Origin: Bradyrhizobium sp. LLZ17
Lineage (GTDB): Bacteria; Pseudomonadota; Alphaproteobacteria; Rhizobiales; Xanthobacteraceae
Length of the DNA stretch: 64,000 bases
Reading direction: 5' to 3'
Assembly (NCBI RefSeq): GCF_041200145.1
Contig: NZ_CP165734.1
Location: forward strand, 5,022,001 to 5,086,000
Part shown: in pieces, positions 1 through 64,000 of the stretch
Position numbering within the stretch: the first letter of the stretch is position 1
Layout: every line of letters begins with the position of its first letter
Made by a program: the position numbers and the translations under genes
Notes under the pieces: generated by a model
What the model was told of the DNA's origin: nothing
The model's database searches: none
Seen by the model: the letters and a program-made list of their open reading frames with translations, nothing else

Positions 1-1838
<1,838 letters not shown>

Positions 1839-1844
1839 GTTGTT

Positions 1845-1974
1845 GCACCTCTCCCGCTTGCGGGAGAGGTCGCGCCGAAGGCGCGGGTGAAGGCTTTCTC
1901 CGCACGGGCGATCCCGGCGCGGAGATACCCTCTCCCCGACCATCTCCCGCAAGCAAGCGGGCGAAGGAGCGCAG
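1845..1974. repeat. palindromic intergenic repeat, CTCTCCC family (copy 1)
   Basis: Starts six bases after the katG stop. It holds the hairpin CCTCTCCCGC/GCGGGAGAGG, a second short palindrome (CGCGCC..GGCGCG), and a distal CTCTCCCC/CTCCCGC block. The same arrangement recurs after msrA at 60418-60554 and, more diverged, at 42465, 48328 and around 53833-54325. No reading frame is supported. It could serve as a terminator for katG but has no U-tract. Confidence 0.8.
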
Positions 1975-2006
1975 ATCGGCCGGAGCAGGCACAAACCAAC
2001 ACAAAC

Positions 2007-2031
2007 AAAAAGGGCGGCCGCGAGGCCGCCC
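2007..2031 (-). terminator. rho-independent terminator after pnp
   Basis: Read on the minus strand: an 8-bp perfect GC stem (GGGCGGCC / GGCCGCCC) with a 4-base loop, followed by five U. It lies 26 bases past the pnp stop and probably ends the rimP-to-pnp transcript. Confidence 0.9.
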
Positions 2032-2056
2032 TTCGTGTTTCCTGCAGAGGCGAGAT

Positions 2057-4214
<2,158 letters not shown>

Positions 4215-4280
4215 AGAGGTCTTCTTTCATGGGTTCTCGAAAGAAGGGACGGCTCGAAAAACAAAAACCATGTCAAGATT

Positions 4281-4317
4281 GCAGGACGCTGATCTGAGCG
4301 GGCGATCAGCGTCCTGC
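4281..4317 (-). promoter_or_regulatory. long hairpin in the pnp leader
   Basis: Perfect 14-bp inverted repeat (GCAGGACGCTGATC / GATCAGCGTCCTGC) with a 9-base loop, 67 bases before the pnp start, on the side transcribed with pnp. No U-tract follows, so it is not a simple terminator. In E. coli the rpsO-pnp spacer holds a stem-loop cut by RNase III through which PNPase controls its own mRNA. Position and shape suggest an equivalent here; that role is inference. Confidence 0.6.
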
Positions 4318-4555
4318 GATCCTGCCATGGTTTTCGGATGTCGGATGGCGTCCATCCTTTCGGGTCATACGGGCGCCTTGCCCGTTGCGCCCAGCCGCCG
4401 GATTGCTGCTGGACTGTCAGTCGGCACGAATGCGAACACCGGATCGGCCTTCGCTCGTCATGCCCGGGTGCGATTCGTTATTAGCCCGCACCCGACCTGC
4501 ACGCAGCCTCGATCAAAAACATTAAAACAAACGCTTTCGTTCGAAACCATGCGCG

Positions 4556-4579
4556 AAAACGCGCGCCGTTGGCGCGCGC
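4556..4579 (-). terminator. rpsO-proximal terminator or attenuator
   Basis: On the minus strand a perfect 8-bp stem (CGCGCGCC / GGCGCGCG) with a 3-base loop is followed by four U, 9 bases after the rpsO stop. It probably ends part of the rpsO transcripts before pnp. The remaining spacer, 4215-4587, shows this hairpin, the pnp-leader hairpin and no supported gene. Confidence 0.7.
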
Positions 4580-4587
4580 AGGAACAC

Positions 4588-4857
4588 TTAACGACGAATA
4601 TTGTGCTTCTCGAGCAGCGCCTTGTAGCGCGCCTCGTCCCGCTTCTTCACATAATCGAGCAGCGAGCGGCGGGTCGACACCAGCTTCAGGAGGCCGCGAC
4701 GCGAATGGTTGTCCTTCACGTGGGTCTTGAAATGGCTCGTGAGGTTGTTGATGCGTTCCGAAAGGATCGCGACCTGCACCTCGGGCGAACCGGTGTCGCC
4801 GGGTTTGTTGGCATTCGTCTTGATGACTTCCGCTTTGCGTTCTGCGGCAATCGACAT
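4588..4857 (-). CDS. rpsO: 30S ribosomal protein S15
   Basis: Primary 16S rRNA-binding protein of the small-subunit platform. From the ATG at 4857 it gives 89 residues, the family's standard length, beginning [12 protein letters not shown] and ending LLEKHNIRR. The conserved [17 protein letters not shown] and [20 protein letters not shown] segments are present. A TTG two codons upstream (4863) overlaps the truB stop, but the GAGAG ribosome site is about 9 bases from the ATG and only 3 from the TTG, so the ATG is preferred. It lies directly after truB and before pnp. Confidence 0.97.
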
Positions 4858-4859
4858 CG

Positions 4860-5981
4860 TCAATTTCTCTCGTTGCGACCGGAGCTGGCAGTCAGGCCGG
4901 TCAGGTTGAACACACGCTTGGGGATGATTTCGCCATTGCCAACTTCAGCAAGCGCCAGAAGACGCCCTGCCACCGTGACATAGACTGTGCCGCTACTAAT
5001 GGGCGCATCCCGTCCGCGCAATAAAACGGCCTGGCCCCGATGGAGCCTTGCCGCATCAGCCCGAGTGACGGCCAGTGCCGGGATGTCGTCCAGCGCGGTC
5101 TCAACAGGCATAAGCGCGTCGGCGAGGCTGCCCTCGCCGGACGCGGCTCTATCGCACAAAGCCTCCAACTGATCCAGCGGAATCATGTCGTTCTCGCCGA
5201 ATGGGCCGACCAGGGTCCGGCGCAGCGCGCAGATATGGCCGTAAGTCCCGAGAATGCGGCCCATATCGCGGGCCAGCGCGCGGACATAGGTGCCCTTGCC
5301 ACACTCGGCCTCGAACGTTGAACGGTCGCTATCCGGTTGATCTACAAGAGATAAATGGTGAATCTCGACCGGGCGGGGCGCCAGTTCCACGATCTCGCCG
5401 TCGCGGGCGAGGTCGTAGGCACGCTCGCCCTGGACCTTGATCGCGGAATAGCGCGGCGGGACTTGCTCGATCACCCCGGTAAAGCGAGGCAGCAGGGCCT
5501 CGATGGCCTCGCGCGTGGGGCGCTGGTCGGAGGTCGCGGTCACCCGGCCCTCGACGTCGTCGGTGTCGCGTTCCTCGCCCCAGCACACGGTGAAGCGGTA
5601 GCGCTTGCGGCCGTCCATCACGAAGGGAACCGTCTTGGTGGCTTCGCCGAGCGCGATCGGCAGGCCGCCGGAGGCGAGCGGATCGAGCGTGCCAGCGTGT
5701 CCCGCGCGCTTGGCCTGGAACAGGCGCTTGAGCACGGCCACGGCCTGTGTCGAGGTCATGCCGATCGGCTTGTCGAGCACCACCCAGCCGTGGACGTCGC
5801 GCCGGTCGCGGCGCGGCTGCTGGCCCTTGTGCTGCTTGCTCGCGCGCGGATCGTTGTTGATGCGACGCGCCTCCTGCCGCGGCTGGATATCGCCGGCGGC
5901 ATCCGCGAAATTATTTTTCTGCACGTCGCGGGTCTCGGGCTCTTCGCTGCCGATTATGCCGTGAGCCGGGTCCATCATCAC
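4860..5981 (-). CDS. truB: tRNA pseudouridine(55) synthase TruB
   Basis: Makes pseudouridine 55 in the T-loop of tRNAs. The catalytic-Asp motif [11 protein letters not shown] is visible, as are [13 protein letters not shown] near the start of the catalytic domain, [15 protein letters not shown] and [12 protein letters not shown]. The protein is 373 residues; the catalytic domain begins near residue 65, after a polar, charge-rich N-terminal extension ([22 protein letters not shown]) longer than in E. coli TruB (314 residues). The ATG overlaps the rbfA stop (TGATG), a sign of translational coupling. Confidence 0.96.
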
Positions 5982-6409
5982 TGTTCTTCTTCCCGATCCG
6001 TGTCCGGATCCTGTTCCAGGTCCTTCTGCACCGCAGGTGTTCGCAAAAGCTTCTCGATCCGTTCCGCTTCGTCGAATCGTTCGTCGACGCGGAAGCGAAG
6101 CTCAGGTGCAAATTTCAGGTTAACGCGCCGCGCGACGTCGCCGCGCAGGAATTTCTTGTTGCGCTCGAGCGCAGCGAGAACCACCTCGGTGTCGCGGCCA
6201 CCGAGCGGCATGACGTAGATTGTCGCGAGCTTCAGGTCGGGCGACATCCGCACCTCCGGCACGGTGATGATGTGGCCCTCAAGGTCCGCATCATGCACGC
6301 TGCCTTGCGCCAGAATCTCGGCTATCGCGTGGCGAACCTGCTCGCCGACACGCAGCTGACGCTGCGAGCCGCCGGGGCTGGAACTCTTCTTCTGATGATG
6401 GCGGGGCAT
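5978..6409 (-). CDS. rbfA: ribosome-binding factor A
   Basis: Late maturation factor of the 30S subunit, with a KH-like fold, needed for 16S 5'-end processing and cold adaptation in well-studied relatives. 143 residues starting MPRHHQKK. The family core [16 protein letters not shown], the [19 protein letters not shown] strand region and the [18 protein letters not shown] helix are visible. It sits between infB and truB in the usual order and its stop overlaps the truB start. The acidic tail ([10 protein letters not shown]) is typical of alphaproteobacterial versions. Confidence 0.95.
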
Positions 6410-6486
6410 ATTTCGAAATCACCTCATCGTGCCCAAATTTGGGACACGAGCATTGTCATTTGTCCTGCTGAAACGAATGAGAGGTG

Positions 6487-6510
6487 GGTGGCCGGAAAAA
6501 TCCGGCCACC
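6487..6510 (-). other. perfect intercistronic hairpin between infB and rbfA
   Basis: A 10-bp perfect stem (GGTGGCCGGA / TCCGGCCACC) with a 4-base homopolymer loop lies in the 155-base infB-rbfA spacer. No U-tract follows on the minus strand, so an RNA-processing or partial-termination role is more likely than full termination. A 12-base palindrome CCCAAATTTGGG lies nearby at 6432-6443. Confidence 0.6.
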
Positions 6511-6564
6511 GCACTCTCGCAATTTCAGTTCAAAAAGATCCGGGCGCTTCGGTAAGATTTGGAC

Positions 6565-9270
6565 TTACAGGGAGCGCTGGATCGTCTCCACGCGGTAACA
6601 CTCGATCACGTCACCTGCACGCATGTCGTGATAGTTCTCGAAGGCCATGCCGCATTCCTGGCCGGCCTGGACTTCCTTCACTTCGTCCTTGAAGCGCTTC
6701 AGTGTCGACAGCTTGCCTTCGTGCACCACGACGTTGTCGCGGATCAGGCGCACATTGGCGCCGCGTTCCACGGTGCCGTCGGTGACGCGGCAACCGGCCA
6801 CCTTGCCGACCTTGGAGATGTTGAAGATCTCCAGGATCGAGGCGTTGCCGAGCATGGTTTCGCGCAAGGTCGGCGCGAGCAGACCGCTCATTGCCTTCTT
6901 CACGTCGTCCACGAGGTCGTAGATGATGTTGTAATAGCGGATCTCGATGCCGTTGCGCTTCGCGGCGGCAGCGGCTTCCTTGTTGGCACGAACGCTGAAG
7001 CCGATGATCGCGGCGTTGAAGCCTTCCGCGAGCGTCACGTCGGATTCCGAGATGCCGCCGACGCCGGCATGCAGGATGCGGGCTGCGACTTCGTCGGTAC
7101 CGAGCTTCTCCAGCGAGCCGAGGATCGCTTCCAGCGAGCCCTGCACGTCGGCCTTGATGATCAGCGGGAATTCCTTGCGGCCCGCGGTCTTCAACTGCGA
7201 CATCATCTGCTCGAGCGAGCCGCGCATGCCGGAGATCGAGGCAGCCGCGTTCTCGCGCTTCTGGTGCGCGCGGTAGCTGGTGACCTGGCGGGCGCGAGCC
7301 TCGTTCTCGACGACGGCCAGGCGATCGCCGGCCTCCGGCGGTCCGTTGAAGCCGAGCACCTCGACCGGCACCGACGGACCAGCTTCCTGAACCGTCTCAC
7401 CCTGGTCGGAGATCAGCGCGCGGACACGGCCCATCTCGGCGCCGGCGACGATGATGTCGCCGACACGAAGCGTGCCGCGCTGCACCAGCACGGTCGCGAC
7501 CGGACCACGGCCGCGATCGAGCTTGGCTTCGATCACGGTACCCTCGGCCGGGCGCTCCGAATTGGTCTTCAGGTCGAGGATGTCGGCCTGGAGCGCGATC
7601 ATCTCGAGCAGCTTGTCGAGATTGGTCTTGTTCTTGGCGGACACTTCGACGTCGACGACTTCACCGCCGAACGACTCCACCTGCACCTCGTGCTGAAGCA
7701 GCTCGGTGCGCACGCGCTCGGGCTTCGCATCGGGCTTGTCGATCTTGTTGATGGCAACAATGATCGGCACGCGCGCCGCCTTGGCATGATTGATGGCTTC
7801 GATCGTCTGCGGCATCACGCCGTCATCGGCCGCAACCACCAGCACGACGATGTCGGTGACCTTGGCGCCGCGGGCGCGCATCGCGGTGAACGCGGCGTGG
7901 CCGGGCGTGTCGATGAAGGTGATCTTCTTGCCGCTTTCGGGCGATAACACCTGATAGGCGCCGATATGCTGCGTGATGCCGCCGGCTTCGCCGGAAACAA
8001 CGTTGGCATGACGGAGCGCGTCGAGCAGCGAGGTCTTGCCGTGGTCGACGTGACCCATCACGGTCACGACCGGCGAGCGCGTCTCGGTATCGGTGGAATC
8101 GTCGGTGGCGTCGAACAGGCCCTCTTCGACGTCGGACGCCGCCACGCGCTTGACGGTGTGACCAAGCTCTTCGGCGATTAGCTGCGCGGTATCGGCGTCG
8201 ATCACGTCGGTGATCTTGTGGATCGCGCCCTGCTTCATCAGCATGCGGATGATTTCCACCGCGCGCTCGGCCATGCGGTTGGCGAGCTCCTGGATCGTGA
8301 TCGCTTCCGGAATGATCACCTCGCGGATCAGCTTTTCCTTCGGCTCGTTCGAGACGTGACCCTTCAGGCGCTGGGTCCGGCGGCGGAACGAGGCGATCGA
8401 GCGCTCGCGCACGTCGTCGGCATTGAGCGCCGTGACGAGCGTCAGGCGGCCGCGTTCCTTCTGCGGACCGGGCTTGTGGGTGGTCTTGGGGGCTGCCACG
8501 GGGCGCATGGCGCCGCCGGGACCGCGACGGATCTGGCGCGGACCATCATCCTCGTCCGGTCCGGCCGCAACGCCCGGGGCGCGAGCTGCCGGGCCACCGG
8601 GCCGCTGGGCGGTCGTGGCCGCAGGTCGCGCGGTCGTCGTTCCGGGGCGCCCTGTGGTCGTCGTCGCAGGTCGTGCCGTGGTCGGCGCGGACCGCGCCGC
8701 GCCGGCCGCCGGTGCGGACGTCGCACCGCGTGCCGCTGATTGCGACTGCTCGCCTTCGCCAAAGCGCTTCTTGGCCTCGGTCTCGGCCTTCCGCTTGGCT
8801 TCCTCTTCGTGGCGATGCCGCTCCTCCTCGGCCTTGCGGCGGGCTTCGGCGGCTTCGCGCTCGACACGCTCGGCGCTTTCGCGGATGGCGCGGCGCTGGG
8901 CTTCGTCTTCGGCTTGGCGACGCTCTTCGACTTCGCGCACCTTGGCATCGGCCAGCGCGCTGGCGCGGGCGGAACGCTCGTCCTCGGTCAGGGTGCGCAG
9001 CACGACGCCGGAGCCGGCATTGCGCGGCGGCGCCGAGCGCGCCGGAGCGGGCGCAGGTGCGGCGGGCGCCGGCTTTGCAGTAACCTCGGGTGCCTGCGGC
9101 TCAGGGCTGCCGTCGATGCGGCGCTTGCCCCGCTTCTCGACCACGACCTGCTTGCTGCGGCCGTGGCTGAAGCTCTGGCGCACGGTACCCGTTTCGACGC
9201 GCGGCTTGAGCGATAGCGTCTTGCTCGGAACGCTCAGCTTCTTGTCGCCAGGGGTCTTGGTATCAACCAT
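6565..9270 (-). CDS. infB: translation initiation factor IF-2
   Basis: GTPase that brings fMet-tRNA to the 30S initiation complex and promotes subunit joining. 901 residues. A low-complexity N-terminal half contains a charged coiled-coil segment (about 95-175, rich in E, A, R) and a Thr/Ala/Pro/Arg-rich stretch (about 183-232). The G domain follows with G1 GHVDHGKT at 406-413, DTPGHAAF and NKID. Domain II has the [21 protein letters not shown] segment, and the end binds initiator tRNA. Start at [11 protein letters not shown]. It lies between the YlxR-like gene and rbfA in the standard operon order. Confidence 0.98.
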
Positions 9271-9341
9271 TCAGCAGTCCTAATCCTGATTTTAGTTAAC
9301 GTTATGCGTTGCCGCACCGTCCTATGGGTCGTCGTTGTCTC

Positions 9342-10025
9342 TCAGAAATCCTGGCCGTGCTTTTCGGCAGTCTTGTCATCGTCCGCCAGCCGGTATCGGA
9401 CCAGCATCTGGCTACGTGACAGGAATGTCTTGCTCGCCGGGCCCGCGAGCAGGGCAGCATGTATCACATTTGACCGGGTAAGTGCCAAATCCAATTCTAT
9501 CGATTTCAGTGCGGTAACGACGGGAATCGCCGGCTTGGCGCCGCGATTTTCGTCATTTTGCCGCGCCAGCATGTCCAATTTGCGGATTCCGTCCGCGGCC
9601 CCGTCGCTGGCATGGATCAGGACCTCGACCGTGCCTTCCCGCAGGGCGCTTTCGACCTTGCCAAAACCGGCAACGATCTGCCGCGCCTTGGCGGCAATCC
9701 CAAGAGCTTCGGTCGCGCTCCGAACCAGAAGCGCTTCAATGTCGGCGGGAAGCGTCGGAGGAATGCGCAGGTCGCGCTTGAAGGCTTTGGTAAATTGGTG
9801 ACGACGGACGGCTTCCGCAACCACCTGGCGCGATGCCGTAACCCACATCCCGCGCCCGGGCAGCTTGCGCTTGAGATCGGGAACTATATGCCCATCCGGC
9901 GATACGACGAACCGGATCAGCTCGTCGATCGGCCGGACCTCGCGGCTGACCACGCACATCCGCATGGTCGCGGACCTTTCGGTCCGCGGTCCATGGTCAA
10001 GTTCGGGGTCAGTGCTGGAAAGCAT
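9342..10025 (-). CDS. YlxR-like (DUF448) RNA-binding protein with C-terminal L7Ae-like domain
   Basis: 227 residues. The N-terminal domain is of the YlxR/DUF448 type: RMCVVSREVRPIDELIRFV, then a PGRGMWV loop and a basic helix (RRHQFTKAFKRDLR). From about residue 100 comes an L7Ae/L30e-like segment (ALGIAAKARQIVAGFGKVESAL, VEVLIHASDGAADGIRKLD). Bacteria outside the alphaproteobacteria often have these as separate ylxR and ylxQ genes between nusA and infB, so this looks like a natural fusion. The role is probably in rRNA transcription or ribosome assembly; the precise function is not established. It starts 23 bases after the nusA stop. Confidence 0.88.
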   Translation of the reverse strand: MLSSTDPELDHGPRTERSATMRMCVVSREVRPIDELIRFVVSPDGHIVPDLKRKLPGRGMWVTASRQVVAEAVRRHQFTKAFKRDLRIPPTLPADIEALLVRSATEALGIAAKARQIVAGFGKVESALREGTVEVLIHASDGAADGIRKLDMLARQNDENRGAKPAIPVVTALKSIELDLALTRSNVIHAALLAGPASKTFLSRSQMLVRYRLADDDKTAEKHGQDF

Positions 10026-10048
10026 CCGGGCGACATTCTCCTTGGCCC

Positions 10049-11659
10049 TTAAGCCGACTGGTCTTCGGTTGCCTCGGCCACTTCGGCCGGCTTGGCCAGG
10101 TCAGCCTCGGTGATCCAGCCCGCCTTGACGCGCGCCTGCATGATCATGGCTTCCGCATCGTCGCGGGAGACGCCGAGACCCTCGAGCGCGCCGGGATATT
10201 TGGTCTGCTCGCCGCCTTCCTTGCGCTCGGTCCAGCCGACCAGATCATCGGTGGCGCAGCCGGCGAGGTCGTCGACCGACTTGATGTCGTTTTCGCCGAA
10301 TTTCACCAGGATCTTCGAGGTCACGCCGGGCACGTCCTTGACCGCGTCCTCGACGCCGAGTTCCTTGCGCCGGGCCTCGAGTTCGGCTTCCTGCTGATCG
10401 AGATATTCGCGGGCCCGGTTCTGGAGCTCCTGCGCGGTCTCCTCGTCGAAGCCCTCGATGTCGGCGAGTTCCTTGATGTCCACCATTGCGAGTTCCTCGA
10501 CCGAGGTGAAGCCTTCGGAAGCGAGCAACTGCCCGACCACCTCGTCGACATTGAGCGATTCCATGAAGACGCGGGTGGAGTTCTCGAAGTCGGCCTGGCG
10601 GCGCTCCGATTCCTCCTGCTCGGTCAGGATATCGATGTCCCAGCCGGTGAGCTGGGAGGCGAGGCGCACGTTCTGGCCGCGGCGGCCGATCGCCAGCGAG
10701 AGCTGGTTGTTGGTGTCGGGCACCACGACCTCGATGCGCTCGCGGTCCTCGTCGATGACGACCTTGGACACTTCGGCCGGCGCCAGCGCGTTGACCACGA
10801 AGGTCGCGATGTCGGGCGACCACGGAATGATGTCGATCTTCTCGCCCTGCAACTCGTTCACCACCGCCTGCACGCGCGAGCCGCGCATGCCGACGCAGGC
10901 GCCGACCGGATCGACCGAGGAATCGCGGGAAATCACGCCGATTTTCGCGCGCGAACCCGGATCGCGGGCGACGGCCTTGATCTCGACGATGCCGTCGTAG
11001 ATTTCCGGCACTTCCTGCGCGAACAGCTTCGCCATGAACTGCGGGTGGGTGCGGGAGAGGAAGATCTGGGGCCCGCGGGTTTCGCGGCGGACGTCGAAGA
11101 TGTAGGCGCGGACGCGGTCGCCGTTGCGGAACACCTCGCGCGGCAGCATCTCGTCGCGGCGGATGATGGCTTCGCCACGGCCGAGATCGACGATCACGCT
11201 GCCATATTCGACGCGCTTGACAACGCCGTTGACGATGTCGCCGATGCGGTCCTTGAATTCCTGATATTGCCGGTCGCGCTCGGCCTCGCGCACCTTCTGG
11301 ACGATGACCTGCTTGGCCGATTGCGCGGCGATGCGGCCGTATTCCAGCGGCGGCAGGGTGTCGGCGATGGTGTCGCCGACCTGGGCGCCCGGATTGGCGC
11401 GCTGCGCATCCACCAGCGAGATCTGGTTGGAGTGGTTTTCGACATTGTCGACGACGAGCATGTGGCGCGACAGCCGCAGCTCCCCTTTCTTCGGGTCGAT
11501 CTCGGCGTGAACGTCAGTTTCGCTGCCATAACGGGCGCGCGCCGCCTTGGCGATGGCGTCCTCCATCGCGGCGATGACGATGCCGCGGTCGATCGATTTC
11601 TCGCGCGCAACGGCGTCGGCGATCTGGAGCAGTTCAAGTCGATTGGCGCTGACTGCCAT
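10049..11659 (-). CDS. nusA: transcription termination/antitermination factor NusA
   Basis: RNA polymerase-binding factor that modulates pausing, termination and rRNA antitermination. 536 residues beginning MAVSANRLELLQIADAVAREKSID. Domains in order: N-terminal polymerase-binding domain (1-125), S1 domain (about 130-200, GDIVNGVVKRVEYGSVIVDLG), two KH domains (DPVGACVGMRGSRVQAVVNEL and LSLAIGRRGQNVRLASQL), then C-terminal helix-hairpin-helix acidic repeats (VEELAMVDIKELADIEGFDEE; VTSKILVKFGENDIKSVDDLAG). It starts two bases after the rimP stop, so the two are probably translated together. Confidence 0.98.
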   Translation of the reverse strand: MAVSANRLELLQIADAVAREKSIDRGIVIAAMEDAIAKAARARYGSETDVHAEIDPKKGELRLSRHMLVVDNVENHSNQISLVDAQRANPGAQVGDTIADTLPPLEYGRIAAQSAKQVIVQKVREAERDRQYQEFKDRIGDIVNGVVKRVEYGSVIVDLGRGEAIIRRDEMLPREVFRNGDRVRAYIFDVRRETRGPQIFLSRTHPQFMAKLFAQEVPEIYDGIVEIKAVARDPGSRAKIGVISRDSSVDPVGACVGMRGSRVQAVVNELQGEKIDIIPWSPDIATFVVNALAPAEVSKVVIDEDRERIEVVVPDTNNQLSLAIGRRGQNVRLASQLTGWDIDILTEQEESERRQADFENSTRVFMESLNVDEVVGQLLASEGFTSVEELAMVDIKELADIEGFDEETAQELQNRAREYLDQQEAELEARRKELGVEDAVKDVPGVTSKILVKFGENDIKSVDDLAGCATDDLVGWTERKEGGEQTKYPGALEGLGVSRDDAEAMIMQARVKAGWITEADLAKPAEVAEATEDQSA

Positions 11660-11661
11660 GG

Positions 11662-12417
11662 CTAGTCTCCTTCGTCAGGCTCGATCTCGCCGCGCCGCGC
11701 ACGTTCGGCGGCAAGGCGATGTTTCTTTGTATTGGTCGGTGCCGGCTTCTTTTGCGGCTTGGTGTTCCTGGTGGTTTTCTCGCTGATGCTGGCATGCGGC
11801 GCCGCCGGCGGCTCGAGGCCGAGACTGCGGCGCATCTCGCGCGCCGCGGCCTTGCCGCGCCGCATCGATTGCGCGATCAGTTCGTCGGTCAATACCAGCC
11901 GCGCCTCGCCGATATCCTCCATCACCAAGAGAACCTCGGTGTCGTCGCTGCCCTTGACGTCGTCACGCAGCAGCCGGACGCAGTCGCCTTCGACGCCCGC
12001 GATCTTGCCGCGGAACCGCTTCCGTCCCTCGTGCGCGACCGCCATGTCGATCTTGACGAGATGACCGGTATACCGTTCGAAATCCGAGCGCCGCACCAGC
12101 GGTCGGTCGATCCCGGGCGAGGAAATTTCCAGCCGGTAGGCGCGCTCGATCGGGTCGGCGACATCGAGCACGGGCGACAGCGCCCGCGAGATCGCCTCGC
12201 AATCCTCGATCTGCATCGAGCCGTCCGGACGCTCGGCCATGATCTGCACGGTGCAGCCGGCCTCTCCGGAAATGCGGATCCGCACCAGCCGGTAGCCCAT
12301 GCCTTCGAGCACGGGACCTGCGACCGCAGAGACGCGCGCAGCCGCGCCCGGCTCGACCACAAGCCGCGGCTCGGCCAGCAACTCGGCATCGGTGGAACCA
12401 GTATTCGGTTCGGTCAT
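11662..12417 (-). CDS. rimP: ribosome maturation factor RimP
   Basis: 30S assembly factor, first gene of the nusA-infB operon. 251 residues. The core covers [43 protein letters not shown] and the signature [14 protein letters not shown], followed by an SH3-like C-terminal domain. A basic Lys/Arg-rich tail (about residues 205-245, [20 protein letters not shown]) extends beyond the E. coli protein (about 150 residues), as in other Rhizobiales. A leader with a terminator lies upstream. Confidence 0.95.
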
Positions 12418-12419
12418 AT

Positions 12420-12660
12420 CCAGGGTCGGGGCGCTCGATGGTTAACGCTAGGTTAAAACTTAGATTTGCAGAGCCTGCTTCGAAACTCTTGGTTCCGACA
12501 CGTCGTCGGATCGCGCATCTTTCGCCAACCCGCGTTCAGGTAACAAAAAAGAGCGGGTCCTTTCGGGCCCACTCTCACTACGCGGATCGTATGAGAAGAT
12601 GAATTGGCGCTGATATAGCGCCTTCCATCCTCCCGGACAAGGCCCAACGCAGCCGAGAGC
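12420..12660 (-). promoter_or_regulatory. rimP operon leader, candidate attenuator (rimP-leader type)
   Basis: The space upstream of rimP, read on the minus strand, holds a perfect hairpin GGCGCT/AGCGCC (12605-12621), then an intrinsic terminator (12545-12576) about 130 bases before the rimP start, then a hairpin TCCGAC/GTCGGA (about 12496-12512). A full terminator ahead of the operon it would shut off is the layout of the rimP-leader RNA family described for alphaproteobacteria. Membership is inferred from position and shape, not from an alignment. Confidence 0.7.
12545..12576 (-). terminator. intrinsic terminator in the rimP leader
   Basis: Minus-strand stem GAGTGGGCCC / GGACCCGCTC with a GAAA tetraloop (one mismatch, one G-U pair) followed by six U. 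No gene lies just upstream on this strand, so it most likely acts as a premature terminator of the rimP operon. Confidence 0.85.
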
Positions 12661-12787
12661 GGGCTTTTTGCGCCTTCAGGTGTGTCCGGAGCAACGCTTC
12701 TTTCATCAACGGGCCCTAAATTTCCGGCTCGTGGGGCGGCTTGAGCCTATGGCGCGCCCACAGCGTGCCAGAATCGAGTTGCGTTTC

Positions 12788-13870
12788 ATGACCGTTGCCA
12801 CTTCGCTGATTCCCGGACTGGACGAGATCGTCAGACGCGGCGATCCGAAGCGCCGTGGCGAGATCGCGGGCGCCATCGCCGCGCTGTTCTTCCAGGATGC
12901 CGCAAAGCTTGGTCCCGAACTCGTCGAGCTCTTCGACAATCTCCTGGTCGATCTCGTCCCTCATGCAGAGCTTGCTTCGCGTGCCGACCTCGCGGAGCGA
13001 TTCTCGTGGCTGGACAATGCACCGCCCCATCTGGTCGGCCAGCTCGCCCGCGAAAACGAAATCATGGTGGCGGCTCCCGTGCTGCGCCGCTCGCCCGTGC
13101 TCGATGACGCTGCGCTTGTCGAGATCGCCCGGCTGAAGGGCCAGGGTCATCTGCTGGCGATGACGGAGCGGCCGATATTGTCGGCCGACATCACCGACGT
13201 GCTGGTCGAGCGCGGCGATCGTGACGTGGTGCGCCGCGCCGCAGGCAATGCCGGCGCGACGTTCTCAGCCGGCGGCTATTCGGAATTGATCAAGCGTGCG
13301 AGCCAGGACGGCGTGCTGACGCTCAAGATCGGCCAGCGCGAGGATCTTTCGGGCGAGAGTCTCAAAGAGCTTCTCAACGGCACGCTCGATGTCATTCGCC
13401 GCCGTCTCTCCAGCATGGTCAAGCCCGAGCGCCAAATCGAGATCAAGCGCGCGATGGCCGCGATCGAGGAAGCCACGCTGCCGCCCGGCCCGCGGCGGGA
13501 TTTCTCGGCGGCGCAGCGCACGGTGCTCGGCCTGCATCGCGGCGGCCATCTCGGCGAGAGCGCGCTGCTGAGCTTCGCCAGGGCGCACAAATACGAGGAG
13601 TCGATCGCCTCGCTCTCGGCGATGTCCGGCGTCAGGCTCACGATCCTCGACCGCCTGATGGCGGGCGATCGCTACGATCCGATCTTGATCATCGGACGCT
13701 TGCTGAACCTGGGCTGGCCCACAGTGCGCGCGCTCATCCTGATGTGGTACGGCCCGAATCGCGCGCCGGCCGATGCCGATCTCGAGCAGGCGCGCGTGAA
13801 CTTCACCCGGCTGATGCCGACGACGGCGGAGCGCGTCGTGAGTTTCTGGCGCAACCGCCAGACGATCTAG
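12788..13870 (+). CDS. DUF2336 domain protein
   Basis: 360 residues from the ATG at 12788 (MTVATSLIPGLDEIVRRGD); earlier in-frame starts are possible but would run into the rimP leader. Almost entirely helical and soluble, with HEAT-like helical repeats in the first half (LVDLVPHAELASRADLAERFSWLDNAPPHLVGQLAREN) and a conserved C-terminal segment (LTILDRLMAGDRYDPILIIGRLLNLGW..). This resembles alphaproteobacterial DUF2336 proteins, whose function is unknown. Its TAG stop overlaps the stop of the convergent trmB within CTAG. Confidence 0.8.
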   Translation: MTVATSLIPGLDEIVRRGDPKRRGEIAGAIAALFFQDAAKLGPELVELFDNLLVDLVPHAELASRADLAERFSWLDNAPPHLVGQLARENEIMVAAPVLRRSPVLDDAALVEIARLKGQGHLLAMTERPILSADITDVLVERGDRDVVRRAAGNAGATFSAGGYSELIKRASQDGVLTLKIGQREDLSGESLKELLNGTLDVIRRRLSSMVKPERQIEIKRAMAAIEEATLPPGPRRDFSAAQRTVLGLHRGGHLGESALLSFARAHKYEESIASLSAMSGVRLTILDRLMAGDRYDPILIIGRLLNLGWPTVRALILMWYGPNRAPADADLEQARVNFTRLMPTTAERVVSFWRNRQTI

Positions 13871-14577
13871 AGCCTGCGAAATCTTAAGTAAGCCGCTTTG
13901 CGCCCCTCGCGCGCGGCCTTTTTCCCGTAGCGCGTCATGGCGTAGCCGTCCCAGGGCAGCCGGAAATCATCGGCGCGTTCGGCGAGCCACTGAAAATCCG
14001 GCGCGCGCGCGAGATGCGACAACGTCCAGGCGCAGTAATCGTCGATGTCGCAGACGAAGCGGAATTCGCCGCCGGATTTCAGCACGCGCGCCATCGCGGC
14101 AATCGTCCTGTCCTGAACGAAGCGTCGCTTCCAATGCCGCCGCTTCGGCCAGGGATCGGGATGGATCAGGTCGATCCGCGACAGCGAGGCCTTCGGCAGC
14201 CAGGCGAGCAGCTCGGCGGCATCGCCGGCGAACAGGCGGATATTGGCGATGTTGCCGGCCTCGATCTGCGCGAGGATTTTTGCCATGCCGTTGACATAGG
14301 GCTCGCAGCCGATGAAGCCGGTTGCGGGAAAGCACTTCGCCTCCGCGGCCAGATGCTCGCCGCCGCCGAAGCCGATCTCGAGCCGCACGTCCTCGGCAGC
14401 GGGATCGAAGATCTCGCAGGCATTCGCCGGCGCCGCCGATGCGATATCGAGCGCGAGATGCGGCAACAGATGATCGACCAGCTCGGCCTGGTGCTGCCTG
14501 AGCTTGTGGCCCTTGCGGCGTCCGAAGAAGGTGCGCTCGCTATCCTCGCGCTCCGGATCTGATTTGCGCTCGCTCAT
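13867..14577 (-). CDS. trmB: tRNA (guanine-N7-)-methyltransferase TrmB
   Basis: SAM-dependent enzyme forming m7G46 in the tRNA variable loop. 236 residues. The SAM-binding LEIGFGGGEHL, the FIGCEPYVNGMAKILAQI segment, the signature LIHPDPWPKRRHWKRRFVQ and the GGEFRFVCDIDDYCAWTL segment are visible. The N-terminus FFGRRKGHKLRQHQAELVDHLLP is typical. Its ATG overlaps the M20 peptidase stop (ATGA), so it is probably coupled to that gene. Confidence 0.96.
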   Translation of the reverse strand: MSERKSDPEREDSERTFFGRRKGHKLRQHQAELVDHLLPHLALDIASAAPANACEIFDPAAEDVRLEIGFGGGEHLAAEAKCFPATGFIGCEPYVNGMAKILAQIEAGNIANIRLFAGDAAELLAWLPKASLSRIDLIHPDPWPKRRHWKRRFVQDRTIAAMARVLKSGGEFRFVCDIDDYCAWTLSHLARAPDFQWLAERADDFRLPWDGYAMTRYGKKAAREGRKAAYLRFRRL

Positions 14578-15701
14578 CGCAGCGTCTGATAAAGCCGGTA
14601 CAGCAGTCGCGCGCGCGGCACGATCGAGGAGACGTAGATCTGCTCGTAATGGGTATGGGCGCCCTTGCCGTCGACGCCGAGGCCGTCGAGCGTGCCGGTG
14701 TACGGGGCGGTGAAGTTGCCGTCGGAGCCGCCGCCGGTGTGCGTGTCGATCAGCTCGAAGCCGATCTCCGCGGCGATGGTCTTGGCGTGCTCGTAGAGCG
14801 AGGCGCCCGCATTGCCCTTCTCGTAGGGAGGACGATTGAGTTCGCCCGTGACCTTGACGGTGACGCCTTCGGTCTTCGATGTCAGTCCGAGGATCTTGCC
14901 GACGAACTCCTCTGCGTCAGCGAATCTCGGCACGCGCAGATCGACCTCGGCATAGGCCTCTTCGGGCGTCACGTTGGGGCGTGAGCCGCCGCGCACCACG
15001 CCGACATTGACGGTGACGCCGCGTTTCAGGTCGTTCATGCCCTCCAGCGTCTGGATGACGTTGGCGAGTTCGCGGATAGCGCTGCGGCCGTCCTCGGGCC
15101 GTGTCCCGGCATGGGCGGGCACGCCCTTGATGAACACCTCGAATCGTCCGACGCCCTTGCGGCCGGTGACGATCTTGCCGCCGTCGCGCGCGGGCTCCGT
15201 CACCAGGACGTATTTGGCCTTGCGTCCTTCCTTCTCAATGAGCGCACGAGAAGTCGGGCTGCCGATCTCTTCGTCGGAGGTGAACATGTGGGTGATGCCG
15301 AGCGGCGAACGATCCGCCGTGGCGCAGAGCTCCCGAAAGGCGTGATAGGCAATGTAGGCGCCGCCCTTCATGTCGTAAATGCCCGGACCGAACGCGCTAT
15401 CGCCCTCGACCTTGAACGGCAGGCGCGCGATGAATCCCATGGGGTGAACAGTATCGAGATGACTGAGCACCAGGATGCCAGGCCGGTCCTGGCCCCAGCT
15501 CGAACGCACCACGAGATGATCGCCGCAGCCGTCGACACCGGCAACGCGTTCGAGCGTGACGGGCAGATCGCGATATTGCCCGGCAACTATCGAGGTGAGC
15601 TTGTTGACTTGTTCAGGCACTTCCGTCGGCGTCTCGATCTCCACCCAGCGGCGGATACCATCGAGAATGGTTTGGGAATCGAAAGAACTGGTGCTCGCCA
15701 T
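14574..15701 (-). CDS. M20 family zinc metallopeptidase (carboxypeptidase G2-like)
   Basis: 375 residues from the ATG at 15701 (MASTSSFDSQTILDGIRRWVEIETPTE). Metal-binding and catalytic segments of the M20 family are present: LVLSHLDTVHPMGF (His and Asp), GIYDMKGG (bridging Asp), TSDEEIGSPTS (Glu-Glu), VTEPARDGG, and a late His in AHTHYEQIYV. A dimerisation insert lies between. It resembles glutamate carboxypeptidase and ArgE/DapE-type hydrolases; the substrate cannot be told. It precedes trmB with a stop/start overlap. Confidence 0.88.
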   Translation of the reverse strand: MASTSSFDSQTILDGIRRWVEIETPTEVPEQVNKLTSIVAGQYRDLPVTLERVAGVDGCGDHLVVRSSWGQDRPGILVLSHLDTVHPMGFIARLPFKVEGDSAFGPGIYDMKGGAYIAYHAFRELCATADRSPLGITHMFTSDEEIGSPTSRALIEKEGRKAKYVLVTEPARDGGKIVTGRKGVGRFEVFIKGVPAHAGTRPEDGRSAIRELANVIQTLEGMNDLKRGVTVNVGVVRGGSRPNVTPEEAYAEVDLRVPRFADAEEFVGKILGLTSKTEGVTVKVTGELNRPPYEKGNAGASLYEHAKTIAAEIGFELIDTHTGGGSDGNFTAPYTGTLDGLGVDGKGAHTHYEQIYVSSIVPRARLLYRLYQTLR

Positions 15702-15815
15702 GGAATTATCTGTGCCTTTAAACCGGATCATCGGAGCGGAACGCGCTGAAAGCGCGCCCGCAAGGGACGACATAGGCCAGATTTGGCGCAGTCTCAAATC
15801 GGAATGAGTGGCGGG

Positions 15816-16229
15816 TCAGCGCTTGTCAGGGCCTTCGCGGGCGGCGATCTGTTCGACGAGATCGACGATCGAGCGGCGCAGCTTTGAATCGATGATTCGG
15901 GTGAACGCCCGGGTCAGCGCCAGCCCTTCGGAGGTCGCGAGGAAGTCGGAGACATAGGACGGCGAGGCGCCTTCTGCGAAGCCGTTGGGGCCGGCCATGC
16001 CACTCGGCCCGCCTTCGAACAGGAACGATACCGGCACCTGGAGGATTTCAGCGATTTGCTGAATCCGGCTCGCGCCGACCCGGTTGGTGCCCTTCTCGTA
16101 TTTCTGAACCTGCTGGAATGTCAGGCCCAAAGCTTCGCCGAGCTTCTCCTGGCTCATGCCCAACATGATGCGGCGCATGCGCACGCGACTGCCGACATAT
16201 TTGTCAACAGGGTTGGGCGCTTTCGACAT
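15816..16229 (-). CDS. XRE-family helix-turn-helix regulator
   Basis: 137 residues. The HTH covers about residues 12-66 (VGSRVRMRRIMLGMSQEKLGEALGLTFQQVQKYEKGTNR..), with the typical MSQEKLGEALG helix and FQQVQKYEKG recognition helix. A flexible Gly/Pro segment (FEGGPSGMAGPNGFAEG) and a C-terminal helical tail follow (ALTRAFTRIIDSKLRRSIVDLVEQIAARE). It belongs to a widespread Rhizobiales type found next to lnt. No ligand domain is seen; the target genes are unknown. Confidence 0.9.
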   Translation of the reverse strand: MSKAPNPVDKYVGSRVRMRRIMLGMSQEKLGEALGLTFQQVQKYEKGTNRVGASRIQQIAEILQVPVSFLFEGGPSGMAGPNGFAEGASPSYVSDFLATSEGLALTRAFTRIIDSKLRRSIVDLVEQIAAREGPDKR

Positions 16230-16415
16230 TTCCTCAGCCCTCCAAAGACCACCCGTCGGCGCAATAGAAAGTATTGCCTCAGGTGACAGCGACGCCCAAA
16301 GTTCACCCTGATTGGGGAAACATTGCGGAGAAATTTAGCAATGCACCGCTGTCTTATGCAGCGGGTGCAGAATGGAGAGCCCGTGCGCAGTCTGTCAACC
16401 GTGGGACTACGGTTG

Positions 16416-18065
16416 TCAAAGGATTCCGGCCGTTTCGACAGGACGGCGTGATCGGGGCGGCCGTTTGGCAATACGTCGTCGTACCGCCAGAAGCACAGCC
16501 AACGCGACGAGCATGGCTGCGGGGATGTCGCCGACTCTCGCATAGAGAGTGGGCGGGATTGCGGTGGGCAGGTTCGCGTCCAAAATGCCCTCGATCCCCA
16601 GGCCGAGGCTGGCCACCGTTCGTCCGACGGGATCGATCACTGCCGAAACGCCGGTGTTCGCGGAGCGGACCAGCGGCAGTCCGAGTTCGACAGCGCGCAT
16701 CCGCGCCTGCTCCATGTGCTGGTACGGACCGGTCGAGATGCCGAACCAGCCGTCATTGGTGAGGTTCACGATCCAGCCCGGGCGCTCGTCGCGCCCGCCG
16801 ACCTCGCCGGGAAAAATCGCCTCGTAGCAGATCAGCGGCAGCGCAGGCGGTGCACCCGGCACCGGCAGCACGTGCCGCACCGTGCCCGGAATGAAGCCGC
16901 CGCGCATCCGCGTCAGTTGCTCGAAGCCGAGCTTCTCCATCGTGTCTTGGAACGGAAGATATTCTCCGAACGGCACCAGATGCAGCTTGTCGTAGACGGC
17001 GAGCACGCTGCCGTCATGGTCGATCACGTAGATCGAATTATAGGCGCGCGTGACCGGCTTGCCGGGCGGCAGGTCAGGGGCACGGATGGATCCGGTGATC
17101 AGCACCGTTCCCTTCGGCAGCAACTCGGCGATCTCCGCCATCGCGTCGGCTTCGCGGGTCAGGAAGAACGGAAAGGCGGATTCCGGCCAGATCAGGATGG
17201 TGGCATCGCGCACGCCGGTCGATTGCGGTCCGGAGGCGCGGTCCGACAGCGCGAGATATTTCTTCATCACCTCCGCCTTGGCGGAGTAGTTGAACCTGGC
17301 GTCCTGCTGGAGGTTCGGCTGCATCAGGCGCAGCTTGGCGCCCGCGACCATCGTGGTCGGATGCAACGACAGGCGGATCGCGCCGAAGATGCCCATCACG
17401 ACCAACAGTGCGACGGCCGCGGCCGGCACGCGCCATGCCATGCGGCCATCGGGCGTGCGGTCGATCAGCACCGCGGGGCTCGCGAAGATCGCGACGGTGA
17501 GGAATGTCATGCCCCACTGGCCGATCAGGGATGCCGTCTGCGCCAGCGGCAACGGCTCCGACAGCGCATAGCCGAAGGCGTTCCAGGGAAAGCCGGTCAG
17601 CGCGTGGCCGCGCAACCATTCGGCGATGGTGAGGCTTGCGGCGAGCGCGAGAATGCGCGTGGCATCCTTGGTCCAGAGCAGCCGGGCCAGCGCAAATCCG
17701 ATCGCCGTGAAGATGGAGAGATAGGCCGGCAGGCCCAGCACGGCGAAGGGCGTCAGCCAGGCGAAGACGTCGGCGTCGACGAAGAAGGCGTAGCCGATCC
17801 AGTAGAGGCCGGGGACGAAATAGCCGAGCCCGAACCAATAGCCGGTCAGCGCTGCGGCGGGGACGCCGCCGAGCCGACCGGCGCCGGTGCCGTCGATCAG
17901 CCAGACCAGCACCGGGAAGGTGACAAACAGCACCGGCCAGGCATTGAACGGCGCCAGTGCCAGAACCGATAGCGCGCCGGCCGCCATGGCAATGACGGCG
18001 CGTTTCCATCCCCAGATCAGGATGACGGCGAGGGCAACCTGCCGCAGGCGCTGGAATGAGCTCAC
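16416..18065 (-). CDS. lnt: apolipoprotein N-acyltransferase
   Basis: Inner-membrane enzyme that adds the third acyl chain to lipoproteins. 549 residues; about eight hydrophobic segments occupy the first 220 residues, then a nitrilase-like periplasmic domain. The Glu-Lys-Cys triad is visible as IWPESAFPF (Glu), YDKLHLVPFGEYLPF (Lys) and LPLICYEAIFPG (Cys), with a final transmembrane helix near the C-terminus. The start is GTG at 18065 and overlaps the preceding stop (GTGA). Confidence 0.95.
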   Translation of the reverse strand: MSSFQRLRQVALAVILIWGWKRAVIAMAAGALSVLALAPFNAWPVLFVTFPVLVWLIDGTGAGRLGGVPAAALTGYWFGLGYFVPGLYWIGYAFFVDADVFAWLTPFAVLGLPAYLSIFTAIGFALARLLWTKDATRILALAASLTIAEWLRGHALTGFPWNAFGYALSEPLPLAQTASLIGQWGMTFLTVAIFASPAVLIDRTPDGRMAWRVPAAAVALLVVMGIFGAIRLSLHPTTMVAGAKLRLMQPNLQQDARFNYSAKAEVMKKYLALSDRASGPQSTGVRDATILIWPESAFPFFLTREADAMAEIAELLPKGTVLITGSIRAPDLPPGKPVTRAYNSIYVIDHDGSVLAVYDKLHLVPFGEYLPFQDTMEKLGFEQLTRMRGGFIPGTVRHVLPVPGAPPALPLICYEAIFPGEVGGRDERPGWIVNLTNDGWFGISTGPYQHMEQARMRAVELGLPLVRSANTGVSAVIDPVGRTVASLGLGIEGILDANLPTAIPPTLYARVGDIPAAMLVALAVLLAVRRRIAKRPPRSRRPVETAGIL

Positions 18066-19180
18066 TGTGAGCCGGTCCCGTCGGCGGGCGGCGGCGTGGG
18101 CGTGTCGCCGGCTTGCGGCTGACCGCTGTCCGGCGTCGCTTCGCGGCGGCGGCTCTCGCGCTGGGTACGCGGCGCCGGGCGTTCCTTCCGTGTCGAGATA
18201 CGCAGCCGCTTGACGCGGCGCGGATCGGCATCGAGCACCTCGACTTCGTAATGGCCGGGCCCCGAGATCACCTCGCCGCGCACCGGCAGGCGGCCGACGA
18301 AGCTGACGAGATAGCCGCCCAGCGTCTCCACTTCCTCGCCGGCTTCGCCGGTGACGAAATCCGCGCCGATCACCGTGCGGACGTCCTCGAGGCTGGCGCG
18401 GGCATCGGCGATGAAGGCGTTGTCGGGCAGGCGCACGATCGAGGGCGGCTCGTCGCTGTCATGCTCGTCGTCGATCTCGCCGACGATCTGCTCGACGATG
18501 TCCTCGAGCGAAACCAGCCCGTCGCTGCCGCCATATTCGTCGACGACCAGTGCAAGGTGAATGCGCGTGGCCTGCATCTGCGCGAGCAGGTCGATCGCCC
18601 GCATCGACGGCGGCACGTAGAGCAGCTTGCGGATGATGCGCGCATCCTGAAGCGGCATCGCGAGATCGACCGCGCGCAGGTCGAGTCCGGCCGGCAACGG
18701 TTTCTTGCGCTTGGCCTTGGTCGCGTCCGGGACGCGCGCGCGTGCGGTCATGAAGGCGAGCAGGTCGCGGATGTGCACAATGCCGACGGGATCGTCGAGC
18801 GTCTCGTCATAGACCACGAGGCGCGAATGGCCGGCGCTTTCGAAGCGGCTCATCAATTCGCCGAGCGGGATGTCGCGCTTCACCGCGATGATGTCGGCGC
18901 GGTGAACCATGACATCGGCGATGCGGCGCTCATGCAGGGCGAGAATGTTGCGCAGCATGGTGCGCTCGACGGTCGAGAACCCGGTATCGTCGGGCGTCGA
19001 GGCATCGAGCACGACCTGGAGGTCGTCGCGCACCGATCCCGCCTTCCAGCCGAACAGCGTGCGGATGGCGCGCAACAGCCAGCCGTCCGCGCTCGGGCGC
19101 ATCACCTCCCCGGGCGTCACCACCGCCGGCAAATTGGGCGTGTTGCGCGGATTGTCGTGGATCGGGTCGGAATCCGGCAT
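18062..19180 (-). CDS. CorC/HlyC-type CBS-pair protein (hemolysin family)
   Basis: 372 residues from the ATG at 19180 (MPDSDPIHDNPRN). Two CBS domains (RADIIAVKRDIPLGELMSRFESAGHSRLVVYDE.. and PLQDARIIRKLLYVPPSMRAIDLLAQMQATRIHLALVVDEYGG) are followed by a CorC_HlyC domain with ITP-like fold (LGGYLVSFVGRLPVRGEVI). There is no DUF21 membrane domain, so it is soluble like CorC/YbeX. The C-terminus is Arg/Pro/Thr-rich. The ybeY-corC-lnt order is shared with enterobacteria; proposed roles are magnesium/cobalt efflux or ribosome-related and remain uncertain. Confidence 0.9.
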   Translation of the reverse strand: MPDSDPIHDNPRNTPNLPAVVTPGEVMRPSADGWLLRAIRTLFGWKAGSVRDDLQVVLDASTPDDTGFSTVERTMLRNILALHERRIADVMVHRADIIAVKRDIPLGELMSRFESAGHSRLVVYDETLDDPVGIVHIRDLLAFMTARARVPDATKAKRKKPLPAGLDLRAVDLAMPLQDARIIRKLLYVPPSMRAIDLLAQMQATRIHLALVVDEYGGSDGLVSLEDIVEQIVGEIDDEHDSDEPPSIVRLPDNAFIADARASLEDVRTVIGADFVTGEAGEEVETLGGYLVSFVGRLPVRGEVISGPGHYEVEVLDADPRRVKRLRISTRKERPAPRTQRESRRREATPDSGQPQAGDTPTPPPADGTGSQ

Positions 19181-19193
19181 TTCAATCCATCCG

Positions 19194-19691
19194 TCAGCGG
19201 TCGGCATAGGGGTCGGGGATGCCGAGATGCGCCAGGATCTGCGTTTCGAGCGCTTCCATCTCCTCCGCGTCGTCGTCGTTTTCGTGGTCGAAGCCGACCA
19301 GATGCAGGAAACCATGCACGGCGAGGTGGCTCAGATGATGGTCGAACGGCTTCTGCTCATCGTCCGCCTCGCGCCGCATGGTCTCGTAGGCGATTGCGAT
19401 GTCCCCGAGCATGCGCGGCGCGTCGCCCGGCTTCCACTCGCCTTCCGGCTGGAGCGCGGGAAACGACAGCACGTTGGTCGGCTTGTCGATGCCGCGCCAA
19501 TTGCCGTTGAGCGTGCGGATGCCGGCATCATCGGTCAGCATCACCGCCACTTCCGCTTCCGCAACGTCCTCATCGACCGACGCCGCCGCGGCAGCAACCG
19601 CGCGTTGGATCACGGCGTCGGCGTCGGGTTCGCTCTGCCAGCAATCGGCGACGACGAGGACCTCGGTCATGGGAAGGTTGGGATGCGACAT
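19194..19691 (-). CDS. ybeY: rRNA maturation endoribonuclease YbeY
   Basis: Single-strand endoribonuclease involved in 16S 3'-end maturation and ribosome quality control. 165 residues. The zinc motif H-x3-H-x5-H is intact at His126, His130 and His136 (LAVHGFLHLVGFDH), and the conserved NGNWRGIDKPTNVLSFP segment precedes it. The start is MSHPNLPMTEV; the second Met (residue 8) is an alternative. It lies between phoH and the CorC-like gene, the usual order. Confidence 0.96.
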   Translation of the reverse strand: MSHPNLPMTEVLVVADCWQSEPDADAVIQRAVAAAAASVDEDVAEAEVAVMLTDDAGIRTLNGNWRGIDKPTNVLSFPALQPEGEWKPGDAPRMLGDIAIAYETMRREADDEQKPFDHHLSHLAVHGFLHLVGFDHENDDDAEEMEALETQILAHLGIPDPYADR

Positions 19692-19752
19692 GGCTTTGTT
19701 CGGAACGAAAACGGCGCTGTGTCCGCGCCTGCATGGTCCGGCTGTTGTCTCG

Positions 19753-20811
19753 TCAGGATTTGTTGCCGGCGGCCGGCCGCTGCGGCAGACCTTCGTAGGC
19801 CGAGACGATCCGCGCCACGAGCTCGTGGCGGATCACGTCTTCGGCGGTGAAATGAACTTGCGCAATGCCTTCGACGCCGTTCAGCAGACGAGTCGCTTCG
19901 GCCAGCCCCGAGGTCTGGCCGTTCGGCAGGTCGATCTGCGAGGGATCGCCGGTCACGATCATGCGGCTGTTCTCGCCGAGCCGGGTCAGGAACATCTTCA
20001 TCTGCATTGATGTGGTGTTCTGCGCCTCGTCGAGGATGATGGCGGCGTTGGTCAGCGTGCGGCCGCGCATGAAAGCGAGCGGCGCGATCTCGATCTCGCC
20101 GGTCTGCAGCGCGCGCTCGACGATGCGGGCGTCCATGAGGTCGTAGAGCGCGTCGTAGATCGGGCGCAGATAAGGATCGACCTTTTCGCGGAGATCGCCG
20201 GGCAGGAAGCCGAGCCGCTCGCCGGCTTCCACTGCCGGGCGCGACAGGATGATCTTGTCGACCTCCTTGCGCTCGAACAGTTGCGCGGCATGCGCGACCG
20301 CGAGCCAGGTCTTGCCGGTGCCGGCCGGGCCGATGCCGAACACCAGCTCGTGCCGCTTCAATGCGCGGATATAGGAATCCTGTGCCGCCGTGCGCGCGCG
20401 TACCGGTCGCTTGCGCAAATTGATGCTGTCGAAAGTCGATTTGGCCGATTTGGCGTCGAACTCGAACAGGGAGCCTTGGGCGATCACGGCGCGGATCGCG
20501 CCTTCGACCTCGCCTTGGTCGAGATCCTGCCCCTTCACCGCCTGGGCGTAGAGCGCCTCCAGCACCCGGCGCGCCGCGTCGCAGCCGTCGCGTGTGCCGC
20601 CGATGGTGATGTGGTTGCCCTTGGAATCCACGACAACGCCGAGCCGTCGCTCGATCTGCGCCAGGTTCTGGCCATAGGGCCCCACCAGCGCGGATGCGGC
20701 GCGGTTGTCGTCGAAGTCGATGACGACGTGAGTCTCGGGCGGAACTTGCATGTCGCGGTCAAATTTGCGGCTGGAAGCGAGGGAAGGCGAATCCGATGCG
20801 CTTTTGGGCAA
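19753..20811 (-). CDS. PhoH family ATPase
   Basis: PhoH/YbeZ-type ATPase, probably a partner of YbeY in RNA metabolism. The Walker A (GIGPAGTGKTWLAVAHA), the VDKIILSRPAVEAGERLGFLPGDL segment, the Walker B region (AAIILDEAQNTT) and GDPSQIDLPNGQTSGL are visible; a KH-like N-terminal domain precedes them. The chosen start is TTG at 20811, four bases after miaB, because GGAG sits 9 bases before it. An ATG at 20751 would shorten it by 20 residues, and starts further upstream would overlap miaB. Confidence 0.92.
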   Translation of the reverse strand: MPKSASDSPSLASSRKFDRDMQVPPETHVVIDFDDNRAASALVGPYGQNLAQIERRLGVVVDSKGNHITIGGTRDGCDAARRVLEALYAQAVKGQDLDQGEVEGAIRAVIAQGSLFEFDAKSAKSTFDSINLRKRPVRARTAAQDSYIRALKRHELVFGIGPAGTGKTWLAVAHAAQLFERKEVDKIILSRPAVEAGERLGFLPGDLREKVDPYLRPIYDALYDLMDARIVERALQTGEIEIAPLAFMRGRTLTNAAIILDEAQNTTSMQMKMFLTRLGENSRMIVTGDPSQIDLPNGQTSGLAEATRLLNGVEGIAQVHFTAEDVIRHELVARIVSAYEGLPQRPAAGNKS

Positions 20812-20815
20812 GGGT

Positions 20816-22213
20816 TCAGGCTCCAGTGGCAATGGGTGATAAAGCGGGCTCGCGCGCCGTACGCGGCGTCGCGAGCTCACCGAGGAAGCTGTAGCGTTCG
20901 AGGCTGTCGATCCGGACGGGCAGGATCTGTCCGATGATGTCGGGCGAGGCCATCACATGCGCGGGCTGAAGGAAAGCTGTGCGGCCGACGATCTGGCCGT
21001 CCTTGCGTGCCGGGCGTTCGAACAGCACGTCGACGGTTGAGCCAATCGCAGCCTTGTTGAAGGCCGATTGCTGGCTGTCGATCAGTTCCTGGAGCCGCTC
21101 CAACCGCTGGTCCATCTCGACGGGGGACACCGTCTCCTGCATATCCGCGGCCGGCGTTCCCGGCCGGGCGGAGTATTTGAACGAATAAGCCGCAGCGTAG
21201 CCGATTTGCGTGACAAGCGCGAGGGTGGCGAGAAAATCTTGCTCGCTCTCGCCGGGGAAGCCCACGATAAAATCTGATGAAAAAGCAATGTCTTGGCGCG
21301 CGGCCCGGAAACGGTCGACGACTCGCCGATAATCATCGGCGGTATGTTTCCGGTTCATGGCGGCCAATATCCGGTCCGCGCCCGACTGGACCGGCAGGTG
21401 CACGAACGGCATCAACTCGCCGAGGTCGCGATGGGCTGCGATCAGACTGTCATCGACGTCGCGGGGATGGCTGGTCGAGTAGCGCAGCCGCGCGACGCCC
21501 GGAATCCGCGCCAGATGCTCGAGCAATTTGCCGAGCGGCCAGCTTTTCCCGTCCGGTCCGTCGCCGTGATAGGCGTTGACGTTCTGCCCGATCAGCGTGA
21601 GCTCGCGGACGCCGTTCTCGGTGAGCCGCTTCACGTCGTCGACGATCCTCGCCACGGGCCGCGAGACTTCCGCCCCGCGCGTATAGGGCACGACGCAGAA
21701 GGTGCAGAACTTGTCGCAGCCTTCCTGCACGGTGACGAAAGCGGAAATGCCGCGCGCGCGGATCGCTGCGGGCTTTGGCTGGGCCAGGAAGCCGAACTTG
21801 TCGGCGGCCGGAAACTCGGTCTCGATCGCGCGGCCTTCGCTGCCGGCGCGCTTCAGCAACTCCGGCAGATGATGATAGCTCTGCGGGCCGACGACGACAT
21901 CGACCGTCGGCGCACGGCGCACGATTTCCTCGCCTTCGGCCTGCGCCACGCAGCCTGCGACTGCGATCTGCATCGCACGGCCGGTGCGCGCGGCCTCGTC
22001 CTTGGCGAGGCGCAGGCGGCCGAGCTCGGAATAGACCTTTTCGGAGGCCTTCTCGCGGATATGGCAGGTGTTGAGGATGACGAGGTCGGCATCCTCGGCG
22101 CTCGCGGTCTCCAGGAATCCTTCCGGAGCCAGTGTGTCCACCATGCGCTGGGCATCGTAGACGTTCATCTGGCAGCCATATGATTTGATGTGCAGCTTGC
22201 GCGGCGGCTTCAT
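20816..22213 (-). CDS. miaB: tRNA-2-methylthio-N6-dimethylallyladenosine synthase MiaB
   Basis: Radical-SAM methylthiotransferase that converts i6A37 to ms2i6A37 in tRNA. 465 residues from the ATG at 22213 ([20 protein letters not shown]). The N-terminal cluster cysteines ([24 protein letters not shown]), the radical-SAM CxxxCxxC ([16 protein letters not shown]) and the [11 protein letters not shown] segment are present; a TRAM domain forms the end ([22 protein letters not shown]). An AGG ribosome site lies 5 bases before the ATG. Confidence 0.97.
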
Positions 22214-22294
22214 GGAACCTGGAAATGAGGTGGAGGACTGCCCCCAGATATAGGCTGGAGCGGCGAAAATCCAGCGAATGGGGGTCTTTTCGGT

Positions 22295-22390
22295 CGTCAT
22301 TCCAGGGCGCGACGCAGTCGCGAACCCGGAATCCAGAGGTTTTGGCACGAGATTCCGCATTCGATGCTGGCGCATCGCCCCGGAATGACG
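22295..22390. repeat. palindromic repeat, CGTCATTCC family (copy 1)
   Basis: Opens CGTCATTCC and closes GGAATGACG, with AATCCAGAG and GATTCCGC segments inside. It fills most of the spacer between miaB and the HAD gene. A second copy is at 61972-62099. Confidence 0.75.
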
Positions 22391-22404
22391 CCGAGAGGGG
22401 CGAT

Positions 22405-23085
22405 TCAGCCGGTCAGGGCGTCAGCCTCGAGCCGCTGGATCAGCTCAGGCAATTCCCGCATGTCGTCAAAGATCAGGTCGGCGCCGGCCTCGCGGAGCGT
22501 TTCGGCGTAGCCGTCGCGGCAATGACTGCCGCCATGGAAGCCGAACACGATCATGCCGGCCGCTCGGGCACCGGCAATTCCCGCCAGGCTGTCCTCGATC
22601 ACGACACAGCGCTCCGGTGGCACGCCCATTTTTTGGGCCGCGAACAGGAACAAGTCCGGCGCCGGCTTGCCGTTAGATACCTGCACGGCGGAAAAGATAT
22701 TTGGCGCGAACCTGCCGTACAAACCAACGCGATTGAGGCTGGCGCTTATCTTCTCCGGCGGGCCGCTCGAGGCGACGCAGGTGGGCACAGCAATCTGAGC
22801 CAGCGTCTGGCTGACGTGGGGCGTGGCTTGCAGCGAAGCCGCGAATGACCGGAAAATCTCGGCATAGACTTGCGCATGGAAATCATCCGGCAGACTGCGG
22901 CCCAATTCCGCTTCGACTTCGCGGGTCGCCTGGCGCATCGAGCGGCCGAGGAAGCGATCGAACACCTGCTCCGATGTGATCGGATAGCCGTGTTTCGTCA
23001 GCACATCCGCATGCGCGCGACAGGAAATGACCTCGCTGTCCACCAGCACGCCGTCGCAATCGAAGATGATGAGGTCGATGGGCAC
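22405..23085 (-). CDS. HAD-family hydrolase (phosphatase/phosphoglucomutase-like)
   Basis: 226 residues from the GTG at 23085. Motif I is [14 protein letters not shown] (nucleophile and acid Asp), motif II is [11 protein letters not shown], motif III Lys is in [17 protein letters not shown], and motif IV is [20 protein letters not shown] helical cap lies between I and II. It resembles Gph/YieH-type phosphatases; the substrate is unknown. The earlier ATG at 23121 lies inside repeat-like sequence, so the GTG is favoured, with a GAG ribosome site a few bases before it. Confidence 0.88.
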
Positions 23086-23106
23086 TTCAGCTCGCGGTCC
23101 GGGTGG

Positions 23107-23136
23107 TGTCACTCTCCCCAACGGGGAGGGGTGAAG
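23107..23136. repeat. short CTCTCCC palindrome fragment
   Basis: CTCCCC/GGGGAG hairpin between the fur-like gene and the HAD gene, resembling one arm of the CTCTCCC repeats. Only a fragment is present. Confidence 0.45.
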
Positions 23137-23160
23137 AGAGCTCGCCGAAGGATCTATCCA

Positions 23161-23616
23161 TCAATTTGAGGGCTTGTCGTCGTCGAGCGGGACGCAATAG
23201 AGCTCGAGCCGGTGATCGACCAGCTTGTAGCCGAGCTTGCGGGCGATCTCCGCCTGGAGCTTCTCGATCTCCTCCGAGGTGAACTCGATCACCTTGCCGT
23301 CGCGCAGATTGATGAGATGGTCGTGATGGCTGTCGCGCATCGTCTCGTAGCGGGCGCGGCCCTCGCGGAAATCGTGGCGCTCGATGATGCCGGCATCCTC
23401 GAACAGTTTTACGGTGCGATAGACGGTCGAGATCGAGATCTTGTCGTCGACGGCGACACAGCGCCGGTACAGCTCCTCGACATCGGGATGGTCGACCGCG
23501 TCCGCGAGCACGCGGGCGATGACGCGGCGCTGCTCGGTCATGCGCATGCCAGTGGCGGCACAGCGCGCCTCGATGCCGGACGCCTTGGATGCGGAGGAAG
23601 GTTTAAGTCCAGTCAT
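23161..23616 (-). CDS. Fur-family metal-responsive repressor (Fur/Mur)
   Basis: 151 residues from the ATG at 23616 (MTGLKPSSASKASG). The winged-helix part contains TEQRRVIARVLADAVDHPDVEELYRRC and STVYRTVKLFEDAGIIERHDF; the metal-binding region has SHHDHLINLRDGKVIEF and a later DHRLELYCVP. The heme-regulatory motif of Irr is absent, so it is the Fur/Mur branch. In Rhizobiales this ortholog responds to manganese (Mur) or to both Mn and Fe in Bradyrhizobium. It follows rimI in the same direction. Confidence 0.92.
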   Translation of the reverse strand: MTGLKPSSASKASGIEARCAATGMRMTEQRRVIARVLADAVDHPDVEELYRRCVAVDDKISISTVYRTVKLFEDAGIIERHDFREGRARYETMRDSHHDHLINLRDGKVIEFTSEEIEKLQAEIARKLGYKLVDHRLELYCVPLDDDKPSN

Positions 23617-23653
23617 GTGGTGTCTGCCTGACGGGCGCTTACTGCCATCAATG

Positions 23654-24136
23654 TTACGACAAGTCACGTCGCATCAGAAGCGCGTTCAATTGTTCCCCGT
23701 TGGCCTGCTTATAGTAGCGTTCGCGGCGTCCGACTACCACGAATCCGGCTCTCTCGTAGAGCCGCCGTGCCGGCTGGTTGTTCTCTTCGACCTCCAGAAA
23801 TATCGTGCGCACACCGCGTCCTGCGAGGTGACCGAGATGGGTCATCAGCAGCGTGCGGGAGAGGCCGCGGCCGCGATGGGCCTGATCGACCGCGACCGAC
23901 AGGATCTCCGCTTCGTCCGCACCGATCCGCGACACCGCAAAGCCGATCGTGTTGCGACCCAGCCGCAAGCGATGCACCAGCGTATTGCGCTCGCTGAGCA
24001 TGGCCTCGAACTCGGCTTCGCCCCAGCCGCGGGCAAACGAGGCGCCGTGAAGCTGCGCCAGGCGCGCCGAATCGCGCACCGAAGCCGGCTCGACGGCCGC
24101 GGTGCCGCCGCGCCACCATTCCGACAACCATCTCAT
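23654..24136 (-). CDS. rimI: GNAT N-acetyltransferase, RimI-like
   Basis: 160 residues from the ATG at 24136 (MRWLSEWWRGG). GNAT motifs: ILSVAVDQAHRGRGLSRTLLMTHL (acetyl-CoA binding, RGRG), FLEVEENNQPARRLYERAGFVVVGRRERYY (motif B). Family role: N-terminal acetylation of ribosomal protein S18 or of Thr-carbamoyl pathway partners. It overlaps the tsaB stop (TGATG), and the tsaB-rimI pairing is common. Confidence 0.9.
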   Translation of the reverse strand: MRWLSEWWRGGTAAVEPASVRDSARLAQLHGASFARGWGEAEFEAMLSERNTLVHRLRLGRNTIGFAVSRIGADEAEILSVAVDQAHRGRGLSRTLLMTHLGHLAGRGVRTIFLEVEENNQPARRLYERAGFVVVGRRERYYKQANGEQLNALLMRRDLS

Positions 24137-24831
24137 CACGAGGTTGCGGCTTGAGCCGCGAGCGGCTTCTGCGCCGCCGGCTTTGCATCGGGTGCGCGCA
24201 GATAGAACGGCCGCGCCGGATTGGTGTCGGGATCGGCCGCTGCGCCCAGCCACGCAACCCAGCCGATATCGGGCGCAGGCTGCGCGTCGACGGCTAGCGG
24301 CTGCGGCCCCTGCTTTGGCCAGCGCTGGGCGAGGATGTTCGCGGCATTGCCGACCAGATGCGGCGCGCCGAATTGCGACGCCGCGATCGCCTCATCGATG
24401 CTGGCGACTTTCGGCCGCACCAGCTGGCTGCCGTCGCCGGCGACGATCTGGAAATAGACGTGATCGTGCCGCGCATCGATCGCCGAGATCACCGGCGCCG
24501 ATTTGCTCTGGCCGACGATGGCGGCGGCATAGGCCGACAATGTCGTCAGCCCGACGGTCGGCCGTTTGGCCGCGAGCGCTAGGCCGCGCGCCGCCGAAAT
24601 GCCCACGCGCAAGCCGGTGAAACTGCCCGGGCCCACGGTGACCGCGACCCGGTCGAGCGCCGTGAAGGCCAGATCCGCCGCCCGCATGACCCGCGCGATC
24701 ATCGGCATCAGCGCCTCGGCATGGCCGCGCTTCATCAGAAGCTGCTCCTGCACAAGGAGCTTGCCGGCCTCGGTGTCGAGAACCGCGGCCGCACACGCTT
24801 CCAGCGCGGTATCGATGGCAAGGATCAGCAT
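24136..24831 (-). CDS. tsaB: tRNA threonylcarbamoyladenosine biosynthesis protein TsaB
   Basis: Scaffold partner of TsaD in t6A37 formation; ASKHA fold without its own catalysis. 231 residues from the ATG at 24831 (MLILAIDTALEACAAAV). The segments LMPMIARVMRAADL, DRVAVTVGPGSFTGLRVGISAARGLALA and PVISAIDARHDHVYFQ are diagnostic. An in-frame Met five codons earlier is possible. Longer readings run into an upstream palindromic repeat and are rejected. rimI follows with overlap. Confidence 0.95.
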   Translation of the reverse strand: MLILAIDTALEACAAAVLDTEAGKLLVQEQLLMKRGHAEALMPMIARVMRAADLAFTALDRVAVTVGPGSFTGLRVGISAARGLALAAKRPTVGLTTLSAYAAAIVGQSKSAPVISAIDARHDHVYFQIVAGDGSQLVRPKVASIDEAIAASQFGAPHLVGNAANILAQRWPKQGPQPLAVDAQPAPDIGWVAWLGAAADPDTNPARPFYLRAPDAKPAAQKPLAAQAATS

Positions 24832-24878
24832 AACGGCAAGCATATCATTGGCGATCGGATGATGCTCAATGTTCTTGC

Positions 24879-24999
24879 CGTCATGGCCGGGCTTGACCCG
24901 GCCATCCACGGCTTTGCCGCCCAAAACGTCGATGCCCGGGCCTTCGCCGCGCCGAAGGGCCTTCGGCCCCCGCAGGCGGGACAAGCCCGGGCATGACGG
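24879..24999. repeat. palindromic repeat, TCATGGCCGGG family (copy 1)
   Basis: Begins CGTCATGGCCGGGCTTGACC and ends GGGACAAGCCCGGGCATGACGG; the two ends are near inverted repeats and the middle has further palindromes. It fills the tsaB-nfu spacer. A second copy is at 55754-55839. Confidence 0.75.
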
Positions 25000-25027
25000 A
25001 GTGAAACCGGTGCGCCGGTCGTGCAAT

Positions 25028-25597
25028 TTACATCGGCCGGACTTCGACCACGTCAGGCACGAAGTGCTTCAACAGGTTCTGGATACCATGCTGGAGCGTC
25101 GCGGTCGACGAGGGGCAGCCGGAGCAGGCGCCCTTCATGTTGAGATAGACGATGCCGTCCTTGAAGCCGCGGAAGGTGATGTCGCCGCCGTCATTGGCGA
25201 CCGCGGGCCGCACGCGCGTCTCGATCAGATCCTTGATCATGTCGACCGTCTCGGCGTCGGCCTCGTCGAAGAATTCGTCCTCCTCGTCGAGATCGGCATC
25301 GCTTTGAGCGGCGCCGTCGGCGAGCAGCGGCGCGCCGGACATGTAGTGCTCCATGATGGCACCGAGGATCGCGGGCTTGAGCTGCTGCCATTCACCTCCC
25401 GCCTTGGTCACGGTGATGAAGTCGGAGCCGTAGAACACGCCGGTGACGCCGGGCACCTCGAACAGCTTTTCGGCGAGCGGCGAGCGCGTGGCGGCTTCGC
25501 GGCTCGAAAACTCCATCGGGCCGCCGTCGACCACGACGCGACCGGGGATGAACTTGAGTGTGGCGGGATTGGGGGTGGCTTCGGTCTGAATGAACAT
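25028..25597 (-). CDS. NifU-family Fe-S cluster scaffold (Nfu type)
   Basis: 189 residues from the ATG at 25597 (MFIQTEATPNPATLKFIPG). The N-terminal Nfu domain (FEVPGVTGVFYGSDFITVTKAGGEW) is joined by an acidic linker (QSDADLDEEDEFFDEAD) to the C-terminal NifU domain with the cluster-binding CxxC (GACSGCPSSTATLQHGIQNLL). Same layout as eukaryotic mitochondrial Nfu1, delivering 4Fe-4S clusters to target enzymes. The acidic linker is a feature of alphaproteobacterial forms. Confidence 0.93.
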   Translation of the reverse strand: MFIQTEATPNPATLKFIPGRVVVDGGPMEFSSREAATRSPLAEKLFEVPGVTGVFYGSDFITVTKAGGEWQQLKPAILGAIMEHYMSGAPLLADGAAQSDADLDEEDEFFDEADAETVDMIKDLIETRVRPAVANDGGDITFRGFKDGIVYLNMKGACSGCPSSTATLQHGIQNLLKHFVPDVVEVRPM

Positions 25598-25809
25598 GGT
25601 TTTCTCCGGACGTCGCCGGTTCAAGGCCGGCGCGTGAGCTACCCCATAGCATGTGGCGCGCGCAAACGCACCGTCAAGAGGGCGCGCGAGATTCGGCTAG
25701 ACTTTCAAGAGGTTGGAGCCTGCTTGCAGCCAGTCCGGTCGCCATCATCGAGGCACCAGCCATCCTGTTCGAAGTCCGGTGCCCTCATTGAGGCCCGCCC
25801 CTCCCCGCA

Positions 25810-26862
25810 CTATCGCCGGCGAATGAAGCCGACGATGTCCTTGGTGAGCTTCAAAGTCTCGTCCGCGATCGCACGCGCCCGGTCGGCGCCGTCGTTCAGA
25901 ATGGCATCGATATGGCCGGGGTCGGCGACGAGGCGCTTCATCTCGCCGGCGATCGGCGAGAGTTTCGTCACGCAAAGCTCCACCAGCGCGTTCTTGAAGC
26001 TGGAGAACTGGCCGCCGCCGAATTCGCGCAGCACGTCGGCCTTGGAGCGGCTGGAGAGCGCGGCAAAAATGCCGACCAGATTGTCGGCCTCCGGACGTGC
26101 TTCCAGGCCCTTCTCTTCCGTCGGCAACGGCTCCGGATCGGTCTTCGCCTTGCGCACCTTCTGCGCGATGGTGTCGGCGTCGTCGGTCAGATTGATGCGC
26201 GAATTGTCCGACGCGTCCGATTTCGACATCTTCTTGGTGCCGTCGCGCAGGGACATCACGCGCGTCGCCGGTCCCGTGATCAAAGGCTCCGGCAGCGGGA
26301 AGAGCAGGCCGTCATTGGCGCCGTGGCTGCGGATCGAATCGCCAAAGTCGTTGTTGAACTTCTGCGCGATGTCGCGCGAGAGCTCGAGGTGCTGCTTCTG
26401 GTCCTCGCCGACCGGCACGTGGGTGGCGCGATAGAGCAGAATGTCGGCGGCCATCAGCACGGGATAGTCATAGAGCCCGACCGAGGCGTTCTCGCGGTCC
26501 TTGCCGGCCTTTTCCTTGAACTGGGTCATGCGGTTCAGCCAGCCCATGCGGGCGACGCAGTTCAAGATCCAGGTGAGCTCGGCATGGCCGGAGACCTGGC
26601 TCTGGTTGAACACGATGTGCTTGTTGGGATCGATGCCGCTCGCGATGAACGCCGCGGTCACTTCGCGGGTGTTGCGCGCGAGCTCGGCCGGTCCGCCCCA
26701 GACATCCAACCCTTGCGTGATCGCGTGCATGTCGACGACACAATAGATGCAATTGTGGGTTTCCTGCATCTTCACGAAGTTGACGATCGCGCCGAGATAA
26801 TTGCCGAGATGCAGATTGCCGGTCGGCTGGACGCCCGAAAAAACCCGTTCAACGAATGGCAT
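25810..26862 (-). CDS. trpS: tryptophanyl-tRNA synthetase
   Basis: Class I synthetase charging tRNA-Trp. 350 residues from the ATG at 26862 ([24 protein letters not shown]). The HIGH-like motif is [11 protein letters not shown]; the KMSKS loop is [11 protein letters not shown]. Also visible are [34 protein letters not shown] and the C-terminal helical anticodon domain. It lies downstream of murJ on the same strand, 81 bases apart. Confidence 0.97.
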
Positions 26863-26943
26863 GGTAAGTGTTCCTGGCAAGCTTTCCCAGAGATAATCGG
26901 CCGTCGTTTCCAACAGCGGCGCTGCCCCGTCAAGGGTAATTCG

Positions 26944-28500
26944 CTAGTCCTGCGCGCCGAGCTCGGGCTCGGCCGGCCGCCTCAGGGCGTCAACCGCCTC
27001 GCGCAAGGAGGTGACCCCGAGGATTTGCAGCAGGCCACTATAGACGGCGATCCCCGCCGCGATCTGCAAACCCAGTGCAATGAACCTGATCAGCCCGTGG
27101 CTGTCGGCAGGTGAAAGGCCCGTACTCAGCCACAGCAGGGCACCCATGACAGCGGCGGCGAGCACGATCCGCGGCAGCCGTTTGCGGGCGGCGGCGTCCA
27201 CCGAGAAGCCGAATTCGCTGTTGCCTTTGCGGAGCAGGGCGAGCGCGCTGCTCCAGGCGCCGGCCGCTATGCTCGCGGCGATGCCGCCCGTGCCGTAGAA
27301 ATGGCCAAGCAGGACGGCAAGCGCGACCGCGACCACAAAGCCTTTGGCCGTTGCGAGCAGCGGCGTCATGGTGTCGCTGCGGGCATAGAAGGCCGGCGAC
27401 AGCGCCTTGATCAGCACATGGGCCGGCAGGCCCAGCGCCAGCCACATCAGCGCATGGGCGGTGGCCGCGCTGTCATCGGCGCCGAAGGCACCGTGCTCGA
27501 ACAACATCCGCACGATCGGCTCCGCCAGCACGATCAGGCCGAGCGTTGCCGGCAGCGCCAGCCCGGCCGCGAGTTCCAGCGCGCGCGATTCCGCATGCGC
27601 CACGGCGTCGCGGTCGCCGCTGGTGACGGCGCGCGTCAGCTCAGGCACCAGGACGGTGCCCATCGCGACGCCGACGATGCCGAGCGGCAATTCGATCAGG
27701 CGGTTTGCGAAATAGAGCCAGGACACGGCCGACGGCGTCGCGGAGGCGATGATCGCGCCGGCCACCATCAGCCATTGCGGGCCCGAGCTTGCGATCATGC
27801 CGGGAACGGCCTTGGCGAAGAAGCCGCGCATCTCCTTGTCGAAACTCACACGCAACGGTGTCGCAAGGCGTCCGCTTCGCCGCGACAGCAGCATCATGAG
27901 TTGCAGCAGGCCGGCGGCACCGACGGTCGCCGCCAGCATCCATGCGGCGAAGGTCGCATCGGCGTGCCAGGCCAGCAGCATCGCGATGACCGCGATCAGC
28001 GCGATGTTGAACAGCAGCGGCGAGAACGCCGTCAGCGCAAATCGCCCTTGCGCGTTGAGCAGCCCCATCAGCACGGTGACGGGACCGGCGAAGGCGAGAT
28101 AGGGCAGCATCAGCCGGGCGTTCTCGATCGCGAGATCGCGCGTGTGGCTACCGAGAAATCCCGGCGCGATGATCGTGACGATCAGCGGCATCAAGACCGC
28201 AACGACGATCGAGATCGCCAACAGCGCCACGCTGACGGTGCCGAGCACACGCCCTGCAAATGCCGAAGCTGCCTGCTCGCCATCGCGGTCACGGACGCGC
28301 AGCCAGGCCGGGATCAGCGCCGCGTTGAGTGCCCCTTCGCTGAGCAGCCGGCGCACCACGTTGACGAGCTGAAACGCTGCCAAGAACGCATCCGCCACGG
28401 CACCGGTGCCGAGCAATGCGGCCATCATCGAATCGCGCGCAAAACCCAGCAGCCGCGAGGTCAGTGTTCCCGTGGAGACGGTCAGGAAGGAGCGGATCAT
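26944..28500 (-). CDS. murJ: lipid II flippase MurJ
   Basis: Moves lipid II across the inner membrane for peptidoglycan synthesis. 518 residues from the ATG at 28500 (MIRSFLTVSTGTLTSRLLGFARDSMMAALLG), about 13-14 hydrophobic helices. The family segments RLLSEGALNAALIPAW, GFLGSHTRDLAIENARLMLPYLAF, SWLYFANRLIELPLGIVGVAMGTVLVPELTR and KALSPAFYARSDTMTPL are present. Longer in-frame starts run into the divergent kinase promoter region and lack hydrophobic logic. Confidence 0.95.
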   Translation of the reverse strand: MIRSFLTVSTGTLTSRLLGFARDSMMAALLGTGAVADAFLAAFQLVNVVRRLLSEGALNAALIPAWLRVRDRDGEQAASAFAGRVLGTVSVALLAISIVVAVLMPLIVTIIAPGFLGSHTRDLAIENARLMLPYLAFAGPVTVLMGLLNAQGRFALTAFSPLLFNIALIAVIAMLLAWHADATFAAWMLAATVGAAGLLQLMMLLSRRSGRLATPLRVSFDKEMRGFFAKAVPGMIASSGPQWLMVAGAIIASATPSAVSWLYFANRLIELPLGIVGVAMGTVLVPELTRAVTSGDRDAVAHAESRALELAAGLALPATLGLIVLAEPIVRMLFEHGAFGADDSAATAHALMWLALGLPAHVLIKALSPAFYARSDTMTPLLATAKGFVVAVALAVLLGHFYGTGGIAASIAAGAWSSALALLRKGNSEFGFSVDAAARKRLPRIVLAAAVMGALLWLSTGLSPADSHGLIRFIALGLQIAAGIAVYSGLLQILGVTSLREAVDALRRPAEPELGAQD

Positions 28501-28624
28501 TGCGCTGACATAATACCCTTGCTTGCCCGTGTAGGGCCGGTCGTGATAGGCCGCGAGCAAGATTTCAGACCGACAGGAAGCGGATTTCTCCGGTAATCGC
28601 AATCCGGCAACAGGATCAAGGTGA

Positions 28625-29626
28625 ATGGCTGACGCGAAATATGACGTCTTGGGTATCGGCAACGCGCTGTTCGACGTGCTGGTCAGGACCGACGAGGCTT
28701 TTCTGGCCAAGCACGGCATGACCAAGGGCAGCATGTCCCTGATCGACGAGGCACGCGCCGCCGCCATCTATGGGGACATGGGCCCGGCGACGGAAGTCTC
28801 GGGTGGCTCGGCTGCCAACACCATCGTCGGCATCGGTAGCCTGGGTGCGCGGGCCGCCTATGTCGGCAAGGTCAAGGACGACCAGATTGGCAAGCTCTAC
28901 CTCCACGACATCCGTGCGGCCGGCGTCGCCTTCAACACGCCCGCCGCCAAAGACGGCCCCGCCACCGGCTGCTCCTACATCCTGGTGACTGATGACGGCG
29001 AGCGGACCATGAACACCTATCTCGGCGCGGCGCAGGATCTCTCGCCGGCCGACATCGATCCGGCGGAGATCGCCGGCGCCGGCATTGTCTATCTCGAGGG
29101 CTATCTCTGGGATCCCAAGAACGCCAAGGACGCCTTCCTCAAGGCCGCCAAGATCGCCCATGACGCCAAACGCAAGGTGGCGCTGACATTGTCGGATTCG
29201 TTCTGCGTCGATCGCTACCGCGACGAGTTTCTCGCGCTGATGCGCAACGGCACCGTCGACATCGTGTTCGCCAACGAATCCGAGCTGCATTCGCTCTACA
29301 TGACCTCGGATTTCGACACCGCGCTGAAGCAGCTGCGCAACGACGTCAATCTTGGTGTGGTCACCCGCAGCGAAAAGGGCTGCATGGTGGTGTCGGCCGA
29401 AGACACCGTTGCCGCGCCGGCATTCCCGATTGCCCAGCTGGTCGACACCACAGGCGCCGGCGACCTCTTCGCCGCCGGCTTCCTGTTCGGGCTGGCGCGT
29501 GAGTTGCCGTACAAGCAGTGCGGTCAGCTCGGTGCGCTGGCAGCGGCCGAAGTGATCCAGCACATCGGCGCAAGGCCGCAGGTGTCGCTGAAGGAGTTGG
29601 CGCAGCAACGCGGGCTGACGGGATAG
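28625..29626 (+). CDS. PfkB-family sugar kinase (adenosine kinase-like)
   Basis: 333 residues, MADAKYDVLGIGNALFDVLVRTDEAFL. Ribokinase-fold signatures: GGSAANTIVGIGSLGARAAYVGKVKDDQIG near the N-terminus, and DTTGAGDLFAAGFLFGLA with the catalytic Asp near residue 280. This Rhizobiales type is usually annotated adenosine kinase; in rhizobia these kinases phosphorylate adenosine or related nucleosides. It is divergent from murJ with a 124-base spacer that would hold both promoters. Confidence 0.9.
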   Translation: MADAKYDVLGIGNALFDVLVRTDEAFLAKHGMTKGSMSLIDEARAAAIYGDMGPATEVSGGSAANTIVGIGSLGARAAYVGKVKDDQIGKLYLHDIRAAGVAFNTPAAKDGPATGCSYILVTDDGERTMNTYLGAAQDLSPADIDPAEIAGAGIVYLEGYLWDPKNAKDAFLKAAKIAHDAKRKVALTLSDSFCVDRYRDEFLALMRNGTVDIVFANESELHSLYMTSDFDTALKQLRNDVNLGVVTRSEKGCMVVSAEDTVAAPAFPIAQLVDTTGAGDLFAAGFLFGLARELPYKQCGQLGALAAAEVIQHIGARPQVSLKELAQQRGLTG

Positions 29627-29665
29627 GGCGGAGTTTTCACCCGGTCATGCGCGCGGCACTCTCCG

Positions 29666-29770
29666 CTGTCGTCGCCCGGCTCGACCGGGCGAGCCAGTAT
29701 TCCAGAGCCGTTAGCGGGATACGGAGAAGCCGCGGCCTACTGGATTCCCCGCCTTCGCGGGGAATGACAG
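29666..29770. repeat. palindromic repeat, GTCGCCCGG..GAATGACA family (copy 1)
   Basis: Hairpin GTCGCCCGGCTCGACCGGGCGA, then CCAGTATTCCAG and, at the far end, CTGGATTCCCCGCCTTCGCG and GGGAATGACA. It lies between the kinase and the convergent acyl-CoA synthetase. A related copy is at 39631-39731. Confidence 0.7.
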
Positions 29771-29777
29771 ATGCGGC

Positions 29778-31481
29778 TCACGCCGTCTTCGCCGCCTTCA
29801 ACCCCAGCCGCTGCTCCACAGCCTCGCGCATCACGAATTTCTGAATCTTTCCGGTCACGGTCATCGGGAATTCGTCGACGAACTCCACATAACGCGGAAT
29901 CTTGTTGTGGGCGATCTGGCCCTCGCAGAAGGCGCGCACCTCCTCGGCCTGCAGCGTCTCGCCCGGCCTGACACGGATCCAGGCGCAAAGCTCCTCGCCG
30001 TAGCGGTTGTCGGCCACGCCAAAAATCTGCACGTCCTGGATCTTGGGGTGACGATACAAGAATTCCTCGATTTCGCGCGGATAGAGATTTTCACCGCCGC
30101 GGATCACCAGATCCTTGATGCGGCCGACGATGTTGCAATAGCCCTCGTCGTCGATGGTGGCGAGATCGCCGGTGTGCATCCAGCCGTTGGCATCGAGCAC
30201 ATCCGCGGTCTTTTCCTTCTCCTCCCAATAGCCCAGCATGACGCTGTAGCCGCGGGTGCAGAGCTCGCCGCGTTCGCCGCGCTTGACGATCCGCCCCTCG
30301 AGATCGACGACCTTCACCTCGACATGCGGATGAATCCGCCCGACGGTGGAGACGCGCCGTTCGAGCGGGTCGTCAGTCGCGCTCTGGAAGCTGACCGGGC
30401 TGGTCTCGGTCATGCCATAGGCGATGGTGACCTCGCGCATGTTCATCTCGGTGTTGACGCGCTTCATCACCTCGATCGGGCAGGGCGCGCCCGCCATGAT
30501 GCCGGTGCGCAGCGATTTCAGGTTGAACGTCGCGAATTCGGGATGATCGAGCTCGGCGATGAACATGGTCGGCACGCCGTATAGCGCGGTGCATTTCTCC
30601 TGCTCGACCGCGCGCAGTGTCGCGAGCGGATCAAAGCCCTCGCCGGGATAGACCATGGTCGTGCCGAGCGTGACGGAGGCGAGGTTGCCCATCACCATGC
30701 CGAAACAATGGTAGAGCGGCACGGGAATGCAGATGCGGTCCTGCTCGGTCAGGCGCATCGCACGGCCGGTGAAATAGCCGTTGTTGAGGATATTGTGGTG
30801 GGTCAGCGTCACGCCCTTCGGTGATCCCGTGGTGCCGCTGGTGAACTGGATGTTGACGGGATCGTCGAACTGAAGCGCGGCACCGAGTGCGACGAGTCGC
30901 TCCCGATCTTCGGGTCGGGCCATGCCCGCGACCTCCTCGAAGGGGATCGTGCCAGGCGCTGACGGGCCGCCGATCTGGATCACGGTCCGCAATGCCGGCA
31001 GCCGCGCCGCTTGGAGCTGGCCGGGCCTGGCGCTGGCGAGCTCCGGCAGCAGCGTGTTGAGCATCTCCATGTAGTGGCTGGTCTTGAATGAAGTCGCCGT
31101 CACGATCGCCGCGCAGCCGACCTTTTTCAGCGCGAACTCAAGCTCGCTGAGCCGATAGGCGGGATTGATCGTCACCAGGATCAGGCCGGCCTTGGCGGCG
31201 GCGAACTGGGTCAGCGTCCATTCCGGCCGGTTCAGCGACCAGATGCCGATCCGCTGCCCTCGCTCCAGGCCGAGCGCGAGGAAGCCTGCGGCGAGCGCGT
31301 CGACCCGCTCTGCGAACTCCGTCCAGGTCCATCGCACGCCGTGGCTCGGCGAGACCAGCGCCTCGCGTTGGCCCCAGCGCCGCACCGCATGGTCGAGGCT
31401 GCGGCCGATCGTGTCGCCGAGCAGCGGCGTGTCCGAGATGCCGCAAACGTAGCTGTCGGCTTTGCCTGCGAGAGCGTCCAC
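29778..31481 (-). CDS. acyl-CoA synthetase (AMP-binding, FadD-like)
   Basis: Activates fatty or other carboxylic acids to CoA thioesters through an acyl-adenylate. 567 residues from the GTG at 31481; a TTG one codon earlier is equally placed behind the GAGGAG ribosome site. The phosphate loop [67 protein letters not shown] and the catalytic Lys in [16 protein letters not shown] are visible. Length and motifs match medium/long-chain fatty-acyl-CoA synthetases; chain length cannot be told. Confidence 0.92.
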
Positions 31482-31506
31482 CAAGTTCGTCTCCTCGAAT
31501 GTGTTG

Positions 31507-31597
31507 CCTCGTGCCTGAAGCCGACGGCCTGCCTGAAGTCGATGGCTTTCGGGCACGAGGTTATCCGTTGCCCCGAAGGCGCGCGACACCGCGCGCC
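31507..31597. other. two inverted repeats between acyl-CoA synthetase and serine hydrolase
   Basis: An imperfect 16/17-base inverted repeat begins CCTCGTGCC at 31507 and ends GGCACGAGG at 31560. A perfect 8-bp GC hairpin GGCGCGCG/CGCGCGCC with an ACAC loop lies at 31578-31597, 14 bases past the serine hydrolase stop. Neither has a U-tract; they may end or punctuate the transcript. Confidence 0.5.
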
Positions 31598-31610
31598 TCA
31601 TACTAAGGGG

Positions 31611-32804
31611 TTAGGCCGCCTTCTGCCCGCTCCCGGCATCGAGCCCGGCATAAACCCCGCGCTCGAAGCCCGCGAATGCCTCCAGGCACTTGCCGTCCGC
31701 AAACGGCAGAAGCTGCATCAGGATCACGCCGGTGACGTCGCGCGCAGGATCGATCCAGTAATAGGTATTGGCGAGGCCCGCCCAGGCGAGGCTGCCCGCG
31801 CTGCGGCCTTCCGGCGTCCTGGCGGTGTTGATCATGAAGCTGAGGCCCCACTTCTTGACCTGGTCCGGATAGAGGTCGACGTCGTTGGTGTAGATCGGCG
31901 CCGCCGTGGTCATCTTGGTCATGGCGAGATCGCCGATGTGGTTCTGTCCCATCGTCGCGACCGTCTCCGCCTTGAGCACCTGGTTGCCGTTGCCGCGGCC
32001 TTTGTTCAAGATCATCTGGGTGAACTTGATGTAGTCACCCGCGGTCGAATAGAGGCCGCCTCCACCCATGTGGAATTCCGGCTCCTGCTCAAGCTCGAAC
32101 GGGATCGCGGCGAGCTGGCCGTCCTCGCCGCGCGCATGCATGCCGACCAGGCGCTTGCGCATGCTGTCGGTGATCTTGAAGGCCGTGTCGGACATTCCGA
32201 GCGGCACAAAAAGGTTGTCGCGCAGATATGCGTCGAGCCGCTTGCCGCTGACCGCTTCCACGGCCTTGCCGACGAAATCGATGTTGGTGCCGTATTCCCA
32301 GCGCGTGCCGGGATCGGTCATGATCGGTGTCTTCAACGCGGCGTTCTGGCAGGTGGTGATGGCCGGGGTGCCGGATTTGTCGAGATGGATCGCGAGATCG
32401 CCGTTCCACATGTTGTAGGCGAAGCCGGCGGTGTGGGTCATGAGCTGGCGCAGCGTGATCGGCCCCTTCGCCGGCCGCAGCTTCGGCTCGCCGCTGGCAT
32501 CAAAACCTTCGAGCACCTGTGGCTTGGCCAGATCGGGCAGCACCGATCCGATCGGTGCGTCCAGCGAGAGCTTGCCTTGTTCAACCAGCTGCATCGCGCC
32601 TGCTGCTGTCACCGCCTTTGTCATCGATGCGATCCAGAACACGCTGTCGGTCGTCATCGCATCCGGTTTGGACAAATCGCGCTTGCCGAACGCGCCTTGA
32701 TACAGCACGTCGTGACCGGTCGCGGCGATCGCGACGACGCCGGGGATCTCCTTGGCGTCGCTTGTCTTGCGCAGGAGTTCGTCGATCTCTGCCTGGTTTT
32801 GCAT
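31611..32804 (-). CDS. serine hydrolase, class C beta-lactamase/esterase family
   Basis: 397 residues. The SxxK nucleophile motif is S60-M-T-K63 (WIASMTKAVTAAG), preceded by GVVAIAATGHDVLYQGAFGKRDL, and GGGGLYSTAGDYIKFTQMIL is the family's conserved downstream segment. No signal peptide is seen, so it is probably cytoplasmic. Family members are carboxylesterases, D-amino-peptidases or beta-lactam hydrolases; EstB-like esterase activity is the likely reading. The start at 32804 follows a rich GGAGGAA-like ribosome site. Confidence 0.88.
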   Translation of the reverse strand: MQNQAEIDELLRKTSDAKEIPGVVAIAATGHDVLYQGAFGKRDLSKPDAMTTDSVFWIASMTKAVTAAGAMQLVEQGKLSLDAPIGSVLPDLAKPQVLEGFDASGEPKLRPAKGPITLRQLMTHTAGFAYNMWNGDLAIHLDKSGTPAITTCQNAALKTPIMTDPGTRWEYGTNIDFVGKAVEAVSGKRLDAYLRDNLFVPLGMSDTAFKITDSMRKRLVGMHARGEDGQLAAIPFELEQEPEFHMGGGGLYSTAGDYIKFTQMILNKGRGNGNQVLKAETVATMGQNHIGDLAMTKMTTAAPIYTNDVDLYPDQVKKWGLSFMINTARTPEGRSAGSLAWAGLANTYYWIDPARDVTGVILMQLLPFADGKCLEAFAGFERGVYAGLDAGSGQKAA

Positions 32805-33137
32805 GCGTTTCCTCCGGTTTGATTATTGTTGGAAGCGATCGATTGTCCTCCCGCTTCCTTCTCGCGGCAAGCACATCCACCTAGCCGCCCCGGTCGCGAT
32901 GTCGTGACTTGACGGTCCGTAGCTGACGCAGGAGGACAAGGCGGCGGAACTGCAATCTGCGGTGGATGGTCGCGTTTCGTGGTGACCAATGATGGATCGA
33001 GGCGATATGCTTCAGGAGTTTTTTCGAGCACTTGAAACATTTTGTGCGTTGCGACGTTCTGGACCCGACCCAATCGCGTGGCCGGCGTTAAAATTTGATG
33101 CGAATTTGGCGGTCGATCGGCCGCGAGGGGACCTTTG
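32805..33137. other. 333-base intergenic stretch
   Basis: Separates the divergent serine hydrolase and the small gene at 33138. No open frame with plausible coding character, no strong hairpin and no repeat was seen. It must contain both promoters; I cannot place them. Confidence 0.5.
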
Positions 33138-33458
33138 ATGATTTCGACGTGGAGTGAGTGGAAGCGCTATCCCCGTCCCGGACGGGGCGATAACCTCGAG
33201 GCGCCGATCGCGCCCGGCATCTACGAAGTTCGCATCGCCAGCACCGGCGCGCTCTATTCGTTCGGCGCTGTCGACAATCTGGCGCAGGCGCTGGCACTGC
33301 TGCCGGTTGGCGCGAAATCCTGGTTCGGGCGCCGCGACGCGTCCGACGCGCCCGATCTCGAATACCGGACCTGTGCGACCTCGTCGAAGGCCGACGCCAA
33401 GGCGGCTGCGGAGCGCATGATCGGCCGACGCGAGACCTATATGAGCGGCGCGGCTTAG
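33138..33458 (+). CDS. conserved small protein of unknown function
   Basis: 106 residues from the ATG at 33138 (MISTWSEWKRYPRPGRGDNLEAP), with a clear GAGGGG ribosome site 7 bases upstream. No membrane segment or signal peptide. The core GIYEVRIASTGALYSFGAVDNLAQALALLP and the basic end (LEYRTCATSSKADAKAAAERMIGRRETYM) look like a compact alpha/beta domain; GIY followed by YRTC is reminiscent of, but not clearly, a GIY-YIG-like fold. I do not recognise a function. Confidence 0.7.
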   Translation: MISTWSEWKRYPRPGRGDNLEAPIAPGIYEVRIASTGALYSFGAVDNLAQALALLPVGAKSWFGRRDASDAPDLEYRTCATSSKADAKAAAERMIGRRETYMSGAA

Positions 33459-33567
33459 CCTCGCGGTTCCTATTTAACTCCCACCAGATGCGCGTTGCGG
33501 GGCGGTGCATTGCGCGCCGCCTGTGCCTATATTCCGGGCCGATCCGATCGCCCGAAGGAGTAACGCC

Positions 33568-35060
33568 ATGACCCCGACCGCCGCCGCACGCGCTCAGCAA
33601 ACCACCGCCGCCTTGCGCGACCGGCTGAAGGATCCCGCGCTCCTCAAGGAGGCCTGCTACATTGAGGGCGCCTGGGTCGGCTCGCCGAGTTTTGCTGTCA
33701 ACAATCCCGCGACAGGCGTCGAGCTCGCGAAGATCCCGCAGCTTTCGGCCGCTGACGCCACCAGGGCGGTCGAAGCCGCCGAGCGCGCCTTTCCTAGCTG
33801 GGCCAAGCACACCGCCAAGCAGCGCTCCAACATCTTGCGCAAATGGTTCGAACTGATCGTCGCCAACCGCGACGACCTCGCGCTGATCCTCACTTCCGAG
33901 CAGGGCAAGCCGCTCTCCGAAGCCCTCGGTGAGGTCGACATCGGCGGCGCCTATGTCGAGTTCTTTGCCGAAGAAGCCCGCCGCGTCTACGGCGAGACCA
34001 TCCCGACCCAGCGTCCCGATGCGCGGCTGCTCGCGATCAAGCAGCCGATCGGCGTCTGCGGCGCGATCACGCCGTGGAATTTCCCGAACTCGATGATCAC
34101 GCGAAAAGTCTCGCCGGCGCTTGCGGCCGGCTGCACCGTGGTGCTCAAGTCCGCCAACGAAACGCCGCTGTCGGCGCTCGCGCTCGCAGCTCTTGCGGAA
34201 AAGGCCGGCGTGCCCAAGGGCGTGTTCAACATCATCACCGGCGATGCGGCACCCATTGGCAAGGTGTTGTGCGAGCATCCGGCGGTGCGCTTTGTCGGCT
34301 TTACCGGTTCGACCGCCGTCGGCAAGATCCTCTACCAGCAGGCCTCCGTCGGTGTGAAACGGCTGGGGCTCGAGCTCGGCGGCATGCGCCGTTCGTGGTG
34401 TTCGACGATGCCGATATCGACGCGGCGGTCGAAGGCGCGATCGTCTCGAAATACCGCAACATGGGCCAGACCTGCGTCTGCGCCAACCGCATCTATGCCC
34501 AGGACAAGATCTACGACGAGTTCGTGCAAAAGCTGTCGAAGAAGGTCGCGGCGATGAAGATCGGCGACGGCACCGAGAGTGGCGTCACTCAAGGGCCCCT
34601 GATCAACCTGAAAGCCGTCGACAAGGTCGAGCGCCACATTGCGGATGCCGTGAAGCGGGGCGCCAAGGTCGTCACCGGCGGCAAGCGCAGCGGGCTCGGA
34701 CGCTCCTTCTTCGAACCGACCGTGCTGTCCGACGTCAAGCCGGACTCGCTGGTGGCGCAGGAAGAGACCTTTGGCCCGCTCGCGCCGGTGATCCGCTTCA
34801 AGGACGAAGCCGACGTCATCGCGATGTGCAACGCCTCGCCGTTCGGTCTCGCCTCCTACTTCTACTCCCGCGATCTCGGCCGCGTCTGGCGCGTGGCCGA
34901 AGCGCTGGAGTCGGGTATGGTCGGCGTCAACACCGGCCTGATCACCACCGAAGTCGCGCCGTTTGGCGGCGTCAAGGAGAGCGGCCTCGGCCGCGAAGGC
35001 TCGCATCACGGCATCGAGGAATATGTCGAGATCAAATACGTGATGATGGCGGGGGTGTAA
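33568..35060 (+). pseudogene. gabD: NAD(P)-dependent succinate-semialdehyde dehydrogenase, apparent -1 frameshift
   Basis: Oxidises succinate semialdehyde to succinate in the GABA shunt. Starts ATG at 33568 after GAAGGAG. The first part (to LELGG) and the rest (to VMMAGV) lie in different frames. Adding one A at about 34384 gives [24 protein letters not shown], the expected family sequence, and about 497 residues in all. The catalytic Glu (LELGG) and Cys (MGQTCVCANRIYAQ) and the nucleotide-binding GAITPWNFPNSMITRKVSPALAAGC are visible. A sequence error is likelier than a real lesion. Confidence 0.92.
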
Positions 35061-35079
35061 GGGCGGCGTTATCCCTCCA

Positions 35080-35166
35080 CGTCATTGCGATCGAAGCGAA
35101 GCAATCCAGAATCCTTCCGCGGAGACGGTCTGGATTGCTTCGTCGCAAGAGCTCCTCGCAATGACG
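35080..35166. repeat. palindromic repeat, GTCATTGCGA family (copy 1)
   Basis: Perfect 11-base terminal inverted repeats CGTCATTGCGA / TCGCAATGACG around AGCAATCCAGA and TCTGGATTGCT. Sits between two convergent gene ends. A second copy, with GTCGTTGCGA, is at 37531-37618. Confidence 0.85.
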
Positions 35167-35180
35167 CAGTTAAGAGCCAA

Positions 35181-37409
35181 TCACCGCCGCAGCACCGCGA
35201 TCGTCCGGTTCGCGAACGTCAGCCGCTCCGCCATCACCGACACGAAATAGGTCAGCAGCTTTTGGCTGAGCGTGGGATCCTCGCGCTTGATCGCGTCGAA
35301 CTGGTGCGTGTTCAGTACATAGAGCACGCTGTCGACCTCGGCCTGGATGGTGGCGCTGCGCGGGGTCTGCGACACCAGGCCCATCTCGCCGATCGTGGTG
35401 TAGCGGCCGAGGCTGCGCACGCGGGTGGTGCGGTCGTCCTCGGCCGGAATCATGATGCCGACGCGGCCGTCGAGGATGAAGTGCATGGAATCGGCCGGGT
35501 CGCCGGCCTGCACGATGATGTCGCCGGCCTCGACCTCCAGGCGCTGGCAGCGGCGGATCAACTCGTCGGCGTCGCCCTCGCTGTCGAGAATGCCTGTGAA
35601 CCAGTCGCGCAAGCTGGCCTGTTCCTGCGCCAGCCCCTGATGCTGCGCGATAAGCTCGTTCTCGCACCACTCCAGTGCACGATCGAGCTCGGGGATGATG
35701 ATGACGCCGTCGCTGATGAAATCGCTGGAGCGCAGCACCTTCTCGGCCGCCGCCGACAGGTGCACCAGGATCAGCTCGACCCCGACATCACCCGCACTGC
35801 GCTTGATCTGCGCAAAACTATAGGCGGCCGATGAGTCGATTCCGGTGACGAGCTTGAAGTCGAATAGCAGATAACGGCACTCCGGGCGCTCCTGAAGCAG
35901 CTGCTTGACGTGCTGGTAGAGCCGGGTGGCGGAGCCGAAGAACAGATAGCTCTGGAGGTTGAGGCCCTGAATCTTGCCGCCATGCGCCAGCAGCACCTTC
36001 TGGTCGTCGCGCGAGCGGTCAAGCGAGGAGCGATATTCGGAGCCGTCAAAACCGTATTTGATCGATTCGACCCGCGCCGCGCTGAACGCGAAAGTCGCGC
36101 AGCCGAAGATCACGCCGATCAGGATGCCTGGCACGAAGCCCCAGACGACGATGATCGCGATGATGGCGATCAGCGACAGATATTCGAGCTTTGAAAGCCG
36201 CCTGCGCGATTCGATGAGCCATTTGTGCAGCTGGTCGGCGCCGAGATAGAGCAGCAGGCCGCCGAGCACGAATTTCGGCATGAAGCCGAGCAGCTCCGGT
36301 GCGACGGCGAGCATCAGCAGCGATATCGCTGCAACGGTGAGGGCGGACAGGCGCCCGCGGCCGCCGCTGGAGAAATTGAGGATCGAGCGGCTGACCGAGA
36401 TGCAGCCGGCATAGCCAGCGAGGGCGCCGGTCAGGATGTTGGCGACGCCGGTGATGTTCAGCTCGCGCTCCAGATTGGCCTCGCGATGCACGGCGACCTC
36501 GATCCCGGTGGTGTTGAACAGCGTGCTGGAGGCCGCAACGAAGATGACGGCGACCACATTGCCGAGCAGGTCCGGGACAGCCGACCAGGGGTAGCTGGCG
36601 AGATCCTCGGTGCGCCAGGGCAGCATGAAGGCCGCCGGTGGCGGCGGCCGGAAGGTCCAGCCCATGGCGCGGGCCTCGTCCGGTGAAATCCCGGCGATCC
36701 AGAACGCCAGATGTGCCGCGAGCATGCCGCCGACCAGGATGATCGGCAACCCGAACGGGCTGCGCGACCGGTGCCAGGTCAGGTACAGCACCAGTGCAAT
36801 CACGCAGGCGGCGCCCAGTTCCGAAAGCGTGACGGCGTTGGTGAAGCGCAGCATTGTTGCGAACTGCACGGGATGATCGGTGATCACCCGGATCGCACCC
36901 ATCACGATCAAAAGCCCTGTGGCGCCAAGAAAGCCGCCGATGACGGGATAAGGCACGTAGCGGATGGCGCGGCCCATCCGCGTCAGGCCCAATCCGCACA
37001 GCGCTACCCCGGTCAACACGGTCGACAGGCCAAGCGTGATCAGGACCGGCGAGAGCAGGGGTAAATGAGCCGCCTCGATGCGTTCGACCACCGAGGCGGC
37101 CAAAATGCCCGTTACCGCGACGGTCGAGCTGTCGGGGCCGCCGACAGCAAAGGGTAGGGAGCTGCCCAACCCGATCGTCGCCGCAAGCACCGCGGTGCTG
37201 ATGAAGGTTGCTGCAATACCGTAGGCGAGATAGGGCGACAGCGGGCCGGCGAAGATCAGCAGCGCATAGGACAGCCCGAAGGTGACGGCCAGGACGCTGG
37301 CGGCTGCTCCGCCCAAGACATCATTCAGCGCACGTTTGAGCGACGGATTGACCCCGGCGACCGGACCGAAGCCAATTGCTGGATCTGTCACGTCCTGACA
37401 CTCGCTCAT
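35181..37409 (-). CDS. SulP-family transporter with STAS and cyclic-nucleotide-binding domains
   Basis: 742 residues. Residues about 25-430 form the SulP membrane domain with 12-14 hydrophobic helices (VLAVTFGLSYALLIFAGPLSPYLAYG.., IGGFLGATGLLIVMGAI, NITGVANILTGALAGYAGCISVSRS). A STAS domain follows at about 470-570 (YLFFGSATRLYQHVKQLLQER, LLFDFKLVTGIDSSAAYSF), then a cNMP-binding domain at about 610-735 (LEVEAGDIIVQAGDPADSMHFILDGRVGI, LGRYTTIGEMGLVSQTPRSATI). SulP proteins move sulfate, bicarbonate or other anions; the cNMP module suggests gating by a nucleotide. The anion is unknown. Confidence 0.9.
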   Translation of the reverse strand: MSECQDVTDPAIGFGPVAGVNPSLKRALNDVLGGAAASVLAVTFGLSYALLIFAGPLSPYLAYGIAATFISTAVLAATIGLGSSLPFAVGGPDSSTVAVTGILAASVVERIEAAHLPLLSPVLITLGLSTVLTGVALCGLGLTRMGRAIRYVPYPVIGGFLGATGLLIVMGAIRVITDHPVQFATMLRFTNAVTLSELGAACVIALVLYLTWHRSRSPFGLPIILVGGMLAAHLAFWIAGISPDEARAMGWTFRPPPPAAFMLPWRTEDLASYPWSAVPDLLGNVVAVIFVAASSTLFNTTGIEVAVHREANLERELNITGVANILTGALAGYAGCISVSRSILNFSSGGRGRLSALTVAAISLLMLAVAPELLGFMPKFVLGGLLLYLGADQLHKWLIESRRRLSKLEYLSLIAIIAIIVVWGFVPGILIGVIFGCATFAFSAARVESIKYGFDGSEYRSSLDRSRDDQKVLLAHGGKIQGLNLQSYLFFGSATRLYQHVKQLLQERPECRYLLFDFKLVTGIDSSAAYSFAQIKRSAGDVGVELILVHLSAAAEKVLRSSDFISDGVIIIPELDRALEWCENELIAQHQGLAQEQASLRDWFTGILDSEGDADELIRRCQRLEVEAGDIIVQAGDPADSMHFILDGRVGIMIPAEDDRTTRVRSLGRYTTIGEMGLVSQTPRSATIQAEVDSVLYVLNTHQFDAIKREDPTLSQKLLTYFVSVMAERLTFANRTIAVLRR

Positions 37410-37530
37410 GAGGAATTGCCGTCCGAGAGGTAGACGACGGCGAGCCTAGCGCAACAGGATTCTTTCAAGTGTGAAATTGTCGACATTTTGGGCGACGACG
37501 GCAGGGATTTAGCTGGCCGAGGCTCTCCCC

Positions 37531-37618
37531 GTCGTTGCGAGCGCAGCGAAGCAATCCAGAATCCCGCCGTGGAGACAGGCTGGATTGCTTCGCTTCGCCG
37601 CTTCGCTCGCAATGACGG
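37531..37618. repeat. palindromic repeat, GTCATTGCGA family (copy 2)
   Basis: GTCGTTGCGAGCGCAGCGAAGCAATCCAGA at one end, TGGATTGCTTCGCTTCG and GCTCGCAATGACGG at the other; the same family as 35080-35166. Lies upstream of the SulP gene and just past the purC stop. Confidence 0.85.
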
Positions 37619-37634
37619 ATTGAGCGGGGCCGCC

Positions 37635-38549
37635 CTAAATCTTCAGCTCCGCCCCCGTCACCCGCCGGTACGCTTCCAGGTACCGCTTACTCGTCGCCTC
37701 CACCACGCTCGCCGGGAGAGGCGGCGGTGGGGCGTCGCCGTTCCAGCGGCCGGCGCGGCGTTCGACGTCGAGATAGTCGCGCAGCGGCTGCTTGTCGAAG
37801 CTCGCCTGCGGCTGGCCCGGCTTGTAGGCGTCGACTGCCCAGAACCGCGAGGAGTCCGGCGTCATCACCTCGTCGATCAGGATGATGCGGCCGTCCTTGT
37901 CGCGGCCGAACTCGAACTTGGTGTCGGCGATGATGATGCCCTGCTCGCGGGCGAGCTCCTCGCCGAGCGTGTAGATCGCGCGCGTCATGCTCTCGAGCGT
38001 GTAGGCCGTCTCGTCGCCGACCACCTCGCGCATCCGCGCGATCGTGATGTTCTCGTCGTGGCCGGTCTCGGCCTTGGTCGCCGGGCTGAAGATCGCGGGC
38101 TCGAGCTTTTCGCTTTCGACCAGACCGGCTTTCAGCTTCTCACCCGCGAGCGTGCCGGAGCCGGCATATTCCTTCCAGGCGGAGCCCGAGAGATAGCCGC
38201 GGATCACGCATTCGATCGGGAATACCGTCGTCCGCTTGCACAGCATGGCGCGGCCGAGAATCTCGGCGCGATGCGGCTTCAAGACCGGCAGGGCTGCGAT
38301 GATCTCGTCGGTATCGGCGCTGATCATGTGATGCGGCACCACGCCTTCGAGCTCGCCAAACCAGAACGCACTGATCTGGGTCAGCACCGCGCCTTTCATC
38401 GGGATGGTCTCGCCCATCACGACGTCGAAGGCGCTGATGCGGTCGGTGGTGACGAGCAGCAGGCGATCGTCGTCGACGGCGTAGATGTCGCGCACCTTGC
38501 CGCGCCCGATCTTGGGCAAAGGCAGGTCGCTGGAGAGCATAGTGGTCAT
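37635..38549 (-). CDS. purC: SAICAR synthetase PurC
   Basis: Phosphoribosylaminoimidazole-succinocarboxamide synthase, step in de novo purine synthesis. 304 residues, the long form close in length to the yeast enzyme, not the 237-residue E. coli form. Segments [54 protein letters not shown] and [34 protein letters not shown] are diagnostic. No other pur gene is adjacent; a second, shorter PurC elsewhere in the genome is possible but not seen here. Confidence 0.95.
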
Positions 38550-38613
38550 CAGGGACGGCTTTCAGGGCAGGAATCCAGCCGCACCGGAGCGCGCGGCCGG
38601 ACACCGGATTAGC

Positions 38614-39546
38614 CTATTCCGGCAGCGGAATGAACTCATGTTCCTGCGGAACCACCGCGAACCGGCCGGTTTTCCAGTCCTGCTTGGCCTGCTCGATCCG
38701 CTCCTTGCTGGAGGAGACGAAATTCCACCAGATGTGGCGCGGCCCTTCCAGCGCATCACCGCCGAGAAACATCATCCGCGTCGGTTTCAACGTCTTCACC
38801 GTGATGCGGTCGCCGGGCCGGAAGATTAGCAGCCGCGGTCCCTCGTAGCGCTCGTTTGCGATCTCGACCTCGCCGTCGACGACATAGATCGCGCGCTCCT
38901 CGTGATCGGGATCGAGCGGCACGCTGGCACCCGCGACGGCCGTGACCTCGGTGTAGAACCAGGGTGAGACCATCGAGACCGGCGAAGTGATGCCGAAAGC
39001 GGAGCCGGCGATCACGCGCGCGGTGAAATCGCGCTCGGAGATCATCGGCAAGTCGCCCGCGCCGTAATGCTGGAAGGACGGCGCGATCTCTTCGGATCCG
39101 GCCGGCAGCGCGATCCAGCTTTGCAGGCCCAGCATCTGCTGGCCTGAGGCGCGCTGCGCATCCGGCGTTCGCTCGGAATGGGCGATGCCGCGCCCCGCCG
39201 TCATCAAATTCATCGCGCCCGGCTGGATCTCGCAGACGTTGCCCTCGCTGTCGCGATGCATGATCGAGCCGTCAAAGAGATAGGTCACGGTGGCGAGCCC
39301 GATATGCGGATGCGGCCGTACGTCCATGCCCTTGCCCGACATGAACTGAACCGGGCCGAAATGGTCGAAGAAAATGAAGGGACCGACCATCTGCCGCTTG
39401 CCATGCGGCAGCGCGCGCCGCACCACGAATCCGTCGCCGAGATCGCGGGTGCGCGGCACGATGACGAGATCGAGCGCATCGCAGGACATGGGATCGCCGA
39501 GCACGGGATCGCCGAGCACGGGATCGTTGGAGGGTTGCCAGCTCAT
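38614..39546 (-). CDS. pirin family protein
   Basis: 310 residues, bicupin fold. Pirin signatures include FIFFDHFGPVQFMSGKGMDVRPHPHIGLATVTYLF, with metal-binding His (RPHPHIG) and the later GRGIAHSERTP (His-Glu). C-terminal cupin: YVVDGEVEIANERYEGPRLLIFRPGD. Some pirins are quercetinases or redox cofactors; the activity here is unknown. Near the start a perfect 15-bp tandem duplication encodes DPVLG twice, in a segment probably disordered. Confidence 0.9.
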   Translation of the reverse strand: MSWQPSNDPVLGDPVLGDPMSCDALDLVIVPRTRDLGDGFVVRRALPHGKRQMVGPFIFFDHFGPVQFMSGKGMDVRPHPHIGLATVTYLFDGSIMHRDSEGNVCEIQPGAMNLMTAGRGIAHSERTPDAQRASGQQMLGLQSWIALPAGSEEIAPSFQHYGAGDLPMISERDFTARVIAGSAFGITSPVSMVSPWFYTEVTAVAGASVPLDPDHEERAIYVVDGEVEIANERYEGPRLLIFRPGDRITVKTLKPTRMMFLGGDALEGPRHIWWNFVSSSKERIEQAKQDWKTGRFAVVPQEHEFIPLPE

Positions 39547-39630
39547 GGTGGGCTCCTTTTGGCCTTTTTCGAGCTAAATCGTAACAGGATTTCGTGCGGC
39601 CGTCGCGGCATAGCGGACCACATACTCCGC

Positions 39631-39731
39631 CGTCATCGCCCGCGAAAGCGGGCGATCCAGTACGCCGCGGCCTCTCGGTCGATCACTGCCGTCTCGGAGT
39701 ACTGGATCGTTCGGTCAAGCCGGACGATGAC
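39631..39731. repeat. palindromic repeat, GTCATCGCCCG family (copy 2)
   Basis: CGTCATCGCCCGCGAAAGCG and GGGCGATCCAGTAC at one end, GTACTGGATCGTTCGGTC and GACGATGACA at the other; similar in layout to 29666-29770. Lies in the divergent space between pirin and the AraC-like gene. Confidence 0.7.
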
Positions 39732-39815
39732 AGCTGGGGTGCGGATGGTTCTTGAAAAAATCGACGCAACGAACGATGTTCGGCCGACCGCAACTTTGAT
39801 CGACCGCAGCCTTCG

Positions 39816-40876
39816 ATGACAACAGCCGCCCTCGAACTCGCCTTCCGTGCTGCCAGCGTGGCGCTGTTGCTGGTGCTGGCGACGTCATTGCTCGCGGGTT
39901 TTCGCAATGTGCCGGCCGGGCGGCTCGGCGCGGCTTTCGCGCTGGGCTCGGCCGCGCATGCGGCGAGCTATTCCGTGGATGTCACGTCGCGGGTCCCGCT
40001 CTGGCATGCACCGCTGATCGCATTGTCGACCGGGACCATGGTGGTGTTCTGGCTGTTCACGCGCTCCCTGTTCGACGACGAGTTTCGCCTGCGCTGGTGG
40101 CACGGAGCGATCTGGGCGCTGGTGACGGCCTTCAGCTTCGCGGGCTGCGTCTGGATTGCACCCAGCGGGCACGTGCGGTTCTCGGTGACGGTGGTCAATC
40201 TGATCGTGCTCGGCTTCATTGCGCTTGCGATCGGGCAGACGATCGCCTCGTGGCCGGCCGACCTGGTCGAGCGCCGCCGCAGCGCTCGCGTCTTCGTCGT
40301 CTGCGCAACCGCGCTCTATGGCGGGCTGAACGCGCTGCTTCAGATCGCCGTCGCCGGCCACCAATTCGGTGATGTCGCCGAAACCGTCAATGCCGGCGTG
40401 CTTGCCTGCACCGTCGCGGCGATCGTCCATGCCATGATGCGCGTTGACGGGGCGGACCTGTTTCCGGCCGCGGCGGAGCCCGCATCGCCGATTGTTTTCA
40501 GTCGGCCTGCGGCCGATGACGTTGCCGACCAAAAGCTCGTCGACGCCTTGATGCGGCTGATGGCCGACGAGCGGATCTACCGCCAGGAGAACATCACCAT
40601 CGGCGTGCTGGCGGGCCGGCTGAAGATCCGGAATACCGGTTGCGCCGGCTGATCAACCAGCGGCTCGGTTATCGCAACTTCAATGTGTTTCTGAACAATC
40701 ACCGGATCGAGGAGGCCAAGGCCGCACTCGCCGACCCCGCCCAGGTCGCGGTTCCCGTCATCACCATAGCGATGGATTCAGGCTTCCAGTCGCTCGGCCC
40801 CTTCAACCGCGCCTTCAAGGCGGTGACGGGCGTGACGCCGACGGAATATCGCCGGCTGAAGGCTGATGCGCCCTGA
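39816..40876 (+). pseudogene. membrane-anchored AraC-family regulator, apparent -1 frameshift
   Basis: The N-terminal part (about 200 residues, MTTAALELAFRAASVALLLVLATSLLAG..) has about six hydrophobic helices. The C-terminal AraC helix-turn-helix is in another frame (INQRLGYRNFNVFLNNHRIEEAKAALAD.., MDSGFQSLGPFNRAFKAVTGVTPTEYRRLK). Adding one C near 40628 joins them as LAGRLKIPEYRLRRLINQRLGY, giving about 353 residues. Such fusions sense envelope or membrane signals. The ligand and targets are unknown; the gene is divergent from pirin. Frameshift probably a sequencing or assembly error. Confidence 0.85.
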
Positions 40877-41021
40877 AATACCAGCCCACTGAAATCACAT
40901 CAGAATTTCAAACTCGGCTAGCCTCGGTCAGTTTCGACGAGGTCGTATTTCGAATCCGGCGAGCACGTTTCGCCCGCGTCCGGCTCCTTCTCCGCCATTC
41001 GCCCGAAGCCGGAGAAAGCCC

Positions 41022-42449
41022 GTGACCCGCCGCCGCAAGATCATCCTCGCTATTACCGCCATTGCCTGTGCCGGCCTCGCTCTTGGGGCAGCGCGGGCCC
41101 GCAACGTGCCCAAGATTGCCACGGGCTTCATCGCCCACACGCTCTGTTCGGAGACGTTCGTCTCCGGCCTCGATCCCAGCCGCGACCTCGCCGAGACCAC
41201 CGAGGCCATGCCGGGTGCGGGTCTTTTGACCTGGGCGATGGATTTTCGGGTCGATCGCGCCCGCAAGGACGTCACCGTGTCCCTGTTTGGCATCGGTCGC
41301 AGCCATGCCGTCTATCGCGAAGGGCTCGGCTGCACGCTCGAGCACGGCACCGCGCTCACCGACGTGGCGATACCGGTCGACGACGAGCGGCCCGCCTTGC
41401 TCCCCGAGATCGCCGGCCGGGGGATCGTGCCGCCGCAAAGCGAGAGGCTGTCGGCCGCGCTCGATCGCGCTTTCGCCGAGCCCGCGCAACCGCCTTATCG
41501 CCGCACCCGCGCGATCGTCGTCATGAAGGCCGGCCGCATCGTCGCCGAGCGCTATGCGGATGGTGTCGGGCCGCAGACGCAGCTGCTCGGCTTCTCCATG
41601 ACGAAGTCGGTGACCTCGGCGTTGACAGGCATTCTCGTGCGCCAGGGCAAGTTGAAGCTCGACGGGCCGGCGCCGGTCGCCGCCTGGCAAGATCCGGATG
41701 ACCCGCGCAATGTCGTCACCGTCGATCAATTGCTGCGTCACACCGCTGGGCTTGCGCTCGGAAGCTCGTTGGAGGCCTCGCTCGGCTCCGTCCTCGAACC
41801 GGTCAATGCCATGAAATACGCCGAAGACGATATGGCCAGCTTTGCCGAGCGCGCGCCGCTTGCGACCGCACCGGGCGCGGCTTGGAATTATCACGACGGC
41901 AACTTCCTCATTCTCGCGCAGCTGATCCGCAACGCCGCCGGTGGCAAGCCGGGGGATGCGCTGGCCTTCGCACGCCGCGAATTGTTTGCGCCGCTCGGCA
42001 TGCGCGACGTCACGCTCCAGCTCGACGGAGCCGGCACGGTCGAGGGCTCCGGCGAGATGCTGGCATCCGCGCGCGACTGGGCGCGTTTCGGCCAGCTCTA
42101 TCTCAATGACGGCGTCGTCGGCGGCAAGCGCATCCTCCCGGAAGGCTGGGTGAATTATTCCGCGACGGCGACGCCGCATGCCTGGGTCGGCATCGGCGCC
42201 GGCTTCTGGACCAATCAGGGCGACAGCTTTGGCGCGAAGTTTCGCGTGGAGCACGGCTGGCCGCGCGATGCCTTCTTCGCCAAGGGCACGATCGGGCAGT
42301 ACACGATCGTGATCCCCTCGGAAAAACTGGTGATCGTACGGATGGGCCGCTCGCTGAACTGGCCGCCGCAAGTGGATGGCGTGTTCGACCTGGTCCGGGA
42401 CGTGGTGGGGGCGACGCGCGAGACGGGAAAGATGATGGGCGCAAATTAG
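41022..42449 (+). CDS. exported serine hydrolase, beta-lactamase-related
   Basis: 475 residues with an N-terminal Arg-rich hydrophobic signal or anchor (MTRRRKIILAITAIACAGLALGAA). The SxxK motif is S192-M-T-K195 (GFSMTKSVTSALTGILVRQGKLKL), the Y-x-N-type segment is WNYHDGNFLILAQLI, and a C-terminal GTIGQYTIVIPSEKLVIVRMG segment resembles the family's third motif. Family: class C beta-lactamase and DD-peptidase or 6-aminohexanoate-dimer hydrolase relatives. Substrate unknown; probably periplasmic. Confidence 0.86.
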   Translation: MTRRRKIILAITAIACAGLALGAARARNVPKIATGFIAHTLCSETFVSGLDPSRDLAETTEAMPGAGLLTWAMDFRVDRARKDVTVSLFGIGRSHAVYREGLGCTLEHGTALTDVAIPVDDERPALLPEIAGRGIVPPQSERLSAALDRAFAEPAQPPYRRTRAIVVMKAGRIVAERYADGVGPQTQLLGFSMTKSVTSALTGILVRQGKLKLDGPAPVAAWQDPDDPRNVVTVDQLLRHTAGLALGSSLEASLGSVLEPVNAMKYAEDDMASFAERAPLATAPGAAWNYHDGNFLILAQLIRNAAGGKPGDALAFARRELFAPLGMRDVTLQLDGAGTVEGSGEMLASARDWARFGQLYLNDGVVGGKRILPEGWVNYSATATPHAWVGIGAGFWTNQGDSFGAKFRVEHGWPRDAFFAKGTIGQYTIVIPSEKLVIVRMGRSLNWPPQVDGVFDLVRDVVGATRETGKMMGAN

Positions 42450-42464
42450 CGCGCTGCTCTCTAT

Positions 42465-42612
42465 CCTTCTCCCTTGTGGGAGAAGGTGGGCGAAGCGCCG
42501 GATGAGGGGTCTGTTTCCGCGATTTCTACTGCAACAGATGTGCTCGCCGAGAGAACCCCTCACCCGGCTCGCCGCTATGCGGCGAACCACCCTCTCCCAC
42601 AAGGGGCGAGGG
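42465..42612. repeat. inverted-arm repeat, CTCTCCC family (copy 2, short loop)
   Basis: Left arm CCTTCTCCCTTGTGGGAGAA..GGGCGAAGCGCCG..GATGAGGGG, a 46-base central loop (42510-42555), then the right arm CCCCTCACCC..CGCCGCTATGCGGCG..CCCTCTCCCACAAGGGGCG. The arms and their order match those flanking the DUF559 gene at 53833-54325, where the loop is replaced by the gene. No reading frame here. Confidence 0.85.
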
Positions 42613-42636
42613 TGCACCGCCTGCGCGGCGCGAATT

Positions 42637-44004
42637 CTACCTTCCCAGTTCCGTGGCCTTCGCCACACGATCGAACCGCTCCAGCGTCATGATCGCATCG
42701 GCGAATGTCTCCGCCCGTGCATTCAGCACCGGCCGTGCCAGCGTCAGAAATTTCTGCTGCATCGCCTGCGCGTCGGGGAAGGAGGTCGGCTCGCCGGAAG
42801 GATCGGCATAGAGCCGCTCGTGCACGCCATCGTCGGTGGTGATGCTGACCCGGGCGCCGAACGGATGGGTGCGGCCAACCTCGAGGCGGTCGTCCTGCAC
42901 CACGTCGAACTTGTCGGCGAGCGCGTCGATCGCGGCATCGCCGAGGCGGCCGTAATCGTCCCAGCCAAATGAGCCCTGGTCGAGCGCGAGCGCGCCGGTG
43001 AAGAACATCGAGAACTGGCCGCCGACGATCGAGGTCGGATGCCGCTTGGTGGCGGCATCGCCGGTCAGCGTGATGCCGTTGCGATGCAGCCCGATCTCGA
43101 CGCGCTTGACCTGGTCGGGTGTCAGATTGTGCTCGCGCCGCATCGCGATCAGCGCGTCGATCGCGGCATGCGTATAACGGCAGCTCGGATAGGGTTTGAC
43201 GCCGATCTTCATGGTCTCGTAGGTCTTGCCGAGCCCGGCCACCGCCTTGTCGGGATGCGCATCGTCGGTGTAGCCGGCGAGCAGGCCGTGCTTGCCTTCG
43301 ACCGATTCCGTCGCGCCGACGAAATCGTTGCGCGCCAGCGTTGCGGCGATCACGCCGTTCATGGCGGCGGCGCCGACCTGGTAGCGCTTGTTCCAGCCAC
43401 CGTTGACCAGAAATTGCAGGGAGCCCGCGGCCTGGCTACCGGAGACGCCGAACGCCGCGATGATCTGCTGCTCGCTGAGGCCGTACAGCTTGCCGGCTGC
43501 CGCCGCCGCGCCATAGGTGCCGGCGGTCGCCGTCGGATGGAAGCCGCGCGCATAATGCGAGGTCGGGTCAAGCGCGTTGCCGAGCCGGCAGCAGACCTCG
43601 TAGCCCGCGACGATCGCGGTCAGCACGTCGCGCCCGGAGGCGCCGACCATCTCGCCGATTGCGAACGCGGCCGGAACCACCGGCGCGCTCGGATGCAGCG
43701 AGGAATCCGCGTGCGTGTCATCAAAGTCGAGGGAATGGCCGAGCGCGCCGTTGAGGAGCGCCGCCACCGCCGGGGTCCACGTCTTGCTGTCGCCGAACAC
43801 GGTCGAGTCACCCTTGGTGTCGAGCGCCAGCGCCTCCAGCATTTTCAGCAGCGACGGCGTCGATTCCGCCTCGCTGCGGGCGCGGATGGCGCTGCCGATG
43901 AAATCCAGAATCAGCACCTTGGCGCGCTCCAGCACCTCAGCCGGAATATCCCCGTATTTCAGATTGAAGACATAGCCGGCGAGCGTTGCGGTTTCGTGAG
44001 CCAT
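42637..44004 (-). CDS. MmgE/PrpD family protein
   Basis: 455 residues, MAHETATLAGYVFNLKYGDIPAEVLERAKVLILDFIGSA. Typical of the MmgE/PrpD (2-methylcitrate dehydratase, cis-aconitate decarboxylase-like) fold: LLNGALGHSLDFDDTHADSSLHPSAPVVPAAFAIGE, the AGTYGAAAAAGKLYGLSEQQIIAAFGVSGSQAAG segment, and KPYPSCRYTHAAIDAL. No prpC/prpB neighbours, so the substrate is not necessarily methylcitrate. Next gene is divergent. Confidence 0.9.
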   Translation of the reverse strand: MAHETATLAGYVFNLKYGDIPAEVLERAKVLILDFIGSAIRARSEAESTPSLLKMLEALALDTKGDSTVFGDSKTWTPAVAALLNGALGHSLDFDDTHADSSLHPSAPVVPAAFAIGEMVGASGRDVLTAIVAGYEVCCRLGNALDPTSHYARGFHPTATAGTYGAAAAAGKLYGLSEQQIIAAFGVSGSQAAGSLQFLVNGGWNKRYQVGAAAMNGVIAATLARNDFVGATESVEGKHGLLAGYTDDAHPDKAVAGLGKTYETMKIGVKPYPSCRYTHAAIDALIAMRREHNLTPDQVKRVEIGLHRNGITLTGDAATKRHPTSIVGGQFSMFFTGALALDQGSFGWDDYGRLGDAAIDALADKFDVVQDDRLEVGRTHPFGARVSITTDDGVHERLYADPSGEPTSFPDAQAMQQKFLTLARPVLNARAETFADAIMTLERFDRVAKATELGR

Positions 44005-44126
44005 CGTGTTTCCTCGATTTGGCGGGCAAGTTAGGCGGGCTGATTTGGGCTTTCAAGCGGCCTCGCGGCCGTGGGCATCAGCTATGCTGCCGGCATGGAC
44101 GGGATCGGCGACCGAGGCGTTTGACC

Positions 44127-45242
44127 ATGGCACTCGCAACACAGCTGTTCGACCGGGTCTGGTCGCGAAAAACGCAACTAGGCTTGGCGGTCCGGGTCAC
44201 GGTGGCCGCAACGGCCGCCTATGCAGTTGCCACGGCCCTGCACCTGCTGTTGCCGCTCTGGGCGGTCCTCACCTCGATCATCGTGACCCAGATGAGCGTC
44301 GGACGCTCGCTGAAGGCGACGCGCGACTACATGCTCGGCACGATCGGCGGCGCGGTCTATGGTGGCGCCATCGCAATCCTGATCCCTTATTCCGGCGAAC
44401 TCGGTCTTCTCGGCTTGCTGGTGCTGGCGGTGGCGCCGCTGGCCTTTGTCGCGGCGATCTATCCGAACCTGAGCTCTGCAACGGTGACGGCCGTGATCGT
44501 GCTCGTGCTTCCCACCATGCACCATGCCGATCCCATGGCCTCGGCGATCGATCGCGTCAGCGAAGTCTCGGTCGGCGCCATCACCGGGCTGCTGGTCTCC
44601 TTCCTGGTGCTGCCGTCGCGCGCGGTGCAGCAGATTCGCGCCAGCGCGGCGAAACTGCTCGAGCTGATCGCGGAGGCGTTCACGGAGCTGCTGGCCGGCC
44701 TGACGCGCGGCCGCGACAACGACGCGCTGCACCGGATCCAGGATGGCATCGGCACCGCGATGGTAGGCCTCAACGCCATCGGCTCGGAGGCCGAGCGTGA
44801 GCGCGCGGCGCGCCTGTCGGGTGGTCCGGATACCGGCCCGCTGCTGCGAACCATTCTGCGGCTACGCCACGATGTCGTGATGATCGGCCGCTCCACCGTG
44901 GTGCCGTTGCCGGTCGAGGTGCAGGTCATGCTCGCCGCCCCGCTGGCGGAAGTCAGCGCGGCGATCGTGCGCTTCCTGAAATCGGCGGCTGAAGCCTTGC
45001 GCGAGGGCGCCGGCGCGCCGCCGATCCACCCCGTGCACGTCGCGCTCCAGCATTATTCCGACGCCGTCGCCGCCGTGCGCCAGGAAGGCCTGATCCGCGG
45101 CCAGCCCGCCGACACCGCGGAGCGCTTCTTCGCCCTCGGCTTCTCGCTGGAGCAGATGCACCAGAACCTCTGCGATCTCGACCGCGTCGTCGGCGAATGG
45201 TCGGAAGCCGCGGCGGACAAGCCCGCGCGGGTGACGGAGTGA
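44127..45242 (+). CDS. FUSC-family inner-membrane protein
   Basis: 371 residues from the ATG at 44127 (MALATQLFDRVWSRKTQLGLAVRVTVAATAAYAVATALHLLL). About six transmembrane helices in the first 190 residues (PLWAVLTSIIVTQMSVGRSLKATRDYMLGTIGGAVYGG.., VGAITGLLVSFLVLPSRAV), then a soluble helical C-terminal domain. The FUSC/AaeB-like family includes aromatic-acid efflux pumps. No membrane-fusion partner is adjacent. An earlier in-frame start would enter the divergent promoter space. Confidence 0.88.
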   Translation: MALATQLFDRVWSRKTQLGLAVRVTVAATAAYAVATALHLLLPLWAVLTSIIVTQMSVGRSLKATRDYMLGTIGGAVYGGAIAILIPYSGELGLLGLLVLAVAPLAFVAAIYPNLSSATVTAVIVLVLPTMHHADPMASAIDRVSEVSVGAITGLLVSFLVLPSRAVQQIRASAAKLLELIAEAFTELLAGLTRGRDNDALHRIQDGIGTAMVGLNAIGSEAERERAARLSGGPDTGPLLRTILRLRHDVVMIGRSTVVPLPVEVQVMLAAPLAEVSAAIVRFLKSAAEALREGAGAPPIHPVHVALQHYSDAVAAVRQEGLIRGQPADTAERFFALGFSLEQMHQNLCDLDRVVGEWSEAAADKPARVTE

Positions 45243-45300
45243 GTGAAACGGAATGGGCTTAAGCTGATCAATCCGGCCACGAACTGGCGGACTGTGCCGA

Positions 45301-46695
45301 TCATCCCGCCAATCTGCGCGCCAGCCGCTGGAAGCGCAGGATCAACAGCCCGGCATAGACGAACGAGCCGATCGACAGCCCAATCCAGACACCGACCGCG
45401 CCGAGATGGGCGTGAAATGCCAATATCCAGGCGATCGGGAAGGCAACGCACCAATAGCCGATCGCCGCGAACACCAGCGTCATCCTGGTGTCGTTGAGGC
45501 CGCGCAGCGCGCCGCCGATGATGGTCTGGAGGCCGTCGGCGATGAAGAAGGTGGCGCCGACCAGGAGCAGCGTCGCGGTCAGCTCGACGGTGGCCGCGCT
45601 GGCCTCGCCGCTGCCGAAGAACAGCCGCCCCAGCGCATAACGGCCGAGGACGATCGCGATGGTCAGGGCCGCGGCGAACGCGATTCCGAGCACCGCCGCG
45701 ACGAGACCCGCGCGTCGCACGGCCGCAGGCTCGTTGCGGCCGACGGCGTGGCCGACCCGCACGGTCGCGGCCATGCCGATCCCGAGCGGCACCATGAACA
45801 GCACGGCCGTGACCTGAAGCGCGATCTGGTGCGCGGCAAGCGCGGTGGTCGAGATCAGGCCCATCAACAGCGCCGCCGAGGAGAACAAGCCATATTCCAT
45901 CAGCATCGAAAACGAGATCGGCGCCCCGAGCGCGACGAGCTCGCGCAGCAGCGGCCAGTCGATCTGCCAGAGATCGGCGAGCGGCCGATACGAGGCGAAC
46001 GGCTTTCGCCAGGCGACGATTGCGAGAGCTGCGACGAAGGTGCCGAGATTGACCAAACTGGTCGCTAGGCCTGCGCCAAGCAGGCCGAGTTCCGGCAGGC
46101 CGAACAGGCCGTGGATCAGCACGTAGACCAGGGCGCCGTTGGCGGGGATCGCCGCGAGCGTGATCCACAGCGGCGCCTGCGGCCGGTTCATCGCGCTCAT
46201 CAGGCCGCGCAGCGCGACGAAGCCGAGTGCGGGCGCGATGCCCCAGGCCAGCCCGTTCAGATAGTGCTGGGCCAGCGCGGCCGAATGCGGCGCCTGCCCG
46301 AGCGCCAGCAGGATGTGCTCGCCATAGAGCGGCGAGGCCATCATCGGCAGCGATATCAGCAATGCCACCCACAGCCCGACGCGCAAGGCGCGCCGCATCC
46401 GCCTGACGTCGCCGGCGCCAAACGCCTGCGCGGCCAGCGGCGACACGGCGACGACGAGACCGAGTCCGAAGGTGAAGCTGACGAAATACACCGTGTGCGC
46501 AAGTGCCGCAGCTGCGACCGCGTCCTCGCCAAGTCGGCCGATCAGCGCGAGATCGGTCGTCATCATCGCCATCTGCCCGAGCTGCGTCAGCATCATCGGC
46601 ACGGCCAGCCGCAGCGTCTCGACGAATTCATCGGCGAGATGGTTTTGCTGCACGCCGGGCTGCGGCTGCGGAGGATGTTGGACAGTGTCGAGCAT
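45301..46695 (-). CDS. MATE-family multidrug efflux transporter
   Basis: 464 residues from the ATG at 46695 (MLDTVQHPPQPQPG). Twelve hydrophobic helices; starts LRLAVPMMLTQLGQMAMMTTDLALIGRLGEDAVAAAALA, with a repeated half after about residue 240 (REL..LGAPISFSMLMEYGLFSSAALLMG). NorM-like H+ or Na+ antiporter of cationic compounds. Convergent with the FUSC gene. A start 12 codons upstream (46731) is possible but lacks an evident ribosome site. Confidence 0.92.
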   Translation of the reverse strand: MLDTVQHPPQPQPGVQQNHLADEFVETLRLAVPMMLTQLGQMAMMTTDLALIGRLGEDAVAAAALAHTVYFVSFTFGLGLVVAVSPLAAQAFGAGDVRRMRRALRVGLWVALLISLPMMASPLYGEHILLALGQAPHSAALAQHYLNGLAWGIAPALGFVALRGLMSAMNRPQAPLWITLAAIPANGALVYVLIHGLFGLPELGLLGAGLATSLVNLGTFVAALAIVAWRKPFASYRPLADLWQIDWPLLRELVALGAPISFSMLMEYGLFSSAALLMGLISTTALAAHQIALQVTAVLFMVPLGIGMAATVRVGHAVGRNEPAAVRRAGLVAAVLGIAFAAALTIAIVLGRYALGRLFFGSGEASAATVELTATLLLVGATFFIADGLQTIIGGALRGLNDTRMTLVFAAIGYWCVAFPIAWILAFHAHLGAVGVWIGLSIGSFVYAGLLILRFQRLARRLAG

Positions 46696-46775
46696 GGCGG
46701 CGTCAATAGCACAGCCGCACGTCGAAAACATGGCCCCGAGAGCGAGACGGGTGAGTGGCTCTATCTGCTAGCTCG

Positions 46776-46873
46776 GTATCGTAGGGTGGGCAAAGGCGCA
46801 CTTGCGCCGTGCCCACCATCAAGGATTTCGAGAGAAATGGTGGGCACGCTTCGCTTTGCTCCCCCTACGATAC
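46776..46873. repeat. palindromic repeat, GTATCGTAGGG family
   Basis: Perfect 11-base terminal inverted repeats GTATCGTAGGG / CCCTACGATAC around TGGGCAAAGGCGCACTTGCG, GCCCACCATC and GAAATGGTGGGCACGCTTCG. Between MATE and murA. One copy seen. Confidence 0.8.
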
Positions 46874-46909
46874 TGTCGTCGCGGAGAGTTCTCCCGCAAC
46901 GGAAGCACC

Positions 46910-48205
46910 TCAGCCCTTCCGCTCCGGCACCCGCTTGATCTTCGCGCCCAGGGCGTTGAGCCGTTCGTCGATGCGCTCGTAGCCGCGCTCGATCTGGTCG
47001 GCGTTGTTGATGGTGGAGGTGCCCTCGGCGCAGACCGCCGCAAGCAGCATCGCCATGCCGGCGCGGATATCGGGTGAGATCATCGATGCGCCGCGCAAGC
47101 GGCTCGGGCCTGCGATGATGGCGCGATGAGGATCGCAGAGCACGATGCGGGCGCCCATCGCGATCAGCTTGTCGACGAAGAACATCCGCGATTCGAACAT
47201 CTTCTCGAACATCAGGATCACGCCCTCGCATTGCGTGGCGGTGACGATCGCGATCGACATCAGATCGGCCGGGAAAGCGGGCCAGGGCTGGTCCTCCAGC
47301 TTCGGCACGTGGCCGCCGAAATCGTCCTGGATCTTCAGCGTCTGGTTCGAGGGCACGATGAGATCATCGCCCTCGACGCGGCAGACGATGCCAAGCCGCT
47401 CGAAGCCCATGCGGATGGAGCGCAGATGCTCGACCCCGGCGCGCACGATGCGGAGCGGCGAGCGCGTCACGGCCGCAAGCCCGATCAGCGAGCCGACCTC
47501 GATGTGGTCGGGCTGAATCGAATACGTCGCGGCACCCAGCGTCGCCGGGCCGTGGATGATCATGGTGTTGGTGCCGATGCCCTCGATTTTCGCACCGAGC
47601 GCGACCAGGAAATTGGCGAGGTCCTGCACATGCGGTTCGGAGGCCGCGTTGCGCAAATAGGTCGTGCCGTCGGCGGCGACCGCCGCGACCAGCGCGTTCT
47701 CGGTCGCGGTGACGCTCGGCTCGTCCAGGAACACATCGGCACCGGTGAGCTTCGACGCGCGGAATTCCAGCCGGCCGGTCGCCGTGACCTTGGCGCCGAG
47801 CTGCTCCAGCGCCAGCATATGCGTGTCGAGCCGGCGGCGGCCGATGACATCACCGCCCGGCGGCGGCAGCATCACCTCGCCGCAGCGGGCGAGCAGCGGG
47901 CCGGCGAGCAGGATCGAGGCGCGGATACGGACGCAGAGCTCGGGATCGAGATCGGCGGCGCGGATGCTCTTGGCGTGAATATGAAGCGTGTTGCGGGCGC
48001 TCCATTCGGCCGCCGCGCCGACCGACCGGATCAGCTCCACCAGCGTCTCGGTGTCGCGGATCCGCGGCACGTTCTGCAGCGTGACCGGGTGCTCGGTGAG
48101 CAGCGCGGCCGCGATGATCGGCAGTGCCGAATTCTTGTTGCCGGACGGCTCGATCGAGCCCGAGAGCCGGTGACCGCCCTCGACGATGTACTGAATGGGC
48201 GCCAC
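46910..48205 (-). CDS. murA: UDP-N-acetylglucosamine 1-carboxyvinyltransferase (MurA), Asp form
   Basis: Adds enolpyruvate from PEP to UDP-GlcNAc, first step of peptidoglycan synthesis. 431 residues. Conserved are GNKNSALP (Lys24), EPSVTATENAL, WPAFPADLMSIAIVTATQCEG and DIRAGMAMLLAA. At the active-site loop the sequence is VMLPPPGGDVIGRRRLDTHM: Asp119 stands where E. coli MurA has Cys115, the fosfomycin-alkylated residue. Asp there keeps activity in mycobacterial and chlamydial MurA but gives fosfomycin resistance. It may be a paralog of a Cys-type MurA elsewhere in the genome; that cannot be seen here. Confidence 0.92.
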   Translation of the reverse strand: MAPIQYIVEGGHRLSGSIEPSGNKNSALPIIAAALLTEHPVTLQNVPRIRDTETLVELIRSVGAAAEWSARNTLHIHAKSIRAADLDPELCVRIRASILLAGPLLARCGEVMLPPPGGDVIGRRRLDTHMLALEQLGAKVTATGRLEFRASKLTGADVFLDEPSVTATENALVAAVAADGTTYLRNAASEPHVQDLANFLVALGAKIEGIGTNTMIIHGPATLGAATYSIQPDHIEVGSLIGLAAVTRSPLRIVRAGVEHLRSIRMGFERLGIVCRVEGDDLIVPSNQTLKIQDDFGGHVPKLEDQPWPAFPADLMSIAIVTATQCEGVILMFEKMFESRMFFVDKLIAMGARIVLCDPHRAIIAGPSRLRGASMISPDIRAGMAMLLAAVCAEGTSTINNADQIERGYERIDERLNALGAKIKRVPERKG

Positions 48206-48327
48206 GGGGTTCTCGCTGTCTGTTGGGTGGGCGGCGGGTTAGGGAGGCGGAAACTACCGACAATTGAGCGGGGGAGCAATTCTGCACTTGTCGTGGCGTG
48301 GGGCTGCTTCGCAGCCGCGACGGAGGT

Positions 48328-48456
48328 GCGCTCCCTCCCTCGCCTGCGGGGGAGGTCTGGGGAGAGGCTGTCGCCGCGACGGGACAATCCCCAAGAGGAG
48401 AAAGCCCTCACCCGGCGCCTTTGGCGCGACCTCTCCCGCACGCGGGAGAGGTCGCA
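48328..48456. repeat. palindromic repeat, CTCTCCC family (copy 3)
   Basis: Between murA and the gyrB stop: CTCCCTCCC..GCGGGGGAGG, AATCCCCAAGAGGAGAAAGCCCTCACCC, GGCGCCTTTGGCGCGACC and CTCTCCCGCACGCGGGAGAG. Same family as 1845 and 60418. May end gyrB transcripts. Confidence 0.75.
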
Positions 48457-48477
48457 GCAAGCCTGCGCCCCGTAGCC

Positions 48478-51195
<2,718 letters not shown>

Positions 51196-51676
51196 TCAGT
51201 AGATCTGATCGGGCTTCTTATCGTCGTCACCGAGCCCGAGGGCCCAGGTCTCGCCTGAGGCGACGGTGATGGTCCCGGTGTGCGCCAGATGGCCCGACAC
51301 GAGCAGCTGGTAGGAATAGGTGCCGGGCGGCAGATCCAGCGTTTGTGGGTGATTTACGCCGCCCGCGATCTTGACGGTTTGATCGTTGATCGCGAGCGAA
51401 GCCACGTCCGGCACCAGATAGCCGAATATCAGCCGCGCCTGTCCGGGCATCGGCAGGAAATTGGCCTTGGCCGCGGCCTCCGTATTCCGCCGCACCAGGC
51501 TGACCGTGGTCTCGCCCTTGGCGCGGCCAAGCGTCAGTGTGGCCGGCCCCTTCGGAGAGACGAAGGCGAGCTGAGCGTGATCGGCGGCGATCACCGTGCC
51601 GTCCGGCCTTTCCTCCCAGCCGCGCTTTGCGAGCTCCGTGCGGTAGAAGGCGAGCACAGCGCGCTACCGTCAACAT
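51196..51676 (-). pseudogene. internally deleted tandem copy of the 51820-52563 gene
   Basis: From GTG 51657 the frame reads LAFYRTELAKRGWEERPDGTVIAADHAQLAFVSPKGP.., closely matching residues 94 onward of the neighbouring protein. Its upstream 100+ bases also match the neighbour's (shared GCGCGACATCC, TGGAGAGTG, GACTAGCTGTCTG). The copy keeps the ribosome site and ATG (51676) and about four codons (M-x-T-V), then jumps in a changed frame to the later part, so codons about 6-93 are missing. The remnant ends at 51196. Translation from the ATG would give an unrelated frame; the GTG product would lack the membrane anchor. Confidence 0.8.
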
Positions 51677-51819
51677 GGCCACTCTCCAGGATGTCGCGCG
51701 CCAAAAATCCGTGCGCAATTGCAAGCTGCGACACCGCCGGCGCGGTCTCAGACAGCTAGTCGCGGCAGGAACCGGGCAGGTTCAATGGCGCTGCCGCACC
51801 GTCGGACTGATCGGACGGA

Positions 51820-52563
51820 TCAATACAGCTGGAGCGGCGACCAGAGTTCGCCGTCGCGTCCGACCGTGAGCTCCCAGGTATCGCCGGCGGCGAAGCTGAG
51901 CGTGTTCGTGGCAGTCGAATGGCCCGGCACGCTCATTTCGTAGGAATACTTGCCGGGCGGCAGATCCAGCGCGACGGCCTGGGCGCCGCCGGCGCGCTTG
52001 ACGGTGCGCTGGTTGATCGTCAGCACGGCTTCGCTGTCGCCGATATTGCTGAACACCAGCTTCGCCTGACTGGGCTCGGGCATCACGTTCGCTCTGGTCG
52101 CGGCGTCCTGATTGCGCTGCACGAGATTGACCGAGGTGCCGCTCTCGTTGCGGCCGAGCTGCAGCGTTGCCGGACCCAGCGGCGAGAGGAAGGCGAGCTG
52201 GACGTGATCGGCCGCGACCACCGCGTCGTCGGTCTGTTCCTGCCAGCCGAGATTTCCGAGCTCATTGCGGTAGAAGGCGAGGACGTCGCCGAGCTCTGCG
52301 GGCACGGTGGCCTCGAGCTTGACGCGGAGCGGCGCCTCGATGCCCCGCATCATGGTGGTGTGGATTGCCCTGAAGCTGTAGCGGGTCGGCGCCGGCAGTT
52401 TGGCATCGGGATCCGGTGCGAGCGCGGACGAAAACAGCGGCGACAGATACGGCACCCACGCGCTGGCGCTTGCCGCGAGCATGCAGCTAGCGAACAGGAA
52501 AAGGCCGCACGCGAATACGTACCAGCGCGCCGGGGCATCTGCCCCGGTCCTTACCGTCCGCAT
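51820..52563 (-). CDS. membrane-anchored protein of unknown function
   Basis: 247 residues. N-terminal anchor or signal (about 13-37, RWYVFACGLFLFASCMLAASAS). The rest is a beta-rich extracytoplasmic domain: a block with DVLAFYRNELGNLGWQEQ, then ALDLPPGKYSYEMSVPGH and an AGDTWELTVG end. No catalytic motif is seen. The second half is duplicated in the degraded copy next door. Sits between recF and gyrB, where related genomes have either nothing or small hypothetical genes; a role in replication is not implied. Confidence 0.75.
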   Translation of the reverse strand: MRTVRTGADAPARWYVFACGLFLFASCMLAASASAWVPYLSPLFSSALAPDPDAKLPAPTRYSFRAIHTTMMRGIEAPLRVKLEATVPAELGDVLAFYRNELGNLGWQEQTDDAVVAADHVQLAFLSPLGPATLQLGRNESGTSVNLVQRNQDAATRANVMPEPSQAKLVFSNIGDSEAVLTINQRTVKRAGGAQAVALDLPPGKYSYEMSVPGHSTATNTLSFAAGDTWELTVGRDGELWSPLQLY

Positions 52564-52672
52564 CTCACTCTCCAGGGATGTCGCGCGTCATGTCATCGCG
52601 CAATTGCCGCGACAGCGTCGGCGGCCACAGACAGCTAGTCGCGAGGAGAATAACGCGGGTTCAATGGCGGCG

Positions 52673-53808
52673 TTAGCGGCGGGCCGACACTTGTCCGCTC
52701 TCGACGTCAAACACCTCGCCAGCAGCGGCGATGTCGGCGAAGGCGGCCGGATCCGCGCCGGTCAGCCAGACCTGCGCGCCGAGCTTGCGCAGCTCGTCGA
52801 ACAGGGCCGTGCGGCGGTTCGGATCAAGATGGGCGACGACCTCGTCGAGCAGCAGCAGCGGCACGATGCCGGTCATCTCGGCGACCAGGGTCGCATGCGC
52901 CAGCACCAGCCCGATCAGCAGCGCCTTCTGCTCGCCGGTCGAGGCATCGCGCGCCGGCATGCCCTTCGGCGCGTAGATCACCTGCAGGTCGGTGAGATGC
53001 GGGCCGTCGGTGGTGCGGCCGGCGATGGCGTCGCGCGGGCGGTTGTCGCGCAGGATCTGGCGGTAGCGGTCCTCGACCGCGGTCGCGGTCTCCTCAAGCA
53101 GCGCGTTCTCCATCCAGCCGTCGAGCGCGATCTGCGCCGACGGAAACGCGGAGGCCTGCGCGCGCGCATTCAGCATGCCGGTCAATCGCGCCGCGGTCTG
53201 GCCGCGCGTTGCGGCGACGGCGACGGCGAGCTCCGCCGTCTCGCGCTCGATCGCATCACACCAATGGTCGTCGTAATTGCGCACCTCGAGCAGGCGGTTG
53301 CGCGAGCGCAAGGAGCGCTCGAGTGCGGAGATGCGGCTGGAATGCTCGCTGTCGATCGCAAGCACGAGGCGGTCGAAGAAGCGCCGCCGTTCCGACGCGC
53401 CGCCCATGAACAGCCCGTCCATCGCCGGCGTCAGCCAGACCATGCGGATATGGTCGCCGAAGCTCGTTGCCGAGTTCACCGGCTCGCGGTCGATGCGGCA
53501 GCGCCGGCTCACCGCATTGTCGGGTCGCGGGGGTCGATGCCGGTGCCGAGCGTGGCGAGCCCCAGCGCGCCCTCGACCTGGGCCGACACCGCCCAGGAGC
53601 CGTCACCCTGGTTGTCGGCGACGTCCTCCAGCGTTGCCCGCCGCAAGCCGCGTCCCGGCGACAGGAACGAGATCGCCTCGATGCAATTGGTCTTGCCCGC
53701 CCCGTTCGGCCCGACCAGCGCCACCATGTCAGCCGCCGTCTCGAGCCCCGCCGCCCGATAATTGCGAAAATGCGTCAGCGTCAGGCGATGAATGCGGGAG
53801 GGGGTCAT
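52673..53808 (-). pseudogene. recF: DNA replication and repair protein RecF, apparent -1 frameshift
   Basis: SMC-like ATPase that helps load RecA at gaps. The N-terminal part (MTPSRIHRLTLTHFRNYRAA, Walker A G33-PNGAGKT-40) runs to about 53509; the rest (VSRRCRIDREPVNSATSFGDHIRMVWLTPAMDGLFMG..) is in another frame. Adding one base at about 53520-53522 joins them as ..DPRDPDNAVSRRCRIDREPV, about 378 residues, the usual length. The C-terminal segments ASTGEQKALLIGLVLAHA (signature) and LLLDEVVAHLDPNRR (Walker B) are present. Likely a sequencing or assembly error. Confidence 0.93.
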
Positions 53809-53832
53809 ATCGGAACTGCGGCACGCTCTGAT

Positions 53833-53890
53833 CCCCTCTCCCCTTGTGGGAGAGGGTGGCGCCTCACGAAGTGAGGCGACGGGTGAGGGG
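53833..53890. repeat. CTCTCCC repeat, left arm flanking the DUF559 gene
   Basis: A 23-base block (CCCTCTCCCC..GGGAGAGGG), the small palindrome CGCCTCACGAAGTGAGGCG and GGGTGAGGGG, ending 4 bases past the DUF559 stop. The 23-base block reappears as its exact inverse at 54303-54325 and the GGGTGAGGGG as CCCCTCACCC at 54264-54273. Confidence 0.9.
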
Positions 53891-53894
53891 TATC

Positions 53895-54260
53895 TTACCG
53901 CCTGGCAAGCTTTGCAAGGATATCCTCCAATACAGAAGCGGGCTGCTGTAGCACGTCATTGTTCCAGTAACGCGCTATCGAGAAACCTTCGGCCGCGAGC
54001 ATAGCATCACGCGCTGTATCGCTTCGTGATTCTGCGTGCTGACTGCCGTCGATCTCGATCACAAGGCGCTTCTCGAAGCAGACGAAGTCGAGAATGTAAC
54101 TCTTGAACGGAACTTGTCGGCGAAGCTTGTAGGCGGACAACCGACGATCCCTGAGCAGGCGCCACATCGCGGCCTCCGCATCGGTCGGTTCGTGCCGCAT
54201 GTTCTTCGCGAACTGGCGGAGACGTTTTGGGACCGACCGATGGGATGGCTCCTGCGGCAC
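53895..54260 (-). CDS. DUF559 domain protein (PD-(D/E)xK nuclease-like)
   Basis: 121 residues from the GTG at 54260; a TTG at 54275 lies inside the flanking repeat. Core: PTDAEAAMWRLLRDRRLSAY, KLRRQVPFKSYILDFVCFEKRLVIEIDGSQH, ending FSIARYWNNDVLQQPASVLEDIL. The DFVC..LVIEIDGSQH pattern is the D-x(n)-E-x-D-G site seen in DUF559 and the Vsr-like nuclease superfamily. No Cys cluster typical of Vsr is seen. It is placed tightly between inverted repeat arms and interrupts the usual dnaN-recF adjacency. The biological role of DUF559 is not established. Confidence 0.85.
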   Translation of the reverse strand: MPQEPSHRSVPKRLRQFAKNMRHEPTDAEAAMWRLLRDRRLSAYKLRRQVPFKSYILDFVCFEKRLVIEIDGSQHAESRSDTARDAMLAAEGFSIARYWNNDVLQQPASVLEDILAKLARR

Positions 54261-54263
54261 TAA

Positions 54264-54325
54264 CCCCTCACCCAACCGAATGTGTATCCGCCAGCGGAGC
54301 AGCCCTCTCCCACAAGGGGAGAGGG
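54264..54325. repeat. CTCTCCC repeat, right arm flanking the DUF559 gene
   Basis: CCCCTCACCC, a short variable segment with TATCCGCCAGCGGAGCAG, then the exact inverse of the left arm's 23-base block. Together the arms make a large inverted repeat around the gene. Confidence 0.9.
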
Positions 54326-54388
54326 CGCAGTCATGCGCATCGCGCTTGTTTCTATAAGCAGGCTATGTTGGCGAGGGAGCACCTCCCC

Positions 54389-55507
54389 TCACACCCGCAT
54401 CGGCATCAGCACGTACAGCGCGCTCTTGTCGTCGCGGTCTTGCACCAGGGTCGGCGAGCCGGGGTCGGCGAGCCTGAGCGTTGCGACCTCGCCTTCGATC
54501 TGGGAGGCGATGTCGAGCAGATAGCGCGAGTTGAAACCGATATCGAGGGCGTCGGAGGCATATTCGACCTCGATCTCCTCGGTGGCGCTGCCGGAATCCG
54601 GATTGGTCACCGACAGCACCAGCTTGCCCGGCGACAGCGACAGTTTCACCGCACGGCCGCGTTCGCTGGAGATGGTGGAGACGCGGTCGACCGCGTTCTC
54701 GAAATCCTTCTTGTCGACCACGAGTTCCTTGTCGTTGCCCTGCGGGATGACGCGGCCGTAGTCAGGGAAGGTGCCGTCGATCAGTTTGGAGGTCAGCACC
54801 ACATTGCCGATGGTGAAGCGGATCTTGGCCTGCGACAGCTCGATGGTGACTTCGGCCTCGTTGTCCTCGATCAGGCGCTGCACCTCGCCGACGGTCTTGC
54901 GCGGCACGATCACCCCGGGCATGCCCTCGGCGCCCTTGGGCTGGACCAGATCGAGCTGGGCGAGGCGATGGCCGTCGGTGGCGACGCCGCGCAGGGTCGC
55001 GGCCTTCGCCGTGCCTGCGGCGTGCAGATAGATGCCGTTGAGATAATAGCGCGTCTCTTCAGTCGAGATCGCGAACTGGGTGCGGTCGATCAGCCGCTTG
55101 ACGTCCTTGGCGGCGAGCGAGAACGAGTGCGACATGTCGCCGGCGGCGAGATCCGGGAAATCATTTTCCGGCAGGGTCTGCAGCGTGAAGCGCGAGCGGC
55201 CGGCGCGGATTGCCAGCACGGCGCGGTCGCCGTCGGCCTCCAGCACGATCTGCGAGCCGTCGGGCAATTTGCGCACGATGTCGTAGAACATGTGTGCCGG
55301 CACCGTGGTGGAGCCCGCGGTCGCGGTCTCCGCCGGCAGCGTCTCCGTCACCTCGAGGTCGAGGTCGGTCGCCTTCAGCGACAATTTCGCGTTCTCGGCG
55401 CGGACCAGCACGTTGCCCAGGATCGGGATCGTGTTGCGGCGCTCCACCACGCGGTGGACATGGCCCAGCGATTTCAGGAGTTGCGCGCGTTCGACCGTAA
55501 CCTTCAT
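54389..55507 (-). CDS. dnaN: DNA polymerase III beta sliding clamp
   Basis: Processivity clamp of the replicase. 372 residues from the ATG at 55507 (MKVTVERAQLLKSLGHVHRVVERRNTIPILGNVLVRAE). Three clamp-domain repeats; conserved LEVTETLPAETATAGSTTVPAHMFYDIVRKLPDG, FTLQTLPENDFPDL, NGIYLHAAGT, TDGHRLAQLDL, GTFPDYGRVIP and the end ALYVLMPMRV, which shapes the peptide-binding cleft. Follows dnaA after a 383-base spacer. A longer upstream in-frame reading passes through repeat-like sequence and is rejected. Confidence 0.98.
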   Translation of the reverse strand: MKVTVERAQLLKSLGHVHRVVERRNTIPILGNVLVRAENAKLSLKATDLDLEVTETLPAETATAGSTTVPAHMFYDIVRKLPDGSQIVLEADGDRAVLAIRAGRSRFTLQTLPENDFPDLAAGDMSHSFSLAAKDVKRLIDRTQFAISTEETRYYLNGIYLHAAGTAKAATLRGVATDGHRLAQLDLVQPKGAEGMPGVIVPRKTVGEVQRLIEDNEAEVTIELSQAKIRFTIGNVVLTSKLIDGTFPDYGRVIPQGNDKELVVDKKDFENAVDRVSTISSERGRAVKLSLSPGKLVLSVTNPDSGSATEEIEVEYASDALDIGFNSRYLLDIASQIEGEVATLRLADPGSPTLVQDRDDKSALYVLMPMRV

Positions 55508-55753
55508 TGCACTACTCGCCCGATCCCCGAGAAAACTAAAGCGTTGGAAAGGCCGGGCGGCAGGATGCACACCACGGCGCCGAAGACCCCGACAGACCGG
55601 ATCATCCAGCCGATATGACCAAAGCCGCCAAGGTCGCGCAAGGTGGCGCGGATGGCCCCCGGATTCAAGGGATTGGGAGGTGGTTCCCCACGATTTACCG
55701 CTGTTTTCGTACCCAATCTCGATGCCTTCGTCGCAGGCACAGGCGCCTCTCCG
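55508..55753. other. dnaA-dnaN spacer, repeat-free part
   Basis: Of the 383 bases between dnaA and dnaN, this part has no supported gene or strong hairpin; the remainder is a palindromic repeat (55754-55839) and a short tail. It should hold the dnaN promoter if dnaN is not only read through from dnaA. Confidence 0.4.
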
Positions 55754-55839
55754 CGTCATGGCCGGGATTGTCCCGGCCATCCACGCCTTGCGCCGCCGTA
55801 CGAAGAACGTGGATGCCCGGGACAAGCCCGGGCATGACG
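55754..55839. repeat. palindromic repeat, TCATGGCCGGG family (copy 2)
   Basis: CGTCATGGCCGGGATTGTCC, CGGCCATCCACG, ACGTGGATGCCCGGGACAAG and CCCGGGCATGACG; matches 24879-24999. Between dnaN and dnaA. Confidence 0.8.
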
Positions 55840-55890
55840 ATCTTCCATGTCAATCGAGGTGCGGTCACCCGTGCGCGAAACGATAGGCGT

Positions 55891-57306
55891 TTATTCCTGA
55901 AGCTGGCGCTTCAGCGACTCGACCTCTTCCGACAGCGCGGTGTCCTTGCTGACCAGGGCCTCGATCTTGCGCACGGCGTGCAGCACCGTGGTGTGGTCGC
56001 GCCCGCCGAAGCGGCGGCCGATTTCCGGCAGGGAGCGCAAGGTCAGCGTCTTGGCGAGATACATGGCCACCTGGCGCGGACGGACCACGTTGGCGGTGCG
56101 GCGCGAGGACAAGAGGTCGGAGCGGCTGACATTATATTGCCGCGCCACGACGCGCTGGATATCCTCGATCTTGATCCGCTTCGGCTCCTGCGGCCGGATC
56201 AGGTCGCGCACCTCGTGCTCTGCCATCTCCAGCGTCACCGGCCGGTTGTTGAGCTTCGAGTGCGCGAGCAGACGGTTGATCGCGCCTTCGAGATCCCGGC
56301 CGTTATGGGTGATGGCGCGGGCCAGATAGGTCAGCACCTCCTCCGGCACCTCGAACGTCGCGTGATGGGCGCGAGCCGCCGCGACGCGCGACTTGAGGAT
56401 TCCGTGCCGCAGCTCTTCCCCGAGCGAGGCCATCTCGACCACCAGCCCGCCGGCAAGACGCGAGCGGACGCGATCGTCGAGGCTTTCGAGATCGGACGGC
56501 GGCCGGTCGGCCGCGATCACGACCTGACGGCCGGCGTCGATCAGCGCGTTCAGCGTGTGACAGAACTCCGCCTGCGTCGACTTGCCCTGGAGAAACTGAA
56601 GATCGTCGATCACCAGCACGTCGATGCCGCGCAGCGCTTCCTTGAAGGCGAGCGCCGTCTGCGTTTTCAGCGCGGCGACGAAGCCGTACATGAATTTTTC
56701 CGCGGTGAGATAGAGCACCTTGCGCTCGTTGCCGGAATTGCCGGCCCAGGTCACCGCCTGGAGCAGATGCGTCTTGCCGAGGCCAACGCCGGCATGGATG
56801 TAGAGCGGGTTGAACATCACGGCATCGCCGCGGCGGCCCTCCGCGACCTGGCGTGCCGCTGCATGGGCCAGCGTGTTGGAGCGGCCGACGACGAAGCTCG
56901 CAAAGGTCAGGCGCGGATCGAGCGGCGAGCCGCCGAGCGCATCATGATTGGCGGAGACCGGCGCGGTCGCAGTCGAGCGCAGCTCCGGCGCGGGGGCGCG
57001 GCGCACCTCGACCGGCGCGGGCACTTCCTTCTGCTGCGCGACCGGGCGCACCGCAGAGCGGACGGTGAGATCGATGCGATGCACTTCCGGCATCTCGGCC
57101 TGCCAGCACGTCAGCACGCGCTCGGCATAATGGGCCTGGATCCAGCTCTTGAGGAAACGCGTCGGCACCGAGAGACGCACGCTCTCTTCCTGCACGCCTT
57201 CGAGATCCATGCGGGCAAACCAGCTCGTATAAACGTCTTCGCCAACGCTCGTGCGCAGCCGACCCTTCACGCGTGACCAGCGATCCTGTTCCGGTGTTGT
57301 CATCAT
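55891..57306 (-). CDS. dnaA: chromosomal replication initiator protein DnaA
   Basis: AAA+ initiator that binds DnaA boxes and opens the origin. 471 residues, [37 protein letters not shown]. Domain I (1-85), variable domain II linker (about 86-125), AAA+ domain with Walker A G173-VGLGKT-179 and Walker B ([17 protein letters not shown]), and the C-terminal DNA-binding domain with signature [17 protein letters not shown]. It follows rpsT after a long leader, a common arrangement in alphaproteobacteria. Confidence 0.98.
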
Positions 57307-58480
57307 TTGAGAACTTTTCTTGAGAGATAAGGTTGCGTTGTGAGCGCCATCCAGGGTTCCCGCAAGGACCCTGCGATGGTGCGACCTCGAGCGATTCCAT
57401 CTGCGGGCATGGCTCGACCGTTCGGCGCGAATGCCGTGGTCAGATCAGCGATGTCAGAGATGGAGGGTCGCGAGGTCAGCGCGTACTCGGCGCCCCGTCA
57501 CGTGCGGGAGGCTGGAGGTCGGACGGAGTCAGAACGGCATCGTTGGAATGGGAAACTTGTTTCGTTACCGCGTTGAGTCCGTAAAACATGATACCTCCCC
57601 GTCCTGCCGTGATTTGCGCACGGCAAGGTCCTGCGTGTCCAAAAGACAACCGCGGCGTATTCATGTCGCGGATGCCTGCCCGTGTACTCCTCGTCCGCTC
57701 GGCTTGGTCCACCATGCGCGTCGGGATAGCTTCGCGACGTCTCTCGTTTGCGCTTGGCGCGAGCGGGATGCACGAGATCCCGCTTGGAGACGTTCAGACA
57801 AAGAGCTGCCCTTCCCATATTGCTATGGGTTCTGTTCGACGATCACATGTTGAAGCGCCGCCTACGTGCACACCGCCGCCGATTTGCACGCTCGCCCCGT
57901 TTCCGATACCGCGCTGGTCTCAAGATCGTGGGCGCCGCTGACGACTTAAGGAATACACTATGCGCAAAGACTCGCAACGAAATTGATTCACACTTGAGGC
58001 GTCAAAAAACTTGACCTGGGTTAACGCCGCGCACGAGTTGTTCACAGGCTTGAGAGCAACGTTTTGAATCAGCGCACAGAATCGAACAACGAACGCGTTG
58101 TGTGACAAATCTCGAACGCCGGCCAAAAATATTTTACAAAACCTTCACGCGGGTGCCGCGTCGGCTCATTTTCCAAATGCTTCTCGTCACTATGTGGATA
58201 AGTGATTATCGAAGCACCGTTTTTTGAGTCTCGTTTCGGAGGGTAACTCCACTGCAATGCGCGTTCCGGTAAACTACGGTGTGCAAAACTTGCACGCGCA
58301 AATTGCAGTTGAACGCGCCGCGCAAAAGTTTTTGCGCAGCGCACGCGGTGTTTCCGGTCGCGCAAAGTCAGCACCGGTAAAATTACGGAGTGCACTCACG
58401 CGCAACGACGGATCATCAACACTAGCCGTTCGTCGAAGGGCTGAATTCATCATACCGCGTCCGTGATTGTGACGGGCAAC
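57307..58480 (-). promoter_or_regulatory. dnaA upstream region, candidate regulatory or origin segment
   Basis: 1.28 kb between rpsT and dnaA without a supported gene. The half nearer rpsT (about 57940-58440) is richer in A and T than the surroundings. It contains a perfect DnaA box at 58193-58201, near-matches TTGTTCACA (58038-58046) and TGATTCACA (57984-57992), an AAAAATATTTTAC stretch near 58125, and palindromes GTGCAA/TTGCAC (58281-58295) and GCGCAAAA/TTTTGCGC (58320-58337). It must hold the dnaA promoter. Whether it is the chromosomal origin is uncertain, since alphaproteobacterial origins are often next to hemE. Confidence 0.55.
58193..58201. promoter_or_regulatory. perfect DnaA box (TGTGGATAA)
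   Basis: Exact reverse complement of TTATCCACA, the consensus DnaA-binding site, about 890 bases upstream of the dnaA start. Confidence 0.75.
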
Positions 58481-58505
58481 AAAAAAGCCCGGCGAGATGC
58501 CGGGC
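58481..58505 (-). terminator. rho-independent terminator after rpsT
   Basis: On the minus strand: stem GCCCGGC / GCCGGGC with an ATCTC loop, followed by six U, about 80 bases after the rpsT stop. It would insulate dnaA from rpsT transcription. Confidence 0.92.
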
Positions 58506-58582
58506 TGTTTCATGATTGCGATCATCGATCGGTCGATCGACGGTTTCGCCAGCTTTGCCTGCCGAATGGTTCGGCGAGCTTG

Positions 58583-58849
58583 TTACTTGGCGAGCTTGGC
58601 GATCTGCGCGGTGAGCCGCGAGACTTTGCGGCTGGCATTGTTCTTGTGAATGATGTTGCGCTGTGCGGCGCGCATCAGAGCGGGCTCGGCATTCGCCAGC
58701 GCCGTGACGGCGGCGGCGCGATCGCCGGTCTTGATGGCTTCCTCGACAGTGCGCACGGCGCCGCGCATCTGGGTGCGGCGCGACTTGTTGACGGCGGTGC
58801 GGCGGGCAATCTTGCGCGTCGCTTTCTTGGCGGAAGTGGTGTTGGCCAT
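58583..58849 (-). CDS. rpsT: 30S ribosomal protein S20
   Basis: 88 residues, [43 protein letters not shown].., ending [16 protein letters not shown]. Helical, basic, binds 16S rRNA. A single-gene unit with its own terminator, upstream of dnaA as in many alphaproteobacteria. Confidence 0.97.
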
Positions 58850-59284
58850 GGTCTAAATGTCCTCTGCGGGTACCGGTCGCATCTTGATCGGGTGGCGCCG
58901 GCTGCTTGACCGCGAAATCGACGCTCGGAATTAGGGTGTTCGGCGCAAGGCTTGTGGCGTACCAAGGCTTGTTGCGTAGCAAGGCTTGTTACGTACAAGG
59001 CCGTTCCGGGAGCATCAGCGGCGGCCTTGCGGCCACCCCTGGAGACTCGAAGAGCCTCCGACTGCTCAAAGAACAGCGGCGGCAGGATTGCGCCCGCCGC
59101 CAGTTGGCGCCCTTATAGAGGGGGTCTGGGGCACCGTCAACGCTTTCCGGGCCACCAAAACAGCCTCTTGGCGCTCCGAATGGCGGCCGTAACGCCCTGA
59201 TGAGGTTGAATTTCTGCCGTCCCCCGGCTATTGGCTGGCGGCGTTTTGCGGGTCGTCCGACCGGACGACCATAGAGGGTAGGGC
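58850..59284. other. 435-base divergent spacer rpsT / small membrane protein
   Basis: Contains the short tandem repeat array 58946-59001 and presumably both promoters. No supported gene was seen. Confidence 0.5.
58946..59001. repeat. tandem repeat of about 17 bases, three and a half copies
   Basis: Units CAAGGCTTGTGGCGTAC, CAAGGCTTGTTGCGTAG and CAAGGCTTGTTACGTA, then a partial CAAGGC. About 100 bases upstream of rpsT on its promoter side. Confidence 0.8.
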
Positions 59285-59602
59285 ATGATCCGCGGCTTTT
59301 TCCGACTGATTGGGCTGTTGCTGCTGGCCGGCGGGTTCATCTTCATGGTCTATGACGGTGCGCGCTGGGTGGCTGACCAGAGCCTCCGGTTCACCCGGTT
59401 TGGCCAGTTCTGGAACGACATCAATCAGGCCAGCCAGTCCGCATTCCGGACCTGGGTCGAGGCCAAGGCGCCCTGGCTCTGGACATCGGTGATCCGCCTG
59501 GTGCTGGACCAGCCGGTTTTCGCCGTCCTCGGCATTCTGGGCATCCTGTTGATGATCCTGTTCCGCCCGCGCAAGCCTCTGATCGGCTATTCGCGCGACT
59601 AG
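59285..59602 (+). CDS. small inner-membrane protein of unknown function
   Basis: 105 residues, MIRGFFRLIGLLLLAGGFIFMVYDG; two hydrophobic segments (about 5-24 and 77-95, VFAVLGILGILLMILF) with a soluble middle (SLRFTRFGQFWNDINQASQSAFRTWVEAKAPW). The ATG at 59285 follows a GAGGGTAGGG ribosome region. No known domain recognised. Upstream of msrA on the same strand, 139 bases apart. Confidence 0.75.
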   Translation: MIRGFFRLIGLLLLAGGFIFMVYDGARWVADQSLRFTRFGQFWNDINQASQSAFRTWVEAKAPWLWTSVIRLVLDQPVFAVLGILGILLMILFRPRKPLIGYSRD

Positions 59603-59741
59603 GCCCGCTCGGCGGCGTAACGGGGCTGCGCCTGCCAACGTAAATGCCTATATTCCCACTTCATCGCGAGCACGCCGCCTGAGCCCTTGGCTTTAGGATA
59701 TCGACTTGGGCGACGGACGGCTCGTTTCGGAGATCCGACCC

Positions 59742-60398
59742 ATGCTGTTCATGCGCAAGACCACCGCATTGCCGAGCGCCACGGAAGCGCTGCCGGGCCG
59801 TGCGCAAGCCATCCCGACCGCGACCACTCACTTCGTCAATGGCGCGAAGCTGCAGCCGCCTTATCCCGCCGGCCTCGAGCAGGCCGTATTCGGGCTCGGT
59901 TGCTTCTGGGGCGCCGAGCGCAAATTCTGGGAGCTCGGCGACGGCATTTACGCCACCGCTGTCGGCTATGCCGGCGGTCACACGCCGAACCCGACCTATG
60001 AGGAGACCTGCTCGGGCCGCACCGGCCACACCGAAGTGGTGCTGGTCGTGTTCGATCCCAAGAAGATCTCCTACGAGACGCTCCTGAAGACGTTCTGGGA
60101 GAGCCACAACCCGACCCAGGGCATGCGTCAGGGCAACGACGTCGGCACGCAATACCGAAGCGCGATCTACACTTACTCCGACGCGCAGAAGAAAGCGGCT
60201 GACGCATCGAAGGCGGCCTATCAGAAGGCGCTCGCCGCAAAGGGCCTTGGCGCCATCACCACCGAGATCGCGCCCGCCGGTCCGTTCTACTTCGCCGAGG
60301 ACTATCATCAGCAATATCTGGCGAAGAATCCCGCCGGCTATTGCGGCCTCGGCGGCACCGGCGTGTCGTGTCCCATCGGTGTGGGCGTGAGCGCGTAA
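59742..60398 (+). CDS. msrA: peptide-methionine (S)-S-oxide reductase MsrA
   Basis: Repairs S-methionine sulfoxide. 218 residues from the ATG at 59742 ([19 protein letters not shown]), GGAG 9 bases before. The active-site [15 protein letters not shown] holds the catalytic Cys54; downstream [42 protein letters not shown] and [14 protein letters not shown] are typical. C-terminal [14 protein letters not shown] holds recycling cysteines. A start 12 codons upstream is possible but weaker. Confidence 0.95.
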
Positions 60399-60417
60399 GC
60401 CAACCACGAACTCGCTG

Positions 60418-60554
60418 CACCTCTCCCGCTTGCGGGAGAGGTCGCATTGCATCGATAGATGCAATGCGGGTGAGGGCTTTCTCCTCTGGGAGAGTCTCTC
60501 TGCGGAAGCACCCTCTCCCCAACCCTCCCCCGCATGCGGGGGAGGGAGCGCACC
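60418..60554. repeat. palindromic repeat, CTCTCCC family (copy 5)
   Basis: CACCTCTCCCGCTTGCGGGAG, a perfect 10-bp hairpin GCATTGCATC/GATGCAATGC, GGGTGAGGGCTTTCTCC, then CACCCTCTCCCCAACCC and a second GC hairpin CCTCCCCCGCATGCGGG. Starts 19 bases after the msrA stop, mirroring the copy after katG. Confidence 0.85.
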
Positions 60555-60655
60555 ATGCGCGTTGCCCGCATCGTCGCACCTCGCCCCCCTCTCAACCCTT
60601 TGTTAACCATACCGGGTGCATCACTGAACCTGTCTCGTTTCGAGGGATGGCTCAG

Positions 60656-61390
60656 GTGCCGGTTGCACGCGCGTTTCGATGGTCGATCCTGGCAGCGTCC
60701 GCCGCGCTGACCCTTGGCGGCTGCATGCAGACCGCCGGCCCCGTCGCCATGGTGCAGCCGCGCCCCGATCTTGATTCCATCGCCTATGGCCAGCCCTACA
60801 GCGCGCCGCGGCCGGTCGTCATCGCCGACGGTGGCGGTGCCATCAGCGCGCTGCGCAATTCCTTTGCTTCGGGTCCGGAGCCCATGCCGGTCGCCTATGC
60901 CGCGCCGATGGGCGGGCCGGTTCGTTATGACGCCTCCTATCACCTCGATGCCGGCGACAAGCTGCGCGTCGTAGTCTACGGCCAGGAAGGTCTCACCAAC
61001 AGCTACGCCATCGATGCCGGCGGCTCCATCACCATGCCGCTGATCGGCGGCGTGCCGGCGCGCGGCCGCACCCCTGCGGGTCTTGCCGGCGAAATCGCGG
61101 CGCGCCTGCGCAACGGCTATATCCGCGAGCCTTCGGTGGCGGTGGAGATCGAATCCTATCGGCCGTTCTTCATCCTCGGCGAAGTCGCAGCCCCCGGCCA
61201 ATATCCTTATGTGCCCAACATGACGGTCGAAAGCGCAGTCGCGATCGCCGGCGGCTTTTCGCCGCGCGCCAAGCGCGACGTCGTCACCGTCACCCACGCC
61301 GAAGCCGGCGGCTCCATGCGCGCCATCGTTCCGCTCGGCACCCCCGTCAGCCCCGGCGACACCGTGTTCGTCGGCGAGCGCTGGTTTTAA
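60656..61390 (+). CDS. polysaccharide export lipoprotein (Wza/BexD-like)
   Basis: 244 residues from the GTG at 60656 ([22 protein letters not shown]), chosen because GAGGG is 9 bases before it and directly adjoins the alternative ATG at 60647. The lipobox LTLGGC gives an outer-membrane lipoprotein signal. Poly-export domain: [45 protein letters not shown], then an SLBB-like part ([30 protein letters not shown]). Shorter than E. coli Wza (379). No other polysaccharide genes are adjacent. Confidence 0.88.
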
Positions 61391-61408
61391 CGCTCTCCTC
61401 GCGTTGCT

Positions 61409-61891
61409 TCACCGCCTGAAATCAAGCCTCCCGTTCGGAAAACATCCGTCGATGCGCGTGCTGTCGACCACGAGGCCGATCCATGGCCGCATGATCGCGG
61501 GATTGGTCAGGTTGATATATTTCCCGATCAGAGAATTGCCGCTCTCTCGCGCGGCATCGATCAGCCCGTGCCTTCGGCCGCCGTTCCAATCGAATCGCAG
61601 ATAGATCCGTTCGCAGACGACGCGGATTTCCGCGCGACCTGGCTTCCATTGATCCGCTGTATCGCCGGCCATGGTCGGATCGGCGCCGCCGTTCCAGCGG
61701 CTGGTCCAGGCGCCTTCGAGCGGATCGGACAGCGCCGGAATGTTTGCCCAATGCGCCGCATTGGCATCGGCGGCATCGCCGGCCAGCGTGGCGGTTATGG
61801 CATAGTGCATGACTGCGGAATCGCCCGGCGCCGGCACATCCATGGTGCCGAACGGGTTGCGAATGAGGATGTTGGTATTGGCCTGCTGCAT
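61409..61891 (-). CDS. conserved protein of unknown function
   Basis: 160 residues, MQQANTNILIRNPFGTMDVPAPGDSAVMHYAITATLAGDAADANAAHW.., ending RPWIGLVVDSTRIDGCFPNGRLDFRR. GGAG lies 6 bases before the ATG. No membrane segment or known motif; beta-rich and globular. Not recognised. Convergent with the export lipoprotein, 18 bases apart. Confidence 0.7.
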   Translation of the reverse strand: MQQANTNILIRNPFGTMDVPAPGDSAVMHYAITATLAGDAADANAAHWANIPALSDPLEGAWTSRWNGGADPTMAGDTADQWKPGRAEIRVVCERIYLRFDWNGGRRHGLIDAARESGNSLIGKYINLTNPAIMRPWIGLVVDSTRIDGCFPNGRLDFRR

Positions 61892-61971
61892 GACGCTCTC
61901 CCGGCGTGAACTGGCTTGATCGGCCAGCTCTATCGCCGCGCGTCATGGTGTAGCCACCCGATTCCTGCTCT

Positions 61972-62099
61972 CGTCATTCCGGGGCGCAACGAAGTGGCGA
62001 GCTATGATGCGCAATTGCGCATCAGAGAATCCATCGCGCCACCAACTCTGCAGCCTGATGGATTCGGGTCTGCGCCTGTCGGCGCATCCCGGAATGACG
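61972..62099. repeat. palindromic repeat, CGTCATTCC family (copy 2)
   Basis: CGTCATTCCGGGGCGCAACG, a hairpin TGATGCGCAATTGCGCATCA, GAATCCATCGCGCC, then CTGATGGATTCGGG and GGCGCATCCCGGAATGACG. Like 22295-22390, with a longer middle. Confidence 0.8.
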
Positions 62100-62118
62100 G
62101 GGTGACTAGTCGCGCGCT

Positions 62119-62793
62119 TTACTTCGTCAAATGCTTCTTGAAAAACGCCATGCTGCGCGGCCAGGCGATGTCGGCGCTGGTCTTGTCGTAGCTCGCGCGC
62201 TCGTCGCAATGGAAGCCGTGCTGGGCACCCGGATAGATGAAGACCTCGACGTCCGGCCGCTTCGCCTTGACGGTCTCGACGTCGCTCAGGGGAATGCCGG
62301 CATCCTTCTCGCCGAAATGCAGTTGCGTCGGAACCTTCGGCGTTTCGTCGGCAAAGCGCACGACTGCGCCGCCATAATAGCCGATCGCCGCCTTCAGGCC
62401 CGACAGCCGCGTCGCCGCGACGAAGGCGATGCTGCCGCCCAGGCAAAAGCCGATGATGCCGACGGGACCGACATCCTTCACCGCATCGATCGCCGCCTGG
62501 GTGTCGCGCAACATCGCGGCCCAATCCGGATTGGCGACGAACTTTCGTGCCTCCGCGATTTCATCGGCTGAATAGCCCGACTGGAAGCCGGGGGCGGTGC
62601 GGTCGAAGATCGACGGCGCGATCGCGACATAGCCTTCGCCGGCGAGGCGATCGCAGACCGAGCGGATGTGGTGATTGACGCCAAAAATTTCCTGGATCAC
62701 CACCACCGCGCCCTTCGGAGCACCGGCAGGATCGGCGCGATAGGCGCCGAGCTGGAATTGGTCGGAAGCCGTCAGCTTGATGTCTTGTCCCAC
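62119..62793 (-). CDS. dienelactone hydrolase family protein
   Basis: 224 residues from the GTG at 62793 (GQDIKLTASDQFQLGAYRADPAG) after an AAGGA ribosome site. Alpha/beta hydrolase with Cys nucleophile in VGIIGFCLGGSIAFVAA and the late His in YPGAQHGFHCDERASYD; the Asp is probably in FGEKDAGIP. Same family as carboxymethylenebutenolidase (ClcD). No catechol-degradation neighbours, so the substrate is open. The upstream longer reading (from 62844) starts with repeat-like residues. Confidence 0.9.
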   Translation of the reverse strand: MGQDIKLTASDQFQLGAYRADPAGAPKGAVVVIQEIFGVNHHIRSVCDRLAGEGYVAIAPSIFDRTAPGFQSGYSADEIAEARKFVANPDWAAMLRDTQAAIDAVKDVGPVGIIGFCLGGSIAFVAATRLSGLKAAIGYYGGAVVRFADETPKVPTQLHFGEKDAGIPLSDVETVKAKRPDVEVFIYPGAQHGFHCDERASYDKTSADIAWPRSMAFFKKHLTK

Positions 62794-62836
62794 GCCGGTT
62801 GTCCTTTTTGTTGTCGAACTGAATATCCAGCTCCAT

Positions 62837-62952
62837 CTCCTCATCCTGAGGAGCGCGCTCTTCGCGCGCGTCTCGAATAGAGGCCCGTGATGCCGACAGC
62901 GCGGCCTTCATCCTTCGAGACGCTTGCTTTGCAAGCTCCTCAGGATGAGGAG
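62837..62952. repeat. palindromic repeat, CTCCTCATCC family
   Basis: Perfect 18-base terminal inverted repeats CTCCTCATCCTGAGGAGC / GCTCCTCAGGATGAGGAG around GCGCTCTTCGCGCGCG, TCTCGAATAG and TCCTTCGAGACGCTTGC. One copy seen here. Confidence 0.85.
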
Positions 62953-62971
62953 AGGCCTTGTGCGGCCGCCC

Positions 62972-63319
62972 TCACTCCCACATCCAGTTCTCGCCGTAAT
63001 CCTCTTTCCATCCTGCCAGCCGTCCGTGACGGAATTGCAGGAACAGGCGGTGGCGGTAGGGGATCAGTCTGCTGCCGCCGAGGTTGCGAAGAGCGAGGTA
63101 GATCTCGTTCCCGGGGCGTCCCCGCACATATTGCAAGGGCTGTCCCAAAACACGCGCGGTCTGCTCGGCATCCATGCCGAACGCCAGTGGCGCGTTGTTC
63201 GACAAGGTCGCGACGAAAGGTAGGCGCGGCGGCGTGCCGCCGAACGGCTCCGCTTGCGTCGCGGCTGACGTCGAAAGAAGTGCCGCCATCGCGCCAATGG
63301 CCAACATCGCTTGCTTCAT
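62972..63319 (-). CDS. small secreted protein of unknown function
   Basis: 115 residues from the ATG at 63319 (MKQAMLAIGAMAALLSTSAATQAEP), a clear Sec signal peptide with cleavage near ATQA-EP. Mature part: PPRLPFVATLSNNAPLAFGMDAEQTARVLGQPLQYVRGRPGNEIYLALR.. ending GYGENW-like DYGENWMWE; resembles small SmpA/BamE-like folds in the LG-QPLQYV pattern, weakly. An 8-codon longer start (63343) is possible. Confidence 0.75.
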   Translation of the reverse strand: MKQAMLAIGAMAALLSTSAATQAEPFGGTPPRLPFVATLSNNAPLAFGMDAEQTARVLGQPLQYVRGRPGNEIYLALRNLGGSRLIPYRHRLFLQFRHGRLAGWKEDYGENWMWE

Positions 63320-63344
63320 CCGCGTTCGTCCTCGTCCCAGCATC

Positions 63345-64000
63345 CTATCCCGGCAAGTTCTTCAGGAAAGGCACCACGGCGTCAACAAAAGCCTGCGGCT
63401 GATCGATGTTGACGGCGTGTCCGGCGGCGGGAATCACGATTTTCTGTGCACCGGGGATTTTAGTCGCCATGTAGTCGGAGGCCGCAAGGAACGGGGTGTC
63501 GTCGGCGCCGACCACGATCAGCGACGGCACTTTGATATAGGGCAACAGCTCGATCACGCGCGCATCGCGCTGAGTCAGCATGCCGCGCGCGGCGAGCGCC
63601 AATCCGCTGGCATTGCGGTGGCTGGCGGTGGCGCGCTCGCGCGTCGCCGCCTTCAGCACATCGAGGCCTTCGCGATCGAACTTGTCGGCGGTGGCAAGCG
63701 CCCGCGCGTTCCAGGCCTCGCGCGCGTCGTCCTTCTTGAAGCCTGGGCCGGTGTCGATGATCAGCAGCGCGCGGGTGGCTTGCGGCTGCGCGCGGTAGAA
63801 GGCGAGCGACATGTAACCGCCGAGCGACAGCCCGCCGATGACGGCGCGCTCGACGCCGACCGCATCGAGGATCGCCGCCATGTCACCGACGGCCAGCGCT
63901 TCGCTATAGGCCTTGGGATCATCGGGATAATCGGATTGGCCGTGACCGCGCATGTCCCACAGGATCAGCTGGTGATCCTTCGCAAGCGCCTCGACCTGCC
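63345..64000 (-). CDS. alpha/beta hydrolase (5' end outside window)
   Basis: C-terminal about 218 residues; the frame continues past the window (QVEALAKDHQLILWDMRGHGQSDYPDD). Nucleophile elbow GGLSLGGYMSLAFYR (Ser), acid in VVGADDTPFLAASD, and catalytic His in PAAGHAVNIDQPQAFVDAVVPFL. Typical of the 3-oxoadipate enol-lactonase/esterase branch. The substrate is unknown. Ends just upstream of the small secreted protein on the same strand. Confidence 0.9.
   Translation of the reverse strand, partial: QVEALAKDHQLILWDMRGHGQSDYPDDPKAYSEALAVGDMAAILDAVGVERAVIGGLSLGGYMSLAFYRAQPQATRALLIIDTGPGFKKDDAREAWNARALATADKFDREGLDVLKAATRERATASHRNASGLALAARGMLTQRDARVIELLPYIKVPSLIVVGADDTPFLAASDYMATKIPGAQKIVIPAAGHAVNIDQPQAFVDAVVPFLKNLPG

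Follow-up and report, generated by a model that had tools for sequence, protein, structure and literature searches.

Among described systems, the closest to the one analyzed here are the REP/REPIN-RAYT elements (REPtron, TnpA-REP), in which the repeats carry a GTAG tag and the enzyme is an HUH Y1 transposase. In MITEs, gene-less copies with inverted ends occur beside a full, gene-bearing insertion sequence. A further group, the CGTC-tagged REPs, has a CGTC tag, AT as the first pairs and a CCA tail; according to a 2013 survey of such repeats, they "apparently lack a dedicated transposase", and an enzyme is named there for the GTAG REP families and none for the CGTC families (PMC3733652).

Here we describe an arrangement in which a solo DUF559 gene stands between two inverted REP-like arms, found in a window of Bradyrhizobium DNA (the whole stretch analyzed, 64,000 nucleotides) and in many other genomes. 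The observations suggest a type of element, so far overlooked, by which short repeats are dispersed across genomes. A search of the literature, with preprints and most subscription papers outside its scope, found nothing linking DUF559 or GIY-YIG genes to palindromic repeats or REPINs, and the DUF559-repeat partnership is perhaps one not described before.

Results

A DUF559 gene enclosed by inverted arms between dnaN and recF

The gene lies between recF and dnaN, the gene order given in an earlier note on this DNA. The locus consists of the following features.

53834..53856, unstranded: left outer palindrome, CCCTCTCCCCTTGTGGGAGAGGG (sequence comparison and fold)
53858..53880, unstranded: left inner hairpin, with a stem of 8 in the fold
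53881..53890, plus strand: left G-rich tail, GGGTGAGGGG, directed at the gene (sequence)
53895..54260, minus strand: solo DUF559 gene, GTG start, 121 aa, PD-(D/E)xK/Vsr-like nuclease fold
54264..54273, minus strand: right G-rich tail, GGGTGAGGGG on the minus strand and CCCCTCACCC on the plus strand (sequence)
54274..54302, minus strand: right inner part, a weak second hairpin (fold)
54303..54325, unstranded: right outer palindrome, exact inverse of 53834-53856 (sequence comparison and fold)

The 23-base outer blocks are exact reverse complements of each other, as the earlier note had stated, and a longer 30-nt pair is 90% complementary. G-rich words had also been placed 4 bases from both ends of the gene; this distance is correct for the stop codon, 4 bases from GGGTGAGGGG at 53881-53890, and is 3 bases for the start codon (CCCCTCACCC at 54264-54273). 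With at most one mismatch, CCCCTCACCC occurs 10 times in the window, compared to a mean of 4.55 in shuffled sequences, 1 of 100 of which reaches 10. The tail word is by itself weak evidence; it is the arrangement that is above chance. Folding of the four window arms (those of the gene and of a gene-less doublet at 42465) as single-stranded DNA gave z scores of -5.7, -2.6, -4.0 and -4.7. Three of the four formed two clean hairpins with an unpaired tail; the exception was the gene's right-hand arm (54264-54325, minus strand), whose second hairpin was weak.

The predicted protein matched PF04480 (E = 9.8e-37; 125.6 bits, curated cut-off 20.6) and, below the cut-off, PF18741 only. Both the PD-(D/E)xK/Vsr-like fold and the acidic core residues are present, bearing out the nuclease resemblance proposed earlier. 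Outside the protein's immediate family, the solved structure nearest in fold is that of the homing endonuclease I-Bth0305I. DUF559 is under purifying selection, with a dN/dS of 0.098. We take YcjD to be a DUF559 protein as well. On a possible defence-system reading of the locus, matches to PADLOC phage-defence profiles were weak (11.5-14.1 bits, to parts of long models).

The neighboring recF is in two overlapping frames at 53509-53512 of the window, and also in L355, from the same genome. In eight relatives checked, recF is a single frame of 381-428 codons between stops, and the split in the window is either a sequencing error or a real frameshift.

The DUF559 protein could also be read as a host repair enzyme, acting like Vsr in mismatch repair, with the repeats serving expression only, the G-rich tail as a ribosome-binding site and the hairpins as terminators. 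The Vsr-like fold and the low dN/dS fit such a role, as does a purine-rich tail close to the start codon, and VsrA, a DUF559 protein of Caulobacter, is reported to damage DNA if a cytosine methylase is absent (PMC12907096). However, on a repair function alone one would expect neither an inverted arm behind the gene nor doublets without a gene nor arm variants specific to a clade (see below), and solo-type DUF559 is patchy, being present in 77 of 299 genomes at E < 1e-20. We consider this account very unlikely.

Arms flank solo DUF559 genes in many genomes

We gathered 242 DUF559 loci, 80 from named contigs and the rest from whole genomes, and searched their borders with a generic arm detector that looks for a C/T-rich stem followed by a G-rich tail facing the gene. 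The first version detected arms upstream of 93/239 and downstream of 84/238 loci, with a background of 22/4880. After inspection of the misses the detector was widened once, by allowing a domain offset, one mismatch, a longer reach and a pyrimidine run anywhere in the stem; the wider version was applied again to the background and to a GIY-YIG control, and long-form DUF559 and Y1 loci were run with that version only.

Solo DUF559 genes are bounded by inverted arms well beyond the window, each arm consisting of a C/T-rich hairpin, often a second hairpin, and a G-rich tail. With the wider detector, an arm was found upstream of 178/240 loci, downstream of 94/238, on both sides of 69/236 and on at least one side of 198/236. 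The earlier note had named a lack of arms at most DUF559 genes of relatives as grounds against its reading; by the last of these counts, most of those sampled have them. Arms were present in 43 of 4880 background windows (200 nt, more than 500 nt away) and in 6 of 1200 letter shuffles of the upstream flanks. A chance origin of the arrangement was rejected on the comparison of 198/236 loci with 43/4880 background windows. The median distance between the downstream tail and the stop codon was 5 nt. The detector found no arm on either side at 38/236 loci and none upstream at 62/240, counts that include as a miss L002, a long-form gene, and arms visible by eye to which even the wider version is blind (for example, L145 and L149). 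Some DUF559 genes of one rhizobial genus, g53 (L122, L127, L136, L189 and L193), carry yet another type of arm, ATCTCCCCCC..GGGGGAGAT, whose inner parts are long and which the detector mostly misses.

Arms in the opposite orientation were found at the same borders in 53/240 cases upstream and 36/238 downstream. The two flanks of a gene matched each other in inverted orientation at 121/235 loci and in direct orientation at 83/235, the direct matches arising partly because the outer hairpins are palindromes.

The named-contig loci are partly orthologues, at least 52 of the 78 readable ones lying in front of recF by a motif test. The whole-genome loci by themselves gave 133 of 158 with at least one arm, and 68 of 75 genomes had such a locus. 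Genes at other insertion sites are, by eye, probably pheT, metH and glyS. On one contig of B. japonicum SZCCT0153 the whole locus is present twice (L003 and L004) with identical displayed flanks, which probably reflects the duplication of a large segment, or an artefact of assembly, and not a fresh insertion.

The arms are restricted to solo genes. Long proteins with a C-terminal DUF559 domain had arms at 0/20 and 0/20 of their two sides, with none in those loci, and small GIY-YIG nucleases of the family set had a C/T arm at 0/30 upstream and 0/30 downstream borders.

Plasmids provided a view of other lineages. Of 44 plasmid records with matches, 12 were fetched and judged by eye. All four Deinococcus loci fetched have inverted arms on both sides in a mirrored form, with the hairpin inside and the G-tail outside. 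Among three cyanobacterial loci, two carry CCCCC..GGGGG hairpins together with a GGGGGC tail; the third, adjoining a BREX gene, had no arm by eye. In Azospirillum, arms are present on both sides of one locus and upstream of another, and one Sinorhizobium locus has them on both sides. The E. coli copy has only an upstream hairpin of another kind, and one Methylobacterium locus is ambiguous.

Arm variants track the clade of the nuclease

Genomes contain up to ten DUF559 matches. Paralogues in one genome bear different arm variants, and the same variant recurs at related proteins in other genomes. Two of these are V1 (ACCCTCCCCTGGAGGGGGAGGGTCG, hairpin, GGGGTGGGGTGA) and V4 (CGGGGAGAGGTCG, hairpin, CGGGTGAGGGG). 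The median arm similarity was 0.72 for proteins more than 60% identical in different genomes (107 pairs), compared to 0.37 for paralogues within one genome (121 pairs) and 0.36 for proteins less than 40% identical (1763 pairs). The arm was closer to that of the nearest homologue than to those of genome-mates in 98 of 125 cases. Arm variants thus track the DUF559 clade more than the genome. Part of this matching is due to shared ancestry, because arm and gene are linked; when arms were shuffled within genomes, the observed correlation was reached in 22 of 2000 trials (rho 0.188 vs 0.129 ± 0.026), a modest excess.

Pairing in the inner hairpins is kept while their sequence varies. A stem of at least 5 was found in 131/183 arms, compared to 99/915 shuffles, and in 86/135 distinct arms.

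Gene-less copies in the window and across genomes

Besides the arms of the gene, the window contains the following related features.

42465..42612, unstranded: gene-less doublet, with left arm 42465-42509, spacer 42510-42555 (46 bases) and right arm 42556-42612; polymorphic in relatives
60419..60546, unstranded: additional doublet, arms on the plus and minus strands (detector only)
48405..48455, minus strand: additional arm (detector only)
1847..1893, plus strand: additional arm (detector only)
23112..23130, unstranded: lone palindrome, a possible collapsed doublet (detector; compare the single-palindrome scars at the 42465 site in relatives)

A CGTC-like repeat, GTCGTTGCGAGCGCAGCGAAGCAATCCAG, which is different from the CTCTCC kind, lies at 37540-37620.

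The earlier note had described 42465-42612 as the same arms around a 46-base spacer, and the two loci as the full and empty forms of one element. The spacer and the inverted arms are as described, and the two copies do belong to one class of element. However, the left arm is of another variant (CTTCTCCC / GGATGAGGGG; the right arm is CTCGCCCC / GGGTGAGGGG), so the 42465 copy is not the empty version of the gene-bearing one.

We read 50 loci at the 42465 site, comprising the 30 best matches, including the window, and 20 hand-picked for unusual gaps, a choice that makes the ratio of filled to empty sites below something other than a frequency. The site is polymorphic. A doublet, in at least three variants, is present in 35/50 loci (L273-L302 and L317-L321; L291 is without most of the left arm), a single collapsed palindrome in 5/50 (L312-L316), and an empty site of 8-29 nt in 8/50 (L303-L306, L308, L309, L311 and L322); 2/50 (L307 and L310) were unreadable. 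The five collapsed palindromes support, at this one site, the proposal that other repeats are deletion derivatives. Between filled and empty sites the flanking sequences have diverged so far that the borders cannot be fixed, and a target-site duplication is therefore not definable. Words like TCTCTCC...GGAGAGA are common to the spacers of doublets with different arm variants (L273-L302 and L317-L331), which may point to either arm exchange inside a standing element or a common ancestor of the doublets.

We determined the distribution of gene-less copies with the pattern GGGAGAGG-N(0-30)-GGTGAGGG. Of 299 genomes from the phylum, 109 contained it, and G000 had 111 copies. The reversed control pattern was absent from G000 and gave 1-4 matches per strand in a few genomes. 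Repeats co-occurred with the nuclease: at least five copies were present in 50 of the 77 DUF559-positive genomes (best E < 1e-20) and in 14 of the 222 others, an odds ratio of 27.5. Stratified by 16 families, with at least three copies, the common odds ratio was 120 (p = 4e-14). No repeat of the one pattern tested was found in 14/77 DUF559-positive genomes.

Among family genomes, V1 was found in 25/61 and V4 in 45/61, and the reversed control in none. V1 copies often face inward as doublets; in the G053 pairs read, the tails are 23-24 nt apart. Six whole V1 units of the window's own genome (nine loci fetched) had an identity of 0.78, compared to 0.48 for their 60-nt flanks and 0.52 for shuffled units. 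G000 has 11 V1 copies, yet its sole solo DUF559 gene has arms of another variant.

The arms might instead be older terminator-like or REP-like repeats moved by some other enzyme, the solo DUF559 gene being there by happenstance. The role of the nuclease is one that we infer, and 8 of 222 DUF559-negative genomes hold at least 10 repeats, as would be expected if the gene were a passenger. Against this stand the 0/20 long-form DUF559 and 0/30 GIY-YIG genes with such arms in the same genomes, the tracking of clade by arm variants, and the purifying selection on DUF559. The usual REP transposase domain, Y1, is present in only 20/61 family genomes, compared to V4 repeats in 45/61, and an arm lay within 500 nt at 1/29 Y1 loci vs 232/241 solo DUF559 loci. 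These counts do not support a RAYT as the mover of the arms, and we regard the passenger explanation as a whole as quite unlikely.

Alternative occupants of the dnaN-recF spacer

We classified the dnaN-recF spacers of 70 Bradyrhizobium genomes by profile or phmmer matches and by short words. DUF559 is present in 34/70, all with CTCTCC words and two also with a GTCAT word; 4 of the 34 copies look broken or weak (L379, L421, L422 and L423). GIY-YIG sequence is present in 16/70 (L387, L398-L403, L407, L409, L412-L414 and L417-L420), in each case accompanied by GTCAT-GCCGGGC words and never by CTCTCC, and at least three of these copies are broken or partial (L398, L414 and L420). The remaining spacers have GTCAT-type words only (11), CTCTCC only (2), both (1) or neither (6). 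A fixed host gene at this position, which the earlier note had named as an outcome that would count against its reading if free of repeats, was rejected on these occupancies. In L385 and L386 the spacer holds a third type of occupant, with an inverted repeat GTAGGGTGGGCAA... / ...TTGCCCACCCTAC.

The GIY-YIG arms read CGTCATTGCCGGGCTTGACCCGGCAATCCA or near variants, some with TGTCAT. Elsewhere (L243-L272 and L474-L503), small GIY-YIG genes are flanked by inverted CATCCTGAGGAG...TCTCGAAGGATG or CATTCCCGC-type repeats. In the family set, which includes the truncated locus L248, whose coordinates are doubtful, 21/30 flanks exceeded the 1% inverted-repeat threshold, with 10/30 in direct orientation. 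With arms of other repeat families at its borders, GIY-YIG is a blank control for C/T arms only. Among small GIY-YIG genes from across the alphaproteobacteria, the flanking inverted repeat scored above all 20 shuffles at 19/30 loci, CGTCAT or CGTCAC was present on both sides at 8/30, and C/T arms were found at 0/30 upstream and 2/30 downstream borders. CGTCAT was present in both flanks of 4/30 GIY-YIG vs 0/242 DUF559 loci. By their sequence, the GIY-YIG arms of the dnaN-recF spacers fit the CGTC-tagged REPs as characterized in the 2013 survey (PMC3733652), and GIY-YIG may be the partner that these REPs have lacked.

The recurrence of insertions at conserved gene borders, such as dnaN-recF, is what would be expected of a homing-type selfish gene. 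Its nuclease would cut alleles without arms at conserved sites between genes, and recombinational repair would copy the element in, with the arms as part of the cassette or of its recognition site and the spread of doublets secondary. The GIY-YIG fold of the other dnaN-recF occupant is also used by homing endonucleases. The closeness in fold of the DUF559 protein to I-Bth0305I gives homing some further weight. However, homing alone predicts neither many dispersed gene-less doublets, such as the 111 copies in G000, nor dispersed repeats that match the presence of the gene, and we consider it unlikely.

Discussion

The explanation we prefer, and think somewhat probable, is that the DUF559 locus is the autonomous form of a REPIN-like element, made up of two inverted REP-like arms and a solo DUF559 nuclease that reads and cuts its own arms, with repair spreading the doublets. 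We infer a sequence of steps in which the nuclease would recognize its own arm variant, through the hairpins and G-rich tail, and cut in or beside the arm. Host repair or replication might then copy or move the doublet, taking the gene along or leaving it out; in the second form, two arms around a short spacer, it would spread as a non-autonomous copy. Breaks in both palindromes followed by rejoining could leave the single-palindrome scars. Several of the results above count against this explanation: the shared ancestry of linked arm and gene, the DUF559-negative genomes rich in repeats, the V1 copies of G000, the DUF559-positive genomes in which the tested pattern was not found, the loci at which the detector found no arm, the oppositely oriented arms and direct flank matches, and the mirrored arms of Deinococcus.

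More tentatively, and with rather less confidence, DUF559 and GIY-YIG may both belong to a class of nuclease-REPtrons, in which unrelated small nucleases, each paired with its own superfamily of palindromic repeats, spread those repeats without a transposase. GIY-YIG would be paired with CGTC REPs, and DUF559 with CTCTCC/GGTGAGG repeats in Pseudomonadota and Deinococcus and with another variant in cyanobacteria.

REP palindromes are common in bacteria, and a clade-matched nuclease and repeat make a testable enzyme-substrate pair. If true, the partnership would account for a widespread repeat and assign a definite role to DUF559, which still counts among the domains of unknown function; the same would hold for GIY-YIG and CGTC repeats. 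Should repeats be spread by a plain nuclease that has no strand-transfer chemistry, the mechanism, a break followed by host repair, departs from RAYT models.

The element shares much with REP/REPIN-RAYT systems: short repeats that are palindromic and form inverted doublets around a short spacer, a single gene between inverted copies, a repeat variant matched to the enzyme, and many gene-less copies. In contrast to the RAYT, an HUH Y1 transposase, the enzyme here is a PD-(D/E)xK/Vsr-like nuclease; the tag is a G-rich tail (...GGGTGAGGGG in the window arms) and not GTAG, and the arms often have two hairpins. Because it is without two of the defining features, the HUH transposase and the GTAG tag, we do not file the DUF559 element under REPIN/RAYT. 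CGTC-tagged REPs, as described in their survey (PMC3733652), are likewise alphaproteobacterial palindromic repeats, mostly inverted dimers, and are reported to be without a dedicated transposase; they are of a different sequence family and here are found around GIY-YIG, not DUF559. Vsr and the EDxHD homing endonucleases (I-Bth0305I) have the same nuclease fold, whereas the constant partner of DUF559 here is a repeat arm. Like MITEs with the insertion sequences that gave rise to them, the DUF559 element combines gene-less copies with a full copy and has inverted ends, but it is without a DDE or tyrosine transposase, and each of its ends is itself a palindrome.
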